Below, piece by piece: positions 1-64,000 of a stretch of DNA of 64,000 nt (its first letter is position 1; every line of letters starts with the position of its first letter). The DNA is taken from the NCBI GenBank assembly GCA_019359155.1, contig JAHHHV010000071.1, positions 62,001-126,000 on the forward strand, read 5' to 3'. Both the position numbers and the translations under genes were made by a program. Origin of the DNA: Pegethrix bostrychoides GSE-TBD4-15B. GTDB lineage: Bacteria > Cyanobacteriota > Cyanobacteriia > Elainellales > Elainellaceae. The notes beneath the pieces are model-generated. The model saw nothing but the letters and a program-made list of their open reading frames with translations, was not told where the DNA came from and did not search any database.

Positions 1-265
1 ATTCGGGGTTGGCGGTAGTGACCGCTGTAGAGCAGATGACCTGAGGTAAGACTGGTTTAAATGTCTCTAGGTTAGCCGCATCCTGGCTCCAGAAAATATG
101 CGCCCCGTTCTCCTGCAAACGCTGCGTAATATGATTTAGGCAAAGATCCGACCCGTAAACCGGCAGTTGTTTCTGGGTTAATACATAGGCGAGAGCCGAC
201 ATTCCAATCCCACCAATGCCGATGAAATGGAACGGTCTCCCGCTGAAATCGACAGAATTCAGCAT
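1..265 (-). CDS. murC: UDP-N-acetylmuramate--L-alanine ligase (MurC), N-terminal part only
   Basis: The gene runs off the left edge; only the first 88 or so codons are present. MurC adds the first amino acid (L-Ala) to UDP-N-acetylmuramic acid in cytoplasmic peptidoglycan precursor synthesis. The translation starts with the Mur-ligase Rossmann-type N-terminus (FHFIGIGGIGMSALA), followed by YGSD and ICSTAVTTANPE, as in MurC N-terminal domains. The ATG at 263-265 is preceded by an AAGGAG-type ribosome site (complement of 270-276). The ATP-binding and C-terminal domains lie outside the window. It is transcribed away from nadD; the spacer between them probably carries both promoters. Confidence 0.9.
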   Translation of the reverse strand, partial: MLNSVDFSGRPFHFIGIGGIGMSALAYVLTQKQLPVYGSDLCLNHITQRLQENGAHIFWSQDAANLETFKPVLPQVICSTAVTTANPE

Positions 266-691
266 CACAGCTCCTTAGCACACACCACACCACATAACAG
301 GCGATATCATAGCAAGAATTGCTTTTCGTACGATATATTCCCTCTCCAGAATCTGCAAATAGGCCTGAGCTGATTCGTCGATTGGAACGGATTAATCTTA
401 CTCAGTATTTATAGAGATAGACCGTATTTTTTAACAGTCTCCGCACCAAAATACCAGGTTGTTTTGGATTCTACCGAATTCCTTCCAGAAATCCTAGATT
501 TATTTGGCGAAATCAAACGCTAGCAGCTCAGGTCGCTGCACCCTCAGTCTCTCCCACCTCCAGATGGAACTCCAGTAGACCCCTAGCTACCTCACTTCAC
601 GTTCAGGCTCAGCAATTCCAGAAATTTATCTACAAATTTGCCCAGAAATTTATCCAGAATCTTTCATAAGAGCCGTGTTCCACCGAAATTC
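266..691. other. Divergent spacer murC / nadD
   Basis: This 426 bp AT-rich spacer separates two divergent genes and should hold both promoters, but I could not fix a convincing -35/-10 pair. It contains a 13 bp direct repeat CCAGAAATTTATC at 618-630 and 642-654. An in-frame TTG at 638 would extend nadD by 18 codons, but those codons do not resemble the family. No RNA gene was recognised. Confidence 0.5.
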
Positions 692-1369
692 ATGGAATGC
701 AAAAATTATGAAGTGCCAAAAATTGGGATTTTCGGCGGCACCTTCAATCCAGTCCACCTGGGACATTTACAGATTGCCGCAGCTGCTCTGGCCCAATTTC
801 AGCTCCAGCAGGTACTCTGGTTCCCGATTCAAAATCCGGCTCACAAGTTGCAGCCAGCAAATTCTGCCTCGTTTGAGCAGCGGGTCGAAATGCTCCGGCT
901 GGCGCTGGCCGATCAGGATGGGCTGGCTCATGCCGTCTCTTGCGCCCCCTCACGCGCCCCTTCTTACGCGATTGACATGTTTCAGTCCGTAGAAGCGCTG
1001 TATCCTCAGAGCCAGAGGTATTGGATTATCGGCCAAGATGCTCTGCTTAGCCTGCCGCGCTGGAAGGGGCGGCAACAGATAGCCGCAGGCTGCTGCTGGC
1101 TAGTCGCGCCCCGATCTGAGGTGATTCGCTCTCAGGCTAATCATCAGGCTAATCATCAGGCTCAGGCCGCAGCTATCTGTCAGCAAGTTGAGCAAGCCAT
1201 GCTAAAACAGGCCCTTCCAATCCGATGGCAGCTGATTCAAATGCCGCCGGTTCTGATTTCCTCTAGCTTGATCCGGCAGCGTCGTCAGCAGGCGTGTTCC
1301 ATCGGAGCGCTAGTGCCTGCTGCTGTTGAGCGTTATATTCTGGCTCATCAGCTCTACCCAGCTGATTGA
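692..1369 (+). CDS. nadD: Nicotinate-nucleotide adenylyltransferase (NadD)
   Basis: This cytoplasmic enzyme transfers AMP from ATP to nicotinate mononucleotide in NAD biosynthesis. The N-terminus carries the nucleotidyltransferase signature GGTFNPVHLGH (the HxGH-type motif). Near the C-terminus ISSSLIRQR fits the second ATP-binding motif (SSxxIR). I chose the ATG at 692 because the protein then begins about ten residues before the first beta strand (KIGIFGGTF), as usual; a TTG at 638 in the same frame is less likely. Length is 225 aa, slightly above the usual 190-215, partly because of a 12 bp tandem duplication at 1133-1164 that adds QANH repeats in a surface region. gap2 follows in the same direction but has its own promoter. 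Confidence 0.9.
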   Translation: MECKNYEVPKIGIFGGTFNPVHLGHLQIAAAALAQFQLQQVLWFPIQNPAHKLQPANSASFEQRVEMLRLALADQDGLAHAVSCAPSRAPSYAIDMFQSVEALYPQSQRYWIIGQDALLSLPRWKGRQQIAAGCCWLVAPRSEVIRSQANHQANHQAQAAAICQQVEQAMLKQALPIRWQLIQMPPVLISSSLIRQRRQQACSIGALVPAAVERYILAHQLYPAD

Positions 1370-1423
1370 GGAGCACGCGCTACATGTTTTGATTGTTTTG
1401 ATCCCCAAGCTGCAAACTAGGGC

Positions 1424-1452
1424 TTGAGAGGCATACCCTTAGGCGGTATGAT
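1424..1452 (+). promoter_or_regulatory. Sigma-70 type promoter of gap2
   Basis: TTGAGA (1424-1429) and TATGAT (1447-1452) are separated by exactly 17 bp, which is close to the sigma-70 consensus. Transcription would start near 1459, downstream of the ATG at 1448. This supports the GTG at 1499 as the true gap2 start and gives a leader of about 40 nt. Confidence 0.7.
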
Positions 1453-1498
1453 GCAGAGTATTACTACCTATTTAGTATTACAACAGAGGCGAGACGCA

Positions 1499-2509
1499 GT
1501 GATTAGAGTCGCGATCAACGGGTTTGGACGCATCGGGCGTAACTTTTTAAGATGCTGGGCCACGAGAGAGAACAGTCAGTTTGAAGTGGTGGCGATCAAC
1601 GACACTTCTGATCCCAAAACCAACGCTCACCTTTTGAGCTATGACTCGATGTTGGGCAAGTTTGGCATCCCAGTCAGCGCCGACGACAACACGCTGACGG
1701 TCAACGGCAAAACAATTAAATGCACCTCAGATCGCAATCCACTCAACCTGCCCTGGAAAGCCTGGGACATCGACCTGATTATCGAGTCAACCGGCGTGTT
1801 TGTCTCTAAAGAGGGCGCTTCCAAGCATATCGAGGCAGGTGCTAAGAAGGTGTTGATTACGGCTCCTGGCAAGGGCGAGGACGGGACGTTTGTAGTCGGC
1901 GTGAATGAAGCTAATTATCGCCATGATCAGCATCACATTATCAGCAACGCCAGCTGTACTACCAACTGTCTGGCACCCATTGCTAAAGTCATTAACGACA
2001 GCTTTGGCATCATCAAAGGCACGATGACCACAACGCACAGCTACACGGGTGACCAGCGGTTGCTCGATGCCAGCCACCGCGATTTGCGTCGCGCCAGAGC
2101 CGCAGCCTTAAATATTGTGCCGACTACAACCGGAGCTGCCAAAGCTGTGGCGCTGGTGCTGCCCGAACTCAAAGGCAAGCTGAACGGCATTGCTCTGCGC
2201 GTCCCAACGCCAAATGTCTCGGTGGTTGATCTGGTGGTAAACGTCGAGAAGCCAACCATCGTCGAGCAGGTGAACGAAGCGCTGAAAACTGCCGCCGAAG
2301 GCCCGATGAAAGGAATTCTAGGCTTCAGCGAGCTAGAGCTAGTCTCCTGTGACTACCGAGGCACCAACGAGTCTTCCATCGTAGATTCATTCCTGACAAT
2401 GGTGATGGGTGGCGATATGGTCAAAGTCGTAGCCTGGTATGACAACGAGTGGGGCTACAGCCAGCGCGTTGTTGATCTAGCTGAAGTGGTTGCTCGCAAC
2501 TGGGTCTAG
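1499..2509 (+). CDS. gap2: Glyceraldehyde-3-phosphate dehydrogenase, Calvin-cycle type (Gap2)
   Basis: This enzyme interconverts 1,3-bisphosphoglycerate and glyceraldehyde-3-phosphate, and in cyanobacteria the Gap2 form serves photosynthetic carbon fixation. The N-terminal Rossmann motif is NGFGRIGR. The catalytic Cys153 lies in SNASCTTNC and the base His180 in [11 protein letters not shown]. The stretch [12 protein letters not shown], with Ser at 192, is typical of GapA/Gap2 enzymes that accept NADPH rather than glycolytic Gap1. The GTG start at 1499 gives the standard N-terminus (V/M)[10 protein letters not shown] and 336 aa. Longer in-frame starts (1424, 1448) overlap the promoter elements. 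The gene is monocistronic with its own promoter and terminator. Confidence 0.95.
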
Positions 2510-2535
2510 CGCTCCAGACCTAACGGATTACTCAG

Positions 2536-2573
2536 AGGCGGGATGACTAAACTCTAGGTCATCTCGCCTTTTT
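2536..2573 (+). terminator. Rho-independent terminator of gap2
   Basis: A 12 bp imperfect stem (AGGCGGGATGAC at 2536-2547 with GTCATCTCGCCT at 2558-2569) is followed directly by a run of T. It lies 27 bp after the gap2 stop, between convergent genes. Confidence 0.85.
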
Positions 2574-2598
2574 ACGGGGTATTTATGGGGTAGTTTCT

Positions 2599-3315
2599 TC
2601 ATGGGGTAGCCTCAGCGCCTGACTGGTCAGGTGCCTCAAACTTATAGCCTACGCCGCGCACCGTCTGGATTAGCGCAGGCTGGGCGGTGTCGATTTCAAT
2701 CTTTTTGCGGATCTGACCAATATGTACGTCTACCACACGCTGGTCGCCCACATATTCGTAGTCCCAGACCTTCTGAATCAGCTCCGCCCGCCGCCAGACT
2801 CGTCCGGGATGGCTGGCCAGAAAATGCAGCAGGTCAAATTCTAGCGCCGTCAGCAGAATTTGATCGCCATTGAGCGTGACTTCGCGCCGCACCGGGTCAA
2901 TCATCAGTCCGTCAAAAGTCAGGCACTGTTGCTCAGCGGTGGTGACGGGTCGCTGCCGCTTTAAGATGGCGCCCACCCGCACCTCTAGCTCGCCTAAGCT
3001 AAACGGCTTGGTCAAATAGTCATCTGCGCCCTGAGAAAACCCCCGGATTTTGTCGGCCTCATCGCCGCGTGCCGTCAGCATCAGCACAAAGACTCCGGTG
3101 CGGCTCTGCATTTCTTGGCAGAGGCTATAGCCCGTTGTGTCCGGTAGATTGACATCCAAAACCACCAGATCTGGATTGAACTGCTCAAACATTGCCAGCG
3201 CGCTCTTGCCGTCTTCAGCAGACTCAAGCTGGTAATTCTGCTTTGATAAAAAGCGATGGATCAGCGTCCGAATAGCGGGATCGTCGTCAACAACAAGAAT
3301 TTTGGCTGAAGCCAT
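2599..3315 (-). CDS. OmpR/PhoB-family response regulator
   Basis: This 238 aa two-component regulator has an N-terminal receiver domain and a C-terminal winged-helix DNA-binding domain. Receiver features are the acidic pair at residues 10-12 (VVDDDP), phospho-acceptor Asp54 in LVVLDVNLP and the conserved Lys in YLTKPFS. The effector domain shows the OmpR-type LTALEFDLLHFLASHPG and the terminal hairpin IQTVRGVGYKFE. No histidine kinase is adjacent, so it is an orphan regulator, which is common in cyanobacteria. The sequence does not match RpaA or RpaB closely enough for me to name it. The product may bind DNA near its own 0.8 kb upstream spacer, but that is inference. Confidence 0.9.
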   Translation of the reverse strand: MASAKILVVDDDPAIRTLIHRFLSKQNYQLESAEDGKSALAMFEQFNPDLVVLDVNLPDTTGYSLCQEMQSRTGVFVLMLTARGDEADKIRGFSQGADDYLTKPFSLGELEVRVGAILKRQRPVTTAEQQCLTFDGLMIDPVRREVTLNGDQILLTALEFDLLHFLASHPGRVWRRAELIQKVWDYEYVGDQRVVDVHIGQIRKKIEIDTAQPALIQTVRGVGYKFEAPDQSGAEATP

Positions 3316-4101
3316 AGCGATAACCTTAGGCGAGAGTGAGCAAGCGTGGATTGAGACAGCTACGATGTCTAGAGGCAGGTCGCGCAGCAGATTGGGTCAA
3401 GTTTGGTCAAGCACAATCTTAAGGCTAAGTGAATAATTCTGACCAACTGAGCCGCTTTGCCGAAAATGGATTCACAATAAAAAATATAAACACTAGATAG
3501 ATGAGATGGTTACTGAAACTTAGCGATTGAAATCATTATTCATCCGGACAATTTTTGATGGGCTGCCTCTTGTCTGCTCATCGGCTGCTCAGAGTTCAAC
3601 CCTAAACGGCTCTCAACAGCTTCAGTCGCTTCTGGCAATCTCTAGGGGCACTCATCCTAGCAGTCACTCATCCTAGCAGTCGCCAATCTCAGCAACCGCA
3701 GCCGGCACACTCATCCAGCTATCTACTCAATCATAATCTCTCATCACTTTTATTTATGCTGTTACTTTTATTGAGGCTGCGATGTTGGAGCTGCGAGCTT
3801 TGCCTCAACTCATTCAAGCTCAGGCTGAATTTGACTCAGGTGTTGGCGCATACAGTTTCCGCAATAGGCCATTTGGCAGAGTAGACTGATTTGCAGGGGC
3901 AGCATTTAGACTACATTTGGGGCATATCCAAATCTGAGGCGCAGAAATCTGAGGCGAAGACAAATCTGGTGCGCACAGAGTAGATGCCAGCCTGCTCTAG
4001 GGCTTAGAATGGGCGATCAGGAGATGCAAAAAGTCAGTAGCCGTAAATTTTTACGCCAATCACAATCGAACTATGCAGAGGGATTCTTCTGGAGGTGATC
4101 A
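3316..4101. other. Long spacer with tandem duplications
   Basis: This 786 bp spacer lies between divergent genes, and I see no coding region or RNA gene in it. A 16 bp unit, ACTCATCCTAGCAGTC, is perfectly duplicated at 3650-3665 and 3666-3681. A second near-duplication (AAATCTGAGGCG followed by CAG or AAG) is at 3930-3965. The final bases before 4102 carry a strong ribosome site, GGAGGTGA (4091-4098). Confidence 0.6.
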
Positions 4102-4707
4102 ATGAGTGACAACAATCCCTACGAAAAACTTGGGCTAGACGAAAACGCGACCTTCGACGAAGTGCAGGAGGCGCGCAATCGGCTGCTCCAAGAACAAGCA
4201 GGGGATCGCAAGCAGACAGAGTCGATTGAAACTGCCTATGAGTCGATTTTGATGGAGCGGCTGCGGCTGCGGCAAGAGGGCAAGATTAAAGTGCCTGACC
4301 GGATTCGCTTTCCGGAGCGACTCGCCGAACCGCCGCCAGAATTTGCGCCTGCGCCCACAGGCAAAACGCCTGAATGGCTTAGTCGTCTGGTTGATCAGCC
4401 GAGCCGAGCCGACATTTTGCTACCTGCCGCCCTGTTTGCGGGCAATGGGCTGCTAGGCATTGCCGCGCCGGCGCTGGCGCTAGCGCTGGGGGTTGGGTGC
4501 AGCCTCTACTTCCTGAACCGCAAAGAGCATAAGTTCGGACGATCGCTGCTGCTGACGCTGATTGGCCTAGTGGTAGGCGTGGTGGTGGGCTTGCAGATTG
4601 GGCAATTGCTCACTCCTCAGCTCGCTCAGATTTCACTGCCGCTAGAGTCTTTTGCGGCCTTTGTCACCTTCTTGGTACTCTGGCTGATCAGCAGCTTCTT
4701 GCGGTAG
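4102..4707 (+). CDS. CPP1-like (DUF3353) membrane protein with J-like domain
   Basis: This 201 aa protein resembles the cyanobacterial/plastid CPP1/CDF1 family; the plant member is a chaperone-like factor that protects protochlorophyllide oxidoreductase. The N-terminal 60 residues (NPYEKLGLDENATFDEVQ) look like a J-domain but lack the HPD tripeptide needed to stimulate Hsp70, as is typical of the family. Three to four hydrophobic segments follow from about residue 105 (ILLPAALFAGNGLLGIA, LLLTLIGLVVGVVVG, FAAFVTFLVLWLI), so it should sit in a membrane. The start has a near-perfect ribosome site (GGAGGTGA). A strong terminator follows. The role in pigment metabolism is inferred from the family. 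Confidence 0.85.
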   Translation: MSDNNPYEKLGLDENATFDEVQEARNRLLQEQAGDRKQTESIETAYESILMERLRLRQEGKIKVPDRIRFPERLAEPPPEFAPAPTGKTPEWLSRLVDQPSRADILLPAALFAGNGLLGIAAPALALALGVGCSLYFLNRKEHKFGRSLLLTLIGLVVGVVVGLQIGQLLTPQLAQISLPLESFAAFVTFLVLWLISSFLR

Positions 4708-4744
4708 GGCGATTGAAAGCAATTTAAAAAGCAGTTTAAGTTAA

Positions 4745-4779
4745 ACAGCCGGAGAGCCTTCAAGCTCTCCGGCTGTTTT
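4745..4779 (+). terminator. Strong rho-independent terminator
   Basis: A perfect 13 bp stem (ACAGCCGGAGAGC at 4745-4757 with GCTCTCCGGCTGT at 4764-4776) and a 6 nt loop are followed by TTTTG. It ends the CPP1-like gene. Because the flanks are A-rich on the left and T-rich on the right, it may also serve the convergent gene at 4793. Confidence 0.85.
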
Positions 4780-4792
4780 GCTTTCAGATTAA

Positions 4793-5128
4793 TCATTTCG
4801 CTTCTTCTAGATCAGACTGCGATTTAGCTGAGGTAAAGAGCCCAGCCTTCAGCAGAAAGTCGAGCTGCGAGGCCGAAACTCTAGAAACCGTCATCTGAGA
4901 GCCGGAACCTGCCTGGGCTGAAGGCAAAATAATCGACTGGTGGCAGAGCACCGCCAGCACGCAGGAGCAAAAGGCCAGTAGGCAGAAGTCCAGATTGCGA
5001 CCCAGCCATTGAGCGGGGACTGGAGCAACAGCAACCACTGCTGCGTCGCTGCGTCGAGCCTGTGCTGTAGAGAGAGATGACCGATGCCTGCTGTTCACGC
5101 GCAACCTCACAGAATTAAATAATTTCAA
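4793..5128 (-). CDS. Small hypothetical protein with one membrane segment
   Basis: I do not recognise this 111 aa ORF. It has a basic, Arg-rich N-terminus (residues 1-30) and a hydrophobic segment around 45-70 (LDFCLLAFCSCVLAVLCHQS), then a small-residue stretch and an acidic tail ending DLEEAK. This pattern fits a single-span membrane protein with a cytoplasmic basic head, or a protein with a long signal peptide. It occupies the otherwise empty space between a terminator and sbcC, and its stop lies just past that terminator. No other long frame competes there. It is plausible as a lineage-specific gene but could be spurious. Confidence 0.5.
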   Translation of the reverse strand: MKLFNSVRLRVNSRHRSSLSTAQARRSDAAVVAVAPVPAQWLGRNLDFCLLAFCSCVLAVLCHQSIILPSAQAGSGSQMTVSRVSASQLDFLLKAGLFTSAKSQSDLEEAK

Positions 5129-5280
5129 GCCAGCTACCTACATCCGGAGCGGCTGAATCCTGATCTAGCCTGCCCAGCTCGACCCGAATTGCTGCAAGCG
5201 CCCTTAGCCAGCTCCAGAAATTTTAGCAAGATTTTGCCAGAACGACTTGGATAAGCTCCCAGATAAGCCCCAGATAAGAC

Positions 5281-8200
5281 TCAGGCAGAGAGCCGAATCT
5301 GCGATCCCTGCTCGGTTTTGTTAACCTCAATCCGCGTCTGGAATGCCTCTTTGAGATGCGGAATATGGGTGACGGTGAGGATGCAGGCAAAGTCGGCAGC
5401 AATCGCGTTGATTGCACCAATCAGCCGATCGCAGCCCGCCTCGTCCTGGGTGCCAAAACCCTCGTCGATGATCAGCATCTGTAGCGCCATGCCGGAACGC
5501 TGAGCTAGCAGCCGCGCTAGCGCCAGCCGAATTGCGAAATTGACCCGGAAAGTTTCGCCGCCGGAATAGGTTTCGTAGGGGCGGGTGCCCTGCATGTCGC
5601 TAATTAAAATATCGAGCGTGTCGATCAGCTTAGTAGCGCTGGTTTTGCGGCTGGCGCGCTGGGTGACAAACTGGACATGCAGCTGATTGGCACTGAGTCG
5701 GCCTAACGTCTGGTTGGTTTCGGCCTCAAGCTGGGGCAGCACATTTTCGATCATCAAAGCCTGGATGCCGTTTTTGCCAAAAGCCTGCGCCAGCTCTTGG
5801 TAGATCCGCACCTGATGCTTGATCCCAGCTAGCTCGGTGCTAAACTGCTGCTGCTGGGCTGCGAGTTCTACCAACTGCTGCGCTTGCTGCTGCAATCTGC
5901 CGAGCTGGGCTAGCCGCTGATCCATCTGCGCCCGTCGCGCCTGCATCTGCTGCTCTAATTCCTGAATCGCGGCGGCTGGATCGCTAAGCTGGGCTAGCTG
6001 CTGGGCTAGCTGCTGCATCTGAAGCAAGAGCGCCTGCTGCATCTGGTTGCGGCTTGACCAGAGTTCGCCCAGCGTTTGAATTCGCTCCTGCAACGCTGGG
6101 TAATACTCGCGGGCTTGCTGCAACGCCTGATAGCGACTCTGCCAAGTCTGTGTCTGTTTGAGCCGCTGCCGTAATGCCAAATGCTGCTCTGGCAAATAGC
6201 CGAGTTCGAGCAGGGAGCGCTCCTGTTGGTCAATTTGCTGCTGCAAGGTCGAATGCTGCAAGTCGCTGAGCTGCTGGTTGAGCTGTTCAATCGTAGCGAG
6301 AAGCTGAGGCTGCTGCTGTTCAAGCTGTGCCTGCTTGCGCTGCGCCTGACGCAGTTCGGCGGACTTGACCTCAGCCCAACGCCAACGGTCTACCTGCCCC
6401 CGCACCAGCGCGTGATTGCGGTCGTCATAGCTAAGCTGACTCAGGGTTTGCTCCAGCAGATGCAATTCTTGCTGGAGCTCTGGGGCATAGTCGCCTTGCT
6501 GGAGTGATAGCTGAAGCTGCGATTGTTCAGCTATCACCTGCTGAAGCCGCGCTTGGCCTTGCAATAAGCCCTCCAACTGTTCTTGCAACTTGCCGCGCTG
6601 CTCCAAAACTACGCCGTATTGCGATAACTCTTTGTCCAGATCGCGGTATTCCTGACGCAGAACGCGGATTTCGCGGTCGGAAGTCGTGAGCTGCTCGCGG
6701 ATGACCCAGAGCTGATCTTGAATCTCCTGCTTGTCCTGCTGATGCCGATCAATCACCACCTGCCAATGATAGGCATCCAGCGGGTGATTGCAGAGCGGGC
6801 AAGGCGGATAGGCGGTAGGTAAAGCGGTCTGTCCGGTAGGCAGGCCAGTCGCCTCAGCGCAGCGCAAGCTGCTGAACGAAAGTTGGCCGCCCTGTATGGG
6901 TGTAGCCCCGCCCACCTGAAGCGCCATTGCCTCAGCTGGAATGCCCTGATCAGGCTCACTGCCAGCTCGATCTTGCTGAAGCAGTAGTAGCTTTTGGTCG
7001 AGTTCGGCCATCTCGCGCTCGCATTTGCGCTGCTGCTCTTGCAGGCGTTCCATGAAGGTGCGCCGCTCGATGCCTTTTTCACGAACCTGCTGCTGATAAA
7101 GCTGCCGCCGCTCGATCTGGCTGATTTGGGCGCTGATCGACTCAGCCGCCTGCTGAATTGCGGGCTGCTGCTGCTGCTGGGCTGCGAGCTGGTGGCGCAG
7201 CGCACTCAGCTCTTCGAGTCGGGCAGTGAGGCGAGTTTGCGAGCGATCCAGCTGGCTTTGCACCTGCTGACGGCGCTGCATTAGCGGCGCGACCTGCATT
7301 TGGAGCTGGTCAAGCTGGCTGAGGCGACTGCGAGCTTGGCGTAATGATTCAAGTCCGGCTGCGATTTCGCTGGCTCTGCCCAAGGTCTGCTGGATTTCCT
7401 GCTGCTGCTGATTCAGCCAGCCCAGCTCGGTTTCAGCCTGCCGGAGCTGCTCTTTCAAGGACTGCTGCTGCTGGAGCAACTGCTGCTGAAGCTGTTGGAG
7501 CTGGGCTTGCAGCCGCTGGTGCATCTGAAATTTGCCGCTCTGGGCTTCTTCTTCGGCTTGCAGGGCTTGGAGCTGGGCTTGCTGTTGGGTAATCGCCTCA
7601 GCCTCTTGTAAAACTGCCTCAAGCTGCTGACGCTGTTGCTGGGCGGCCTGTAGCTCTTGCGTCAGTCGCTGGCAGTCTTGCGCTAAGGTCTGCGCCTGCT
7701 GCTGCTGAAGCGCCTGCTGCTCGCTCCAGGTTTGGCGCTGCTGCTGGAGCTGCTGGAGCTGACGCAGGGTTTGCAAATCAGCGTCCTGCTGTCGCTGCAT
7801 TGTGGCCAGCGTTGTACCAAGCTGCGTTTGCTCAGCTTCCAATGCCGGAGCCTGCTGGAGCTGCTGGGCGATGTTCTCTAAACTGCGCTCTAGCAAAGTC
7901 TGCTCGGCCTTAAACTGACGGCTCTGCTCTTTGGCTTGCTCAGAGAGCGCGTCATATTGGTCGAGCTTCAGCAGGTCGGCCAGAATCTGCTTGCGTTCGC
8001 TGGGGCGCTTCAGCATGAACTCGTCGGCACGACCCTGCCGCAAATAGGCCGAGTTGATGAAGGTATCGTAGTCCAGCTTCAGGTGCTGCAAGATCAGCTG
8101 CTGGGTAGCTCGGATGCCGCGCTCGGTGAGGGAGCGAAAGCCGCTGGGGATCTGCACCTGAAACTCTAGCGTGCTGACCTGTCCTCGATGCCGCGAGCGC

Positions 8201-8451
8201 AAAATCCGGTAAGTCTGCTGCTGCACCTGAAACAGAAAATCCACCAAAGCTTCGGTGGCTCCGGCATGAATTACGTCATCTTCGGTCAGCGCACGGCTTT
8301 CGCCCCAAATTGCCCAGACCATTGCCTCTAGCAGCGAAGACTTGCCCGCTCCGTTCGCACCACAAATGCAGGCGACATGCAGCCCCCGAAAATCGAGCTG
8401 TGCCTCCCGGTAGCTGAGAAAGTTTTTTAAGCTGAGCTGGAGCGGGATCAC
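5281..8451 (-). CDS. sbcC: Exonuclease subunit SbcC (Rad50-like SMC ATPase)
   Basis: This is the large ATPase subunit of the SbcCD nuclease that opens DNA hairpins and processes double-strand ends. The protein is 1056 aa. Walker A is near the N-terminus (CGANGAGKSSLLEA). Two very Gln/Leu-rich coiled coils flank a zinc hook CPLC at about residue 550. Near the C-terminus are the ABC signature YSGGE and the Walker B segment MLIIDEGFGTQD. The start is GTG (8451-8449), with AGGAG about 12 nt upstream. The nuclease partner sbcD is not in the window. The Gln-rich arms come from runs of CAG/CTG-type codons, so the gene contains many short repeats in all frames. Confidence 0.93.
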   Translation of the reverse strand: MIPLQLSLKNFLSYREAQLDFRGLHVACICGANGAGKSSLLEAMVWAIWGESRALTEDDVIHAGATEALVDFLFQVQQQTYRILRSRHRGQVSTLEFQVQIPSGFRSLTERGIRATQQLILQHLKLDYDTFINSAYLRQGRADEFMLKRPSERKQILADLLKLDQYDALSEQAKEQSRQFKAEQTLLERSLENIAQQLQQAPALEAEQTQLGTTLATMQRQQDADLQTLRQLQQLQQQRQTWSEQQALQQQQAQTLAQDCQRLTQELQAAQQQRQQLEAVLQEAEAITQQQAQLQALQAEEEAQSGKFQMHQRLQAQLQQLQQQLLQQQQSLKEQLRQAETELGWLNQQQQEIQQTLGRASEIAAGLESLRQARSRLSQLDQLQMQVAPLMQRRQQVQSQLDRSQTRLTARLEELSALRHQLAAQQQQQPAIQQAAESISAQISQIERRQLYQQQVREKGIERRTFMERLQEQQRKCEREMAELDQKLLLLQQDRAGSEPDQGIPAEAMALQVGGATPIQGGQLSFSSLRCAEATGLPTGQTALPTAYPPCPLCNHPLDAYHWQVVIDRHQQDKQEIQDQLWVIREQLTTSDREIRVLRQEYRDLDKELSQYGVVLEQRGKLQEQLEGLLQGQARLQQVIAEQSQLQLSLQQGDYAPELQQELHLLEQTLSQLSYDDRNHALVRGQVDRWRWAEVKSAELRQAQRKQAQLEQQQPQLLATIEQLNQQLSDLQHSTLQQQIDQQERSLLELGYLPEQHLALRQRLKQTQTWQSRYQALQQAREYYPALQERIQTLGELWSSRNQMQQALLLQMQQLAQQLAQLSDPAAAIQELEQQMQARRAQMDQRLAQLGRLQQQAQQLVELAAQQQQFSTELAGIKHQVRIYQELAQAFGKNGIQALMIENVLPQLEAETNQTLGRLSANQLHVQFVTQRASRKTSATKLIDTLDILISDMQGTRPYETYSGGETFRVNFAIRLALARLLAQRSGMALQMLIIDEGFGTQDEAGCDRLIGAINAIAADFACILTVTHIPHLKEAFQTRIEVNKTEQGSQIRLSA

Positions 8452-8537
8452 GGTCTATGCGGTCTCCTGTATCGCTGGGCTGCCCGTTCAGGCAGATTAA
8501 ACTAGAGCCGAAAGATAATTAATCCTAAGATAACAGT

Positions 8538-8574
8538 ACGATTGCACTTTAATACGATCGAACTTTAGTATTAA
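8538..8574. repeat. Direct and inverted repeat upstream of sbcC
   Basis: A 14 bp motif, ACGATTGCACTTTA (8538-8551), recurs with two changes as ACGATCGAACTTTA (8554-8567), a 16 bp period. Overlapping it is a perfect 7 bp inverted repeat, TTAATAC (8549-8555) and GTATTAA (8568-8574). It lies in the spacer upstream of sbcC and could be an operator or just a slippage duplication. Confidence 0.45.
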
Positions 8575-8669
8575 CGAACTATTTTTTCAAACCGGTTTGG
8601 GAACGGGAAATATACAGCGCCGAGATTGACTGAATAATTGCCGAAAACTATGGCCAGCCGCCTGTATCG

Positions 8670-9590
8670 TTAAACCGCCAGCCAGCTCAAAATTTCCTGA
8701 TTCACCTGCTCAGCTGCCTCGTCATAGGGGCAATGCCCCGCATCGGGAATTTCGACCAGCCGCAGCCGCTCGCCTAAAGCTGCCGCAATCTGCCGTCCCC
8801 AGGCAATCGGAATCACCCGATCTTGATCACCCCAGAGTACCAGCAGCGGCTGAGCAATTTCCTGGAGCAGTTCTTTGGTTTCGCGGCTAAAGTCAGTCTG
8901 GGTGCGGGCTTGCGCCAGTCGGCAAAAGGCTCTGGCTGCGCCTTGATCGTAGCCTGGAGTCACAAAGTTTTCGACGAGCGCCTCGGTGACGCGCCCTTGA
9001 TCGATGTAAACCTTCCGCAGCACGGAGCGCACGACGCTAGGCCGACAGATTAGCTTAAACAGCGGACGCACAAACAGCGGCGTGGTAAACATACCTTCAA
9101 TCGAAACCACTACAGGCTGCAACCAATCAGGCAGAATCTCCTGGCGCGAGGCGGGCAGCGTCAGTAGCACTAGCTTTTCCACCATGTCCGGATGCGTCGC
9201 GGCGGCGGTCAGCGCCACCAACGCCCCCAGCGAATGCCCCACTAGCGCGATTGGTCGGTTGATAAACATTCGCCAAAACTCGTAGACCTGTTCGACCCAA
9301 AGCTTGACGTTGTAAGTAGTCGAAGCTTTTTCAGATAGCCCAAAGCCAATTAGATCCAGCGCATAGACCGGGTGAACCTGGCTCAGCGGCAAAATATTTT
9401 CGTGCCATTGGGTCAGCGCCGAGCCAAAGCCGTGCAGCAGCAGAATGGGGGTCTGCTCTGTCGAATCAGCTGAGGCGCTGGGTTTGGCAAAGCTGTAGCG
9501 CATCCGCCAGCCCCGCCAGATCCAGTCGCGCTGTGCGCCGAGTCGGGGAGCCTGAGCAACTTTTGAGCGATGGGTCGATTCTGACTGCAT
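8670..9590 (-). CDS. Alpha/beta-fold hydrolase
   Basis: This 306 aa soluble enzyme has the alpha/beta-hydrolase fold; the substrate cannot be told from sequence. It shows the oxyanion-hole motif LLLHGFGSALTQW, the nucleophile elbow GHSLGAL (catalytic Ser), a likely acid residue in LLVLWGDQDRVIP and the catalytic His in DAGHCPYDEA. The lid region (about 165-220) carries VRPLFKLICRP. Such proteins are frequent in cyanobacteria and include esterases, lipases and haloperoxidase-like enzymes. It is divergent from the kinase gene at 9923. No signal peptide is visible, so it is probably cytoplasmic. Confidence 0.85.
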   Translation of the reverse strand: MQSESTHRSKVAQAPRLGAQRDWIWRGWRMRYSFAKPSASADSTEQTPILLLHGFGSALTQWHENILPLSQVHPVYALDLIGFGLSEKASTTYNVKLWVEQVYEFWRMFINRPIALVGHSLGALVALTAAATHPDMVEKLVLLTLPASRQEILPDWLQPVVVSIEGMFTTPLFVRPLFKLICRPSVVRSVLRKVYIDQGRVTEALVENFVTPGYDQGAARAFCRLAQARTQTDFSRETKELLQEIAQPLLVLWGDQDRVIPIAWGRQIAAALGERLRLVEIPDAGHCPYDEAAEQVNQEILSWLAV

Positions 9591-9666
9591 CCTAATTCAC
9601 CTGGCTAATTCACGAAATCTTCTTGGGCGATGTTGAAGTCACCGTCAATACTGATCTTAAGCGACG

Positions 9667-9874
9667 CGCTTATAGTCGCTTATAGTCGGTTTCTGCACGT
9701 ACAGATGGTGCTCAGAGTCGGTGCTCAGAGTCGATTTTCAGAGTCGATTTTCAGCGCCGATTTCTCAACCTACCCAGTGACCACTACCCAACGACGGGCT
9801 GTTTCTGGGCACAATCAAGCTGAATCTCTGCCTTGAACTTCTGCCTTGAACTTCTGCCTTGAACTTCTGCCTTG
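9667..9874. repeat. Three clusters of short tandem repeats in the hydrolase/kinase spacer
   Basis: Three unrelated tandem arrays lie within 210 bp. The first is CGCTTATAGT twice (9667-9686, 10 bp period). The second is GTGCTCAGAGTCG twice exactly, then ATTTTCAGAGTCG and ATTTTCAGCGCCG (9708-9759, four 13 bp units). The third is CTGCCTTGAACTT three times plus a partial copy (9828-9874, 13 bp period). They lie in the divergent promoter region and end about 50 bp before the kinase start codon. Confidence 0.9.
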
Positions 9875-9922
9875 TGCATGGGCCGCAGTCCCAACTTCCA
9901 GGATGCATTTACCGCTACCGCT

Positions 9923-11968
9923 ATGAGTCTCTGCATTAACCCCAAATGCGCCCAGCCCGATCATCCTCAAAACGACGGTCGCCAAACCTGCCAGAGCTGC
10001 GGTTCTAATCTGCTGCTGCTGGGGCGCTATCGCGTCATGCGGTTGCTGAGCGACAGTAGCGGGTTTGGTCGGCTCTACGAAGCCTTTGACCGCAGCACGC
10101 CTAAAATCTTGAAGGTGCTGAAACCCAACTACAGCCATCATCACAAGGCGGTGGAACTGTTTCGGCAGGAGGCTGTGGTGTTGGGGCAGCTCCCGCATCC
10201 GGGGATTCCGGCAGTTGAGCCGCAGAGCTACTTTGAGTTTTATCCTGCTCAGGGCGAGGCTCAGGGTGAGACTCAGGGCGAGGCTCAGGGCGAGCCGCTG
10301 CACTGCATCATCATGGAAAAAATCGACGGCCCTAACCTGAAAGAATGGATGCAACAGCAGGGCTATCATCCGATTAGCGAACAGCAGGCCTTGCGCTGGT
10401 TGAAGCAGCTTGCCGATATTTTGCATCTGGTGCATCGCCAGCAGTATTTTCACCGCGACATCAAGCCGGAAAACATGATGCTGCGCTCCAGCGGTCAGCT
10501 CGTGCTGGTGGATTTTGGAGCAGCGCGCGAAATGACCTACTCCTATCTAGCGCAGCTGGGCAGCACGGGTGGCACACGCATCAGCTCAGCTGGATACACG
10601 CCGCCCGAACAAGAGCGCGGACAGGCCGTACCGCAGTCTGACTTCTACGCGCTAGGCTACAGCTTGATTTATCTGCTCACGGGCAAAAGCCCCACCGACG
10701 CGCAAATCTATGACTCGCTGCACAATGAGCTGCGCTGGCGACAGTTGGCTCCGCAGATTTCGGCACCGCTAGCCGATTTGCTCGACCGGATGATTGCCCC
10801 GAAAGCCAGCGATCGCCCTAAAGATACTGCTGATCTGCGGCGACAAATTGACCAGCTCTTGCCTACCAAAGCTGATTTGCCGACGACCGTAATGCCTGCT
10901 GTGAGTCGGGAAAAAGCAGTTCAGCAGCGGTTGGACAAGGCGATTGGCGCAGACCTGACGCAGAGCGCAATTCGGCTTCCCGAACGAGTTTGGGCAGGTG
11001 CGCTAGCAGTTCTGCTGATGGCTGGGGGCTATGCGGCATGGCAGTTCAAGCCTGCCCGCCTATTGCAGACCATCCCAACTCAGCGGGTCACGCCGCTGCG
11101 AACCGTCACCGATCCCGGCGGCTCAATCAAAAGCCTCACCTACACGCCTGACGGCCAGCGGTTGATCACGGGCGGCGATGATCAAACCATCAAAATCTGG
11201 AATGCTCTGACGGGCGAACGACTGCTGACGCTAACCGGCCACAGCAGCGCTATCAGAAGCCTCGTCGTCAAGTCAGATGGTTCAACGCTAGTGAGCGCTA
11301 GCGATGACCAGACCATCAAGCTCTGGAACTTGGGAATCGGTCAGCAGCTTCGCACGCTTAAAGGCCACAGCAGCTACATCAACGCGCTGATGATCAGCCC
11401 AGACGGCCAGCTACTTGCCAGCGCCAGCGCCGACCAAACGATTCGACTCTGGAAGCTAGCGACCGGACAGCCAATTCGCGCCCTCAGCGGCCACAAAAGC
11501 TACGTCAACGCGGTCGTATTTAGCCCAGACGGTCGCCTGCTCGCCAGTGCTAGTGCCGACCAGACGATTAAGCTCTGGGATATGGCAACGGGGGTGCTGG
11601 TGCGAACGCTGAGCGGGCATCTCAGCTACGTCAACGCTGTGGCCTTCACGCCAGACGGCACGCAGCTCGTCAGCGGCAGCGCCGATCGCACGATCAAAAT
11701 TTGGGATGTGCAAGCGGGCACCGAAGTCCGCACCATCACTGGACACAGCAGCTTTGTCGAAACTTTAGCCGTCAGTCCAGACGGGCAGCGCCTGATCAGC
11801 GGCAGCGCCGATCAGAGCTTAAAAATCTGGGACTTGGCCAGCGGTGAACCGCTGCATACGCTCACCGGCTTTGACGCACATATCCGCTACATCGCCCCGA
11901 CTCCAGACTGGGATTCGGTGGCTGTCACGACTGAGCGAACCGTCAAAATCGTCAAGCTGCCGCGCTGA
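9923..11968 (+). CDS. Serine/threonine protein kinase with C-terminal WD40 propeller
   Basis: This 681 aa eukaryotic-type kinase is probably anchored in a membrane. Residues 1-30 form a four-Cys zinc ribbon (CINPKC, CQSCG). The kinase domain (about 35-300) has the catalytic loop HRDIKPEN near residue 177 and the DFGAAR magnesium motif. A single membrane span lies at about 356-376 (VWAGALAVLLMAGGYAAW). Seven WD40 blades follow (391-681) with recurring GHSS...SPDG...SADQTIKLWD patterns; the last blade is degenerate. The ATG at 9923 gives the family N-terminus MSLCINPKC; an upstream ATG at 9872 lies in the repeat array. A 12 bp tandem repeat (10247-10294) inserts four xQGE units in the N-lobe. 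The substrate is unknown. Confidence 0.92.
   Translation: MSLCINPKCAQPDHPQNDGRQTCQSCGSNLLLLGRYRVMRLLSDSSGFGRLYEAFDRSTPKILKVLKPNYSHHHKAVELFRQEAVVLGQLPHPGIPAVEPQSYFEFYPAQGEAQGETQGEAQGEPLHCIIMEKIDGPNLKEWMQQQGYHPISEQQALRWLKQLADILHLVHRQQYFHRDIKPENMMLRSSGQLVLVDFGAAREMTYSYLAQLGSTGGTRISSAGYTPPEQERGQAVPQSDFYALGYSLIYLLTGKSPTDAQIYDSLHNELRWRQLAPQISAPLADLLDRMIAPKASDRPKDTADLRRQIDQLLPTKADLPTTVMPAVSREKAVQQRLDKAIGADLTQSAIRLPERVWAGALAVLLMAGGYAAWQFKPARLLQTIPTQRVTPLRTVTDPGGSIKSLTYTPDGQRLITGGDDQTIKIWNALTGERLLTLTGHSSAIRSLVVKSDGSTLVSASDDQTIKLWNLGIGQQLRTLKGHSSYINALMISPDGQLLASASADQTIRLWKLATGQPIRALSGHKSYVNAVVFSPDGRLLASASADQTIKLWDMATGVLVRTLSGHLSYVNAVAFTPDGTQLVSGSADRTIKIWDVQAGTEVRTITGHSSFVETLAVSPDGQRLISGSADQSLKIWDLASGEPLHTLTGFDAHIRYIAPTPDWDSVAVTTERTVKIVKLPR
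10247..10294 (+). repeat. In-frame 12 bp tandem repeat inside the kinase gene
   Basis: Four copies of GCTCAGGGCGAG (one with C to T, one starting with A) encode AQGE-AQGE-TQGE-AQGE between kinase N-lobe strands. The unit length preserves the reading frame. Confidence 0.95.
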
Positions 11969-11989
11969 ATTGCTGTTAATCGCCGGATA

Positions 11990-12685
11990 TTACTTCGCCA
12001 AACCATGCTCCAGCGCGTATCGCACCAGCTCTGTGCGGCTGTTGGTTCCCGTCTTGCCAAACAGGCGGCTGACATATTTCTCGACGTTGCGGACGCTGGT
12101 TTCGAGGCGGCGAGCGATCTCTTTGTTCATCAGCCCTTCTGCGACTAGCTCCAAGACGCTCTGCTCGCGGGGCGTGAGGTCAAAATTGATCGGCGTAGGA
12201 GTCTGGGTGATATTGCTGCGCTGGCTGAGCATCGCTTTGATCTGGGCAATCTGTCGCGCCATTTCGGCAATATCTGGCGTTTCGCCATCGCCTGCGGCTT
12301 TTGTGACCGCCGCCCGCCGCTCCAGCAGATTGGACACGACCGCCACCAGCTCATCGGGGTCGAACGGCTTGGACAGATAAGCATCGCAGCCTGCGTTATA
12401 GCCCTGAATTCGGTCGGAGGTCATGCCACGTGCTGTCAAGAAAACTACCGGCACGGTCTGATAGCGCGAGTCTTCGCGGAGCTGCTTCAGAAACTCATAG
12501 CCGTCCACCTGCGGCATCATAATGTCTGAAATCACTAGGTCAGGCGAAAACTTCTGGATCATCTCCCAGCCTTCGCGGGCATTGGCAGCCACCTCAACTT
12601 TGAAGCCTTCTTCTTCTAGGTAAGCTTGTACCGCCTGACGCAGACCTGGCTCGTCATCCACAATTAACAACTGTCCTGTCGGCAT
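11990..12685 (-). CDS. NarL/FixJ-family response regulator, Ycf29-like
   Basis: This 231 aa regulator has a receiver domain (1-120) and a LuxR-type helix-turn-helix (about 165-225). The receiver shows VDDEPG, phospho-acceptor Asp in LVISDIMMPQVDGYEFL and the Lys in YLSKPFDPDEL. The effector region LTPREQSVLELVAEGLMNKEIARRL is the LuxR/NarL signature. The overall sequence resembles the Ycf29 regulator of cyanobacteria and red-lineage plastids (called Rre1 in Synechocystis, a stress-related regulator); I assign this from memory of the family. Start: ATG with AAGGAG six bases upstream. It converges on the kinase gene with a 21 bp gap, and no histidine kinase is adjacent. Confidence 0.88.
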   Translation of the reverse strand: MPTGQLLIVDDEPGLRQAVQAYLEEEGFKVEVAANAREGWEMIQKFSPDLVISDIMMPQVDGYEFLKQLREDSRYQTVPVVFLTARGMTSDRIQGYNAGCDAYLSKPFDPDELVAVVSNLLERRAAVTKAAGDGETPDIAEMARQIAQIKAMLSQRSNITQTPTPINFDLTPREQSVLELVAEGLMNKEIARRLETSVRNVEKYVSRLFGKTGTNSRTELVRYALEHGLAK

Positions 12686-12957
12686 CTCTACTCCTTCCTG
12701 ACTTTAGAATTCGCCCCACTAGGCGCATTCTAAATCCTGTTCGCCCTCTCTAACCGAGTTGACAGGCTGGTTCGCCACCCTGATGCAGTGTGGATTCCTC
12801 ACATTGCCGAGATTAGACGTGGCCTCGGCAGTCTTGATAGACTGGAGCTGCGGGTGTTGAAATTGGAAAATCTCCACAGCCCTCTATACTTCTGCATAAA
12901 TCTGGTTGCGTTCGAGCTGCTGTTTCTGTCCTTTACATCATCCTATATTCACCATTC

Positions 12958-13554
12958 ATGTATTCAGCATTCATGGTCATGTCAGGTAGTTTGCTTGCTA
13001 CGCCCATCCTGGGATCGCTGTTGCCCGCCCTTGACAGCCTGCTTTCAACGCAGGGGATCATGGTGCTGTTGCTGGTGGCCTATGCCGGGGCGATGTGGAT
13101 GTTCCTCACCAGCGCTCCTAAAGTGCATACCGTGATGGTGTCAGATCTAGAGCTAGCCCGCCGCTTCTATGAGGGGCTTCTGGATTTGCCCACTGCCGAC
13201 GTGCCGCTGCACTATTACTACAACTATGAACAGACGCTTGGCACATCTGGCATTGACCCGATGTTCGCCTCAACCGCCACGCTAGGCCGTCCCGCTACCC
13301 AGAACTATCAGAGTTCTGAAGGGCTGTGGTATCAGCTCAAAAAGAACACGCAGCTTCACGTCATTTCCGGCGCTAGCCTTGGCCAGAAAGACCGCCAGCG
13401 CCACGTCTGCTTTGACCATGACTGTCTAGAGCAACTCCTAATGCGCGCCCAGACCTACGGCGTCAAGTACAAAATCCGCCGCGAGAAGCCGCTCAACTTC
13501 CTGGTCAAAGATCTTGAAGGCCGCATCATCGAGATGGCTGAAGTTTCAAATTAA
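12958..13554 (+). CDS. Glyoxalase-fold (VOC) protein with N-terminal membrane segment
   Basis: This 198 aa protein has a hydrophobic N-terminal part (residues 12-52, ending IMVLLLVAYAGAMWMFLTS), then a glyoxalase/bleomycin-resistance type domain (KVHTVMVSDLELARRFYEGLLDLP ... RHVCFDHDCLEQLLMRAQTYGVKYKI ... NFLVKDLEGRIIEMAE). The final Glu could be a metal ligand, but the full metal site of glyoxalase I is not evident, so an enzyme activity cannot be claimed. Start is uncertain: ATG at 12958, 12973 and 12979 are all in frame and none has a clear ribosome site. The gene is divergent from the Ycf29-like regulator. Confidence 0.75.
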   Translation: MYSAFMVMSGSLLATPILGSLLPALDSLLSTQGIMVLLLVAYAGAMWMFLTSAPKVHTVMVSDLELARRFYEGLLDLPTADVPLHYYYNYEQTLGTSGIDPMFASTATLGRPATQNYQSSEGLWYQLKKNTQLHVISGASLGQKDRQRHVCFDHDCLEQLLMRAQTYGVKYKIRREKPLNFLVKDLEGRIIEMAEVSN

Positions 13555-13939
13555 GCAGTTGGCCTCCTACAATCAACCTGCTCAAAAGAACTTGGGGGTT
13601 GGGCGTAGCTGAAACCTAAACCAGCCGAGTCATAGATAATCCTAAAAATTTTTGTGCCAAAAGAGTTGAAGTTTTTATAAACGTTGAGATTGATCACTGG
13701 ATTGCTTGAGTAACTCTGGTATTTTGCTGTAGCTAATCGTTACTGCACAGATTGTAGTGCCCGGTCTTGAATCTCAAAGTTATTTAAGATTTTCAGACTG
13801 GCAGAAATACCTTCAGCTGCTTCAAGGGTTTGATCATGCCCTGTTCAGGGATGTGAAGAATCGCGAAGCATCGGGGAACTCTAAAAACAATCTGATGCCG
13901 TGAGCGCAACAACTTGACATTCCTGACATTACATAAACT
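13555..13939. other. Spacer before uxs
   Basis: This 385 bp AT-rich spacer follows the glyoxalase-fold gene and should contain the promoter of uxs. I see no clear consensus promoter, terminator or RNA gene. No ribosome site precedes the uxs ATG. Confidence 0.4.
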
Positions 13940-14908
13940 ATGCGGATTCTAGTGACTGGCGGTGCGGGCTTTATTGGGTCTCACCTGATCGATCGACTGA
14001 TGAACCAAGGGCATGACGTGATCTGTCTGGACAATTTTTACACCGGACACAAGCGGAATCTGCTGAAGTGGATGGATCATCCTTACTTTGAGCTGATTCG
14101 CCACGACATCACTGAACCAATTCGGCTAGAAGTGGATCAAATCTATCACCTGGCCTGTCCAGCCTCGCCAGTTCACTATCAGTACAACCCCGTCAAGACG
14201 ATTAAAACCAACGTGATGGGGACGCTAAATATGCTGGGCTTGGCGAAGCGTGTCAAGGCGCGGTTTTTGCTGGCCTCCACGTCTGAAGTCTACGGCGACC
14301 CAGAAGTGCATCCGCAGACCGAAGACTATCGGGGCAACGTCAACCCAATTGGTATCCGCAGCTGCTACGACGAGGGCAAGCGGGTGGCCGAAACGCTGGC
14401 CTTTGACTACCACCGCCAAAACGATGTTGAAATTCGGGTGGCTCGAATCTTCAACACCTACGGCCCCCGGATGTTGGAAAACGACGGTCGCGTGGTCAGC
14501 AACTTTGTGGTGCAGGCGCTGCGCGGCAACCCGCTGACGGTTTACGGCGACGGTTCGCAAACCCGCAGCTTTTGCTTTGTCACAGATTTAGTCGAAGGCT
14601 TGATGCGGTTGATGAACGGCGATCAGATTGGCCCGGTCAACCTCGGCAATCCAGACGAATACACAATCCTGCAATTGGCGACTGCCGTGCAAGAGATGGT
14701 AAATCCCGGTCTAGCTATCGACTATCGGCCTCTGCCGCAAGACGATCCGCGTCGCCGCAAGCCCGATATCACCAAGGCCAAAACCTGGCTGGGCTGGCAG
14801 CCAACCGTGCCGCTGCAAGAAGGCTTGAAGCTGACCGTAGCTGACTTCCGCGCCAGAGTGGAAGCAGAGGCCGCCGAAACCGCTTTAGAGACAGCCAAAG
14901 CGCTGTAG
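13940..14908 (+). CDS. uxs: UDP-glucuronate decarboxylase (UDP-xylose synthase)
   Basis: This NAD-dependent enzyme converts UDP-glucuronate to UDP-xylose, a sugar donor for surface polysaccharides. It is an extended short-chain dehydrogenase of 322 aa. Residues 7-14 form the NAD motif GGAGFIGS. The catalytic set is visible: STSEVYGDP (Ser/Thr and Glu116) and Tyr143-x3-Lys147 in SCYDEGKR. The motifs [13 protein letters not shown] and [10 protein letters not shown] are characteristic of the UXS subfamily rather than dTDP-glucose dehydratase. The next gene, ugd, makes its substrate, so the pair forms a two-step pathway. The C-terminal 20 residues are Ala/Glu rich. Confidence 0.9.
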
Positions 14909-15004
14909 CTCTGAAACTCTTCTGACTGGGCGTATTCTGGTTCGTATGCCAGTGCGCCCGCTCTCGGTTCATTCACTTTGCTGTTGTTCAAGGACTTAAT
15001 TCCT

Positions 15005-16387
15005 ATGCGTGTTTGTGTCATCGGTACGGGTTACGTGGGCTTGGTGACGGGCGTTTGTCTGGCGCATATTGGCCATCAGGTGATTTGCGTTGACAATAAC
15101 GAAGAGAAAGTGAAGCTGATGCAGTCCGGGCAGTCGCCGATTTTTGAGCCGGGGCTGTCAGACCTGATGAAAGGCGTGATTGAAGCTGGACGGATTGAAT
15201 TCACTACCGACTTGGCCGCTGGCGTAAATCACGGCGAAATCTTGTTCATTGCGGTCGGCACCCCGCCTCTCCCGACTGGTGAAAGCGACACCCGCTATGT
15301 GGAAGCCGTAGCGCGCGGCATTGGGGCACATTTGAGCGGCTACAAAGTGATTGTAAACAAATCCACCGTACCGATTGGATCCGGCGATTGGGTACGGATG
15401 CTGGTACTCGACGGCGTTGCTGAACGACAGCAGCAGCTTGTTTCATCGGGCGGCGGCACAACGACCGAGATCCAGGTCGATTTTGATGTGGTCAGCAACC
15501 CGGAGTTTCTACGCGAGGGCTGTGCCGTCTACGACACCTTCAACCCCGACCGGATCGTGCTGGGCAGCAACGGGCAGCGAGCGATTTCGCTGATGAAGGA
15601 GCTGTACGCACCAATTGTCTCACGCGAGTTTGCTGAAAACCAGTCCTTGCCGACGGTTCCTGTGGTCGTGACCGACCTCAGCTCGGCTGAGATGGTGAAA
15701 TATGCCTCAAATGCGTTCCTGGCGACCAAAATTAGCTTCATCAACGAAGTGGCGAATATTTGCGACCGGGTCGGCGCAGACGTGACGCAGGTGGCTAAAG
15801 GGATTGGCCTCGACTCGCGGATTGGCAGCAAGTTTTTGCAAGCAGGAATCGGCTGGGGCGGCTCCTGCTTCCCTAAAGATGTCTCGGCGCTGATCCATAC
15901 GGCTGACGACTACGGCTATGAAGCGCAGCTGTTGAAGGCAGCAGTCTCGGTGAACCAGCGGCAGCGAATGATGGCACTCGAAAAACTTCAGCAGGTGCTG
16001 AAGATTCTCAAGGGCAAAACGGTTGGATTGCTGGGTTTGACCTTCAAGCCCGACACTGATGACATGCGCGATGCCCCGGCGCTGGATCTAATCGAGCAGC
16101 TACACCGCTTAGGCACAAAAGTCAAAGCCTACGATCCGCTAGTAGCCCAGAGCGGGATGCGGCATGGTTTGTCAAATGTGCTGGTAGAGACGGACGCTGA
16201 GCGCTTGGCAGACGGCTGCGATGCGCTGGTGCTGGTCACAGACTGGCAGCAGTTCCGTGACCTAGACTACACCAAGATGGCTAGCCTGATGAACCATCCG
16301 GTGATGATCGATGGCCGCAACTTCCTGGATCAAGAGGTGTTAGAGTCAGCTGGGTTCCGCTATGTCGGGATTGGCCGCTGCGGCTAG
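15005..16387 (+). CDS. ugd: UDP-glucose 6-dehydrogenase
   Basis: It oxidises UDP-glucose to UDP-glucuronate with two NAD+, supplying the upstream decarboxylase gene product. The N-terminal NAD fold shows VIGTGYVGLVTGVCLA. The catalytic Cys288 lies in GGSCFPKDV, and GLTFKPDTDDMRDAPA marks the C-terminal nucleotide-sugar domain. Length is 460 aa, normal for the family. The ATG at 15005 places the first strand at the very N-terminus; the longer TTG start at 14978 adds nine residues without family support. The gap to uxs is 96 bp, so cotranscription is plausible. Confidence 0.93.
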   Translation: MRVCVIGTGYVGLVTGVCLAHIGHQVICVDNNEEKVKLMQSGQSPIFEPGLSDLMKGVIEAGRIEFTTDLAAGVNHGEILFIAVGTPPLPTGESDTRYVEAVARGIGAHLSGYKVIVNKSTVPIGSGDWVRMLVLDGVAERQQQLVSSGGGTTTEIQVDFDVVSNPEFLREGCAVYDTFNPDRIVLGSNGQRAISLMKELYAPIVSREFAENQSLPTVPVVVTDLSSAEMVKYASNAFLATKISFINEVANICDRVGADVTQVAKGIGLDSRIGSKFLQAGIGWGGSCFPKDVSALIHTADDYGYEAQLLKAAVSVNQRQRMMALEKLQQVLKILKGKTVGLLGLTFKPDTDDMRDAPALDLIEQLHRLGTKVKAYDPLVAQSGMRHGLSNVLVETDAERLADGCDALVLVTDWQQFRDLDYTKMASLMNHPVMIDGRNFLDQEVLESAGFRYVGIGRCG

Positions 16388-16463
16388 GTTCTGCCTTTTG
16401 AGTCCAGCTTTTTAGCTTGAAAGCAGGTAAGGTGGCAAATAGCTGCTTTGCCTGCTTTTGCTG

Positions 16464-17195
16464 ATGCAACTCTTTCACGCGCATGATTGGAATCTCACCC
16501 CGCAGGCGGCAATTGCGCTTCAGCAAAAACTGCGCTCAGAAATCATTACGGTCGATCAGCTAGATTCTGTACAAACCGTAGCCGGGGTCGACGTGGGCTT
16601 TGAGGATGCAGGCGCGACCACAAGAGCAGCCATTAGCGTTCTCAGCTTTCCGACGCTGAGCCTAGTGGAGCAGAGCGTGGCGCGACTGCCAACGAGCTTT
16701 CCCTACGTGCCGGGGCTGCTGTCGTTTCGGGAAGTGCCTGCCGTGCTGGAGGCCTTAGCCAAGCTGAGCGCCCTGCCAGATCTACTGCTTTGCGACGGTC
16801 AGGGTACGGCACATCCGCGTCGGTTTGGGATCGCTTGCCACATTGGGCTGTTGGTTAATCGCCCCGCCGTTGGCGTGGGCAAATCGCGGCTGGTGGGAAC
16901 ATATCCCGATGTGCCGGATGAGCGCGGGGCATGGGTGCCGCTGACGCATCAAGACGAGACGATTGGGGCAGTGCTGCGGACGCGATTGGGCACAAAGCCG
17001 CTGTATATTTCGCCGGGACATCGAATCAGTCTGGAGACCGCCGTCCGCTGCGTCATGCGCTGTACGACCAGATATCGCCTGCCCGAAACCACACGCGCTG
17101 CCCATAAGCTGGCCTCTGAGACTCCAGCGGCTGAGCTTGAACAAGCAATTGGTAAACCTATTGAAGACATCGCCAACCAGCTCAAGCTATTCTGA
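16464..17195 (+). CDS. nfi: Endonuclease V (deoxyinosine 3' endonuclease)
   Basis: Endonuclease V nicks DNA one base 3' of deoxyinosine and related deaminated bases. The 243 aa protein has the expected acidic centre: Asp in VAGVDVGF, Glu in [12 protein letters not shown] (also the strand-separating wedge motif) and Asp in [13 protein letters not shown]. The lysine-bearing GVGKSRL motif follows. A non-family extension of two codons from a TTG at 16458 was not used. A hairpin with 8 bp arms (16420-16427 and 16451-16458) lies just before the start and could be a weak end signal for ugd. Confidence 0.92.
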
Positions 17196-17217
17196 GCCGC
17201 TGGGCGTGAACACAACG

Positions 17218-17245
17218 CAAAAAAGGGGCGGATCATTCCACCCCT
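17218..17245 (-). terminator. Rho-independent terminator of groEL
   Basis: On the minus strand an 8 bp stem (AGGGGTGG with CCGCCCCT, one G-U pair) and a 6 nt loop are followed by six T. It lies 42 bp beyond the groEL stop codon. Confidence 0.85.
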
Positions 17246-17246
17246 G

Positions 17247-17274
17247 AGTAGTTTTTGCGAAGTAGTTTTTGCGA
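17247..17274. repeat. Perfect 14 bp tandem duplication
   Basis: AGTAGTTTTTGCGA occurs twice head to tail, between the groEL stop codon and its terminator. Confidence 0.95.
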
Positions 17275-17286
17275 AGATGCAGCAGA

Positions 17287-18984
17287 CTACATCATGCCCA
17301 TGCCGCCCATTCCAGGCATGCCCATGCCGCCCATTCCAGGCATGCCCATACCGCCCATTCCACCCATGCCGCCCATTCCACCCATATCAGGCGCAGCAGC
17401 AGCGGCCTTTTCAGGTTTCTCGACGACTAGGACTTCAGTGGTAATCACCATGCTGGCAATCGAGGCTGCATCCTGTAGGGCAGAGCGCACGACCTTCGCT
17501 GGGTCGATAATGCCAGCCACCAGCAGATCTTCGTACTGGTTCGTCAGCGCATTGTAGCCCTGATTGCCACCCAGGGTTTTCACCTTTTCAACGACAACCG
17601 TGCCCTCAACGCCGCAGTTCTCGGCAATCTGGCGCAGTGGTGCTTCCAAAGCCCGAATTACGATATCTGCGCCGATCTGCTCGTCGGCACTCAGCGATGC
17701 TTTGAACCCTTGCAGCTTTTGAGCCGTATGCAGCAACGTCACGCCGCCACCCGGAACAATTCCCTGCTCGACCGCGGCTTTGGTGGCGTTCAGCGCGTCT
17801 TCTAAGCGTAGCTTGCGGTCTTTGAGTTCGGTTTCGGTGGCGGCTCCCACTTTAATCACAGCCACGCCGCCCACCAAGCGAGCCAATCGCTCTTGCAGCT
17901 TTTCGGTGTCGTAGTCTGAGTCGGTTTCGGCTAGCTCGCGGCGGATTTGGGCAATCCGGGTTTCCAGCGCCGTTTTGTCGGGTGCATCGGCCACAATCGT
18001 CGTGGTGTCTTTGGTGATCGTCACCTTGCGAGCATTGCCCAGCGTTTCCAGAGTCGCCATATCCAGACTCAGGCCAATTTCCTCCGACATCATCTGGCCC
18101 CCCGTGAGCACCGCAATATCTTGCAGCACAGCCTTACGACGTTCGCCAAACGAAGGCGCTTTGACAGCTACCACGTTCAGCACGCCGCGCAGCTTATTCA
18201 CCACTAACGTCGCCAACGCTTCGCCTTCAATATCTTCGGCAATAATCATCAGGGGCTGTCCGGCGCGGGCGACATTTTCCAGCACAGGCACCAGATCTTG
18301 AATGCTGCCAATTTTCTTGTCGGTTAGCAAAATCAGCGGCTTTTCTAGCTCGCAGATCATCCGGTCGTTGTCGGTGACAAAGTAGGGCGACACATAGCCC
18401 CGGTCAAACTGCATCCCTTCGACGATTTCCATTTCGGTGGAGAGCGACTTGGACTCTTCAACCGAAATCACGCCGTCCTGCCCGACTTTGCTCATTGCTT
18501 CGGCAATCATCGCGCCCACTTCGGCATCGCTGCCTGCCGCCACCGTAGCTACCTGCTCGATTTCGTTGCCTTGAATCGGTTTGGCCATTGCCGCGATTTC
18601 ATCTAGCGCTTTGCTGACGGTTTTTTCAATGCCGCGTCGCAGCGCTACCGGGTTGGTGCCTGCAGCCACGTTCCGCAGCCCCTCACGGATCATTGCCTGC
18701 GCCAGAACTGTGGCGGTGGTGGTGCCGTCGCCCGCTAGATCTTTGGTTTTGGAGGCTACTTCCTGAATCAGCCGCGCCCCGGCATTTTCGAGCGGATCTT
18801 CCAGCTCAATTTCTTTGGCAATCGAGATGCCGTCATTCACAATCTGCGGCGCACCATATTTTGACTCTAAAACCACATTCCGCCCTCTGGGGCCAAGCGT
18901 AATTCGAACCGCATCGGCTAGTGCATTGACGCCGCGCTCTAGCGCCTGACGCGATGCTTCATCAAAAACAACGATTTTAGACAT
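17287..18984 (-). CDS. groEL: Chaperonin GroEL (second, groES-less type)
   Basis: This 60 kDa chaperonin subunit of 565 aa forms tetradecameric rings that fold proteins with ATP and GroES. Conserved elements include [19 protein letters not shown], the ATPase motif [12 protein letters not shown] and [11 protein letters not shown]. The C-terminus is a long Gly-Met tail with MGGMGG-type repeats and two PGM insertions, ending GMGMM. No groES precedes it, which fits the monocistronic groEL2/cpn60 copy that cyanobacteria carry besides groESL. A perfect CIRCE operator lies 28-64 bp upstream of the start, so HrcA repression and heat induction are expected. A terminator follows. Confidence 0.93.
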
Positions 18985-19012
18985 AGTAATTTGGTTTGGA
19001 TCTCGCCACTGT

Positions 19013-19049
19013 AGACTTTAGCACTCTAGGTCATCGAGTGCTAAAGTCT
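19013..19049 (-). promoter_or_regulatory. CIRCE operator (HrcA binding site) of groEL
   Basis: TTAGCACTC (19018-19026), nine bases, then GAGTGCTAA (19036-19044) match the CIRCE consensus perfectly. The symmetry extends five more bases each side (AGACT / AGTCT), giving 14 bp arms. It lies between the groEL start and dprA. Confidence 0.95.
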
Positions 19050-19089
19050 GCCTGGAGGGAATGCCGAACCTGAGGCGGACGGCTACAGG

Positions 19090-20217
19090 CTATCCCCGCT
19101 GATAGCGCATTCCGGGCAGCTGCGAAATCAGTCCCATTAGCTCTAGCTGAGCCAAAGCGCTGAGGGCTGTCCCCGTCGCCAGACCTGCCTGCTGCATGAT
19201 GAGATCGACGGCAATGGGTTCGAGCGTTACGGCTTGAAACACCTGCTGGAGTTCAGGGTCAAGCTCAGAATTAAGCTGAGGGTCAGGCGCTGCCATAAGC
19301 TCCTGCGATCGCTCCTGTGGCTTCAGCAGGGGCGGCAGAGTGCCCAGCATTTTCAGTAGCTCAGTCTCACCCAAAATCACCTGTGCCCCCTGAGCAATCA
19401 GGCTGAGACAGCCGGTAGCACGATAGTTGTCGAGTGTACCAGGCAGGGCGTAGACTTCGCGGCCATACTCGTTAGCGAGGCGGGCGGTAATCAGCGACCC
19501 CGACTTTTGGGGTGCTTCAATCACCAGCGTGGCGCGGCAGAGTCCGGCAATAATCCGGTTGCGGCGGGGGAAGTGAACCCGGTCGGGCGGTATGCCTGCC
19601 GGATGTTCGCTCAGCAGCAGTCCTTGCCGCGCCACCTGCTCGGCCAGCGTCCGGTTAAACTGCGGATAGACAATGTCTAGCCCCGTCCCCATCACCGCAA
19701 TTGTGCGGCCACCCGCATCAAGACAGCTCTGGTGCGCCTCGGTGTCAATGCCGTCTGCTAACCCCGACACCACCGTTATGCCCGACTGCGCCAAAGCCGC
19801 GCTCAGCCGCCTCGCCCAGCGTCTGCCGTAGTCCGAAGGCTTGCGAGTGCCAACAATCGCCACAGCAGGCTGAAGCCCCTGGTTTTCTGAAGGCTCGATC
19901 TGGCCTTGATAGTAGAGAATGGGCGGCGCATCTGGAATTTCTAGCAGCCAGCGCGGGTAGTCGGGATCGATTAGTGTCCAGAACTGGGGGTTGCGCTGCT
20001 GGTGCTGCGTCAATAGCTGCTCTGGATCAATTTGGCGGCGATCTTGGACGACGCTAGCGGCAGTCTGTTCGCCAATGCCGCTGACCGCCAAAAGCTCTTG
20101 GTAGCTGGCTTCCCAGGCCAATTCCAGAGAGCCAAAATGCTCGTCTAGCCGCCGAATTGCCACTGAGCCAATCCCCGACACCTGCGACCAGGCCAACCAA
20201 AATGCCCGTGCTGCCAC
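19090..20217 (-). CDS. dprA: DNA-processing protein DprA
   Basis: DprA loads RecA on incoming single-stranded DNA during natural transformation. The 375 aa protein begins with helix-hairpin-helix-like segments (SQVSGIGSVAIRRL, LAVSGIGEQTA), then the Rossmann-like core with VAIVGTRKPSDYGRR, VVSGLADGIDTEAH, GTGLDIVYP and FPRRNRIIAGL. A winged-helix (DML1-like) tail follows at about 305-375 (LEPIAVDLIMQQAGLATGTALSALAQLELMG). The start is GTG with AAGGAG six bases upstream. Spacing from the CIRCE site is about 40 bp; dprA is read leftward toward groEL but groEL has its own operator. Confidence 0.92.
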   Translation of the reverse strand: MAARAFWLAWSQVSGIGSVAIRRLDEHFGSLELAWEASYQELLAVSGIGEQTAASVVQDRRQIDPEQLLTQHQQRNPQFWTLIDPDYPRWLLEIPDAPPILYYQGQIEPSENQGLQPAVAIVGTRKPSDYGRRWARRLSAALAQSGITVVSGLADGIDTEAHQSCLDAGGRTIAVMGTGLDIVYPQFNRTLAEQVARQGLLLSEHPAGIPPDRVHFPRRNRIIAGLCRATLVIEAPQKSGSLITARLANEYGREVYALPGTLDNYRATGCLSLIAQGAQVILGETELLKMLGTLPPLLKPQERSQELMAAPDPQLNSELDPELQQVFQAVTLEPIAVDLIMQQAGLATGTALSALAQLELMGLISQLPGMRYQRG

Positions 20218-20338
20218 GCTCTGCTCCTTCTCTGCTGCGCGAGTTCTCTGCTAGCCTAAGCTCACGAACCTCGCTGTTTCAGCTTTATTGTGCCCAGTTT
20301 GATCAGGGGTGGCTTGGAGCAGATCCAGCTTTAGCGAA

Positions 20339-21061
20339 CTATACTTTGGCTGCCTTTAGATTGGCAGCCTTTAGATTCTGCAAATACTCAAACACGCTCT
20401 TATCGCCAATATCCGGCGGAATCGGCTGGATCACCTTGCGGATGGCAAACACGATAAACAGCGCCGCCCAGACTGCCAGCAAGCCTTGCTCAACCCCTAG
20501 CGGCAGCCAGCCCAGCCAGTGACTCAGCAGCAGCAGCGGCACGGTTGGGGTTAGCAGCTTGGTTTCTAAGCGGTTGAAGCAGAACGCCTCTTTGAAGAAA
20601 ATTCCGGTTAGCGCCGCAAAGGTAAAGCCCACGCCCAAAATTGTGACCGGATGCTGATAGACCGTCAGAGCAAATGGCTCTGGGTAGAAATGCCCGACGG
20701 CCAGCGCCGCCAAACTGCCTACCAGCCAAAACGCCTGAAGCGCTCGGTGCAGCGTCACCATATAGATATGAATCATCAGCAGGCTCACGCCCAGTCCTAG
20801 ACTAAACCCCGTGTAGAGCAGCGTCAGCGCCATCTGCACCGTTGGGTTTTCGCCCTGCCAGAGCGCCAAGATAGCTCCAGCTGCAAAGCACAGCGCCGCT
20901 GCCATTAGCCCTGCTCGATAGATCACTACACCGCGTCGGTCGCTAGGGGTAATCGTAAACTCACCGAACTGGCCTTGATATTGATTCTGATACGGGATGG
21001 GTTCTGCAAATTCTGGCTGAGCTACTCCGTCCATAAGAAGATTGCGGGTTGCGAAAGGCAT
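20339..21061 (-). CDS. DUF2301-family integral membrane protein
   Basis: This 240 aa protein is largely hydrophobic, with about six to seven predicted spans starting near residue 47 (VVIYRAGLMAAALCFAAGAILALW, MALTLLYTGFSLGLGVSLLMIHIY, AFWLVGSLAALAVGHF, LGVGFTFAALTGIFF, LLLLSHWLGWLPL, LLAVWAALFIVFAIR). The motifs FKEAFCFNRLE and PYQNQYQGQFGEFTITPSDRRG match the conserved cyanobacterial DUF2301 family, which has no known function. The start could be ATG 21061 or ATG 21034. The tail has a duplicated LKAAN/LKAAK from a short DNA repeat at 20347-20375. It is divergent from the RarA fusion. Confidence 0.8.
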   Translation of the reverse strand: MPFATRNLLMDGVAQPEFAEPIPYQNQYQGQFGEFTITPSDRRGVVIYRAGLMAAALCFAAGAILALWQGENPTVQMALTLLYTGFSLGLGVSLLMIHIYMVTLHRALQAFWLVGSLAALAVGHFYPEPFALTVYQHPVTILGVGFTFAALTGIFFKEAFCFNRLETKLLTPTVPLLLLSHWLGWLPLGVEQGLLAVWAALFIVFAIRKVIQPIPPDIGDKSVFEYLQNLKAANLKAAKV

Positions 21062-21151
21062 CTAGCTACTAGAATAGCGACTCTGGCCGCAGTCTCGCTG
21101 ATTTGCTTTTTCCCAACAAACTATCTCAGCTTTTTACTCAGCTTTATCTCT

Positions 21152-23356
21152 ATGACGCTGTTTGACCAGCACCGCCAGCATCTAATTGATACCGAAGCGC
21201 CGCTGGCGGCTCGCATGCGACCGCGCAGCCTAGATGAGTTTATTGGGCAGGCGGCCATTATGGGCCAGGGGCGGCTATTGCGGCGGGCGATTCAGGCTGA
21301 CCAGCTTTCGTCGCTGATTTTCTATGGGCCACCCGGTACAGGCAAAACGACACTGGCTCAGATTATTGCCAACAGCACGCAGGCGCATTTTATTTCGATC
21401 AATGCTGTGCTAGCGGGCGTGAAAGAGATCCGCGAGGCGATTGCCACGGCTCAAGAAAAGCGCGGCAGGCAGAGTCAGAAGACAATTTTGTTTATCGATG
21501 AGGTGCATCGGTTCAACAAATCTCAGCAGGATGCGCTGCTGCCCTGGGTGGAAAACGGCACGGTGATTTTGATTGGAGCCACGACCGAAAACCCGTATTT
21601 TGAAGTGAACAAAGCGCTGGTTAGTCGATCGAGGCTGTTTCAGCTGAAGCCGCTGGAGGCCGCAGATCTGCGTCAGGTGATAGCTCAGGCGCTGCAAGAT
21701 CCACGCGGCTACGGCCACAAAACCGTGCAGATTGAGCCAGCCGCCGCCGAGCATCTGATCAACGTGGCGAATGGCGATGCGCGGACGCTGCTGAATGCCC
21801 TAGAGCTGGCGGTTGAGACGACTCCTGAGAACGCTGAGGGCACGGTAGAGATTACGCTGGCGGTGGCCGAAGAGTCAATTCAGCATCGGGCTGTGCTCTA
21901 CGACAAAGAAGGCGATGCCCATTTCGACACGATTAGTGCCTTTATCAAAAGTATTCGTGGCTCCGATCCCGATGCTGCCCTCTACTGGCTGGCGCGGATG
22001 GTTTATGCTGGCGAAGATCCGCGCTTTATTTTTCGCCGCCTGCTGATTTTGGCGAGCGAAGATGTGGGGCTAGCCGATCCGAATGCTGTGGTGATCGTGA
22101 ATGCCTGCGTCGCTGCCTTTGACCGAGTGGGAATGCCAGAAGGCCGCTATCCGCTCTCTCAGGCGACGCTCTACCTGGCCACCGCACCCAAATCTAATAG
22201 CGTCATGGGCTTTTTTGACGCGCTGACCGCAGTGGAGCAAGAGCGCGAGGCCGAAGTCCCCACTCATCTGCGCGACTCTAACCGCGACAAGCAGGGCTTT
22301 GGGCATGGGGCGGGCTACCTCTACCCGCATTCCTACCGCGAGCATTGGGTGGCGCAGCAGTACTTGCCCAGCAGCCTGCAAGGGCAGGTGTTCTATCAGC
22401 CTTCGAGTCAGGGGCAGGAGCGGCAGGTGCAGCAGCAGGTGGCTCGTCAGCGTGAGGCACAGCTCGCCGCCATGCTGGAAGGCTTCGGGCTGGCTGCACC
22501 TGAGATGCTCACCTTCAGCCCTGCTGATAGCGCGACTGACCGCTGGCTTCAGCGCAGTCTCACTCAGGCTGGACAGCGGCTCGCTCAGCTACGCGACCAT
22601 TTGTTTGAGTTGGCCAACTTGCAGCGGCATCATCTCGTCTTGGATCTGAACGCAGGTAGCGGTTTGCTGACCTGGGAGGCGCTACGGCAAGTTCCGGAGG
22701 GCGGTGTCTATGCTGCTGTGCAGACTTCAGCTGATGCTGAGGCGCTGCGCGAGCAAATTGCCCGCCTGCCCGAACTCAGCCGTCCGCTCTTACTGCCAGC
22801 GCAGGCTCAAGACTTGCCGCAGCAGCTAGCCCAGCGGTTTCCCGAAATGCAGTTTGACTGCATCATGGGTCGCAACGCGCTGGCCGCTCAGCCCGATCAA
22901 GTAGCGCTAGTCAACCAGTGGCTTAACCTGCTGCATCCGCAAGGGCAGATCCTGCTGGCTGAAACCATTCCACAGCGGACTCAGCGTCTGTATCAGCTTC
23001 TCAATGCAGAGACTTTGGGAAAGCAGCTTTATAAACGTCTTGTGAATGCAGAAGAAGCGATCTATGCGGATCCGACAGATGCAAAGGTGAACTGGAATTT
23101 GAGCGATCTAGAACAGGCGCTAGCATCTCATAGAATCAAGCTGACGAGTGAAACAATTCAAACAGAGCTAACAGTCACTTCAGCGATTCTCGAACGCTGG
23201 TTTAGCCCAGGCCAGGAACGCCCCAGCTATTGCGATCGACTGGCCGCTCAGCTCAGTGCGGCTGAACTCAAGACAGTGCGGGAAGGCTTTTTGCGGCTGA
23301 AAAATCAGGTTGTCTTGTGGCAGAGCACGGTTGGCTATATTCAGATTTGGCGCTGA
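21152..23356 (+). CDS. rarA: RarA/MgsA AAA+ ATPase fused to a methyltransferase-like domain
   Basis: Residues 1 to about 430 are the replication-associated recombination factor RarA: Walker A GPPGTGKT, Walker B LFIDEVHRF, sensor GATTENPYFEVN and the C-terminal tetramerisation region with GHGAGYLYPHSYREHWV. RarA acts at stalled replication forks. Residues 430-734 form an extra domain with a SAM-binding-like stretch, LVLDLNAGSGLLTWEALR, and a later helical region. This RarA-plus-unknown-domain layout is known in cyanobacteria, but no methyltransferase activity is shown here. The acidic motif after the Gly-rich loop looks degenerate. The ATG at 21152 was chosen because the 59 upstream codons of the open frame overlap the divergent gene. 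Confidence 0.9.
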   Translation: MTLFDQHRQHLIDTEAPLAARMRPRSLDEFIGQAAIMGQGRLLRRAIQADQLSSLIFYGPPGTGKTTLAQIIANSTQAHFISINAVLAGVKEIREAIATAQEKRGRQSQKTILFIDEVHRFNKSQQDALLPWVENGTVILIGATTENPYFEVNKALVSRSRLFQLKPLEAADLRQVIAQALQDPRGYGHKTVQIEPAAAEHLINVANGDARTLLNALELAVETTPENAEGTVEITLAVAEESIQHRAVLYDKEGDAHFDTISAFIKSIRGSDPDAALYWLARMVYAGEDPRFIFRRLLILASEDVGLADPNAVVIVNACVAAFDRVGMPEGRYPLSQATLYLATAPKSNSVMGFFDALTAVEQEREAEVPTHLRDSNRDKQGFGHGAGYLYPHSYREHWVAQQYLPSSLQGQVFYQPSSQGQERQVQQQVARQREAQLAAMLEGFGLAAPEMLTFSPADSATDRWLQRSLTQAGQRLAQLRDHLFELANLQRHHLVLDLNAGSGLLTWEALRQVPEGGVYAAVQTSADAEALREQIARLPELSRPLLLPAQAQDLPQQLAQRFPEMQFDCIMGRNALAAQPDQVALVNQWLNLLHPQGQILLAETIPQRTQRLYQLLNAETLGKQLYKRLVNAEEAIYADPTDAKVNWNLSDLEQALASHRIKLTSETIQTELTVTSAILERWFSPGQERPSYCDRLAAQLSAAELKTVREGFLRLKNQVVLWQSTVGYIQIWR

Positions 23357-23391
23357 GGTGAACTTGAAGCCTGCTGCGGATGGCGCTGTGC

Positions 23392-24018
23392 TTATCTCGG
23401 CTCCTCCACTGACCAGATGCGGCGGAAGCTCTTAGGATACTCAATGACCAGCCCGTCTCGATCTACCAACAGCTCGACTGAGAAATTGCGAACTAGCCCT
23501 TCATAGCGATAGATGCCGCCCTGAGAGCTGACCTCTAGACAGGTATAGCGCTGCGGCATCGCTCTAATCTCCATTTCGGGTATGGTGATGCAGACTGCCG
23601 AAATATTGCGGACTTCACCGGGCTGGAGCGCTAGTCTGCGAATGGCTAATGTGTTGGTGAAGGGGGTGATCGACAAATCGAGATCGACAGAGCCATTCAG
23701 CTCAGGGCAAGGTGAATCATCCTGCCCCCACCATTGCCCTGCGCCGTCTGAGCGCAGCCAGAGCGTCGTGCCGACTGCATCCAAGCGTTCAAGCCGCAGC
23801 GTTTGCACCTGCCAGTCAGGCGTAGTTTCAATTTGATAGCGGATTCTGAAGGGGCGACCATCTTTGATGCCCATCACTACGCTGTTTGCAACAATGCTGC
23901 CTGCTGAACTGCTGCCTGCTGAATTGCTGCCTGAACTGCTGCTCTGAGGCTCATTTTCAATATGCAGCTGCTCCATCCCTAGGCTGTTCCACTGCATCCA
24001 CATAACCGTTCGATCCAT
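23392..24018 (-). CDS. Putative glycolipid-binding domain protein
   Basis: This 208 aa protein fits the putative glycolipid-binding family (formerly DUF1089). Signature-like stretches are FRIRYQIETTPDWQVQTLRL, LWLRSDGAGQWW, LDLSITPFTNTLAIRRL and RYTCLEVSSQGGIYRYEG, ending in GLVIEYPKSFRRIW. Family members form a beta-barrel similar to LolA/VioE; the ligand here is unknown. A Ser/Gly linker at residues 26-41 comes from short GCTGCCTGCTGAA-type DNA repeats. It is the last of the leftward series after the TonB-like gene, but a 226 bp gap makes cotranscription uncertain. Confidence 0.75.
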   Translation of the reverse strand: MDRTVMWMQWNSLGMEQLHIENEPQSSSSGSNSAGSSSAGSIVANSVVMGIKDGRPFRIRYQIETTPDWQVQTLRLERLDAVGTTLWLRSDGAGQWWGQDDSPCPELNGSVDLDLSITPFTNTLAIRRLALQPGEVRNISAVCITIPEMEIRAMPQRYTCLEVSSQGGIYRYEGLVRNFSVELLVDRDGLVIEYPKSFRRIWSVEEPR

Positions 24019-24244
24019 GACCTGTCTCCCACAATTGCGACTATTCGGCTGATGTTGGCACCCAGATCAACCTCAAACTCAATAGCCGAAGCGATCGCAG
24101 ATAGGACAGATAACACAGAATAGACAGCAACAGGGAGCGAGAAAATCAACACAGAAAAATCAACAGAGACAGGGCTGCAACAGACCTTTGCACCTTATCA
24201 AATAATTTGAGTCAGACTCAGCAATTTTAGGCAAAAACTGCCCG

Positions 24245-25063
24245 CTATGGAGCCGCCGCCTGAGTCGAATTGGGATCGCGGTTCCAAATCACCACGAAAG
24301 TAGCAGTTTTATCTGTGGACTGCACGAGGTTCACATATCGAACAGTGCTGCCTTGACTGACTTGATAAACGGCACCGCCCCCAAACTCTCCTGCTTCGGC
24401 AAATGTAAATCCTTGGAACAAAGTTCGGAGTTCCTCCAGCGCAGCATCCGGACGTTTGCGCGATGCCCATAGAATATCCTCAATTCCCTCAACTTGGACA
24501 GGCTGAGCATCTGGGCTGCTGTCTGCGGCGGCGATGCTCTCCGCTGTAAAGTAGAGTTCTGCTTGGGGAAACAGATAGTAAGGAATGCCCAACCCAGCGG
24601 TTTCTGATGCTCCGACCGCTCCCAAACTGGTTTGAAACTGCCCCAGATAGTCCTGAAGCTGCTGCTCAGCCTGAGGTTCTGGTGACGGGGCAATCGCCAC
24701 AGGGGAAGGCTCGACCGTTGGACTAGCGGGCACTGGCGCAGCAGCTAACGGGACTGGGGAAGGTGCGGGCGGCGGGCGGCGGGGCGGCGCTGGAGGGGCG
24801 ACCCTGGCAACGGGTCTGACAATCGGTTTGGGGGCAGGCGGTGGTGGTTTGGGGCTTGCTTTAGGAATCGGCTTGGGAGTTGCAGAAGGCTTAGTCAGCG
24901 ATTGGAGGCTGGAGAGCCGGACTTCTTCCTCTTTGGGCTTCTCTGCTTCGGGTGGTGGCTCAGCAGGGGGTCGGGCTGGCAGCGGCATTATCAGCAACAG
25001 CCCATGCAAAAACAGTGAGATCATCACCATTGGGCTGTAGAAAAATTTTAATAGCGAATTCAT
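24245..25063 (-). CDS. TonB-like proline-rich envelope protein
   Basis: This 272 aa protein has a short cytoplasmic N-terminus, one membrane span (residues 10-28, MVMISLFLHGLLLIMPLP), then a Pro-rich region (30-125) with Lys-Pro and Ala-Pro runs, like the periplasm-spanning rod of TonB. The C-terminal 140 residues (LGQFQTSLGAVG ... VVIWNRDP) are globular but do not show an obvious TonB C-terminal motif. The topology suggests an energy-transducing or envelope-spanning role. An ExbD gene lies two genes upstream on the same strand, which supports this. No ExbB is nearby. The function is inferred, not shown. Confidence 0.6.
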   Translation of the reverse strand: MNSLLKFFYSPMVMISLFLHGLLLIMPLPARPPAEPPPEAEKPKEEEVRLSSLQSLTKPSATPKPIPKASPKPPPPAPKPIVRPVARVAPPAPPRRPPPAPSPVPLAAAPVPASPTVEPSPVAIAPSPEPQAEQQLQDYLGQFQTSLGAVGASETAGLGIPYYLFPQAELYFTAESIAAADSSPDAQPVQVEGIEDILWASRKRPDAALEELRTLFQGFTFAEAGEFGGGAVYQVSQGSTVRYVNLVQSTDKTATFVVIWNRDPNSTQAAAP

Positions 25064-25091
25064 ATATCAAGATAGGGCGCGCTGTCAGTAG

Positions 25092-25121
25092 AAAGCTCTT
25101 GAGGCAACACACCCCAAGAGC
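25092..25121 (-). terminator. Candidate terminator after pstS
   Basis: GCTCTTG and CAAGAGC form a perfect 7 bp stem with a 13 nt loop. On the minus strand it is followed by TTTCT. It lies 25 bp after the pstS stop and 32 bp before the TonB-like start. Confidence 0.55.
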
Positions 25122-25145
25122 CGAACGATTGCCAATGAGCGATTT

Positions 25146-26165
25146 CTAGCGAACGCCTTCTAGACGCAGCAGCTCTTCAATCTTGACCCCGATGGTGTCA
25201 CGACCGGCGAACACGCTGCCCAGCTTGCGAGCTTCAAAGTTGGAGCGCGCAGCAGTGTAGGCAGTAGCGGGTAGCGGCACATAGCCAACTTCGCTGACCA
25301 AATCAGTGTTGCTCATATAGTAGTTGACGAAGTTTTGCACTTCTGGGCGCTCAGCCGACTTGGTGCTGACATAAATAAACAGCGGGCGCGACAGCGGCGT
25401 GTAGGTGCCGTTTTCAACGTTTGCTGGATTGGGCATGACAGAGCCGTCGCCGCCATCAATGCCGACCGCCTTCAGCCGCTGCTGGTTTTGCTCAAAATAT
25501 GCGAGGCCAAAGTAGCCCAGCGCGTTGGCATCCCGCGAGACACCCTGCACCAGCACGTTGTCATCTTCGCTGGCGGTAAAGTCAGCGCGACTCTCTCCTG
25601 ACTTGCCCATGATTGCTTCGGTGAAGTAGTCAAAGGTGCCGGAGTCTGTACCGGGGCCAAACAGCTTCAGCGGCGCGTTGGGGAAGCTAGAGCGAATTTG
25701 ATTCCAGTTGGTGATTTTGCCCTGTGCCGCAGGCTCCCACATTTTCTTCAGCTCTTCTACTGTCAGGCTGGAAGCCCAGGTATTGCCGGGGTTAACCACT
25801 ACGGTCAGTGCGTCGTAGGCAACCGGCAGTTCAATGAAGCCAATACCAGAAGCTTTGCAGGCATCGATTTCCGCCTGCTTGATGGGGCGAGAAGCATTTG
25901 AAATGTCGGTTTCGCCGTTGCAAAACTTTTCAAAACCACCGCCTGTCCCCGAAATCCCGACCGTAACGTTCGTGCCGCGATTGGCAGCCTGAAAGTCTTC
26001 AGCGACAGCTTCGGTGATTGGAAAAACTGTACTAGAGCCGTCAATCTTGATCGTAGAAGCTCCCTGGGAGAGCGCAGGAACAGAAGTCAGAGTAACCGCT
26101 AATGCTCCAATCATGCCGAGTAGGGTAAAGCGTCCCCATCTGCTTCTCATTCCGTTCGCCAACAT
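25146..26165 (-). CDS. pstS: Phosphate ABC transporter substrate-binding protein (PstS/SphX type)
   Basis: This periplasmic phosphate-binding protein is 339 aa long. Residues 1-35 form a signal peptide with a basic start, the hydrophobic core LLGMIGALAVTLTSV and the likely cleavage site ALSQGA. The mature part shows IKIDGSSTVFPITEAVAE, GISGTGGGFEKFCNGETDI and FGPGTDSGTFDYFTEAI, which are phosphate-contact segments of the PstS family and closest to the cyanobacterial SphX variant. The permease genes pstCAB are not nearby. A Pho-box-like triple repeat lies upstream, so phosphate control by SphR/PhoB is likely. A probable terminator follows. The neighbours are exbD upstream and a TonB-like gene downstream. 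Confidence 0.92.
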   Translation of the reverse strand: MLANGMRSRWGRFTLLGMIGALAVTLTSVPALSQGASTIKIDGSSTVFPITEAVAEDFQAANRGTNVTVGISGTGGGFEKFCNGETDISNASRPIKQAEIDACKASGIGFIELPVAYDALTVVVNPGNTWASSLTVEELKKMWEPAAQGKITNWNQIRSSFPNAPLKLFGPGTDSGTFDYFTEAIMGKSGESRADFTASEDDNVLVQGVSRDANALGYFGLAYFEQNQQRLKAVGIDGGDGSVMPNPANVENGTYTPLSRPLFIYVSTKSAERPEVQNFVNYYMSNTDLVSEVGYVPLPATAYTAARSNFEARKLGSVFAGRDTIGVKIEELLRLEGVR

Positions 26166-26253
26166 AAGTCACACTCCTAACAGATGAATCTTTTTTATAC
26201 CCCTCACCCTACAGGCTGTGGATTAAGAACTGATGATGCGGAGAATGTTCAAG

Positions 26254-26283
26254 ACTTTAAGTTTGGGTTATGGCTAGGTTAAT
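26254..26283 (-). promoter_or_regulatory. Candidate Pho box upstream of pstS
   Basis: Read on the minus strand, three 8 bp units ATTAACCT, CATAACCC and CTTAAAGT are separated by exactly 3 bp, giving the 11 bp period of cyanobacterial Pho boxes (unit consensus near YTTAAYYW). Matches are imperfect. The first unit overlaps the exbD stop codon (26279-26281). A TATAAA (26194-26199 region) lies about 55 bp downstream, which is far for a directly activated promoter. Confidence 0.55.
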
Positions 26284-26710
26284 TCGCTCCGGCCTTCTGG
26301 TCAATCGCCAATGACACCCGATCGCCACCAATATCGCGCATGGTTTTCAGCAGCTTCACGACCTGGCTGTAGGTGAGGCTTTTGTCAGCTTTCAGCGACA
26401 CCACGCCCTGAGGATGCTGCTCATAAAATTTCTGCATGGCGGCGGCGAGCTGGGCGGTATCGGCAGGCTCATCGTCCAGCACAACTTCCGCTTTGGCGTT
26501 CAGCCCCACCACCAGAACCGCCTTGTCGTCACTCTCGCCTGTGCCTGCGCCGTCGGTTTTGGGCAGCAGTAGTCCTGCAATCGGCGTGCCCGTCAGCGTC
26601 ATCGAAACAATAATAAAAAACGTCAATACCGTCATCAAGACATCCATCATCGGGACAAGATTGACTTCGGGAACGCCATCTTGATCTTGCCGATTGGTTT
26701 TAAATCGCAT
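26279..26710 (-). CDS. exbD: ExbD/TolR-family biopolymer transport protein
   Basis: ExbD is the small inner-membrane subunit of the ExbB-ExbD proton channel that powers TonB-dependent outer-membrane transport. The protein is 143 aa: a short cytoplasmic N-terminus, VPEVNLVPMMDVLMTVLTFFIIVSMTL (span with the essential Asp in PMMDVL), then a periplasmic domain ending VSLAIDQKAG. I chose the ATG at 26710 (MRFKTNRQDQDG), the usual ExbD N-terminus. The open frame continues upstream to 26794 but would overlap recF. It lies 27 bp after recF, possibly cotranscribed. The ExbB partner is absent from the window. Confidence 0.9.
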   Translation of the reverse strand: MRFKTNRQDQDGVPEVNLVPMMDVLMTVLTFFIIVSMTLTGTPIAGLLLPKTDGAGTGESDDKAVLVVGLNAKAEVVLDDEPADTAQLAAAMQKFYEQHPQGVVSLKADKSLTYSQVVKLLKTMRDIGGDRVSLAIDQKAGAN

Positions 26711-26736
26711 GGGGTTTGCAAAATAAGGGATTAAGT

Positions 26737-27873
26737 CTAGCCAAACTGGACCTGCCCCGATTGTACGGTGAGAATCTGTGAAGACTTCAGCCACTGCGCG
26801 TCAAATGAGCCAAGATGCGTCGTGGTGATCAGAGTTTGAAAGTGATCTTGGATTGTTTCGAGCAGCTTGTTTTGACGAGTCAGATCCAGCTCGGCTAGGA
26901 CATCATCTAGCAGCAGCAGCGGCGGTTCGCCAATCACGGCTTCAATGAGCTTGAGTTCGGCTAGCTTCAGGGCTAAAACCAGCGTCCGCTGCTGTCCCTG
27001 CGAGCCATATTGACGGGCGGGAGTTTGGTTGATAATGAACTCGATCTCGTCGCGATGTGGCCCTACCAGCGTCGTTTTCTGCTGCTGTTCTGCGACAGCA
27101 CGCCGCTGAATTTTTTCTAAAAACGCTGCTTGAATTAGCCCCGGATCGTCAGTAGCCGCAGCTACGTTGGGCGCATAGCGGATCTCTAGCTGCTCTGCCT
27201 GATTGCTAATTGCCTGATGCCAAGCCTGTGCCAGTGGCGCTAATCGCTCAATTACCCGCGCCCGCCGCCGAATCACTCGTGCTCCAATTGCGGCGAGCTG
27301 CGCGTCCCAAACGGCGAGCTGGGTTGAGTCACGTTCGGCTGGCAAATGCTCAGATCCGGCTGGGGGAAAGCCCTGTTTAAGCAGGGCGTTACGCTGCCGC
27401 AGCACGGTGTTGTACTGCTGCAAAATGTAGGCATAAACTGGCTCAAGCTGGGTAAGCAGTAGATCCAGCCAGTTGCGCCGCTCGCCCGGACTGCCGCGCA
27501 CCAGCTCCAGATCGAGGCTAGAAAACTGCACGGCGTTGAGCACACCTAGAAAGTCGAGCTGGCGGCGCAGTGTTTCGCCATTTAAGCTGACGGTGCGCCT
27601 GCCATTGCTGCGAAGCGTCAGAGTTAGATCCACGGGGACGCTATTGCGCTCCAGTACGGCCTGCACCTGCCCCAGTGGCTCGCCCTCCAGCACCAAATCG
27701 CGATCCCGCAGGGCCCGGTGAGAGCGCAGCGTCGCCAATAGCTCGACCGCTTCCAGCAGATTTGATTTGCCCTGGGCGTTGTCTCCCACCAATATTGTTT
27801 TGGGAGCCGAAAACTCAACCTGCTGATCCTGGTAGTTGCGAAACCGCTTCAAATGCAGGGACTTTAGGTACAT
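26737..27873 (-). CDS. recF: DNA replication and repair protein RecF
   Basis: RecF helps load RecA at gaps in duplex DNA. The 378 aa protein starts with the family N-terminus [15 protein letters not shown]. Walker A is [12 protein letters not shown], the signature region is [17 protein letters not shown] and Walker B is [12 protein letters not shown]. It follows a P-type ATPase gene by 18 bp and precedes exbD by 27 bp, all leftward, so the three may share transcripts. dnaA and dnaN, the classic recF neighbours, are not here, as is usual in cyanobacteria. Confidence 0.95.
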
Positions 27874-27890
27874 GCTGCCTAGATTTCTGC

Positions 27891-30719
27891 TCAGGGCTTA
27901 GACTTCAAGCGCTGGCGCACTAGCTTCTCCAGCTCCACCCAGACAAACATGAGCAGGCTGGCCCCGACGCAGATCGCCAGCTCGCCAAAACTAAGCCGAT
28001 GCATTCCGAAGAAGCTTCGCAGCGGTGGCAGGTAGATCAGCATCAGTTGAAGCAGCGTCGTCACGCCAACCGCCCAGAGCAGGAACGGATTTGAGAACGG
28101 GTTAAGCTGAATCGTCAGGCGGCTATTGGAGCGGCAGGCGATTGCATGTCCCATCTGCGCCAAACAGAGCGTGGTGAACACCATTGTTTTCCAGCGATCC
28201 GGATCGCCAGGAGTGTTTTGGCTGTAGCCGTAGCTCCAGACCATCAGCGAGACGCTGATGATGGCCAGTACGACTCCAACCCGCAGCATGTACCAGCCCA
28301 ACCCTCGCGCAAAAATGCTCTCGCTGGGATCGTGCGGCGGGCGGTTCATCACGTTGGGTTCGGCAGGCTCAACGGCCAAAGCCAGCGCGGGTACACCGTC
28401 TGTCACTAGGTTCATCCAGAGAATTTGCAAAGGCGATAACGGCACGCCGCCTGCCCCCAGCAACAAGGGCGATAGGGCAATCGTGATCACTTCGCCGATA
28501 TTGGAACCCAAAATATATTTAATGAAGCGGCGAATGTTGGTGTAGACGACGCGCCCTTCTTCGACGGCAGCGACAATCGTGGCGAAGTTGTCATCCAGCA
28601 ACACCATATCGCTGGATTCTTTGCTGACATCCGTGCCGGTAATTCCCATCGCGATGCCAATGTCGGCCTGCTTCAGGGCGGGCGCATCGTTCACGCCGTC
28701 TCCGGTCATGGCCGCGATGTTGTTCTGCTTTTGCAAGGCCTGCACAATCCGCAGCTTATGCTCTGGCGAAACGCGGGCATAGATGCTGACCCGATTCACA
28801 TGGCGCTGCAGCTCCTCAAGATCCATTTGCTCCAGCTCGCGTCCGCTCAGCAATTCGTCGCCGGGACGGGCAATCCCTAGATCTTCGGCCACGGCTTGAG
28901 CAGTGAGCTGATGATCGCCAGTAATCATCACGGGGCGAATGCCAGCATTTCGACAGCACGCCACAGCTTCACGGACTTCGGGGCGAGGTGCATCCAGCAT
29001 GGCCATCAGCCCCAGCCAGATCAGATCTCGTTCGGCTGCTTGTGTAGCTATTTGATTTGTGGCTATATCAGACTGAGTCTCAAGCGGACGGTAGGCAAAC
29101 CCCAGCACCCGCAGCCCACCTGCGGCCAGCCGATCATTCTGCGCCAAAATCTGCTGCCGCTGCTGAGGCGTAAGGCGATGAATGCCGTTGTCCTGCACCC
29201 GCTCAGCCAGCTCTAGCACCAGTTCCGGTGAGCCTTTGCAGCAGAGCAGATAGGGCGCGTCAATGGCGAACGGCAAATCGCTGCTGGCCAACTCGCGCTT
29301 CAGAATCACGCTCATCCGCTTACGCTCCGACGAGAATGGGATCTCGCTCAGCCGAGGCAGCGTGTAAGACCAGTGGTTTTGATCGAGACCTGCTTTCGCC
29401 GCAGCCACCAGCAGCGAACCTTCGGTTGGGTCGCCCAAAATCGCCCAGTTACCGTTTTCTTTTTGCAGAGCCGCATCGTTGCAGAGCGTCGCCGCCAGCA
29501 GCAGAGCGCGTAGATCGGGCTGCTCGGTGGCCTGAATCGCCTGGTGAGAATCGCCCATTAAAAACTCGCCCGTGGGATCATAGCCGGATCCCGTGATGCG
29601 ACAGCCCGTTTCAGCCAGACCCGGATGTAGCGACTGCACCACCATTTTATTTTGGGTCAGCGTCCCGGTTTTGTCAGAGCAGATGGTCGTCACCGAGCCG
29701 AGCGTCTCCACCGCTGGCAGTCGGCGAATTAGCGCCTGTCGCCGCACCATGCGCTGTGTGCCTAGGGCCAGCGTCACCGTAATCACAGCAGGCAAGCCCT
29801 CCGGCACCACCGCCACGGCCATACTCAGCGAAACTTCCAGCAGCTCGCGGAACCGTCCAAACCCGGAGGCAATCACGCCAATCACGACCACCAGCGCCAC
29901 CAGCGCCAGCGAACCGTAGACCAATACCTGGCTGAGCTGATCCATCCGCTGCTGCAAAGGCGTTGGCTCTGATTCGACCGACTGAAGCAACGTGGCGATT
30001 TTTCCCAGCTCAGTCTGCATGCCCGTTCCTGTCACCAGCACCGTACCGCGTCCCTGTACGACTTCCGTGCCCTGAAACACCATATTGGTACGGTCGCCCA
30101 GCAGCGCATCCTGAGCGAGCTGAGTCTGCACCTGCTTACTAACGGCATGGGCTTCGCCAGTCAGCGCCGCCTCGCGAATCTGGAGATTAGACTCCTCCAG
30201 CAGACGGCCATCGGCAGCCACCTGCACCCCCGCTTCCAAGAACATCAGGTCGCCCGGCACGAGCAATTTGGCATCAATTTCGCTTAGCTTACCGTCGCGC
30301 ATCACCCGAACGCGCGGCGAAGCCATGCTCTTCAGCGCCGCTAGTGCCTTCTCAGCCTTACTTTCTTGCAGATAGCCCAATACGCCGTTGAGGATGACAA
30401 TCGCTAAAATGGCGACGGTATCTTTGAAGGGAATATCGCCAGCCGCCATCTCTCCGGCCTGCCAGTCCAGAAAATCTAGCCAGCCTGAGATCACGGCAAC
30501 CGCGATCAGCATGATCAGCATGATGTTTTTGAACTGATCCAGCAAAATCGTCCAGGCGCTGCGTCCTCCGGTTTCGACTAGCTCATTCAGCCCATATTGC
30601 TGCTGCCGCTGCTTCACTTGCTGAGCGGTCAGACCAGTCTGGGGATCGCTACCCAAGCGCACTAGCGCCTCCGCCGAATCAGCCGTATGCCAGGTGGCGG
30701 GAGAGATTGCCTTAATCAT
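27891..30719 (-). CDS. P-type calcium/cation-transporting ATPase (PacL-like)
   Basis: This 942 aa P2-type pump moves cations, probably Ca2+, out of the cytoplasm. It has the N-terminal cation-ATPase domain and two membrane pairs. The actuator motif appears as LTGEA instead of TGES, as seen in several bacterial members. PEGLPAVIT (306-314) in M4 supplies a Ca2+ ligand and the phosphorylated Asp349 lies in [12 protein letters not shown]. The hinge is [14 protein letters not shown]6 has [12 protein letters not shown] with the Asn and Asp expected for calcium pumps. The C-terminal membrane bundle ends [13 protein letters not shown]. Ion choice is inferred from family motifs. Confidence 0.9.
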
Positions 30720-31069
30720 GGGTAATGAAAAGAAAGTTTAACAGCGTAAAAATCAATACAGAATTCAATCCTAACCTGAAGCCATGGACGGCTTAGGAGA
30801 GTTTCTCAGAATTGACATAAATTGAGAAATCTAGCGAAACACCCAGCAGCACAGGTTGCCAAGCGAGCGCAAGATTCAAAGCTTAGTCGAAGCTTGCAGA
30901 GATTTCTGAGAATTTGGCCTCAATTCTTGCCCGAATATGTAAATTTTTATAAATAATTACTACTTTCGTTCAAGCCTGTTTTTGTATTTTTTGATACATT
31001 TTTGATACAGTTTAATAGAAATTAAGCCAGCCGGACTCTCTTCACTACTTCTCCAGCAGAGGATCATAG
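30720..31069. other. Divergent spacer P-type ATPase / gdhA
   Basis: This 350 bp AT-rich spacer holds the promoters of two divergent genes. It contains a GTA-N8-TAC site (30984-30997). A direct repeat of TTTTTGATACA lies at 30988-30998 and 30999-31009 (11 bp period), overlapping that site. No coding region is seen. Confidence 0.55.
30984..30997 (+). promoter_or_regulatory. Candidate NtcA binding site upstream of gdhA
   Basis: GTA, eight bases and TAC match the palindromic NtcA consensus GTAN8TAC. The site centre is about 80 bp before the gdhA start codon. A -10 element at the ideal NtcA spacing (TAN3T about 22 bp downstream) is only approximate (TAGAAA near 31017). Regulation of glutamate dehydrogenase by the nitrogen regulator would make biological sense. 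Confidence 0.5.
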
Positions 31070-32350
31070 ATGACCAGCTTACTCTCAGATGCCAACCAAC
31101 GCCTCGACAAAGCCCTGCAATATGTAACGCTTCATCCCGATGCGATTGAGCGACTCAAAACCCCCAAAGCCAGCCTGACGGTTTCAATTCCAGTCCGGAT
31201 GGACGACGGCTCGCTGCGAGTCTTTCAAGGCTATCGCGTCCGCTACGACGACAGCCGTGGCCCCACCAAAGGCGGCGTGCGCTATCACCCCAGCGTTACG
31301 CTGGACGAGGTGCAGTCACTAGCCTTCTGGATGACATTTAAATGCGCGGCGCTCAACCTACCGTTTGGAGGAGCTAAGGGCGGCATCACGCTCAACCCCA
31401 AAACCCTCTCCAAGTTTGAGCTAGAGCGCCTCAGTCGGGGCTACATTGACCTGATTGCTGACTTCATCGGCCCTGATATCGATATTCCTGCCCCTGATCT
31501 CTATACCAACCCGATGATCATGGGCTGGATGATGGATCAATACAGCACGATTTGCCGCCAGATTACGCCCGCAGTCGTAACGGGCAAGCCCATTCCGATG
31601 GGCGGCAGCTTGGGACGCGAAACGGCCACGGCGATGGGCGCTTTTTTTACGATTCAAACGCTGATGCCCAAGTTTAATCGCCAGCCCAGCTCAACAACCG
31701 TCGCAATTCAGGGCTTTGGCAATGCTGGAGCGGTCATTGCCGAGCTGCTGTTTCATGCGGGCTATCGGGTGGTGGCGGTTAGCGACTCGCAGGGCGGAGT
31801 CTATGCGACGCAGGGGCTAGATATTCCCAGCATCCGCCGCACTAAGGAGGCGCGGCGCGGCATCCAGGCAGTCTACTGCGAGGGCAGCCTCTGCAACCGT
31901 ATCGAGCATCAGGTGATCAGCAACGCCGAACTGCTCGAACTCAAGGTTGATATTTTGATTCCGGCGGCGCTGGAAAACCAGATCACGGCTGAAAACGCCG
32001 CTCGCATCCAGGCTCCGTTCATTTTTGAGGTGGCCAATGGCCCGGTCAATTCGGCGGCAGACGCAATTTTGGAGGCCAACGGCATCCAGGTTTTCCCGGA
32101 TATTCTGGTGAATGCGGGCGGCGTTACCGTCAGCTATTTTGAGTGGGTGCAAAACCGCAGCGGCTTCTACTGGAGCCTAGAAGAAGTCAACCAGCGCTTA
32201 GAGACCAAGATGACCCAAGAGACTGAGCGCATCTGGGCGACTGCCCAAGAGCTGTCCTGCTCAATGCGAACCGCCGCCTATGTCCATGCGCTCAAACGTC
32301 TAGCAGAAGCAATCGAGGCCAAAGGCACGCAGGACGATTACAAAAGTTAA
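31070..32350 (+). CDS. gdhA: Glutamate dehydrogenase (Glu/Leu/Phe/Val family)
   Basis: This 426 aa enzyme interconverts glutamate with 2-oxoglutarate and ammonium. The substrate domain shows GPTKGGVRYHP, the Lys-rich LPFGGAKGGI and PAPDLYTNPMIMGWMMDQY. The dinucleotide domain carries VAIQGFGNAG followed by an Arg-free acidic-poor second strand (VVAVSDSQGG), so the cofactor cannot be set with certainty. EVANGPVNSAAD and VNAGGVTVSYFEW complete the active site. The start ATG has AGAGGA upstream. It is the first gene after a spacer with an NtcA-type site and converges on aroH (18 bp gap). Confidence 0.93.
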   Translation: MTSLLSDANQRLDKALQYVTLHPDAIERLKTPKASLTVSIPVRMDDGSLRVFQGYRVRYDDSRGPTKGGVRYHPSVTLDEVQSLAFWMTFKCAALNLPFGGAKGGITLNPKTLSKFELERLSRGYIDLIADFIGPDIDIPAPDLYTNPMIMGWMMDQYSTICRQITPAVVTGKPIPMGGSLGRETATAMGAFFTIQTLMPKFNRQPSSTTVAIQGFGNAGAVIAELLFHAGYRVVAVSDSQGGVYATQGLDIPSIRRTKEARRGIQAVYCEGSLCNRIEHQVISNAELLELKVDILIPAALENQITAENAARIQAPFIFEVANGPVNSAADAILEANGIQVFPDILVNAGGVTVSYFEWVQNRSGFYWSLEEVNQRLETKMTQETERIWATAQELSCSMRTAAYVHALKRLAEAIEAKGTQDDYKS

Positions 32351-32368
32351 GCCGAACTCTAAGAGGCT

Positions 32369-32755
32369 CTATTCCCCAGCCGTCACCATGCTCAAATCAG
32401 GCCGGAGCTGGCGAGCTTGGCGCAGATAGGGGTGGTATATCTTGACGTCGGGGTCAGGCACGTTGATGTGAATCAGGCAGCGGATGCAGCGGGCGAGACT
32501 ACCTTCGACATACATCTGCTGTAAGTCGAGCAGCGGCACATTTTGCCAGTGTGGACGCTCACGGGCAATCGCGGCAGGAAAGACGGCATCTAGGTCGCGC
32601 GTCGCCGAAAACGTGACGCTGACGATCTCATCCGGGTCAATTGCGTTGTGGCGTTCGAGTTCGTTCAGCAATTCCGTCACCGCCTCTCGAATCGCCTCAA
32701 CCGAATTCTCTGATGCGGTTGTTGCCCCCCGAATCGCCTTTACTTTCCAACCCAC
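32369..32755 (-). CDS. aroH: Chorismate mutase, AroH type
   Basis: This monofunctional chorismate mutase converts chorismate to prephenate for phenylalanine and tyrosine synthesis. It has the AroH fold rather than the helical AroQ. The conserved Arg in VKAIRGATTASENSVEAI, the Glu and Arg in SVTFSATRDLDAVFPAAIAR and RCIRCLIHIN match the family active site. I prefer the GTG at 32755 because AGGAGG (32764-32769) is 8 bp away and the resulting start (V/M)GWKVKAIRG fits orthologs; an ATG at 32761 is only 2 bp from that ribosome site. Length is 128 aa. Confidence 0.9.
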   Translation of the reverse strand: MGWKVKAIRGATTASENSVEAIREAVTELLNELERHNAIDPDEIVSVTFSATRDLDAVFPAAIARERPHWQNVPLLDLQQMYVEGSLARCIRCLIHINVPDPDVKIYHPYLRQARQLRPDLSMVTAGE

Positions 32756-32882
32756 TTGCATGGCCTCCTGGTTAAGTTTGAGTTTTGATCTGAAGATTTA
32801 AAGCAGCTCTAAAAATGAGTTCTGAAATTCCCTCTTCACTCATAGCTCAAAAATCGGTGATTGCCATCCGGGAGGCTAGATT

Positions 32883-33716
32883 TTAAGGCCGATACAGCCA
32901 CAGAGGCAAACCGCTGGTGCCCATCTCAAATTCCAGCCAGCTCAGGCCAGCCGCAGCAATAGGAGACTGACTCCAGCTTGCCTGTCCGCGCCCCGGCAGC
33001 AGGCGATTAACCAAGCCTTTGCGCTCTTCCAGGGTGAAGCACTGGGTTTTCTCTGGGTCAAGCCCAGCTAGCTCAGCTGCCCAGCGCCTAGCATCTTCTT
33101 CGGTGCCCAAGCGGTCGATTAGCCCCAGCGTCAGCGCCTGCTGCCCGGTAAATACCCGCCCGTCAGCAAACGTCTTGACGGTTTCGACCGACAGGTGACG
33201 CGCTTCCGCCACGGTCTCGACAAACTGCTGGTAGCTGGTGTCAATCAGCGCCTGCAAAATCTCTTGCTCTGGCTCGGTCAGCTCGCGGTCGAAGGCCAAA
33301 ATGTCTTTGTAAGGGCCAGACTTGATTACCTTAAACGAGACGCCGACTTTATCCAGCAGCCGCTCCAGGTTGTTGCCACGTAGAATTACGCCGATGCTGC
33401 CGGTAATCGTGCCGGGATTCGCCACGATATGCTCGGCTCCCATACCAATGTAAACACCGCCAGAAGCTGAAATATTGCCGAAACTCGCGACAATTTTCAC
33501 CTTGTCGCGCAGTCGCTTCAGCGCGCTGTAGATTTCCTGCGAGTCGCCCACCGTACCGCCGGGACTGTCGATTCGCAGCAGCAGCGCCGGAAACTTGCGC
33601 TCCTCTACGGTTTTGAGGGCTTCTAATAAATGCTTGCGGGTTCCCCCGGCAATTGCGCCCGTCACTTCAATGCGGGCGATCTGTTTGCGGAATCGAGGCT
33701 TAAGCGGCCAAACCAT
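32883..33716 (-). CDS. sppA: Signal peptide peptidase SppA (protease IV family)
   Basis: This 277 aa member of the S49 family degrades cleaved signal peptides and membrane peptides with a Ser/Lys dyad. The Ser lies in NISASGGVYIG (about residue 84) and the Lys in KSGPYKDILAFDR (about 137). RIDSPGGTVGDSQEIY and NPGTITGSIGVI are family landmarks. The protein is the short, single-domain form and lacks the long N-terminal membrane helix of E. coli SppA, so it may be a soluble or peripheral form. It follows ftn2 by 55 bp on the same strand. Confidence 0.9.
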   Translation of the reverse strand: MVWPLKPRFRKQIARIEVTGAIAGGTRKHLLEALKTVEERKFPALLLRIDSPGGTVGDSQEIYSALKRLRDKVKIVASFGNISASGGVYIGMGAEHIVANPGTITGSIGVILRGNNLERLLDKVGVSFKVIKSGPYKDILAFDRELTEPEQEILQALIDTSYQQFVETVAEARHLSVETVKTFADGRVFTGQQALTLGLIDRLGTEEDARRWAAELAGLDPEKTQCFTLEERKGLVNRLLPGRGQASWSQSPIAAAGLSWLEFEMGTSGLPLWLYRP

Positions 33717-33771
33717 GCGTAGCGTTCTCGTAAGGGCTGCTGAAACAGGCTGAAATAGACTGAATCAACCC

Positions 33772-36279
33772 CTATTCTAGAACGTTCATGCTTTGAATCC
33801 GCCACTGGCTGTCCTGCTGCACCAGCTCATATCTGACCCGCACGGTTGAGTCATAGGAGGCGTTGCTGTCTAGCTCGCCCGCATTGTAGAAGTCAGCTTT
33901 TTCACTCACTACGGCTTCGATGCTGGCTTGAGCGGCTTCGCCAGATGTCGGGTTCTCTGCGTCATCGCCTGTGGCCGTCTCGCTGTCTGCCTCTGGGCTG
34001 CTCAGATCCACGCCGAGCGAGTCGGAGTCGGGGCTATCAGAAGCTGAGCCAGAGCTAGCTATATCTTGACTAGATTCGACTGAGACAATTTCAACTTGGG
34101 AATGGCTGAGTTTCAAATAGGAGTTCTCGGCTTTAAGATCTTCAGCTCTGGTTCTCTGCACCGAGAGAAGCGGCTCCACCAAAATTTGATCCAGTCGATC
34201 AATCTCGTGGTTCTCACCCAGCGCAGCCGCTTTAGCCTCTAACCAGGCTTGCACAACTTCGGGTGCGTTCGCTTCGGTAATGGCCGAACTGACGCTTACG
34301 CCTTGTAATTGGCGGTTGGCAAACTCAGAGAAGGCTGGCTCAATGGCTCTGTTGCCGAGTTCAGTGCCCGATCCAGCTGCTCCACTAGAGCCAGACGAAC
34401 CACCTGTATCAGCTGAGGGAGCAGGGGTGGGGCGGTTGAGCAACTTGCCAAACAGGAAGCCCAGCAGCATTACACCCAGCAGACCCAGCGCTGCCAGCAG
34501 TAAAATTCGATCAAGCCGCAGATTGGACGGGATGCTGGGACGGCGAACGGGCGAGCGCGGAACCGCCTGACGCTGGGCTTCCGGCAGGTGATGAGCATCG
34601 CGCTCAGCTGGCTCAGCCGAGCGGTGAGCGGGCGGATTGCCAACTGCTTGACCACTGAGTCTCTGGCCATTCTCAGGCGGCAAACTGCCCCCATCGGCAG
34701 GCGGCATTCCAGTCGGATCAGCGGTGCGGGCGCTCAGTCTAGGATCGAGCGTCACGGTTCCGGCGAGGTTGCCCTGACCGTTGGCTTGGCTATTGGCCTG
34801 ACCCGCGCCGACGGCGTAGGAGCGCTCGGTTGCGGCACGCGACAGCTCTCGTGACTCCAATCTGGGAGCAGGAGCTGCCTGAACGTCGGGGCGGGAAGCG
34901 GCACGTGTTGCAGCACGAGCAGTTTTTGGAAAGGCGGGTGCAGCTTCAGGTTCGGCGGGCAACTCTTCTAGATAGATCTGCACATCTTCGTCGGCAAAGT
35001 AGTCTGTCAGCGAAACCTGCCGCTGCTGGAGGTCGCGAAAATGCGGGAAGACCTCGTTTTGAAACCAGCGTTCGCTGTAGAGGCAAAGCCCCGGCAGCAG
35101 ATCGGGCGAGGTTTGAGAATGCTCGCGAATAAAGGCCAGTGATTCAAACTCTTGACTGAGTTCTAGGGCGCGGCTGGCTTCTTCAGTCTGTCCCAGCAGC
35201 AGGGAGCAGACTGCCTGCTCTAGATGCACATCTTGATAGCCACCCAAGCGCAGCAGCAGCAGCTTCGCTCGCCGGATTAGCGCGGGCTGTCTCTGGGCAA
35301 AGCCGCGTGCCAGCAGCGCATAGACGGCCAGGTAGGTGGCCACTGCTGAAGGTCGTCGCGCCTCGGCTTCAAACAGTACCTGCTGCTCGGCTGAGGTAAG
35401 GTAGCTGCGGAGCTGCTGGATAAATCTCAAGAAGTCATCGACGCTCAGCCCCGACGAATCGTCGCCATTGCCGTCGATGCCGCCTCGGTCATGCAGCATA
35501 TCTTCCAGCAGGCCAATCCCGTGACGGCGCTGCTCTTCTTGACCGTCTGGCAGCAAAATTAGCTCCAGGATGCGGTAGGGACGCAGCTTGAACAGATCTG
35601 ACTGCATTTCGCCCCGAATGTTGGCATATAGCCCTTCGCGCAGCAGCAGCTCTTGACCGCTCTCCAGCGAGCTGGCCGCGTTTTCGTACTGTCCTTGCTG
35701 CCACTGCTCGCGGCCTAGCTCAAGATGAGCTAAGGCGACAGTCAGCACAACATCGGCTAGGACAATCTCTGGCTCGCCAAATCTGCCGCTCTTCAGCTCA
35801 GGTGAGCCGTTGTTCAGATAGGGGCGACCTAGCCGCAGCACTAGCTCATACTCGCCTAGCTCTAGCAAAATCAGCAGCGCTCCTACCAGCTGCGGCTCTT
35901 CTAGCTCAATGCTGGGGCTGTAGGAGTCAGAGCCTTCCGTCGAGCGATAGCCCAGATCTTCCGAGAAATTCTCCGCTTCTGCGTCCGACAGGTCGTAGGA
36001 CTTGGCGAGAAAGCTGGCGTCATAGTCCTGTCGCTGCGAGGGATCGGACAGCAGGCCGTAGGCTTGATCAATCAGCGCCCGACGCGCCAAAATTGCCGCC
36101 TCAGAAAATTCGCGCCGGGGAAGCTGCTGCGTTCGATCGCGATGCGCCTGCTGGAGCTGCTCAGCAGTTGCCTGAATTGGTAAACCTAGAACCCGATAGT
36201 AATCCAGCGGAATTCGCACGACCCCATCCCCTGCAAACGATACTGACTTTGAAATGACTGACTTTGAAGTAGCTGACAT
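33772..36279 (-). CDS. ftn2: Cell division protein Ftn2/ZipN (ARC6-like)
   Basis: This 835 aa divisome protein, the cyanobacterial relative of plastid ARC6, anchors FtsZ to the membrane. The N-terminal J-like domain (IPLDYYRVLGLPIQATAEQLQQAHRDR) lacks HPD. A helical repeat region runs to about residue 450, followed by a disordered Ala/Pro/Arg linker (460-590). One span lies at about 593-613 (ILLLAALGLLGVMLLGFLFG), then a periplasmic DUF4101/IMS-type domain (EAPEVVQAWLEAKAAALGENH ... VRYELVQQDSQWRIQSMNVLE). An acidic Ser/Asp insertion sits inside that C-terminal domain. The start is ATG 36279; an internal GTG before RIPLDYYRVLG is possible. Confidence 0.9.
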   Translation of the reverse strand: MSATSKSVISKSVSFAGDGVVRIPLDYYRVLGLPIQATAEQLQQAHRDRTQQLPRREFSEAAILARRALIDQAYGLLSDPSQRQDYDASFLAKSYDLSDAEAENFSEDLGYRSTEGSDSYSPSIELEEPQLVGALLILLELGEYELVLRLGRPYLNNGSPELKSGRFGEPEIVLADVVLTVALAHLELGREQWQQGQYENAASSLESGQELLLREGLYANIRGEMQSDLFKLRPYRILELILLPDGQEEQRRHGIGLLEDMLHDRGGIDGNGDDSSGLSVDDFLRFIQQLRSYLTSAEQQVLFEAEARRPSAVATYLAVYALLARGFAQRQPALIRRAKLLLLRLGGYQDVHLEQAVCSLLLGQTEEASRALELSQEFESLAFIREHSQTSPDLLPGLCLYSERWFQNEVFPHFRDLQQRQVSLTDYFADEDVQIYLEELPAEPEAAPAFPKTARAATRAASRPDVQAAPAPRLESRELSRAATERSYAVGAGQANSQANGQGNLAGTVTLDPRLSARTADPTGMPPADGGSLPPENGQRLSGQAVGNPPAHRSAEPAERDAHHLPEAQRQAVPRSPVRRPSIPSNLRLDRILLLAALGLLGVMLLGFLFGKLLNRPTPAPSADTGGSSGSSGAAGSGTELGNRAIEPAFSEFANRQLQGVSVSSAITEANAPEVVQAWLEAKAAALGENHEIDRLDQILVEPLLSVQRTRAEDLKAENSYLKLSHSQVEIVSVESSQDIASSGSASDSPDSDSLGVDLSSPEADSETATGDDAENPTSGEAAQASIEAVVSEKADFYNAGELDSNASYDSTVRVRYELVQQDSQWRIQSMNVLE

Positions 36280-37381
36280 TGAAAAATGCAGTTGAAATGC
36301 CCGTTAAGCCCGCTTTTTATCTGGCTTCCAAAACCTGGAATCAGTTGATTTGAGCCAGAAACTCACTTGCTCAATGGCCAACACGACCGATTTCTGCGCC
36401 AATTCTAGACTTGCCTTACTTCAGACGATTTGCTGACAGACCCACGACTCGAAACTTACACTGCTTTATACGCTGGACGCAGCAGAAGCGCAACCCCTTG
36501 TTACTTGCCCTGTTACTTACGGTAACCCGCTGCTTTAGCGAGTCAATTTTTCGACCCATTCAACGCATCGCCGGGGCTATAGCTCTATGGCTACAAACCT
36601 ATGGCTAAAACCATCGTCTGGCGCGGTTTTCGAGTACCTAAACGCATCCGTTCTCAGAGAAGCCTGTCAATTTTAACTGAATCTGCCTGATTCGCACAGT
36701 TTAGTTAGATGAGGTAGATGAGGTTGCAAGTTAGCCAGAACAGAAATTCGATGCATGATTTCGACAATTTTCACGATTCGACAATTTTTCAGAAGCATAC
36801 TTTTTCAGAAGAAGCATACTGACGGAAGATGCCGATGCTTAGCGACAGCGGTATGTCAGGAATGTAACAGCTAACTGTCCGTAACGGGATAGATTCCACC
36901 TAATACCCAATAAAATAGAATCTTTTCTCAACAAAAAAAAGGCGGTGGAGAATTCTGATTCCTCTCTAGATTGGTGAACTATGCGAAAATCAGGTGGAAA
37001 AGTCGGGGAGAAGCGCTTGTTCTAGGAATCTCCTGACTTGAAACCGGCTGCGTCTGTAACCAAACCTGTTATCAAACTTATTTTCGTCCTAAAAATTTTA
37101 AGCCATAGATATTACGCCAAGTTATTCACGCTAGGTAAGGCTAGTCAGCAGCTAGTCGGCATTAAATCCCTACCGAGCCTTCTGAGCCAGTCGCTGTAGC
37201 AGCCCTATCAGCCTCCCATTAGCCCCCTATCAGCCGTAGATTCGCAGCCCTAAAACTTGATACTATTTAGACTTGCGTTAATTTGCGCTGCCAGATGGCC
37301 ATCTAGACAGCTAAAGCCCACACCCGCGGCGCGGGACTCGCCCCTCTCGTTGACCCCTTCCCCTTAGGATACTCTCCCTCC
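36280..37381. other. 1.1 kb spacer upstream of pdhA with many short direct repeats
   Basis: This is the longest gene-free stretch in the window. It has TAGATGAGG twice (36706-36723), CTATGGCTAcAAAC/CTATGGCTAaAACC (36585-36612), TTTTTCAGAAGCATAC followed by a near copy (about 36782-36822) and CCCGC-GGC-GCGGG (around 37324-37336). A 65-codon frame at 36411-36608 has no family resemblance, and I do not call it. No tRNA or known RNA was recognised. The pdhA start codon has no ribosome site. Confidence 0.6.
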
Positions 37382-38413
37382 ATGACCCAGGAACGAACCA
37401 TCCCCAAGCTAGCTGCGATTGCCCCCGTCTCGCGTGAGGAGGGGCTAATGCTCTATGAAGACATGGTGCTAGGGCGCTACTTTGAAGATAAATGCGCCGA
37501 GATGTACTATCGCGGCAAGATGTTTGGCTTCGTGCATCTCTATAACGGTCAGGAGGCAGTCTCCACGGGCGTAATTCGCGCTATGCGTCAGGGCGAAGAC
37601 TACGTATGCAGCACCTATCGCGATCATGTCCATGCCTTGAGCGCCGGAGTGCCTGCCCGCAACGTCATGGCCGAGCTGTTTGGCAAAGCTACCGGATGCA
37701 GCAAAGGTCGGGGCGGCTCGATGCACCTGTTTTCGGCAGAACACCATCTGCTGGGCGGCTATGCCTTTATTGGTGAAGGAATTCCGGTGGCGCTGGGCGC
37801 AGCCTTTCAGAGTAAATATCGGCGTGAGGCACTGGGCGACGCGAGTTCTGATCATGTCACGGCAGCTTTTTTTGGGGACGGCACCACCAACAACGGCCAG
37901 TTTTTTGAATGCCTCAACATGGCAGCGCTCTGGAAACTGCCGATCTTGTTTGTAGTCGAAAACAACAAGTGGGCGATTGGGATGGCGCATGAGCGCGCCA
38001 CCTCCCAGCCAGAAATCTTTAAAAAAGCCAGCGTCTTTGGGATGCCGGGAATCGAAGTTGACGGCATGGACGTGTTGGCGGTTCGCACCGTGGCGCAAGA
38101 GGCCGTGGCTCGCGCTCGCGCCGGAGAAGGCCCTACCCTGATTGAATGCCTCACCTACCGTTTCCGGGGGCATTCGCTGGCTGATCCAGACGAACTGCGT
38201 TCCAAAGACGAGAAAGAGGCTTGGCTGGCTCGTGATCCGCTCAAAAAGTTGGCGGCACATCTGACGGCGCAAGAGCTAGTCAAGGCTGAAGAGCTAAAGC
38301 AAATTGAACAGCGCATCCAGGCTGTGATTGACGAAGCCGTGCAGTTTGCTCAGACCAGCCCCGAACCTGATGCCAGCGAGCTACATCGCTTTGTGTTTGC
38401 CGAAGATAGCTAA
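37382..38413 (+). CDS. pdhA: Pyruvate dehydrogenase E1 component, alpha subunit
   Basis: With the beta subunit (not here), this thiamine-diphosphate enzyme decarboxylates pyruvate for acetyl-CoA synthesis. The 343 aa protein shows [28 protein letters not shown]-type E1alpha features in short segments: [35 protein letters not shown] and the ThDP/Mg motif [12 protein letters not shown] at about residue 165. [14 protein letters not shown] marks the phospho-loop region. Upstream is the 1.1 kb spacer; downstream by 29 bp is crr7 in the same direction, probably cotranscribed. Confidence 0.95.
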
Positions 38414-38442
38414 GCTGGGTGATTCCCAAGGAGCAGCGGCTA

Positions 38443-38700
38443 ATGTCAAATTCGATCATGTACCAGGAAGATGCCTATGTGGTGCTGGAGCCAAACCAGC
38501 CAGAGCAGATTTTGAGCGCCGCCGAACTGCTCGAAAAGCTCCAGGGCGTTTTGGCCAGCCGCCAGACGGATCTGCCGTTAGATCTCCACCGCTATGACGA
38601 TCTGAGCCAGCAGGCGCAGTACCTGATGGAAACTGCCTGCGAGTTTGATGTGGGGCCCGGACTCTATCTTCAGTGGTTTGTGGTGCGGCTGGAGAAATAG
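38443..38700 (+). CDS. crr7: CRR7-family protein (NDH-1 complex factor)
   Basis: This 85 aa soluble protein resembles CRR7 (chlororespiratory reduction 7), which in plants is needed to assemble the chloroplast NDH complex; the cyanobacterial role is less certain. Recognisable parts are MYQEDAYVVLEPNQPEQIL, AAELLEKLQGVL, and LQWFVVRLEK at the C-terminus. The ATG at 38443 has AAGGAG seven to twelve bases upstream, which excludes the GTG at 38419. Its placement right after pdhA links it in transcription to pyruvate metabolism, but a functional link is unproven. It converges on the RDD gene. Confidence 0.8.
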   Translation: MSNSIMYQEDAYVVLEPNQPEQILSAAELLEKLQGVLASRQTDLPLDLHRYDDLSQQAQYLMETACEFDVGPGLYLQWFVVRLEK

Positions 38701-38721
38701 AGGGGCAAATCGCTGAACAAA

Positions 38722-39513
38722 TCACTCAATCGAAAACTGCTGCTGATAGGCCATATAGACCGCCTCCAAAAACTGATCGGAGGTCAGTCCTGTTGGAATC
38801 TCAGCGAGTTTGATGATGGAGCGAATTTCGCGAGCCAGCTTCAGGCTAAGCTCCCTGCGAGCTTGAGATGACATGGCTTGCCGTCGCTGCAAATATTCAC
38901 TCACCACCGCAAAATCGTCGGGCTGGAGTTGACTCAAATCCGTGAGGCTGGGCAGCTCGGCAGCTAGCGTTTGAGCAACGTCAGACAGCGTCGCTGGCCG
39001 CTGAGCTTGAGGGCGAGCTTCACGCACCACCAGCGTGCCAGCCAGCCAGTCCCCCAAGCGCTTTTCCTGTTGGCTGAGGCTAATCAAAAACATGCCGATA
39101 AACAGAAAATCATCTACAGGGCGCAGCAGGGCACGCAGCGCTGACTGGCTCAGACGCACTGGCTGACCGTTATCTCGAATCACCCGGATCTGGGCGAGCC
39201 GCTTACCGGGACTCTGCCCCTGCCAGATGGTTTCAAATACCACAAAATATCCAGCATACAGCCCAAAAAAGCCCAGCAGGGCGATTGATACCACCCAAAG
39301 CTCTAGACCATTAGAGTTGACCTGAAGTTGCTCTAGATAGTTAAGCAACTGCTCTGAAAACAGCCCCAGCAAAAATAGTAAGAGTGTTTGAGCCAGCAGC
39401 AGCAGGCAGTAGTCAATCGTCAGCGCTAGTGCCCGACTGCCAATTCCGGCTAGAGTGAGTTCCAGCTCGACGCTTTCGGGCGTTGTCAGCTTGATTTGCT
39501 TGAAAAGTGCCAT
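38722..39513 (-). CDS. RDD-family membrane protein
   Basis: This 263 aa protein has the RDD domain: the first span begins GIGSRALALTIDYCLLLLAQTLLLFLL, a second follows at about 72-95 (VVSIALLGFFGLYAGYFVVF), then GQSPGKRLAQIRVIRDNGQPVRLSQSALR and RPVDDFLFIGMFLISLS. The Arg-Asp pair of the family is present in the first span. The soluble C-terminal part (160-263) is helical. RDD proteins have been linked to ion or solute transport, but not consistently. It forms a leftward pair with the 337 aa membrane gene (22 bp gap), divergent from a SpoIIM-family gene; this trio is common in bacteria. Confidence 0.85.
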   Translation of the reverse strand: MALFKQIKLTTPESVELELTLAGIGSRALALTIDYCLLLLAQTLLLFLLGLFSEQLLNYLEQLQVNSNGLELWVVSIALLGFFGLYAGYFVVFETIWQGQSPGKRLAQIRVIRDNGQPVRLSQSALRALLRPVDDFLFIGMFLISLSQQEKRLGDWLAGTLVVREARPQAQRPATLSDVAQTLAAELPSLTDLSQLQPDDFAVVSEYLQRRQAMSSQARRELSLKLAREIRSIIKLAEIPTGLTSDQFLEAVYMAYQQQFSIE

Positions 39514-39535
39514 GCCCAGCGACTCCTAGATCGGG

Positions 39536-40549
39536 TTAGGGGTCGAATCCAGCATCTTCTAGACCAGCATCTTCTGGGGCAGTATCCTCAGGAGTAGCTT
39601 CACGCCGTGAATGTAGCTTCAGATCCAGCCCTTCTCGACGATTGCGAAGATCGTAGTACAGCACGGCTTTGAGCGTCTGCCAGAAGGGCGTGACGAGCAG
39701 GCTCATCGACAGCAGCAGCAGCATCGACAGCAGAAATGCCGCCATCACGGCAATCACGGCGCTCGTATCGCCATTGGAAAAACTCGCAGCGGTTGCCAGC
39801 AGGCTCAGCAGCAGCGGCAAAAAAGCCAGGACATAGAGGGGCAGCGTGACGAGCAGCGCAATAAATAAGGCCGTCAACACCCGGACAGCCTGACCTTTGG
39901 TTAAATCCCAGCTGCGGGTGACGCTGTTGGCTGCGGTAATGTTCTCGACCGCTATCGGCAGCTCAGGCAGCGCCCAGCGAGCTGTAAACCAGGCGTAGAT
40001 TGCGGTCGTAATCAGCGCTATAGTCCCCAGCAGCAGGCCAGTCAGCACCGATTCGCCGCCCAGAATGGCTGAGATTGACACTAAGGCAACCTGCTGGACA
40101 ACCGAAAGCCCAAAGTTCACGACGCTAAGCAGCAGCGTCACCAGCAGCGATGCCCAGAAGAATCGCCAGAATCGGGGGGCGAGCAGCCTGCGTCCGACCT
40201 GCGTCGTTTCTGGCTGCTGAATGAGATTGTGGTAGGCCAGCCAGGAAATGATCGCCCAGTTCATCTGAGATTTGGCTCCGCAGTAGAAGAAGAGCGCAAT
40301 CACAGCCGGAATCAGCAGCAGCAGCAGGCCAAGCAGATTGGTTGGATTGGTTTGACCGCTGGCTGCCAGTACCGCCAGCCCAAAAATCAGCGCCAGCCCC
40401 AAGATTGGCAGCAGCAGCCAAGCTGTAGCACGCAGGGCAATGCCTAGATATTGCTTCAGGTGAGCGCGATAGAGGGCAAGAGCGACACTAACGATATCGC
40501 CAACGCTCAACGGTCGAGTCGGATTAGCGGAGTCAAAGCTGCGAGACAT
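39536..40549 (-). CDS. Multi-span membrane protein, partner of RDD/SpoIIM set
   Basis: I recognise no named enzyme. The 337 aa protein has about six to seven spans (YLGIALRATAWLLLPILGLA, LLLLIPAVIALFFYCGA, FFWASLLVTLLLSVVNFG, LLLGTIALITTAIYAWF, VLTALFIALLVTLPLYVL, AVMAAFLLSMLLLLSM). The sequence ALPELPIAVENITAANSVTRSWDLTKG resembles the glycerophosphodiester phosphodiesterase-type membrane domain proteins that neighbour RDD genes. The C-terminal tail is acidic with a 15 bp duplication giving EDAGLEDAG. It is probably cotranscribed with the RDD gene downstream. Confidence 0.75.
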   Translation of the reverse strand: MSRSFDSANPTRPLSVGDIVSVALALYRAHLKQYLGIALRATAWLLLPILGLALIFGLAVLAASGQTNPTNLLGLLLLLIPAVIALFFYCGAKSQMNWAIISWLAYHNLIQQPETTQVGRRLLAPRFWRFFWASLLVTLLLSVVNFGLSVVQQVALVSISAILGGESVLTGLLLGTIALITTAIYAWFTARWALPELPIAVENITAANSVTRSWDLTKGQAVRVLTALFIALLVTLPLYVLAFLPLLLSLLATAASFSNGDTSAVIAVMAAFLLSMLLLLSMSLLVTPFWQTLKAVLYYDLRNRREGLDLKLHSRREATPEDTAPEDAGLEDAGFDP

Positions 40550-40668
40550 CGGTTAAACTCGGCTGATTAGAGTGAATGGAGCTATCTGGTGAATGGAGCT
40601 ATTTACTGTCTTATTGATACCCTCACTCTAGCCTCAGCAACCAAAATTTCTGCGAAACATCACGGAAT

Positions 40669-41634
40669 ATGAATATTCAGCGCTGGGTGGCGCGGCGAGA
40701 ACAGAGCTGGAAGCAGCTAGAGGCGTTGTTGACCAGAGCCGAAAAGCAGGGGCTAAAGTCGCTGCAAGCTGACGAGATTCGGACGCTGGCTAGCCTCTAT
40801 CGCTCGACTGCCGCCGACTTAGCTCGCGCCCGCACGCAGCAGGCCGGAGATTTGATTGGCCAAAAGCTACAAGCACTGGTGGCGCGGGGCTACAGCCAAA
40901 TCTATCAGGGGTCGCGACGGCAAGACTGGGCAGCAGTGCGGCAGTTTTATCTTTGGGGCTTTCCGACGGCAGTTCAGCAGGCGCGCGGGGCAATTGCGCT
41001 GGCGGTAGCGCTATTTGGGCTAGCGGCGGTGGCAAGCTGGTGGATGGCTTGGCGGGATTCAGCGTTTTTGGCGCTGCTGGTACCCGAAAATCTGATTGAG
41101 CAGGTACGCGACCGCCAAGAGCTGTGGATGGGTTCGATTGTCGGCATTGAGCCATTCGCCTCTAGCTCGATCATGGTCAACAACATGCGGGTGGCGTTTG
41201 AGACGATAGCGGGCGGCGGACTGCTGGGCTTGCGAACCGTCTATATTTTGCTGTTCAACGGAGCGCTGCTAGGGGCGATTGGGGCGCTGGTCGGGCAGGG
41301 CAACTTGGCCTGGCCATTTTGGGCGTTCGTGTTTCCGCATGGGGCGCTAGAGCTACCCGCAATTTTTTTAGCGGGCGGCGCGGGCTTTTTAATTGCTAGG
41401 GCGTTGCTCTGGCCGGGAATTTACTCGCGCCGAGATGCTCTCCAGCTTTATGGTCAGCAGGCGGCACATCTGACCTTTGGGCTGGTGCCGATGCTGGTGA
41501 TCTCGGGACTCATCGAAGGCTTCTTCTCGCCCAACCCAGCTGTCCCGGCTGCTGTGAAATATTTCACGGGTATAGGACTGCTCACTGGGCTAATTCTTTA
41601 TCTAAGTCGCAGCCAGCGCACACCCCATCTTTAG
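40669..41634 (+). CDS. SpoIIM-family membrane protein
   Basis: This 321 aa protein belongs to the stage II sporulation M-like family; in non-sporulating bacteria its role is unknown. A soluble helical head (1-95, RREQSWKQLEALLTRAEKQGL ... LYRSTAADLARAR) is followed by five or so spans. The conserved SpoIIM core is seen in SSSIMVNNMRVAFETIAGGGLLGLRT, LFNGALLGAIGAL, FPHGALELPAIFLAGGAGF and GLIEGFFSP. In Bacillus SpoIIM guides septal peptidoglycan hydrolysis, but that should not be assumed here. It is divergent from the RDD/membrane pair. Confidence 0.85.
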   Translation: MNIQRWVARREQSWKQLEALLTRAEKQGLKSLQADEIRTLASLYRSTAADLARARTQQAGDLIGQKLQALVARGYSQIYQGSRRQDWAAVRQFYLWGFPTAVQQARGAIALAVALFGLAAVASWWMAWRDSAFLALLVPENLIEQVRDRQELWMGSIVGIEPFASSSIMVNNMRVAFETIAGGGLLGLRTVYILLFNGALLGAIGALVGQGNLAWPFWAFVFPHGALELPAIFLAGGAGFLIARALLWPGIYSRRDALQLYGQQAAHLTFGLVPMLVISGLIEGFFSPNPAVPAAVKYFTGIGLLTGLILYLSRSQRTPHL

Positions 41635-41870
41635 ACCAACCTCTAGACAGAGGAAATCACCTTAGGAAAAGCTTAGGTTATGGAGATATGGTTCTGCCGT
41701 GATCCCCATCTTGATCTTGATCCCTATAGAGAATTCATAGTTTCTTTGCTGGTTTTCATCTAGCATGGGTCATGATCTAGTTGTGTAAACTTTTTTCTCA
41801 GGGGGGTTCCTTGGGGCAGACGGCGGTCAATTCACACCAAATTTATACCAATCAGATTGAGGAGTTTAAG

Positions 41871-42113
41871 ATGCAAGCTATTCAAAAAAACGCAGCTACT
41901 TGGGAAAACCTGGGTATTCTCACTTTGGAAATTGTGCGCTGCCCTAACTGCGGCAGCCTAGCTGAGCGTTACTATTTATCCACTCAGCATAAGTTGCAGT
42001 GCGACCACTGTGACTACTTAATGACGACCTGCGCTCAAACGGGGCGTGTCATTGAAGCCTACGCGCCGGGACTGAACATTGCTCGCCTGATACTTAGCTC
42101 ACCTAACACCTAG
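41871..42113 (+). CDS. Small zinc-ribbon protein (often mislabelled PriA-like)
   Basis: This 80 aa protein carries two CxxC knuckles, [13 protein letters not shown] and [12 protein letters not shown], which should bind one zinc ion. It ends with the conserved [13 protein letters not shown]. The family is common in cyanobacteria and is sometimes annotated as a replication-restart helicase PriA fragment because of the zinc ribbon, but it lacks any helicase motif. The start ATG at 41871 has GAGG upstream. Its stop codon overlaps the stop of rlmN by 4 bp, so the two convergent genes share their 3' ends without a terminator. Confidence 0.8.
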
Positions 42114-43297
42114 CTTGCAGTCGGTTGCTTTGCCCGCAGCTGACCGCAAGCTGCATCGGCAGCTAGCCCTCTAGAGCGCCGGACGCTGACCGCGATTTGC
42201 TGCTGCTTTAAGGCTCGCACAAATGCTTGAATCTGCTGCGCGTCGGGGCGCTGATAGTCTACTTCACTAATCGGGTTGTAGGGAATTAGATTGACATGGC
42301 TTTGGAATCCGCGCAAATGCTGAGCCAGCTCGCGCGCATGTTGAAGCTGATCGTTAAGGCCAGCCAGCAAAATATATTCGAAGCTGATCCGCCGCCCGGT
42401 GATCTGCACGTAGTCACGGCATTCTTGCAGCAGCGCCTCTAGTGGGTATTGACGAGCGCTGGGGATCAGCTGTTCACGCAGCGCCTGATTGGAGGCATGG
42501 AGGCTGACCGCTAATGTGACTTGCAGCTGATGCTCGGCCAGCCGCCGGATGCGCCCCGGAATCCCGACTGTTGAGATAGTGATCAGCCGCTGCCCGATCC
42601 CGACATCTTGATTCAAGACGCGCACTGACTCGACCACGGCTTCGCTGTTCAGCAGCGGCTCACCCATTCCCATAAAAACAATATTGCTGACCCGCTGCCC
42701 AAAGTCCGCCTGAACCGTCAGCACCTGGTCAACAATTTCGTGCAGCGCTAGATTCCGCTGAAAGCCGCCCTTGCCTGTCGCGCAAAAGTCGCAGGCCATG
42801 GGGCAACCCACCTGAGCTGAGACGCAAACCGTGAGGCGGTCGAGCTGAGCGGCAGAGTTGCCTGAACCTACCCCCGTCTCCGAACCAGTCTGCGCCCAGA
42901 TCGCCTCTAGATCTTCACCGCCGCGCCGAAAGGTCGGGATGCCCACCGTCTCGATAATTTGGCCATCTGCCAGCTTCAGCAAAAATTTGACGGTGCCGTC
43001 TGGAGCTTCAGAGCGATGGTGCAGCGTCGAGCGGCCCATGGGTGTATCTGCGAGATCGGTGCGCCACTGCTTTGGGAATACCGAAATCTGATCGATCGAT
43101 CGAGCCGCCTGCTGATAGATCCACTGGTGTAGCTGCTTGCCTCGGTAAGCGGGCTGTCCCTGCTGCTGCACCCAAGCGGTGAGTTCCCCCAGCGACTGCC
43201 CCAGCAGCGGTCTTTGAGCAGATGCCAGTTCTGTAGATGGCTCGCCCGCCGAATCACCTGCTGGCTTAACCACTGGCTCGAAAGAAAGAGAAGACAT
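42110..43297 (-). CDS. rlmN: 23S rRNA (adenine2503-C2)-methyltransferase RlmN
   Basis: This radical-SAM enzyme methylates A2503 of 23S rRNA and A37 of some tRNAs. The [4Fe-4S] motif is [14 protein letters not shown] (about residues 165-172). [36 protein letters not shown] and [11 protein letters not shown] follow the family order. A Cys near the C-terminus (AADAACGQL) is the expected mechanistic residue. At 395 aa it is longer than the usual 340-370 because of a 25-30 residue N-terminal extension and a Gly/Ser insertion near 135-150 ([11 protein letters not shown]). Confidence 0.93.
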
Positions 43298-43403
43298 AGA
43301 TTAACGCTTTTTGAATCTTCTCTATCTTACCGAGCCTGAACCGACTGCGGTTGAAGCAGGTTAAAGCGCGACTGAAAACGAGTGCCAAAAACGAGCGCCG
43401 AGC

Positions 43404-44975
43404 TTAAGATCCCATCAGCGCTAGCTCTTTGGTCGCGTCGATTGGCGCACTCAGGGCAGATTCTAGCGAAGCTACACCCAGCCGCTCTTCCAAAATATTC
43501 AGCACCTCACGGCCAAAGTCATCGGGGTTGCGCTTCCAGGCTTCCAGACAAACTCTGCCAAAGAAAGCGCCCAGCGGCTCCGGGTTCCAGAGCATTTTGC
43601 GAACCGTCCAGGGGGTCAGGTTCATCGGGTCGTAGCCCGGTTTGAGGATATTTTGCTTGAAGGCAAACTGCTCTAGATGCGTGTGAGGCTGTAGGCCAAT
43701 GAAGAAAATTGCCGGCTCGACCTTATCAACTCCAAAAATTCGCTCTAGCTCGCGGTGGTAGGCAATCGTCTGCCGGATGGTTTCGTAGGTTTCGTCAATC
43801 ACGTTGAACGAGTAGTTGACCGAAACCAGATCGTTGAAGCCTGCTGCCTTCAGGTCGCGACAGTTTTGTAGCACCGTCCGCAGGTTGTAGCCCATCCGCA
43901 TCTTACGGACTAGCTCCTGCGAACCGCTGGTGATGCCGATTTCAAAATAGTTCATCCCCGTCTTGACCATCAGCTCACAGAGTTCGGGGTTGAGATTGTC
44001 TGCTCGAATATAGGCAGCCCAGTGAATATCAGTCATGCCTGCGGCGATAATTTTCTTCAGCAGCTCTGCTGCATCGTCCATAAATCGGCGAGCTGGGATA
44101 AACTGCGCGTCGGTAAACCAGAAGTTGCGGATTCCCCGGTCATAGAGCTGCCGCATCTCAGCCACCACTTCTTCAGCTGGGTTGATCCGTACCTGCTTGC
44201 CTTCCACCACGGTATAGATGCAGTAGCAGCAGTTATGCGGACAGCCGCGCTTAGTCTGCACCCCAATATAAAAGTCGCTTTCTTGCAGGTAATAGTCAAA
44301 ATCCGGCCAGATCTGAGCAATATAGTCATAGTCGCAGGCCGATTTCTCGATTGCGATTGGCTGCTCATGAATCATCCGATCGCGTGGGGCCGTTTCACCC
44401 ACCACATAGCAGCGCTGGTCAGAGAAATCTTCGTATCTCAGCAACCGCTCTAGCAGCAACTCGCCTTCGCCAACCGAGACAATTGTGCCCTGCGGCAGCG
44501 ACCCGGCAATCTGCTCGTAGAAAACGCTGACAGCACCGCCGCCCAGCACGAGCCTGACTGCTGGCTGGTAAAGCCGCGCCCGCTCAAAGCCGCGTCGGAT
44601 CAAGCCCAAATTGCGCCATAGCTCGCCATAGTAGCCCTGAGCAATTCCCAGCAGCCCAAATGCGCCCCGGATCTTGGTCAGCGGGTTAGCCGCATAGAAA
44701 AACTCAAAAGTATATTGCAGCGGATTGCCGCCACGCCCACCGACCGGCGCATAGATCTGAATATCTCGCCAGGAAAAGACCAGCAGCGTTGGCTTGAATT
44801 GGTCAATGCAGAGATCTAACGCTTTGCCGTAGTCAAGGGGGGGCACTGTACCCAGGTCAAAAATCTGCTGTTCAAGCTGCGGAAACAGCTTATGAACGTG
44901 ATCTGACAAATAGACGACGCCAATTGGAAAGATCGGGTTGCAGGGGAGTCGAACGTAGAGAATGCGATCTGCCAT
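43404..44975 (-). CDS. B12-binding-domain radical SAM protein (cyanobacterial PSII-associated family?)
   Basis: This 523 aa protein combines an N-terminal cobalamin-binding-like domain (residues 1-200, LYVRLPCNPIFPIGVVYLSDHV, LVLGGGAVSVF) with a radical SAM barrel; the cluster motif is RGCPHNCCYCIY at about residue 245. The motifs IHWAAYIRADN and GMNYFEIGITSGSQ are typical of B12/radical SAM enzymes. I recall a cyanobacterial family described as PSII high-light-acclimation radical SAM protein with this N-terminus, but I cannot confirm the match. The reaction is unknown. Distance to rlmN is 106 bp; both are leftward. Confidence 0.8.
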   Translation of the reverse strand: MADRILYVRLPCNPIFPIGVVYLSDHVHKLFPQLEQQIFDLGTVPPLDYGKALDLCIDQFKPTLLVFSWRDIQIYAPVGGRGGNPLQYTFEFFYAANPLTKIRGAFGLLGIAQGYYGELWRNLGLIRRGFERARLYQPAVRLVLGGGAVSVFYEQIAGSLPQGTIVSVGEGELLLERLLRYEDFSDQRCYVVGETAPRDRMIHEQPIAIEKSACDYDYIAQIWPDFDYYLQESDFYIGVQTKRGCPHNCCYCIYTVVEGKQVRINPAEEVVAEMRQLYDRGIRNFWFTDAQFIPARRFMDDAAELLKKIIAAGMTDIHWAAYIRADNLNPELCELMVKTGMNYFEIGITSGSQELVRKMRMGYNLRTVLQNCRDLKAAGFNDLVSVNYSFNVIDETYETIRQTIAYHRELERIFGVDKVEPAIFFIGLQPHTHLEQFAFKQNILKPGYDPMNLTPWTVRKMLWNPEPLGAFFGRVCLEAWKRNPDDFGREVLNILEERLGVASLESALSAPIDATKELALMGS

Positions 44976-45292
44976 TGAATTAAGCCACTAGATATTAAGC
45001 CACCAAGAACCAAGCCGCCAAAGTGAAGCGGGAGCTAATCTTTATTCATATAACTTCACGATACCACTGACTCCCCAGAGCTGCATGGCGCAGGTTGCCT
45101 CCCGCCGTCTGACGGCGGGAGGCGTTGGGATCGGGCACCCGAATGATAGCCAGCCCGCATTAGCCAAGCTTTGGGCAAGCTCTGGGCAAGCCCTCTAGAT
45201 ATCATCAGAGCTGTAGTCGGATTTACAGCGGCGGGGATCGGGCAGTGTTAAGGTTTAGGAGTAAATCTTATTAGTCATACGTCAACTTAATC
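44976..45292. other. Divergent spacer with a perfect GC-rich palindrome
   Basis: This 317 bp spacer lies between the radical SAM gene and DUF1830. It contains the palindrome annotated separately, duplicated GGGCAAGC units near 45174-45193 and repeated AAGCCAC/AAGCCGCC units near 44984-45022. No coding region is seen. Confidence 0.6.
45097..45123. repeat. Perfect 13 bp inverted repeat, 27 bp in all
   Basis: GCCTCCCGCCGTC (45097-45109) and GACGGCGGGAGGC (45111-45123) are exact complements around a single T. The surroundings are much less GC-rich. No T-run follows on either strand, so it is not a standard intrinsic terminator. Confidence 0.95.
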
Positions 45293-45628
45293 ATGGCTCA
45301 AATCATTGATCCGCTCCCGACGACAGCCGAACAGTATGTCCTCTGCTGTTATGTCAACGCTACGAGCAAAATCCAGGTGGTACGAATCTCGAACATCCCA
45401 AACTGGTACTTTGAGCGCGTCGTGTTTCCAGGCCAGCGTTTAGTTTTTGAAGCGCTGCCACAGGCTCAGCTTGAAGTACACTGCGGCATGATGGCCAGTG
45501 CAATTCTCGCGGACACGATTCTTTGTGACCGTTTGCGAATTGAGTCTGAGCTAGAGGCCGACTTTGGTCTAGAAGCAGCCCCAAATCAACATCCAGCTGA
45601 ACCGCTGGCCGCCGTCGAAGCTCGCTAG
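45293..45628 (+). CDS. DUF1830 domain protein
   Basis: This 111 aa protein matches the cyanobacterial DUF1830 family, which has no assigned function. The conserved core is YVLCCYVNATSKIQVVRISNI, NWYFERVVFPGQRLVFEA and AQLEVHCGMMASAILADTILCDRL. The composition suggests a small beta-rich soluble protein; two Cys pairs (LCCY, VHCG) are noticeable. The C-terminal 25 residues are Ala/Glu/Pro rich and probably disordered. The start ATG has no clear ribosome site. The neighbours give no functional hint. Confidence 0.85.
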   Translation: MAQIIDPLPTTAEQYVLCCYVNATSKIQVVRISNIPNWYFERVVFPGQRLVFEALPQAQLEVHCGMMASAILADTILCDRLRIESELEADFGLEAAPNQHPAEPLAAVEAR

Positions 45629-45989
45629 GCGGCACTCTGCGTGAAGCGACTGAACTCTACTTTATTTAACGCCATTTTTGAAACTCAATTTCGTGTGTTC
45701 TGCTGGCTCAGTCCGCAGTGACAGCTTAATTGACTGATCTGTCTGGGACTACCCATATTAAACTCCTTCCAGGTTTCATATTTAGGTCTCACGTAGCTGT
45801 CTATATGCTGTCTATATATAGATGAGATAAATACAGACAAGGCGCGTTAGCCAAAATTCTTCAGAGCAGCCAATCGAAGTCTATGCGCCCGTAGTCAATC
45901 CACGGGCGCATGTTTGCTTGGAAGTGCAAAATCTGAGCTAGCCTTTTGGCACACCCTGCTGAAGCAGGCCAGTTCCAAATTTTTGATCT
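45629..45989. other. Spacer with hairpin and tandem duplication
   Basis: This 361 bp spacer contains GCTGTCTATAT twice in tandem (45796-45817), overlapping a 12 bp palindrome TCTATATATAGA (45811-45822), and the hairpin annotated at 45883-45911. No gene is recognised. Confidence 0.6.
45883..45911 (+). terminator. Terminator-like hairpin
   Basis: ATGCGCCCGT (45883-45892) pairs perfectly with ACGGGCGCAT (45902-45911) across a 9 nt loop; the tail is GTTTGCTTGG, a weak T tract. It lies 255 bp after DUF1830 and 79 bp before trmL, so its transcript is unclear. Confidence 0.5.
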
Positions 45990-46475
45990 ATGCCTCAAGT
46001 GGTGCTTGTTCAGCCTCAAATTCCGCCCAATACTGGCAATGTCGCCCGTACTTGTGCCGCAACCCAAACGCCGCTGCATCTGGTGGGTCCGCTCGGATTT
46101 GAAATCAGCGACCGTCAGCTGAAGCGGGCTGGCCTAGACTATTGGCCCTATGTCGACCTGCACTACCACGAGTCGCTGGCAGCTTTTTACAGCCAGCAGC
46201 AGTTTGGACGCCGGATTGGCTTCAGCACGTCGGGCAAATGCAGCCATATCAAATTTGAATATCGGCAGGATGATTGGCTGCTGTTTGGCTGTGAAACGCA
46301 GGGACTCCCGCCTGAGGTGCTACAAAGCTGCGATGCAGTTCTATATATTCCGATGAGTCAAGCACATGTCCGGAGCCTCAACCTATCCGTGAGCGTTGCG
46401 GTCGGTCTGTTCGAGGCGCAGCGACAGCTCAAGCTTCTGGAGATCGCCGAGTTCAATCAGCCATCAGCCGATTAA
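45990..46475 (+). CDS. trmL: tRNA (cytidine(34)-2'-O)-methyltransferase TrmL
   Basis: This SPOUT-class methyltransferase modifies the wobble base of certain leucine tRNAs. The 161 aa protein has the family motifs NTGNVARTCAATQTPLHLVG (motif 1), LFGCETQGLP (motif 2) and IPMSQAHVRSLNLSVSVAV (motif 3, forming the SAM knot). Length is normal. It stands alone between two long spacers. No ribosome site precedes the ATG. Confidence 0.92.
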   Translation: MPQVVLVQPQIPPNTGNVARTCAATQTPLHLVGPLGFEISDRQLKRAGLDYWPYVDLHYHESLAAFYSQQQFGRRIGFSTSGKCSHIKFEYRQDDWLLFGCETQGLPPEVLQSCDAVLYIPMSQAHVRSLNLSVSVAVGLFEAQRQLKLLEIAEFNQPSAD

Positions 46476-47094
46476 TCCTGCTTATGACCTGACGGTTACA
46501 TCCATATATATCTATTTGGATATGGATCAGTACCAACCGCGCGATCTTGCCCCTAACTTTAGGGCTAATCGGGTTCTGCGTTTGCTTAAATATGGCTATC
46601 GATGCTTCCATAAAGAATTCATATAGGGCAATCGCTGGTTATAACTAAAATATTCTGTCATCCTGCGGTGGAAGTAGAGTTAGAGCCAAAAAATTTAGAA
46701 AAACCTGTCTTTAAGTTGGGAATCTGCCAGTCTTGTCAACCGTCAGCTCTACGGAACTTCGCTTAATTTATTGCTAAATCTGGACAAACAATTAAGTTAT
46801 TTAATATTTGTTTAATGAATACAGCGATCGCGTTTTGGCGCTATCGTATTGGTCAAAGCCGCTGTCTCAGGTTATTTCGCGCTAATTATCTCAGTCTCTA
46901 TCAAAATAGAGACAAACTTGACGGAAATGCGGCGATACGTTAAACATTAATGTCGATTGACATTTCCTCAACCTCGGTTCAAACTTGTTTTTTCAGCGTC
47001 CAGACTGGCTAATCTTTGAGCGATTTCATTCAGTCTGGTTGTGAAACTACCTGTAATGTATGAACGGTTTGCGATTTTTTTCGATTCTTTAGGG
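46476..47094. other. AT-rich spacer after trmL
   Basis: About 620 bp without a supported gene. A 34-codon ATG frame (46522-46626) shows no family. A GCGATCGC octamer (HIP1 type) is at about 46825. The promoter of the LysM/M23 gene should lie in the right part. Confidence 0.5.
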
Positions 47095-47318
47095 TTACCG
47101 CTTGAATTTTTTGCCGACTGGTGTAAGCTTATCTAAGCTAAAAGGCCAGGGGTGATCTTACCGAGTTGTTCGGTAAGTCAAGTGATTTGGATCTTCGGTT
47201 TGCATGAGTTTTGTCACTGACAGCATTTGGTTGATTGTTAATCGATTTGATTGCCAATCGGCAGGTGCGGGTTTTAGATCTGATTCAACGTATTTGACTC
47301 AACGTAACGTTAAGCGCT
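47095..47318 (+). ncRNA. Structured 5' leader of the LysM/M23 gene, candidate c-di-AMP (ydaO-type) riboswitch
   Basis: The leader has several nested helices: CTTACCGA/TCGGTAAG (47157-47164 with 47170-47177), AGCTT/AAGCT just before it, and TGCCGA near 47112 pairing with TCGGCA near 47260. GGGGTGATC followed by a hairpin and AAGTC recalls the GGGGUxAAUC-hairpin-RGUAGGG part of ydaO riboswitches, and CTGACAGC recalls CGACAGCUAAC. ydaO elements are known before cell-wall hydrolase genes in several phyla. The match is partial, so the class is a hypothesis; the structured leader itself is better supported. Confidence 0.4.
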
Positions 47319-47339
47319 GCTCTCTAGGAGGTTGGTCTT

Positions 47340-49400
47340 TTGAAGCGAGCATTTCTCAAGGAAGTTAAGCCTGTCTCTTCTGTTCTCTGTTCTCTGAATC
47401 AATCAGCGGATGTTGAAGCGGAAGCAGCCGAGCAGACTCAGTCTGGGGCAAGGCGGAGATTAAGAACCTCCGCTGCGATGGTGGGTCTGGCAATCTCGAT
47501 GGGCGCAACTGGTCTGTTGATGCCTCGTCACGGCGATGGTGCATCAGCAGCTGAATCAAACGAAACTGCTGCTTCGAGTTCACAGCCTGCCTCTCAGGTG
47601 GCTACGCTCACCTCAGATTTGCAGGGGCTAATTACAGCTCCACCCCCAGCCGCTAAAGCCGCAGGTCGTCCTAGTCTGACCTCTGCTGACTATGTAGTGG
47701 GGCAGGGACAAACTCTACAGCAGATCGCCCAGCGCTATCAAATCAGCGTTGCCGAGCTCGCCGCCGCCAATCGGATTTCGACCACGGCTGTGGTTCGACC
47801 CGGGCAAGTGCTGCGGGTTCCCGGGGCTGTACCTGTGGCTCAGTCTTCGCAAATGCTGGCACTATCTGAGTTAAGCCGCTTGCCCGCCCCCGATTCCACC
47901 GGTCAGGTGCAGGCACGCGATCAGGCTCTGAGTCGCCTCATGCAGGAACAGAGCAAGCTGAAAGAGCGCCTGTCCGAGCTACGCCGCCAGGATCAGCAGA
48001 GTGAAAGGGTTGCCTTAGCCGATTCAGCAGCGTTAGCACCAGCCGTGATGAACAAGCAGGCTCCTGCTGCTAGTCCGGCTGCCTCTGTGCTGGCACTGAC
48101 GCCAACTGTGCCCTCGGCGACTGTGCCGAGCGTCACCCCTACGCCCGAACTGGACTGGATGCAGGCAAATCGGTCGCTGAACATTCCGTCTGGCTTCAGC
48201 TCCAGCCCCGTAAGTTTGCCAAGTCATCCGGAGACAGGTGAATCAGCTTCAAGGCCATCAGTAACGCTGCCCAATTCGTCCAGCCCCAGTCCAGCCGTGA
48301 CGGCAATGGGCCTAAGCGCTGCTAGCGAGCAGGCTTATCAAGTGAGTCTAGGCGATACTGTAGCTCGGATTGCGCGTGCCCACAATGTTTCTCCCTCGGA
48401 GCTGATTTCTGCCAATCGCCTCAGCAATCCTGACGTGATTTTTGTCGGGCAGACGCTGAGGTTGCCAGCAGCTAGTCTCAGCAGCAATGGGACAGTGTCC
48501 ACGGTTTTACCTGCTGTTCCAGCTCAGATGCGGCAAGACCAGCTCCAGGCGGCTAGCCCGACGCGGCTTGCAGTCGTTCCTTCTACGCTGCCCTCTACGG
48601 GTTCTGAAGCATTAATGCCCGCTGCTCCCACGGTAGATGAGCCGTCAGGACGCAACCCCTATGTGCAAAATCTGCTCTCTGAGGTTAGAGCGCTGAGGGA
48701 ACGCCGCTCGCAGCAGGCTAGGGTTCAGCCGAACCGCGAACTGTCCGCAAGCGAGCAGGTGGCTCCAGAAACAGTTGCAGCTAGCCCTTCTGCTAGCCGG
48801 ACTGCGGCTGTTTTGAGTCGTGCAAGGCTAGAGTCACCGACGGTGCCAACAGTGCCAATGGTGCCAACAGTACAAGCTCAGAAAGAGCCAGCAGTGGTCG
48901 CTGTAGCGCCGCTCAATCCTGAGAGTTATGCGCCGCTGACCGAGCAGATTCCGGGGCGGATGGTTTCTCCTGATCTACCCGCGCTGCCCGGTGCCGATCG
49001 GTTTCTGCCTGACGGAACGCAGACGGGGTACATCTGGCCTGCCAAGGGTTTGCTGACATCTGGATACGGCTGGCGTTGGGGACGGATGCACTCAGGCATC
49101 GATATTGCGGCAGATGTCGGGACACCTATCTATGCGGCTGCTTCGGGTGTTGTCGAATATTCAGGCTGGAATTCAGGCGGCTACGGTAACATGGTTGAGA
49201 TTCGGCATACCGATGGCAGCATGACCCGCTACGCCCATATGAACGCACTCTATGTTCAGAAAGGTCAGCGCATTGGTCAGTCTGAGCAGATTGGTGAAAT
49301 GGGCAGCACTGGCTACAGCACTGGGCCTCACCTGCATTTTGAGGTGCATCCTGTGGCATCCGGTGCGGTTAACCCAATGGCCTACCTGCCTGCAAACTAG
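47340..49400 (+). CDS. LysM-domain M23-family peptidoglycan endopeptidase
   Basis: This 686 aa envelope protein probably cuts, or activates cutting of, peptidoglycan crosslinks (NlpD/EnvC-like). A hydrophobic segment at about 46-62 (AAMVGLAISMGATGLLM) could be a membrane anchor or signal. LysM repeats lie at about 117-160 (YVVGQGQTLQQIAQRYQI) and 332-375 (YQVSLGDTVARIARAHNV); a low-complexity Pro/Ser/Val linker follows, then M23 from about 575: MHSGIDIA, YAHMNALYV and GPHLHFEVH supply the zinc ligands. The start is TTG at 47340 with AGGAGG (47326-47331) eight bases upstream. A 9 bp tandem repeat at 48843-48869 adds VPT/VPM units. A structured leader precedes it and a terminator follows. Confidence 0.9.
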   Translation: MKRAFLKEVKPVSSVLCSLNQSADVEAEAAEQTQSGARRRLRTSAAMVGLAISMGATGLLMPRHGDGASAAESNETAASSSQPASQVATLTSDLQGLITAPPPAAKAAGRPSLTSADYVVGQGQTLQQIAQRYQISVAELAAANRISTTAVVRPGQVLRVPGAVPVAQSSQMLALSELSRLPAPDSTGQVQARDQALSRLMQEQSKLKERLSELRRQDQQSERVALADSAALAPAVMNKQAPAASPAASVLALTPTVPSATVPSVTPTPELDWMQANRSLNIPSGFSSSPVSLPSHPETGESASRPSVTLPNSSSPSPAVTAMGLSAASEQAYQVSLGDTVARIARAHNVSPSELISANRLSNPDVIFVGQTLRLPAASLSSNGTVSTVLPAVPAQMRQDQLQAASPTRLAVVPSTLPSTGSEALMPAAPTVDEPSGRNPYVQNLLSEVRALRERRSQQARVQPNRELSASEQVAPETVAASPSASRTAAVLSRARLESPTVPTVPMVPTVQAQKEPAVVAVAPLNPESYAPLTEQIPGRMVSPDLPALPGADRFLPDGTQTGYIWPAKGLLTSGYGWRWGRMHSGIDIAADVGTPIYAAASGVVEYSGWNSGGYGNMVEIRHTDGSMTRYAHMNALYVQKGQRIGQSEQIGEMGSTGYSTGPHLHFEVHPVASGAVNPMAYLPAN

Positions 49401-49434
49401 CTGGCTGACTTTCGCAGCCGATTGATTTCAAACG

Positions 49435-49458
49435 GGGAGTCTTAGAGGCTCCCTTTTT
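49435..49458 (+). terminator. Rho-independent terminator of the LysM/M23 gene
   Basis: GGGAGTCT pairs with AGGCTCCC (one G-U) across a 3 nt loop and is followed by TTTTT, 35 bp after the stop codon. Confidence 0.8.
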
Positions 49459-49490
49459 GCTGGCCGTTGCTGGCCAAACTAGCCCATTCA

Positions 49491-49537
49491 AAAAAGCAAA
49501 AAAATTGCCTGACCTCATAAGCCCCCGAGGTCAGGCA
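49491..49537 (-). terminator. Strong leftward terminator of an unannotated transcript
   Basis: TGCCTGACCTC (49506-49516) and GAGGTCAGGCA (49527-49537) form a perfect 11 bp stem. Read on the minus strand it is followed by ATTTTTTTGC and TTTTTT. No annotated minus-strand gene lies to the right until 54405, so a short leftward RNA from about 49540-49850 is implied. Confidence 0.8.
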
Positions 49538-49800
49538 GTCCACCTGTAAGGACGCTCTCCGAGTGGAAGACCTACAGCAGAACTCAATTGCCCCCTAGCT
49601 CTGCTGCGAATCTTCCGAATTGCGTTCTCCAGAAGTGAGTTCATTCTGGCTTTTGTCACCCCCGATCACGTCGCAGAATTCACGGAACTTCTAGGGTGAC
49701 TGCCGCCATCGCAATTCAAAAATCCGTGTTTTCACTTTCCCTATCTGTCGATCATTTGGGCAGTCCACCCGTACAGCCAGCGTTGGCGTACTCTACGGCG
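49506..49800 (-). ncRNA. Candidate structured small RNA (right end uncertain)
   Basis: Upstream of the leftward terminator the minus strand folds into consecutive hairpins: GTCACCC/GGGTGAC (about 49655-49706), CCAGAA/TTCTGG (about 49628-49650) and GGAAGA plus CAGCAGA with TCTGCTG plus TCTTCC (about 49564-49615). The element GGTGGACTGCC occurs twice (about 49534-49544 and 49757-49768). No known RNA family was recognised; 6S RNA and tmRNA were considered but not supported. The 5' end is unknown. A 37-codon frame inside it is listed separately. Confidence 0.4.
49531..49644 (-). CDS. Possible 37-residue peptide within the leftward transcript
   Basis: ATG at 49644 opens a 37-codon frame beginning MNSLLENAIRKIRSRARG and ending RPYRWTA. 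A purine-rich GGGGGTGA lies about ten bases upstream, and the stop codon falls inside the 5' arm of the terminator. The peptide is basic with a helical first half. No family is recognised, and the same DNA folds into hairpins, so it could be fortuitous. Confidence 0.25.
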   Translation of the reverse strand: MNSLLENAIRKIRSRARGQLSSAVGLPLGERPYRWTA

Positions 49801-49816
49801 ACTGTTCCGGGAAGCC

Positions 49817-49825
49817 TGCTACAAT
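49817..49825 (+). promoter_or_regulatory. Extended -10 promoter element of nusB
   Basis: TGC followed by TACAAT matches the extended -10 pattern TGnTAtAAT. A start near 49832 would give nusB a leader of about 20 nt. No good -35 is visible, which is usual for extended -10 promoters. Confidence 0.6.
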
Positions 49826-49852
49826 AGCCAAGCCTCTCACCCGGTTAACTCC

Positions 49853-50578
49853 ATGCAAGCCCGCCGCATTGCCCGCGAACTCGCACTTCTCAGCATTGGT
49901 CAGCTTCCGAATAAGCCTGAAAAGCTACAGGCTCAGCTGCTGCAAGATGTTGTGCTTGCAGCAGTACGTACCCTGACCACCGAAGTTCAGGATACGCTCG
50001 AAACGGCCTCGGCAGAGCTGAACCGCAGCAGCGACCGCCTGCTGAACAGCGAGACTCGCGCCGACAGCCTCGACAGCGCTCGTGCAATGGTCAGTGAGGC
50101 AATTGAGCGCACCCAGACTGCCATTAACCGAGTCGGCGCAGCGTTGGAGCTGCCAGAGTTTATTCAGCTTGCCAATCAAAAAGAAGTGCGTGCCTACGTG
50201 ATGGAGCTGCTTACTCAGACGCAGGCGCATCGCAGCGAAATTGATGCTCTACTCAATCAGTCGATGGTGGACTGGCAGATGCATCGTCTTGCCCGGATCG
50301 ATCAAGATATTTTGAGGCTGGCGGTTGCCGAAATGTGGCTACTCGGCACGCCGCAGCAGGTTGTGATTAATGAAGCCGTAGAGCTAGCCAAACGGTATAG
50401 TGGCGAGGAAGGCTTTCGGTTTTTGAATGGCGTTTTGCGACGGGTCAGCAGTCAGTTGAGTCAGGCTGATCATCCATCTGAACCGCTATCTGACTCCTTA
50501 TCTGAGCCTCTCAATAGCTCCGCTAAGACTGCGCTTGACCAGCAGCAATCTAGCCCGACGCTCAGGTCTGAGTTCTAG
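49853..50578 (+). CDS. nusB: Transcription antitermination factor NusB
   Basis: NusB with NusE binds boxA RNA and prevents premature termination in rRNA operons. The 241 aa protein has the helical NusB fold: [18 protein letters not shown] at the N-terminus, then [57 protein letters not shown]. It is longer than E. coli NusB (139 aa); cyanobacterial versions carry an inserted helical stretch (about 40-110) and here a disordered Ser/Pro tail with imperfect [10 protein letters not shown] repeats. ftsY follows 124 bp later, a common cyanobacterial order. Confidence 0.92.
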
Positions 50579-50702
50579 GAGCTGGCTACAGTGTCTAAAT
50601 CCCCGCAAGGTCATAATCCCTGCAAGGTCATAGCGAACTTTTAGCAGAATGTCTCAGTTTTTCTCTAGAGTTGAGATGGATATTTAATGGCTGGGTAGGT
50701 TT

Positions 50703-52277
50703 ATGGCTGCTTTTAATTGGTTCAACCGTCAGTTTAACAACAGGCCAACTGCCGAAACTAGCTCAGAGCCTGAAACAGAGATCACCCTGGAGTCAGAGGC
50801 AGCAGAACCGGAGGCTCCAGAAACAGAAGTCTTGGCCAAAGCTGAGCCAGCTGCCACAGTTCCTGAAGCAGTTGATCAAGACTATCTGACTTGGGCAAAA
50901 GCTGCCTATGCGAATATTCGCCAGCAGCAAGCGCCAGCTAACCCTGAAGTTGAACCGGAGCCGTCTTCGAGTCAGGAACTGACGACAGAACCCGCCGAGA
51001 CTGTGGTCGCCGCTCCTGACAGTCTGAAAAGTTCTGAGGCAGTAGGGGAACCAGAGGCAGTAGGAGCACCAGAGGCAGCAGAGACAGCAGCCAGCCCTTC
51101 TGATCCGCCAGAGTCGCCCCGCCCCTTTTGGATGCAGGCTGAGGCTGAACGCCTTGCACGTCTAGAACGGCTCCGAGCTGAAGCTCAGCAGGAAGAAATT
51201 GCGGCTGCCGCTGAAGCTGAGGTTGTCCCCACCACCCTCGCGCCAGCTGTCGAGCTAATTCCTGACTTTGTGTTGGACGAAGCCTTTCTCTGGTCAGCTG
51301 AGGTGCTGGCTGGGCAGGGGCGGCGCGCTGATCAAGTCTCCATTGAAGAAATTACCTGGCTGAAGCGCCTGCGCCAAGGTCTAGATAAAACGCGACGCAG
51401 TCTGGTCAATCAACTCCGGGCAATTGTCGGACAGGGGCCGCTCAACCAGGATGCTGTCGCTGAAATTGAAGCGCTGCTGCTGCAAGCTGACGTGGGCATT
51501 GCTGCCACAGACTACATTATTGAATCGCTGCAAGCCAAGCTGCGAGAAGAGACGCTGCCGCCTCAAGAGGCCATCGCCTATCTCAAAAGCCTGCTGCGCG
51601 ACATGCTAGACAGACCGCTGGGCGAGTCACATAGTCTCTCTTTCGTGCCCGAAAAAGACCAGCTCAACGTCTGGTTAATTACCGGGGTCAACGGTGCGGG
51701 GAAAACCACCACGATTGGCAAACTGGCTCATATTGCTCACAAGTCGGGCTACCGTTGCCTAATTGCGGCTGCCGATACCTTTCGGGCTGCTGCCGTTCAG
51801 CAGGTCAAAGTCTGGGGAGAGCGGAGTGATGTCGAGGTGATTGCCAATCCTGGCAAGAATACCGACCCAGCTGCCGTCGTATTCGATGCGATTGCGGCAG
51901 CTCAGTCCCGCAACGTTGAACTGCTGCTGGTGGACACGGCAGGCAGGCTGCAAAACAAGAAAAACCTGATGGAAGAGCTGAGCAAAATCCGTCGGATTAT
52001 CGACAAAAAAGCGCCAGGTGCTCACGTCGAGTCGCTGCTGGTGCTGGACTCGACTCTGGGGCAAAACGGACTGCGGCAGGCTGAAGTCTTCTCAGCGGCG
52101 GCTCAGCTCAGCGGCGTGGTGCTGACCAAGCTGGACGGGACGGCCAAAGGCGGAATTGCGCTGGCCATTGTGCAGCAGCTCGGCCTGCCGATTCGGTTCA
52201 TCGGCGCAGGTGAGGGAATTGAGGATCTGCGCCCGTTCTCCAGCTATGAGTTTGTGGAAGCGCTGCTGAGCGGCTGA
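50703..52277 (+). CDS. ftsY: Signal recognition particle receptor FtsY
   Basis: FtsY docks SRP-ribosome complexes at the membrane through paired GTPases. The 524 aa protein has a long acidic N-terminal A region (1-210) rich in Glu, Pro and Ala, then the helical N domain (LDKTRRSLVNQLRAIVG) and the G domain: GVNGAGKTTTIGKLA (G1, about residue 329), DTFRAAAVQQ, DTAGRLQNKKNLMEEL (G3) and LTKLDGTAKGG (G4). An 18 bp tandem repeat at 51036-51089 adds EAVGEP/EAVGAP/EAAETA units in the disordered part. A weak hairpin follows the stop. Confidence 0.95.
   Translation: MAAFNWFNRQFNNRPTAETSSEPETEITLESEAAEPEAPETEVLAKAEPAATVPEAVDQDYLTWAKAAYANIRQQQAPANPEVEPEPSSSQELTTEPAETVVAAPDSLKSSEAVGEPEAVGAPEAAETAASPSDPPESPRPFWMQAEAERLARLERLRAEAQQEEIAAAAEAEVVPTTLAPAVELIPDFVLDEAFLWSAEVLAGQGRRADQVSIEEITWLKRLRQGLDKTRRSLVNQLRAIVGQGPLNQDAVAEIEALLLQADVGIAATDYIIESLQAKLREETLPPQEAIAYLKSLLRDMLDRPLGESHSLSFVPEKDQLNVWLITGVNGAGKTTTIGKLAHIAHKSGYRCLIAAADTFRAAAVQQVKVWGERSDVEVIANPGKNTDPAAVVFDAIAAAQSRNVELLLVDTAGRLQNKKNLMEELSKIRRIIDKKAPGAHVESLLVLDSTLGQNGLRQAEVFSAAAQLSGVVLTKLDGTAKGGIALAIVQQLGLPIRFIGAGEGIEDLRPFSSYEFVEALLSG
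51036..51089 (+). repeat. In-frame 18 bp tandem repeat in ftsY
   Basis: Three 18 bp units starting GAGGCAG encode EAVGEP, EAVGAP and EAAETA in the disordered acidic N-terminal region. Confidence 0.9.
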
Positions 52278-53063
52278 GCAATAGGGGCGCAATATTTGAG
52301 TCAATCAGCTTGCCTGAGCCTCTCCGTATTCTCTGTGAGGCTGATTTTGTCATGCTCTGAACTGCCGTACTAACACGGTGAGCGCTGTAAAGCTGATTCT
52401 CTAAGCTATTGAAGATGCAGCTAGCTCAGCGAGTAGAGCAGCTGTCTGAGCAATTATCCAGATAACTCTGCTTAAATTCATCCAGAAATGAGTTGATTTA
52501 TCTCTGCTTAGTAAAGCATTTAATGAATTTGTAGTTTGAGATGTTTGGAGAAATAAACATCGGTAAAAATGCGATTTTAAGAATGTTATTTCTGTCAAGA
52601 AATCCAGCTATCTAATAGTAATAAATAAAATTCAGCGTTAAAGAATATCGCTTTAGTTTTTCACGAGATTTTAAACCCATATGCACCGCTGTTTTTAACA
52701 ATATCTCAGCAATATTTCGCTAGCCTTTTGACTTATTTTTGAATGCCGTATTCCCACGGTGGACTGGATAAGAGCAAAATTATTACACCTGTAGTAGCGA
52801 GATTTTAGAGGTATAAATTAGTTCGCAAGCAGCTTGCTTTGTAACAGTCTACTGGGAAGACTAAGACGGAATCTATTGAAAACAGTTAATCGAAAATAGC
52901 TAATCCAATTAAGAATTTTCTCTAGAGATTAGCTGCCAAAAATAAGCTTTTTGTTCAGAGCAATAGAGCCTGCGGCGCAGCTGCCTAGATGCAGTTTGCG
53001 GAAGTTTTGTGCAGCTAATTTCGATGGAAATTTGAGCAGCCTGCCCTTTTGAGAGTCTGACCT
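52278..53063. other. AT-rich spacer ftsY / glycosyltransferase
   Basis: This 786 bp spacer starts with a weak terminator-like hairpin (AGCCTC/GAGGCT, 52318-52342) followed by ATTTTG. The rest is strongly AT-rich; the longest ATG frames are 16-24 codons. No RNA gene is recognised. It should contain the promoter of the glycosyltransferase gene. Confidence 0.5.
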
Positions 53064-54389
53064 ATGCGAATCTTGATCTATTCCTACAACTATCATCCTG
53101 AACCAATTGGTATTGCACCCCTGATGACTGAACTTGCTGAAGGTCTAGTCAGCCGAGGTCATGAAGTGCGCGTTGTGACAGGAATGCCCAACTACCCGCA
53201 GCGGCAAATCTACGACGACTATCAGGGTAAGCTCTACTGCACCGAAGAGTGCAACGGCGTGATCATTCAGCGCAGCTGTATTTGGATTCGTCCCAAGCCC
53301 GGTCTGCTGACCCGGATGCTGCTAGATGGTAGCTTTGTGGCCTCGAGTTTGGTGCAGGCCTTTAGAGGCTGGCGACCTGACGTGATTTTGCTGACCGTAC
53401 CGCCCCTGCCTGTTTCAGTACCTGCGGCCTTGCTGGGGTTTGTTTACAACTGTCCGGTCGTGCTGAACTTGCAGGATATTTTGCCAGAGGCCGCCGTGCA
53501 TGTTGGGTTGATTAAAAACAAGCAGGCCATTCGAGTCTTTGAAGCGCTAGAAAAGTTTGCTTACCGCACCGCCAGCGTGATCAGCGTGATTAGCGATGGG
53601 TTTACCGAAAACCTCGTGGGCAAAGGAGTCGCTAAACAAAAAATTCGCTGCATCCCCAACTGGGTCGATACGCAATTCATTCGGCCTATGGACACCAACA
53701 ACTCTTTCCGGCAAGCCTATGGTCTCGAAGATAAATTCGTCGTCATGTATTCCGGCAATATTGCCCTGACCCAAGGGCTGGAAACCGTGATTTGGGCTGC
53801 GGCTCAGCTGTGCCACTTGCCGGAAATCCGGTTTGTGATTGTGGGTGAGAAAAAAGCGCTGGAAAAGCTGCGTCAAGCCTGCGAGCAATACGGCGCAACC
53901 AACGTGCTGCTGCTGCCATTTCAGCCCAGGGAGCAACTTCCAGAGATGCTAGCGGCGGCTGACGTGGGGCTAGTGGTGCAGAAGCGTAACGTGATTGGGT
54001 TTAACATGCCCTCCAAAATTCAGGTGCTGATGGCGAGCGGGCGACCGATTATCGCCTCGGTTGCCTCAGAAGGCACTGCGGCGCGGGCGATTCGCCAGAG
54101 TGCTGGGGGAATCGTGGTCGAACCCGAACAGCCTAACCTGCTGGCGGCGGCTGTCGAGGAACTCTATCGCAATCCCGAACAGGCTCATCGACTGGCTCAG
54201 CAAGGTCGGGCTTATGCGCTGCAAAACTATGCGTTTGAGAAGGCACTCAGCCGATACGAGGAGCTGTTTTATGATGTCACCTCATCTGGCTTAAACGCTC
54301 AGGCAAGGCCAAACCTGCAGGCGCACCCGAACGAAGCGATGTCTAATGCAGTGACAATCAGCGTTCCCTCAGGCGATGTGGCAGCCTGA
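53064..54389 (+). CDS. Group 4 glycosyltransferase (WbuB/WcaI-like)
   Basis: This 441 aa GT-B enzyme is likely to act in exopolysaccharide or lipopolysaccharide assembly. The N-terminal domain starts LIYSYNYHPEPIGIAPLMTELAEGL, as in WcaI/WbuB-type transferases, with LNLQDILPEAAVHVG in the cleft. The C-terminal domain shows VVMYSGNIALTQGLETVI, FVIVGEKKALEKL and the donor-site region NMPSKIQVLMASGRPIIASV with a following acidic residue. No membrane span is obvious except a hydrophobic patch near 115-135. The sugar donor is unknown; the uxs/ugd pair 38 kb away need not be linked. Confidence 0.88.
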   Translation: MRILIYSYNYHPEPIGIAPLMTELAEGLVSRGHEVRVVTGMPNYPQRQIYDDYQGKLYCTEECNGVIIQRSCIWIRPKPGLLTRMLLDGSFVASSLVQAFRGWRPDVILLTVPPLPVSVPAALLGFVYNCPVVLNLQDILPEAAVHVGLIKNKQAIRVFEALEKFAYRTASVISVISDGFTENLVGKGVAKQKIRCIPNWVDTQFIRPMDTNNSFRQAYGLEDKFVVMYSGNIALTQGLETVIWAAAQLCHLPEIRFVIVGEKKALEKLRQACEQYGATNVLLLPFQPREQLPEMLAAADVGLVVQKRNVIGFNMPSKIQVLMASGRPIIASVASEGTAARAIRQSAGGIVVEPEQPNLLAAAVEELYRNPEQAHRLAQQGRAYALQNYAFEKALSRYEELFYDVTSSGLNAQARPNLQAHPNEAMSNAVTISVPSGDVAA

Positions 54390-54404
54390 GTCAGAGCCGA
54401 AAAT

Positions 54405-55160
54405 TTAGGTCAAGGTTGTTTCAGGGCGAATGTTGGGCGGCCGATTCGCCACGACCTTTTGAGAATTGCCTGGAACAACTGCGCCGCGCGAGATCAGATA
54501 GGCTTTGTCATGGGCGCTGAGGCCAGGATTTTCTGAAAACAGCGCCTCTTTGACATTGGCGGTGCGGAGGCTCGTTTCGCTCAAAATTGCTTCGCCCAGA
54601 TCAGCCCCAACTAGATTGGCGAAATCGAGGCTGGCTAAGCTTAGATCCGCCAGACTCAAATCGGCGCCTCTGAGGTCAGCTTCGCGCAGGTCAGCTCCAT
54701 TCAGGTTGGCCAGCCGCAAGTCGGCTCCCCGCAGGTCGGCTCCCGCCAGATGCGTCAGGCTGAGATCTGCGCCGCGCAGGTCGGCTCCGCTGAGATTGGC
54801 ATCGCAGAGGGTCGCGCCAATCAGATAGCTGCTAACCAAATCGGCTCCGCCCAAGTTGGCGCGGCTGAGGTTAGCCTGCCGCAGATCGGCCTCGCTCAGA
54901 TCGGCTCCGCTCAGGTTTATCTCGCTCAACGCAGCGCCCAGCAGCTCAATCCCGATATTCGGATGAGCTTTACGCCACTGATTCCAGTGAGCGACACCGC
55001 TTTTCAGGCGGGCTATCTGCTCAGCCGCAGTCTGTACAGCCAGCTTTTTAGCGAGTTCCCAATTGGCCTGTTGATTGGCCTGCTGATTTGAAGGCTGATG
55101 GGTCGGTTGCTGATCTAAAAACTGATTCACAATGGTGTGCGGTAGGGGGAATAAAGGCAA
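54405..55160 (-). CDS. Pentapeptide-repeat protein
   Basis: This 251 aa protein has about 20 consecutive pentapeptides of the A(D/N)Lxx type (LSGADLSEADLRQANLSRANL ... ) from about residue 85 to 215, which fold into a right-handed beta helix. Such proteins are abundant in cyanobacteria and mostly of unknown function; some plant and bacterial members bind gyrase or act in thylakoids. The N-terminal 30 residues are Gln/Asn-rich (QQANQQANWE) from a 12 bp duplication. The start is uncertain: TTG at 55160 or GTG at 55130, no ATG being available. No signal peptide or span is clear. Confidence 0.85.
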   Translation of the reverse strand: MPLFPLPHTIVNQFLDQQPTHQPSNQQANQQANWELAKKLAVQTAAEQIARLKSGVAHWNQWRKAHPNIGIELLGAALSEINLSGADLSEADLRQANLSRANLGGADLVSSYLIGATLCDANLSGADLRGADLSLTHLAGADLRGADLRLANLNGADLREADLRGADLSLADLSLASLDFANLVGADLGEAILSETSLRTANVKEALFSENPGLSAHDKAYLISRGAVVPGNSQKVVANRPPNIRPETTLT

Positions 55161-55484
55161 GATCTAGAAGCGATCTGGATCAGCTGCGGATGCATTGTCT
55201 TTCACAATATCATCCCTTCATTAGAAAGCGCCAAAAGCCTTTAGAAACCAGGGATCCTCAGGATTGCGACTCATCTGATGCAAGGCAATAGAGCTGGCTC
55301 TGGCCTGTTCCGATTTACAAATCAGATTTACAAATCAGTAAAGATTCATACAGTAAAGCCCCATAGAATGAAAGATAGTCTTGGACGCGAGTGTTCTCCG
55401 GCAAGCTGCCTTGTCAGTTACAAAGACAGGTGAGCCAGCCGCAGTTTAGTGTATTGAATGTTTATTGAATTTAGGAGCAGGGAT
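55161..55484. other. Divergent spacer with a duplicated palindromic unit
   Basis: This 324 bp spacer lies between the pentapeptide gene and the BioD-like gene. It holds the exact 13 bp tandem duplication annotated at 55312-55337 and an AGTAAAG repeat beside it. The right end carries AGGAG (55473-55477), which sets the start of the next gene. Confidence 0.6.
55312..55337. repeat. Exact 13 bp tandem duplication of a palindromic unit
   Basis: GATTTACAAATCA occurs twice head to tail. Each unit is itself an inverted repeat (GATTT-AC-AAATC), so the duplication creates two adjacent identical palindromes within the upstream region of the BioD-like gene. Confidence 0.95.
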
Positions 55485-56576
55485 GTGCCAAAAACCGCTA
55501 AGTTTCTCCTCATTGGGTCATCAGAAGCCTACAGCGGCAAGTCGGCAATTGTACTGGGGATGGCACATCAGCTTCAGTCCACGGGGTTAGATATTGCCTA
55601 TGGCAAGCCCGTGGGCACTTGCCTAGACCATACGCAGGCGGAGGTGGTGGAAGAAGACCTGCAATTTATGGCGCAGACGCTGAAGCTGCCAGAGCATCGA
55701 CTGCTGCCTATGCTGCTGCCGTTAGATCAAACCACAGTTGCCCAGCGGCTCGCGGGTACAGATCAAACCAATTATCAGCAGAAGCTCCAGCGCTATGCCG
55801 ACTATGCAGACAGCGATCTAGTGCTGTTAGAAGGTGCAGGGACGCTGGATGAAGGCAAGCTGTTTGACCTATCGCTGGCGCAGATGACAGAGCAGCTGGA
55901 TGCCGCAGTTGTGCTAGTTAGCCGCTTTCATTCCGCTCTGATTGTCGATAGCCTGCTCACCGCCCAACAGCAGCTCGGCGATGCCTTGGTGGGGGTCGTG
56001 ATCAACGATGTGCTACTGGACCAGATGGAAACCGTCCAAACTCAGATCCAGCCATTTCTAGAGCGTCAGGGCATTGAGGTGTTGGGGATCTTGCCGCGTA
56101 ACGACCTGCTGCGGAGTGTCAGCGTCGGCGTGCTGGCGCAGCAGCTAGGGGCAGAAATTCTCTGTCGGCCTGATCGACTCGATCTGATGGTTGAAAGCCT
56201 CAAAATTGGGGCAATGAACGTCAATTCAGCCCTAGAGTATTTTCGCAAAGGGCGCAACATGGCGATTGTCACAGGCGGTGACCGCACCGATATTCAGCTC
56301 GCGGCCTTTGAAACTTCAACTCAATGTTTGATTTTGACGGGTCACCTGCCTCCCTCAGCAACCATTTTGAGCCGCGCTGAAGATCTGGAAATTCCGGTGC
56401 TCTCAGTCGATCTAGATACGCTCACCACGGTAGAAATCATCGACCGAGCCTTTGGGCAAGTGCGGCTGCATGAGCCGATCAAAATTCAGTCGGTCTTTCA
56501 GATGGCGCAAACCCACGTCAAGATCAATCGGCTGCTGGACAAGCTAGGGCTAGCGCCAGTGGCCAGCGTCGGCTAG
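55485..56576 (+). CDS. BioD-like / DRTGG-domain protein (phosphotransacetylase-like family)
   Basis: This 363 aa protein has a P-loop dethiobiotin-synthetase-like domain (KFLLIGSSEAYSGKSAIVLGMAHQL, VLLEGAGTLDEG) and a C-terminal DRTGG domain (about 215-325, NMAIVTGGDRTDIQLAAFE). The same pair of domains forms the N-terminal regulatory part of Pta phosphotransacetylases; here the catalytic acetyltransferase domain is absent. The function in cyanobacteria is unknown. The GTG at 55485 is chosen because AGGAG lies 7 bp upstream and orthologs begin (V/M)PKTAKFLLIG; the ATG at 55458 has no ribosome site. Confidence 0.82.
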   Translation: MPKTAKFLLIGSSEAYSGKSAIVLGMAHQLQSTGLDIAYGKPVGTCLDHTQAEVVEEDLQFMAQTLKLPEHRLLPMLLPLDQTTVAQRLAGTDQTNYQQKLQRYADYADSDLVLLEGAGTLDEGKLFDLSLAQMTEQLDAAVVLVSRFHSALIVDSLLTAQQQLGDALVGVVINDVLLDQMETVQTQIQPFLERQGIEVLGILPRNDLLRSVSVGVLAQQLGAEILCRPDRLDLMVESLKIGAMNVNSALEYFRKGRNMAIVTGGDRTDIQLAAFETSTQCLILTGHLPPSATILSRAEDLEIPVLSVDLDTLTTVEIIDRAFGQVRLHEPIKIQSVFQMAQTHVKINRLLDKLGLAPVASVG

Positions 56577-56626
56577 AATCTAGGCTCTGAGAATCTAGGC
56601 TGGAAATCTAGGCCGGAAATCTAGGC
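56577..56626. repeat. Four imperfect tandem copies of AATCTAGGC
   Basis: AATCTAGGC starts at 56577, 56592, 56605 and 56618, giving periods of 15, 13 and 13 bp. The array starts at the stop codon of the BioD-like gene and fills the gap to the convergent PBP2 gene. Confidence 0.9.
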
Positions 56627-56644
56627 TGGGAGGCCAGCGCTAGC

Positions 56645-58465
56645 TCAATCGCTGGTTACATCAGCAGGCTGAGCCGCGCTGGGAGCTTGTTTGCCAATGA
56701 AGTAGGCTTCGAGCACCTGTCGCACCATTGGAGCCGCAATCTTGCCGCCGCCGCCACCTGAATTCTCGCCGAAGGCCACCACCACGATTTCCGGCTTGTC
56801 CGTCGGGCCAAAGCCGCCAAACCAGACGTGCGATTCACGAGGCGGGTCTTCAGCAGTGCCGCTTTTACCAGAGAGAGCCGGAAGCCCCGGAGCCGTCACG
56901 GCCTGTCCTGTACCGCTGGTCACAACCATCCGCAGCCCTTCCTTGAGGATTTCGAGCGTTGAGGGCTTGAGGTTGAGCGATTCGCGCCAGTTGCGGGCAT
57001 CAGCATTGTCAAACATCAGGTGCGGATGGACGCGGTAGCCATCGTTGGCGGCCACAGCAAACATCACGGCCACCTGAAGTGGCGAGGTTTGTAGGTAGCC
57101 CTGACCAATCGACATATTGACCGTATCTCCGGCATACCAGGGTTCTTTCAGCTCAGCCTGCTTCCAAGCTTCATCCGGTACCAGCCCAGCCGCCTCTTCT
57201 TTGCCAATTTCAATGCCGGTTTTCTGGCCAAAGCCATAGCGCCGCGTCCACTGAATCAGGTTTTGATCGCCGACTCGCAGCGCCACTTGATAGAAAAACG
57301 TGTCGCTGCTCCAGGCCATCGCTCCCGGAAAGCCCAGTGGCCCAAATCCGGCGCGGTTCCAATCCCAGAACTGAATGCCGCCCACTTCTAGATAGGGGAA
57401 TGTGCTGAGTACATCGCTAGTCGCATATTTGCCAGTTTCCAACGCCGCAGTTGTGGTAACGATCTTAAAGGTGCTGGCGGGTGGATAGCCCTGCAAGGCG
57501 CGGTTGACAAACGGAAACTCTTTGCTTTGCAGCTGCTTCCACTGTGCGTCAGTGATGTAGGTGGAGAACAGATTGGGATCAAAGGCGGGACGGCTGACCA
57601 TGGCCAGCACAGAGCCATTACGCGGATCGAGCGCCACAATTGCGCCTTTGCGGTTGCCCAAGGCGCGCTCGGCAGCTCGCTGAATATCGAGGTCAATTGT
57701 TAGCTGCACGTCGTTGCCCGATCGAGCCTGCTGTTCGCCTAGCACCCGCAGCACTCGACCGGAGCCATCGACCTCCACCTGCTGCCCGCCCCACTCGCCG
57801 CGCAGCTGCTGCTCAAACGCCGACTCAACGCCCATCTGACCAATCACATCCCCCAATCGATAGCCTTCACCCTGATGAGTTTTCAGGTCTTCGTCGTTCA
57901 TCTCACCCGTGTAGCCCAGCACATGCGCTGCCAGATCGCCGTAGGGATAGTTGCGGACGGCCTCTGCCTGCACCTGCACGCCGTTAAGTTCCTGGCTAAA
58001 TTCAGCGAGCGCCGTCACCTGAGCGGGGCTGAGTCCGCGCGCAATCCGCACCAAAACCGGCGAGCTGTAGCCTGCCTGCTCTAGCCTGTCTTGAATCGTC
58101 TTGGCCGGAATATTCAGCGTTTTGGCTAGGCGCGGCAAGATGCTGTTCCAGTCCTGCTTCGAGTTGGAGATTGGCCAGAGAAAGACGGCGTAGGAGAGCC
58201 GATTGCCGACCAGAATTCGGCCTTTGCGATCTAGGATATTGCCCCGCTCAGGCTGACGCGGAATCAGTCGAATCCGGTTGTTGTCGGCCAGCTGACGGTT
58301 GCGATCTCCCTGAAATAACTGCAAATAGGCAAGCCGCGTCCCAATGCCGCCCAGCATCACTAGCGTCACAAGCAACATCAGTATAATCGACTGGGACTGC
58401 CGCCCAACGCTGCGGGCATTGTTGCGCGTCGAGGGTTGCAGGGGGGAATTTTGAGTCAGAGCCAT
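56645..58465 (-). CDS. mrdA: Penicillin-binding protein 2 (elongation transpeptidase)
   Basis: This class B PBP crosslinks lateral-wall peptidoglycan with RodA during elongation. The 606 aa protein has one N-terminal span (about 27-47, IILMLLVTLVMLGGIGTRL), a dimerisation/pedestal region (NNRIRLIPRQPERGNILDRKGRIL ... GGQQVEVDGSGR) and the transpeptidase domain: active-site SxxK in PPASTFKIV (about residue 332), SSDTFFYQ (SxN equivalent with Asp) and KSGT in LSGKSGTAED (about 532). It is the PBP2 type by its GWYAGD/SIGQGY signatures. A Gly-rich loop, GENSGGGGGKIAAP, precedes the C-terminus. Confidence 0.93.
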   Translation of the reverse strand: MALTQNSPLQPSTRNNARSVGRQSQSIILMLLVTLVMLGGIGTRLAYLQLFQGDRNRQLADNNRIRLIPRQPERGNILDRKGRILVGNRLSYAVFLWPISNSKQDWNSILPRLAKTLNIPAKTIQDRLEQAGYSSPVLVRIARGLSPAQVTALAEFSQELNGVQVQAEAVRNYPYGDLAAHVLGYTGEMNDEDLKTHQGEGYRLGDVIGQMGVESAFEQQLRGEWGGQQVEVDGSGRVLRVLGEQQARSGNDVQLTIDLDIQRAAERALGNRKGAIVALDPRNGSVLAMVSRPAFDPNLFSTYITDAQWKQLQSKEFPFVNRALQGYPPASTFKIVTTTAALETGKYATSDVLSTFPYLEVGGIQFWDWNRAGFGPLGFPGAMAWSSDTFFYQVALRVGDQNLIQWTRRYGFGQKTGIEIGKEEAAGLVPDEAWKQAELKEPWYAGDTVNMSIGQGYLQTSPLQVAVMFAVAANDGYRVHPHLMFDNADARNWRESLNLKPSTLEILKEGLRMVVTSGTGQAVTAPGLPALSGKSGTAEDPPRESHVWFGGFGPTDKPEIVVVAFGENSGGGGGKIAAPMVRQVLEAYFIGKQAPSAAQPADVTSD

Positions 58466-58730
58466 CAGGGGAATGGGGATAGACGATTGGTGTTGATGAA
58501 CCGTTTAGAACAAACAGGTTTAGAACAAACAGGCAGTAACAAGGTCGCAACGCACCAAAACAGCCAGCTTCCACTATAGGGCAATTGTATTGAGCTATTG
58601 TATCAAGCTTGAATTGCAGCCAGATTTAATCAAGGGTATGCTTAAGGACAAAAATTCAGCTGCGCCTACATTAGGTCTAAAGCTACTTGCCCTTCACCCG
58701 CCCACTCAACTCACAGGGAATTTGCCGACC

Positions 58731-59855
58731 ATGTCTCAGACTGTCATCCAACAAGATGTTGCCGAAACTGACACGATGTTTGACGTTGAGCTGCGGAAAG
58801 TATTTAAGGTTTACAACGGAGAAACGGCAGTTCGCAACATTGACCTGAATATTCGTCAAGGCGAATTCTTTAGTATCTTGGGGCCGAGCGGCTGCGGCAA
58901 AACCACAACGCTGCGGATGATTGCCGGATTTGAAGAGCCAACCGGCGGCGAAGTGCTGATTCGCGGCCAGTCGATGGCTAACGTACCGCCCTACAAGCGT
59001 CCGGTCAACACGGTGTTTCAGAGCTATGCCCTGTTTGGCCATATGAGTGTCTGGGACAATGTGGCCTTTGGGCTGCGGCTAAAAGACTGTCCCAAGTCTG
59101 AACTCCAGCAGCGGGTGGGAGAGTCGCTGGAGCTGGTCAAAATGGACAGCTTGGCGCGGCGCTTTCCGGCTCAGCTTTCCGGCGGGCAGCAGCAGCGGGT
59201 GGCGCTGGCGAGAGCGCTGGTGAATCGTCCAACGGTGGTGCTGCTAGACGAGCCGCTAGGAGCACTTGACCTGAAGCTCCGCAAAGAAATGCAGCTAGAG
59301 CTGACGACGCTACACCGCGATTTGGGCGTGACGTTTGTGATGGTGACGCATGACCAAGAAGAAGCGCTCAGCCTCTCTGATCGAATTGCCGTCATGAATA
59401 TTGGCAAGATCGAGCAAATCGGCACGCCGACTGAAATCTACGAGCAGCCGTGCACTGCCTTTATCGCTGACTTTATTGGCGATACCAACCTGATGCCTGC
59501 CGAGTTGGCCACCCTGCAGGGCGAAACCGTTGAGGCCACCACGCGCAGTGGCCTGAAGATCTGGGTCAAGCCGCAGGCGTTGTTCAAAGAGAATCCGACG
59601 CGCGAAGTGCTGGTTAGCATCCGACCTGAAAAGATTCAGCTGGGCAGCACAGACTCCTCAGAGATCGCGAATCGCTATGATGGGACGCTGAAGCACGTTA
59701 TGTATTTGGGCAACCATACGCACTATCAGGTTGAGCTACCGAGCGGCGACGTGATCACGGTCTTTCAGACCAATCGCTCTAGTGAGCAGCTCAAACCTGG
59801 GATGCCGATCCAGATTTACTGGTCAGCTTCAGACAGTTTGGCGCTGCCGGTTTGA
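58731..59855 (+). CDS. potA: Spermidine/putrescine ABC transporter ATP-binding protein PotA
   Basis: This is the ATPase of the polyamine importer; it is the first gene of potADBC. The 374 aa protein has Walker A GPSGCGKTTTLR, the Q-loop FQSYALFGHM, the signature LSGGQQQRVALARAL, Walker B VVLLDEPLGALD and the His switch MVTHDQEEA. The C-terminal TOBE regulatory domain (about 285-374) ends VFQTNRSSEQLKPGMPIQIYW. I chose ATG 58731; the frame is open to a TTG at 58590 without family resemblance, and an alternative internal ATG (MFDVELRKVFK) is possible. No clear ribosome site is present. Confidence 0.93.
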   Translation: MSQTVIQQDVAETDTMFDVELRKVFKVYNGETAVRNIDLNIRQGEFFSILGPSGCGKTTTLRMIAGFEEPTGGEVLIRGQSMANVPPYKRPVNTVFQSYALFGHMSVWDNVAFGLRLKDCPKSELQQRVGESLELVKMDSLARRFPAQLSGGQQQRVALARALVNRPTVVLLDEPLGALDLKLRKEMQLELTTLHRDLGVTFVMVTHDQEEALSLSDRIAVMNIGKIEQIGTPTEIYEQPCTAFIADFIGDTNLMPAELATLQGETVEATTRSGLKIWVKPQALFKENPTREVLVSIRPEKIQLGSTDSSEIANRYDGTLKHVMYLGNHTHYQVELPSGDVITVFQTNRSSEQLKPGMPIQIYWSASDSLALPV

Positions 59856-59965
59856 GTGATTGATCTGAGCGATTAATTTGAGCGATTGGTTCAACCTACC
59901 AATTTGAACACTGCCGCTAGTAACGCTGTCTGCCTGAGCAAGACTGAGCAACAAGGACTGAGTAT

Positions 59966-61117
59966 ATGCCTCCCGTTCGCAATTCAAATTTCAATTCGCT
60001 GCCGCCTCACTCGCGCCGCCGTTTTTTACAGGTCGCCGCTGCCGCCACCTCAGGCGTGATGCTCTCCAACTGCGCGCGGGCACTGCTGAATAATGCCAGC
60101 GGCGGCACAACGGTTCAGAGCGATGGGCGAGCCGGATCGGGCAATCAAACCCTGCGAATTTATACCTGGGCTAACTACACTGACGACGAACTGCTGAGCA
60201 ACTTCAAAGACAGAACCGGCATCCAGGTGATTGCAGACACCTACGACTCCAACGAAACCATGCTGGCCAAGGTGCAGGCGGGGGGCGGCAAAGACTACAG
60301 CATCATCTATCCATCTGACTACATGGTGGATCAAATGTCTGGGCAAGGGCTACTGTCGCTGCTCGATCGCTCCAAGCTCGACGGCATCAATCAGCTGATG
60401 GACAAGTGGCAGAACCCCGCCTACGACAAGAACAACGCCCACAGTATTCCAGCCGTCTGGGGCACAACAGGGCTAATTTTCAACCCTGACGTGATCCAGG
60501 CTGAGGTGAAGGGCTGGGACTATATTTGGGACAACACCGAAGACCTGACGCGGCAGATCACAATGATCAGCGATGTGCGAGAGGTTTTGGGCGCGACCTT
60601 GCAGTATTTAGGCTATTCGATCAACTCGACCGACCCGGCTCAAATCAAGGAAGCCTACGAAAAACTGCTGGAAATTAAGCCCGCTATTGCCTCGTTTGTC
60701 ACTAATGGCTGGGAAGATCAGCTGGCTGGAGGTGATCTGATGATATCGATGGCCTACTCGCAGGATGCAATTTCGCTGATTGCCGAAAAGCCGGAGCTGC
60801 AATATATTGTGCCTGAAAGCGGCTCATCGCTCTGGACAGACACAATGGTAATTCCCAAGACCGCCCCCAATTCTGAAGCCGCCTATGCTTGGCTCAACTT
60901 CATGCTGGAGCCAGAAAACGCGGCTCGTCTGGTGGAGCGCCTTAAAATCTCGACCCCCAACGCTGCCGCCTTCGACAAGCTGCCCCCGAAGCTACAGCAA
61001 AACGAGAACCTGTTTCCCTCCAAAGCCGTGCTGGCCAAGTGCGAAGGCATTGTGCCCGTAAAAGAAGAAATTTCTAATCTGTATGACCAGTTCTGGACTC
61101 GCCTGACTAGCTCTTAA
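59966..61117 (+). CDS. potD: Polyamine-binding lipoprotein PotD
   Basis: This 383 aa protein is the extracytoplasmic solute-binding component of the polyamine importer. The N-terminus has a twin-arginine signal (SRRRFLQVAAAATSG) followed by LSNC, a possible lipobox, so it may be Tat-exported and lipid-anchored. The mature part starts LRIYTWANYTDDELLSNFKDRTGI and has YPSDYMVDQM, VWGTTGLIFN and GGDLMISMAYSQDA, typical of PotD/PotF. Acidic residues expected for polyamine binding are present in these motifs. The gap after potA is 110 bp, so cotranscription is likely. Confidence 0.93.
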   Translation: MPPVRNSNFNSLPPHSRRRFLQVAAAATSGVMLSNCARALLNNASGGTTVQSDGRAGSGNQTLRIYTWANYTDDELLSNFKDRTGIQVIADTYDSNETMLAKVQAGGGKDYSIIYPSDYMVDQMSGQGLLSLLDRSKLDGINQLMDKWQNPAYDKNNAHSIPAVWGTTGLIFNPDVIQAEVKGWDYIWDNTEDLTRQITMISDVREVLGATLQYLGYSINSTDPAQIKEAYEKLLEIKPAIASFVTNGWEDQLAGGDLMISMAYSQDAISLIAEKPELQYIVPESGSSLWTDTMVIPKTAPNSEAAYAWLNFMLEPENAARLVERLKISTPNAAAFDKLPPKLQQNENLFPSKAVLAKCEGIVPVKEEISNLYDQFWTRLTSS

Positions 61118-61147
61118 TTTCTGGTTCTTAATTTCTGGCTCTTAATT
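61112..61147. repeat. 14 bp tandem repeat overlapping the potD stop codon
   Basis: TCTTAATTTCTGGT, TCTTAATTTCTGGC and a partial TCTTAATT follow each other. The first copy contains the potD TAA (61115-61117), so later copies repeat the stop codon in the potD-potB gap. Confidence 0.95.
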
Positions 61148-61160
61148 CCCTGCTGCCCCT

Positions 61161-62063
61161 ATGACGCTGACCTCTCCCAATCCCAATCTGGCCGAGCCAG
61201 CTATTCCAGGCTGGCAGCGAACCTTGAGAAAGCTGCTTCAGCCTGTGATATTGCTGGGACCATCGGGACTCTGGCTGCTGCTGCTGCTGGTTTTTCCGAC
61301 GCTGCTGATTCTGGAGCTGAGCCTGATTCCGGGCGCGCGGCTGGGCAATCCTCCTGGCCCTTACGGCATCGGCAACTACATCGAAATTTTTAAGCCAGTC
61401 TATCTTCAGGTGATCTGGCGCTCGCTCTATTTTGCGCTGGGCACAACGCTGTTCTGCCTGCTGCTGGGCTTTCCAGTCGCCTACTGGATTGCGCTCAAGG
61501 CTCCGAGTCGCTGGCGCAACCTGCTCTTGGTTGGCTTCATTTTGCCGCTCTGGACCTCTTCACTGCTGCGTGCCTACGCCTGGATCACGATTCTGCGCCC
61601 TAGCGGCTTGCTAAACTCGCTCTTGGGCTTCTTCGGGCTACCGGGACAGGAATGGCTCAACCGCACCCCTGCGGTGTTTATCGGCATGACCTATAGCTAT
61701 CTGCCTTATATGGTGCTGATTCTTTACGCCTCGCTGGAGAAGCTGGATCGAAGGCTGCTGGAGGCGGCATCAGATTTGGGCGCAACGCAGCAGCAATCGT
61801 TTTGGCGCGTTACGGTGCCCCAGACGATGCCGGGAATTGCGGCAGGTGGCCTGCTGGTGCTGATTGCGACGCTGGGCGATTTTGCGGTGCCGGAGCTACT
61901 GGGCGGCGCATCCAGCATGACGGTATCCCGGCTGATCTACAACCAGTTTTTGGGCGCAACCCGCAACTGGGGCTTAGGCTCCAGCATCAGCATGATTTTG
62001 ATTTTGGGCGTGAGCATCTCGATTGCGCTGTTGCTGAAGTACGGCGACCGAGACGCGATTTAG
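61161..62063 (+). CDS. potB: Polyamine ABC transporter permease PotB
   Basis: This 300 aa inner-membrane permease has six spans (first LLGPSGLWLLLLLVFPTLLILEL). The cytoplasmic coupling loop EAASDLGATQQQSFWRVTVPQTMPG is the EAA motif that contacts PotA. It pairs with PotC. The gap to potD is 43 bp and to potC 49 bp, all in one direction. Confidence 0.93.
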   Translation: MTLTSPNPNLAEPAIPGWQRTLRKLLQPVILLGPSGLWLLLLLVFPTLLILELSLIPGARLGNPPGPYGIGNYIEIFKPVYLQVIWRSLYFALGTTLFCLLLGFPVAYWIALKAPSRWRNLLLVGFILPLWTSSLLRAYAWITILRPSGLLNSLLGFFGLPGQEWLNRTPAVFIGMTYSYLPYMVLILYASLEKLDRRLLEAASDLGATQQQSFWRVTVPQTMPGIAAGGLLVLIATLGDFAVPELLGGASSMTVSRLIYNQFLGATRNWGLGSSISMILILGVSISIALLLKYGDRDAI

Positions 62064-62112
62064 AGCTTTGACTGAGCCTGTGACCCAACTCGATGCCCTA
62101 AGGAGCCTGAAC

Positions 62113-62925
62113 ATGAATTCTGCCCCCGCAAAACCCAAGCTGCCGTTCTCCTGGCAGGGCATGCTCACTGCGCTGATGTATGCCTTTATGTATGTGCCGA
62201 TTTTGGTGCTGGGGTTTTATAGCTTCAACGATTCGCGCTTCAGCTCAACTTGGGGCGGGTTTAGTCTGCGCTGGTACGACAGCCTCTTCAACGACGGGCG
62301 GATTCTCTCGGCGCTGGGCGACAGTCTCAAGGTAGCCTTGATTGCGGTGGGACTGTCGGCCATTCTCGGCACCATGATGGCAGTGGGACTGGCCAAATAT
62401 AGCTTTCCGGGGAAAGGGCTGTATCTGGGGATTTCATACCTGCCGCTGATTGTGCCAGATATTGCCGTGGCGGTGGCGACACTGGTGTTTTTGGCTTCCG
62501 TCAGCGTGCCGCTCAGCCTCTGGACGATTATTGCAGCGCATATTGTGTTTTGTCTGGCCTATATCGCAGTGGTGGTTTCAACGCGGCTGGCTGGCCTCAA
62601 TCCGTCCTTGGAAGAGGCAGCGCTCGATCTGGGAGCGAATCCGTTTCAGGCGTTTATGAAAGTGCTGCTGCCGGAACTTACGCCAGCGATCCTGTCAGGC
62701 TGTCTGCTAGCGTTTGTGCTGAGTATGGATGATCTGCTGATCTCTAGCTTTACGGCAGGGGGCGGCGCAAATACGCTGCCGATGGAAATCTTTAGCCGGG
62801 TGCGAACGGGCGTGAAGCCCGATATCAACGCGCTCAGCGTCCTGCTGATTCTGTTTTCTGGGGCGCTGGCGTTTCTGTCAGAATATATTCGCTTTAAGAG
62901 TGCACAGCGGCAGTTGGGTCAGTAG
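62113..62925 (+). CDS. potC: Polyamine ABC transporter permease PotC
   Basis: This 270 aa second permease of the polyamine importer has six spans, starting LTALMYAFMYVPILVLGFYSFN. The EAA loop is LEEAALDLGANPFQAFMKVLLPELTP. SMDDLLISSFTAGGGANTLP is a PotC landmark. ATG 62113 is preceded by AGGAG (62101-62105) with 7 bp spacing; a TTG at 62068 in the same frame was not used. It completes the potADBC set. Confidence 0.93.
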   Translation: MNSAPAKPKLPFSWQGMLTALMYAFMYVPILVLGFYSFNDSRFSSTWGGFSLRWYDSLFNDGRILSALGDSLKVALIAVGLSAILGTMMAVGLAKYSFPGKGLYLGISYLPLIVPDIAVAVATLVFLASVSVPLSLWTIIAAHIVFCLAYIAVVVSTRLAGLNPSLEEAALDLGANPFQAFMKVLLPELTPAILSGCLLAFVLSMDDLLISSFTAGGGANTLPMEIFSRVRTGVKPDINALSVLLILFSGALAFLSEYIRFKSAQRQLGQ

Positions 62926-62991
62926 CTTGGGTAAGCGCTTGAGTAAAGTAGTCTAGATCAATAGCCGCCCTGGAACAGCCCAAATCAGCGG

Positions 62992-63402
62992 GTGAAAGCA
63001 GATAATCAAGCTATTGGGTTTTGGTTGCCGCTTATGGTCAGGATTGTCAACGGACAAGAAGTAGACACAGAGCTTGACATCAGCCATCTTGTGATTGAGG
63101 ATGATGCGCTACTGCGGGTTTGGAGAATCTCGCCCTTGGGCTACAGCGAACTCACGCTAGAGCAGGGCATCACTGAAGTTGGGGAGTCGGTTTGGCTGGC
63201 TAGAGTTGGACTTGGCTTGACTCTCTGGGAAGGTGAGTTTGAAGAACCCGTGATGCGCCTCTGGATGCGCTGGTGTAATCAGCAGGGACAAGTGATTCTG
63301 ACCGGAGCAGAGCGAGCAGACACTGAACAGCAGCGCGCCGAACGACTGGCTGAACGGCTGCGGGCGATGGGGGTCAATCCTGACGAACTTGACGAAGTTT
63401 AG
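62992..63402 (+). pseudogene. Orphan C-terminal Uma2-like segment
   Basis: The 136 aa ORF starts at a GTG (62992; next ATG 63034). Its second half (ARVGLGLTLWEGEFEEPVMRLWMRW, then TGAERADTEQQRAERLAERLRAMGVNPDEL) closely resembles the C-terminal tail of cyanobacterial Uma2 (DUF820) proteins, which end in a charged helix and xGIDPDEL-like motif. The N-terminal PD-(D/E)xK nuclease fold of Uma2 is missing, so this looks like a truncated remnant, or a small protein built on that tail. It follows potC by 66 bp and converges on ccmK4. Functional status is unclear. Confidence 0.6.
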
Positions 63403-63438
63403 CGAGAGGTTGCTGGCCGTAACGCTGATGCGCTACCG

Positions 63439-63783
63439 CTAGGCCGAGCGACCGGGCATCAGCGGAGTTTCGACTGAATCGTGGAAGCGCATCACGTCTT
63501 CGGTGAAGGCAATCGGCAGCACCGCCTCCACGTTTTCGTGCGGGCGCGGAATGATGACCCAGGATTCGAGCGTGCCGCCGTAGCAGCTGCCAGCTGCCTC
63601 GACTCCCGCTGCCATCGAGGTCTTGACTTCCGAAACATCGCCGCGAATCATCACACAAAAGCGGGCGCTACCGCAGCGCTGATAGCCGACCAGCGTAACG
63701 CGGCCTGCCTTTACCATCGCATCTGCGGCGGCCAAAATGCCGGGAAATCCTTTTGTCTCAAGTGCGCCAACTGCGATCGGCAT
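63439..63783 (-). CDS. ccmK4: Carboxysome shell hexamer protein CcmK4
   Basis: This 114 aa single-domain BMC protein builds the facets of the beta-carboxysome shell. It starts AVGALETKGFPGILAAADAMVKAGRVTLVGY, continues GSARFCVMIRGDVSEVKTSMAAG and ends with WVIIPRPHENVEAVLPIAF. The combination GSARF and RPHENV is CcmK4-like rather than CcmK2 (which has KIGSGR). Two Cys flank the pore loop (YQRCGSARFC). Start ATG has AAGGAG six bases upstream. The upstream gene, cut by the window edge, is a second ccmK, so this is the separate ccmK3-ccmK4 locus found away from the main ccm operon. Confidence 0.92.
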   Translation of the reverse strand: MPIAVGALETKGFPGILAAADAMVKAGRVTLVGYQRCGSARFCVMIRGDVSEVKTSMAAGVEAAGSCYGGTLESWVIIPRPHENVEAVLPIAFTEDVMRFHDSVETPLMPGRSA

Positions 63784-63820
63784 CGCTTTCTCCTTAAAGT
63801 GTGAAGTGATAAACCTGTGA

Positions 63821-63839
63821 AATGACAGCGGCTGTCATT
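63821..63839. repeat. 19 bp palindrome between the two ccmK genes
   Basis: AATGACAGC (63821-63829), one G, and GCTGTCATT (63831-63839) are perfect complements. No T-run follows on the minus strand beyond TTTC. It could be an intercistronic processing or stabilising hairpin. Just beyond it, TCATTGGGGGTGACTA and TCATTGGGCGTGAACC form a 16 bp near-duplication. Confidence 0.85.
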
Positions 63840-63927
63840 GGGGGTGACTATCATTGGGCGTGAACCCCATCTATCTTACCGGACTGCACCACCCTAGCCC
63901 TATCAAACTGCTGGGAAATAGAAATCT

Positions 63928-64000
63928 CTACATCGTGCGAAACTGCTCCACGGTCTCGGTATAGTGAATCGGCAGCACGGCCTCGACGTTTTCAGGCGGG
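63928..64000 (-). CDS. ccmK3: Carboxysome shell protein CcmK, C-terminal end (CcmK3-like)
   Basis: Only the last 24 codons lie in the window. The peptide PPENVEAVLPIHYTETVEQFRTM followed by TAG matches the C-terminus of short CcmK proteins, with the CcmK3-like PPENV rather than the RPHENV of CcmK4. It is upstream of ccmK4 on the same strand with a 144 bp gap, the usual ccmK3-ccmK4 order; K3 and K4 form mixed hexamers in other cyanobacteria. Assignment to K3 rather than K2 relies on this short end and the neighbour. Confidence 0.75.
   Translation of the reverse strand, partial: PPENVEAVLPIHYTETVEQFRTM

Follow-up and report, generated by a model that had tools for sequence, protein, structure and literature searches.

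The window analyzed here, a stretch of 64,000 nucleotides from the 5.72 Mb assembly of Pegethrix bostrychoides GSE-TBD4-15B, contains on its plus strand a gene for an M23/LysM peptidase (47340-49400) and nusB (49853-50578), both recognized by Pfam, with a gene for an SRP54/FtsY-type GTPase (Pfam) coming next after nusB. Between the stop of the peptidase gene at 49400 and the start of nusB at 49853, minus-strand open reading frames do not exceed 49 amino acids, and, as the first-pass annotation had noticed, no annotated gene feeds the terminator found on that strand. The hairpin of this terminator (49506..49537, minus strand) has the claimed perfect 11-bp stem (49506-49516 / 49527-49537) according to one hairpin search and 12 pairs according to a terminator scan, and it is followed by two T-runs (49490..49504, minus strand) consisting of 7 T (49504-49498), GC and 6 T (49495-49490). 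The further hairpins reported upstream are present as well, the largest of them being 75% complementary (49565-49584 / 49597-49616). The peptidase gene has a terminator-like site of its own at 49434-49454. The minus strand (335 nt) has a much lower folding energy than its shuffled versions (z = -4.0, with 0 of 100 shuffles as low). Sites resembling terminators, taken as a class, show no clear excess (5 versus 2.4 +/- 1.7 in shuffles), and the weight of the evidence comes from comparison.

A DNA search of 60 genomes, including the genome of origin, produces matches in 40 at E <= 1e-3, and in 55 at E <= 1, a loose limit that also admits short chance matches. For many relatives, the matching stretch begins near 49650 and reaches the terminator. 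Many genomes keep this terminator together with the 140 nt that precede it, which bears out the expected conservation. Of the interval originally delimited, 49491-49850, the terminator end is thus conserved, but about 49700-49850 falls outside the conserved gene. The conserved block and the match of a covariance model delimit on the minus strand a putative small RNA gene, about 139 nt in length (49498..49636). Its start at 49636 was placed at an invariant A (column 7 of alignment A1, which comprises 30 relatives), 7 nt after the -10 hexamer, and its end was placed at the T-run (49498). At the sequence level, these comparisons strongly support a hidden conserved small RNA gene that ends at the orphan terminator.

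In the predicted structure, the closing stem is formed by TCTGGAGAACGC on the 5' side (49622..49633, minus strand) and GCGTCCTTACAGG on the 3' side (49543..49555, minus strand), which constitute helix 1 of alignment A3. The apical G-rich loop AGGGGGCAA (49588..49596, minus strand), the proposed seed 1, is identical in all 30 sequences of A1. The terminator hairpin (helix 7 of A3) provides the other of the two G-rich loops in the anatomy of the RNA, GGGGGCUUAU; this loop, GGGGGCTTAT (49517..49526, minus strand), in which GGGGGCTT is invariant in A1, is the proposed seed 2. Among 68 homologs, the apical loop contains GGGGGC in 65 and GGGGC in all 68, and the terminator loop contains GGGGGCTT in 66 and GGGGGC in all 68. 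The invariant blocks of the alignments are TCTG..GAACG, AGGGGGCAA, GCGT..TT.CAG and GGGGGCTT. The duplicated element to which attention had been drawn, GGTGGACTGCC, does occur twice in the window (49544-49534 and 49769-49759, within 15-nt copies that are 93% alike), but a role as a functional repeat was rejected, as the one sister genome checked has no equivalent second copy upstream (locus L003). The second copy (49759-49769), located upstream of nusB, is perhaps due to chance; the one-mismatch site at minus 2276 of L003 is, by its letters, a stretch of nusB coding sequence.

The fold is supported by covariation. Alignment A3 comprises 52 sequences aligned to the covariance model R1, which was built from the 30 relatives of A1; neither A3 nor the counts over 68 sequences include four opposite-strand matches or the divergent copies of loci L079 and L080. 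Standard pairs make up 92.6% of the paired cells of A3 and both-side changes are found in 31 of the 38 pairs, counts that lean to the structure because A3 was fitted to R1 and contains 14 of its 30 relatives. Double-change cells number 252 versus 61 in shuffles, the covariation score is 0.460 versus 0.227, and 0 of 500 shuffles, which do not preserve the relatedness of the sequences, reach the pairing, double-change or covariation values of A3. When the partners are slid by 1-3 columns, pairing falls to 34-49%. Among the individual helices, the closing stem has 11 pairs, 9 of them with both-side changes, and 95.1% of its cells paired, and the terminator helix shows both-side changes in 9 of 12 pairs. 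In A1, aligned by sequence alone, double changes occur in 15 of 38 pairs of a structure predicted on A1 itself. In the divergent members L066, L069, L078 and L081, read by eye, the closing stem is preserved although its letters differ. A compact, free-standing gene for a structured small RNA, about 139 nt long, is, on this comparative evidence, close to certain.

Searches for this gene with R1 at E <= 0.01 detected it in 146 of 388 Cyanobacteriia genomes and in 63 of 160 genera, nearly always as one copy per genome. In the family to which the window belongs, R1 matches are found in 33 of the 36 sampled genomes, the three misses being assemblies that are 68-82% complete. The model R2, refitted from 52 members, matched 148 of 388 genomes at the looser E <= 0.05, all within eleven sampled families, and under strict filters, with which distant members may be missed, no match was obtained in 240 of the 388. 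A sequence-pattern scan covering 84,980 species, each represented by a single genome, picked out 66 stretches; every one of them has a cyanobacterial title, although the pattern was written from this group and is therefore uninformative on more distant forms. The carriers include Elainella, Oculatella, Nodosilinea, Myxacorys, Leptothoe and Adonisia, genera which we take to be non-heterocystous and Leptolyngbya-like; Leptolyngbya sp. PCC 6406 and PCC 7375 also carry the pattern. On the best reading of these searches, the small RNA would be restricted to a clade of thin filamentous (Leptolyngbya-like) cyanobacteria. A mobile origin was rejected, with no match among plasmids or phages. In family f11, two genomes have two divergent neighbouring matches each (L079:3001-3137 and 3584-3697; L080:3001-3081 and 3489-3625), which have retained the terminator and its GGGGGC loop but have drifted elsewhere; more than one match is also found in other genomes of this family.

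The position before nusB, given in the first-pass annotation as part of the description of the gene, holds for the window but not for its relatives. Among 29 other genomes, whose loci were tested with the NusB, FtsY and M23 proteins (flanks of about 1.5 kb or less), nusB lies alongside in one, locus L003 of the sister genome G004, where ftsY is present beside it too; the 140-nt block is thus kept while its neighbours change. A neighbour survey covered 54 loci, each with about 1.5 or 3 kb of flanking sequence as far as the contig permitted. In 22 of them the first downstream open reading frame, which points towards the terminator, falls into a single sequence cluster, the commonest neighbour found. 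This is a dapB-family cluster, the one member checked being DapB by Pfam; an example is L071:3160-3984, with genes of the same cluster in 21 other loci. Upstream, a divergent cluster (one member checked, without a Pfam match) is found in 17 of the 54 loci and a CbiC-type cluster (one member checked) in 15. The divergent cluster is exemplified by a 231-aa open reading frame at 1948-2640 of L072, the locus being turned to the strand of the small RNA. The dapB setting looks like the older arrangement, and either the gene or its flanks would have moved in the genome of the window.

Upstream of the conserved block, comparison of the 68 homologs supports two promoter elements. The first is a box with the consensus AAAnTTnCGTAnTTnTnnCGAnG (49669..49690, minus strand), which overlaps the expected -35 region and, in 63 of 68 homologs, begins 45-46 nt ahead of the block. 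Its 19-nt core has a mean of 0.96 bit per column, versus 0.08 bit in the upstream flank and 0.13 bit in the spacer. The register of the box was chosen by best match to the consensus, and the same procedure applied to 200 shuffled sets gave a mean of 0.21 and a maximum of 0.25 bit, with at most 16 of 68 sequences in two neighbouring registers. The second is the -10 element CAGAAT (49643..49648, minus strand), which has the form (C/G)ANAAT in 59 of 68 homologs, including the window, and lies 21-22 nt after the GTN10 unit of the box in 61 of 68. A simple promoter scan returned no sigma-70 site, and a -35 consensus is lacking. Class II activator sites of the CRP/NtcA type overlap the -35 region, as does this box at about -54 to -33, and the box is probably an activator site. 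NtcA itself was considered as the regulator and is not claimed, because the endings of the GTN10 unit are scattered (GTN10AC in 32 of 68; AA, AG or GG in 30; no unit in 6) and the strict GTAN8TAC is rare (3 of 68 upstream regions). The HLR1 motif of RpaB, KTTACAWW-N2-KTTACAWW, is absent from all 68 upstream regions, one half alone being present in 2. A regulon sharing the box was also rejected, since genome searches found no other promoter with it: matches to the box with <=2 mismatches were fewer than for the reversed control in 8 of 8 genomes, and among 82 box-like sites, the 11 inspected include none with a close CANAAT at the right distance.

The locus has, at the level of its letters, a promoter of its own, an intrinsic terminator and an intergenic position, as a trans-acting small RNA gene does. 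The explanation that accounts best for all of these observations, to which a probability of about 0.7 is assigned, is a small RNA gene of this clade that acts in trans through its G-rich loops. Transcription would start near 49636 from a promoter with the -10 element and the upstream box, to which a putative activator would bind, and would end at the intrinsic terminator at 49498. The predicted fold comprises two hairpins, a long one with a G-rich loop and that of the terminator, which carries the second such loop. The two nearly invariant GGGGGC loops would act as seeds in trans, base-pairing with C-rich segments of target mRNAs with no need of Hfq. In cyanobacteria, Hfq is not known to serve small RNAs, and where it does not, GC-rich loop seeds are a common means of pairing. 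In such a context, the nearly invariant unpaired loops favour pairing with C-rich targets, and this mechanism is held to be somewhat better than an even bet.

The loop complement TTGCCCCCT occurs at 62 sites in the genome, one of which is the gene itself, versus 9 for the reversed pattern, an excess that codon usage may explain. Thirty of the 62 sites were inspected: 2 lie 44-54 nt upstream of an open reading frame, as judged from rough starts, and 22 lie inside open reading frames on either strand, so that neither a target class nor a gathering at gene starts appeared in this sample, which constitutes a weak test.

Such a result could also be expected if the twin GGGGGC loops titrated or scaffolded an RNA-binding protein, as CsrB-type RNAs or 6S RNA do, a possibility that the occurrence of the same hexamer in two separate, almost invariant hairpin loops brings to mind. 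Titrating RNAs, however, usually carry many sites and this RNA has only two, and we know of no protein partner for it; protein titration remains the main rival to seed pairing, although an unlikely one. More doubtful still is a clade-specific global regulator, controlled by an activator with a dedicated box, in which the same GGGGGC in two loops would capture C-rich RNA, either a C-rich small RNA (sponge) or the CCUCC anti-Shine-Dalgarno sequence of 16S rRNA. GGGGG can pair with this CCUCC through one wobble, and the box has so far been found only at the promoter of the small RNA.

Alternatively, the RNA could be a diverged version of a cyanobacterial small RNA already described but missing from Rfam, such as PsrR1 or Sye_sRNA1. 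Rfam 15 contains no family that reaches its gathering score in the window; in 20 homolog loci, the sole match is a tRNA at L094:5664-5736, outside the RNA, and a loose search of 49380-49900 gives a single S10-Clostridia match (49806-49899, 14.3 bits versus a cut-off of 35.1), also outside it. 6S RNA (RF00013) was rejected, the 6S gene of the genome being located at G000:C64:24060-24246 (96 bits) and the window having no match at the gathering score. The motif CACUCCUCACACC, which the available text of PMC4734099 gives as that of Yfr1, is found in 0 of 68 homologs, including the window. The length of PsrR1, 131 nt, is similar, and a table in PMC6202907 calls this RNA conserved in cyanobacteria. 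Nevertheless, R2 finds nothing under strict filters in the 240 genomes mentioned above, the dapB loci of 17 hitless genomes searched with unfiltered R2 give a best E of 1.4, HLR1 is lacking in all 68 upstream regions, and Sye_sRNA1 lies mostly by psbD or cobB rather than dapB, which makes a hidden kinship of this sort quite improbable. As far as their available text goes, PMC4734099, PMC6166021, PMC6202907, PMC13421787, PMC5295598 (an inventory of Acaryochloris small RNAs) and PMC6091082 describe no RNA that combines this length, promoter and setting. No small-RNA catalogue for Leptolyngbya-like strains was found in the literature searched, and the RNA may stand as an unnamed entry in a published list.

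That the conserved element acts only in cis, as a terminator or antisense element for a neighbour and with no RNA of its own, would agree with the 22 of 54 loci in which the terminator faces a dapB-family gene at its 3' end, but is very improbable, as the M23/LysM gene already has its terminator-like site and as both the promoter and the 140-nt fold persist in genomes whose neighbouring genes differ. The alternative of a small protein or a dual-function RNA, raised by a 37-codon frame open in the window (codons 6-42 of the 49659-49531 frame, with ATG at 49644-49642 and, as originally described, a stop at 49533-49531 within the terminator arm), has a negligible probability, since the frame is not conserved in homologs: the ATG, made up of the last letters of the -10 element and a G and located upstream of the inferred RNA start, is in place in 26 of 68 (window included), the first in-frame stop comes anywhere between codons 0 and 58 or is missing within 60 codons (4 of 68), the longest other frames vary, and Pfam finds nothing. 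The 68 homologs thus support a non-coding gene, as expected of a trans-acting small RNA, and of the two possibilities first entertained, a conserved small RNA or a small protein, only the former is sustained (146 of 388 genomes; covariation, n=52). A widely conserved, structure-supported RNA gene is hereby added to a large cyanobacterial group, and with model R2, the promoter box and the two loops defined, its expression, regulator and targets each become directly testable.

With regard to known systems, RepG of Helicobacter pylori reportedly uses a C/U-rich low-complexity terminator loop as a seed against G-repeats; the proposed use of a terminator loop against a homopolymer-like target is similar, the loop being G-rich here, a mirror image. 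The fold of 6S RNA is one long hairpin, and the present RNA likewise has a long hairpin closing on itself, but the match to RF00013 lies elsewhere in the genome. PsrR1 (SyR1) reportedly pairs without Hfq and, like the RNA described here, is free-standing and of similar length. According to the available text of PMC6202907 and PMC13421787, it pairs with ribosome-binding regions and is under the control of RpaB through HLR1; the present RNA, compared with it by description only, differs in lacking that motif. Sye_sRNA1 of Synechococcus elongatus also has a conserved structure in many cyanobacteria but, by its description in the available text of PMC6091082, is longer (about 200 nt) and mostly adjoins psbD or cobB, whereas dapB is the frequent neighbour here. 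NsrR1 of Nostoc sp. PCC 7120 resembles the present RNA in being a small RNA that is intergenic and conserved in cyanobacteria, in ending at an intrinsic terminator and in having a GTN10AC-like promoter unit; in the available text of PMC6166021, however, it has about 110 nt, occurs in heterocystous strains and two close unicellular ones, and has GTRN8TAC overlapping its -10 element. Identity with NsrR1 was rejected, the box here being located at about -54 to -33 with no GTRN8TAC over the -10 element, the strict GTAN8TAC being rare, and the carriers being non-heterocystous. The small RNA of the window apparently represents a known kind, that of free-standing small RNAs, but an undescribed family.
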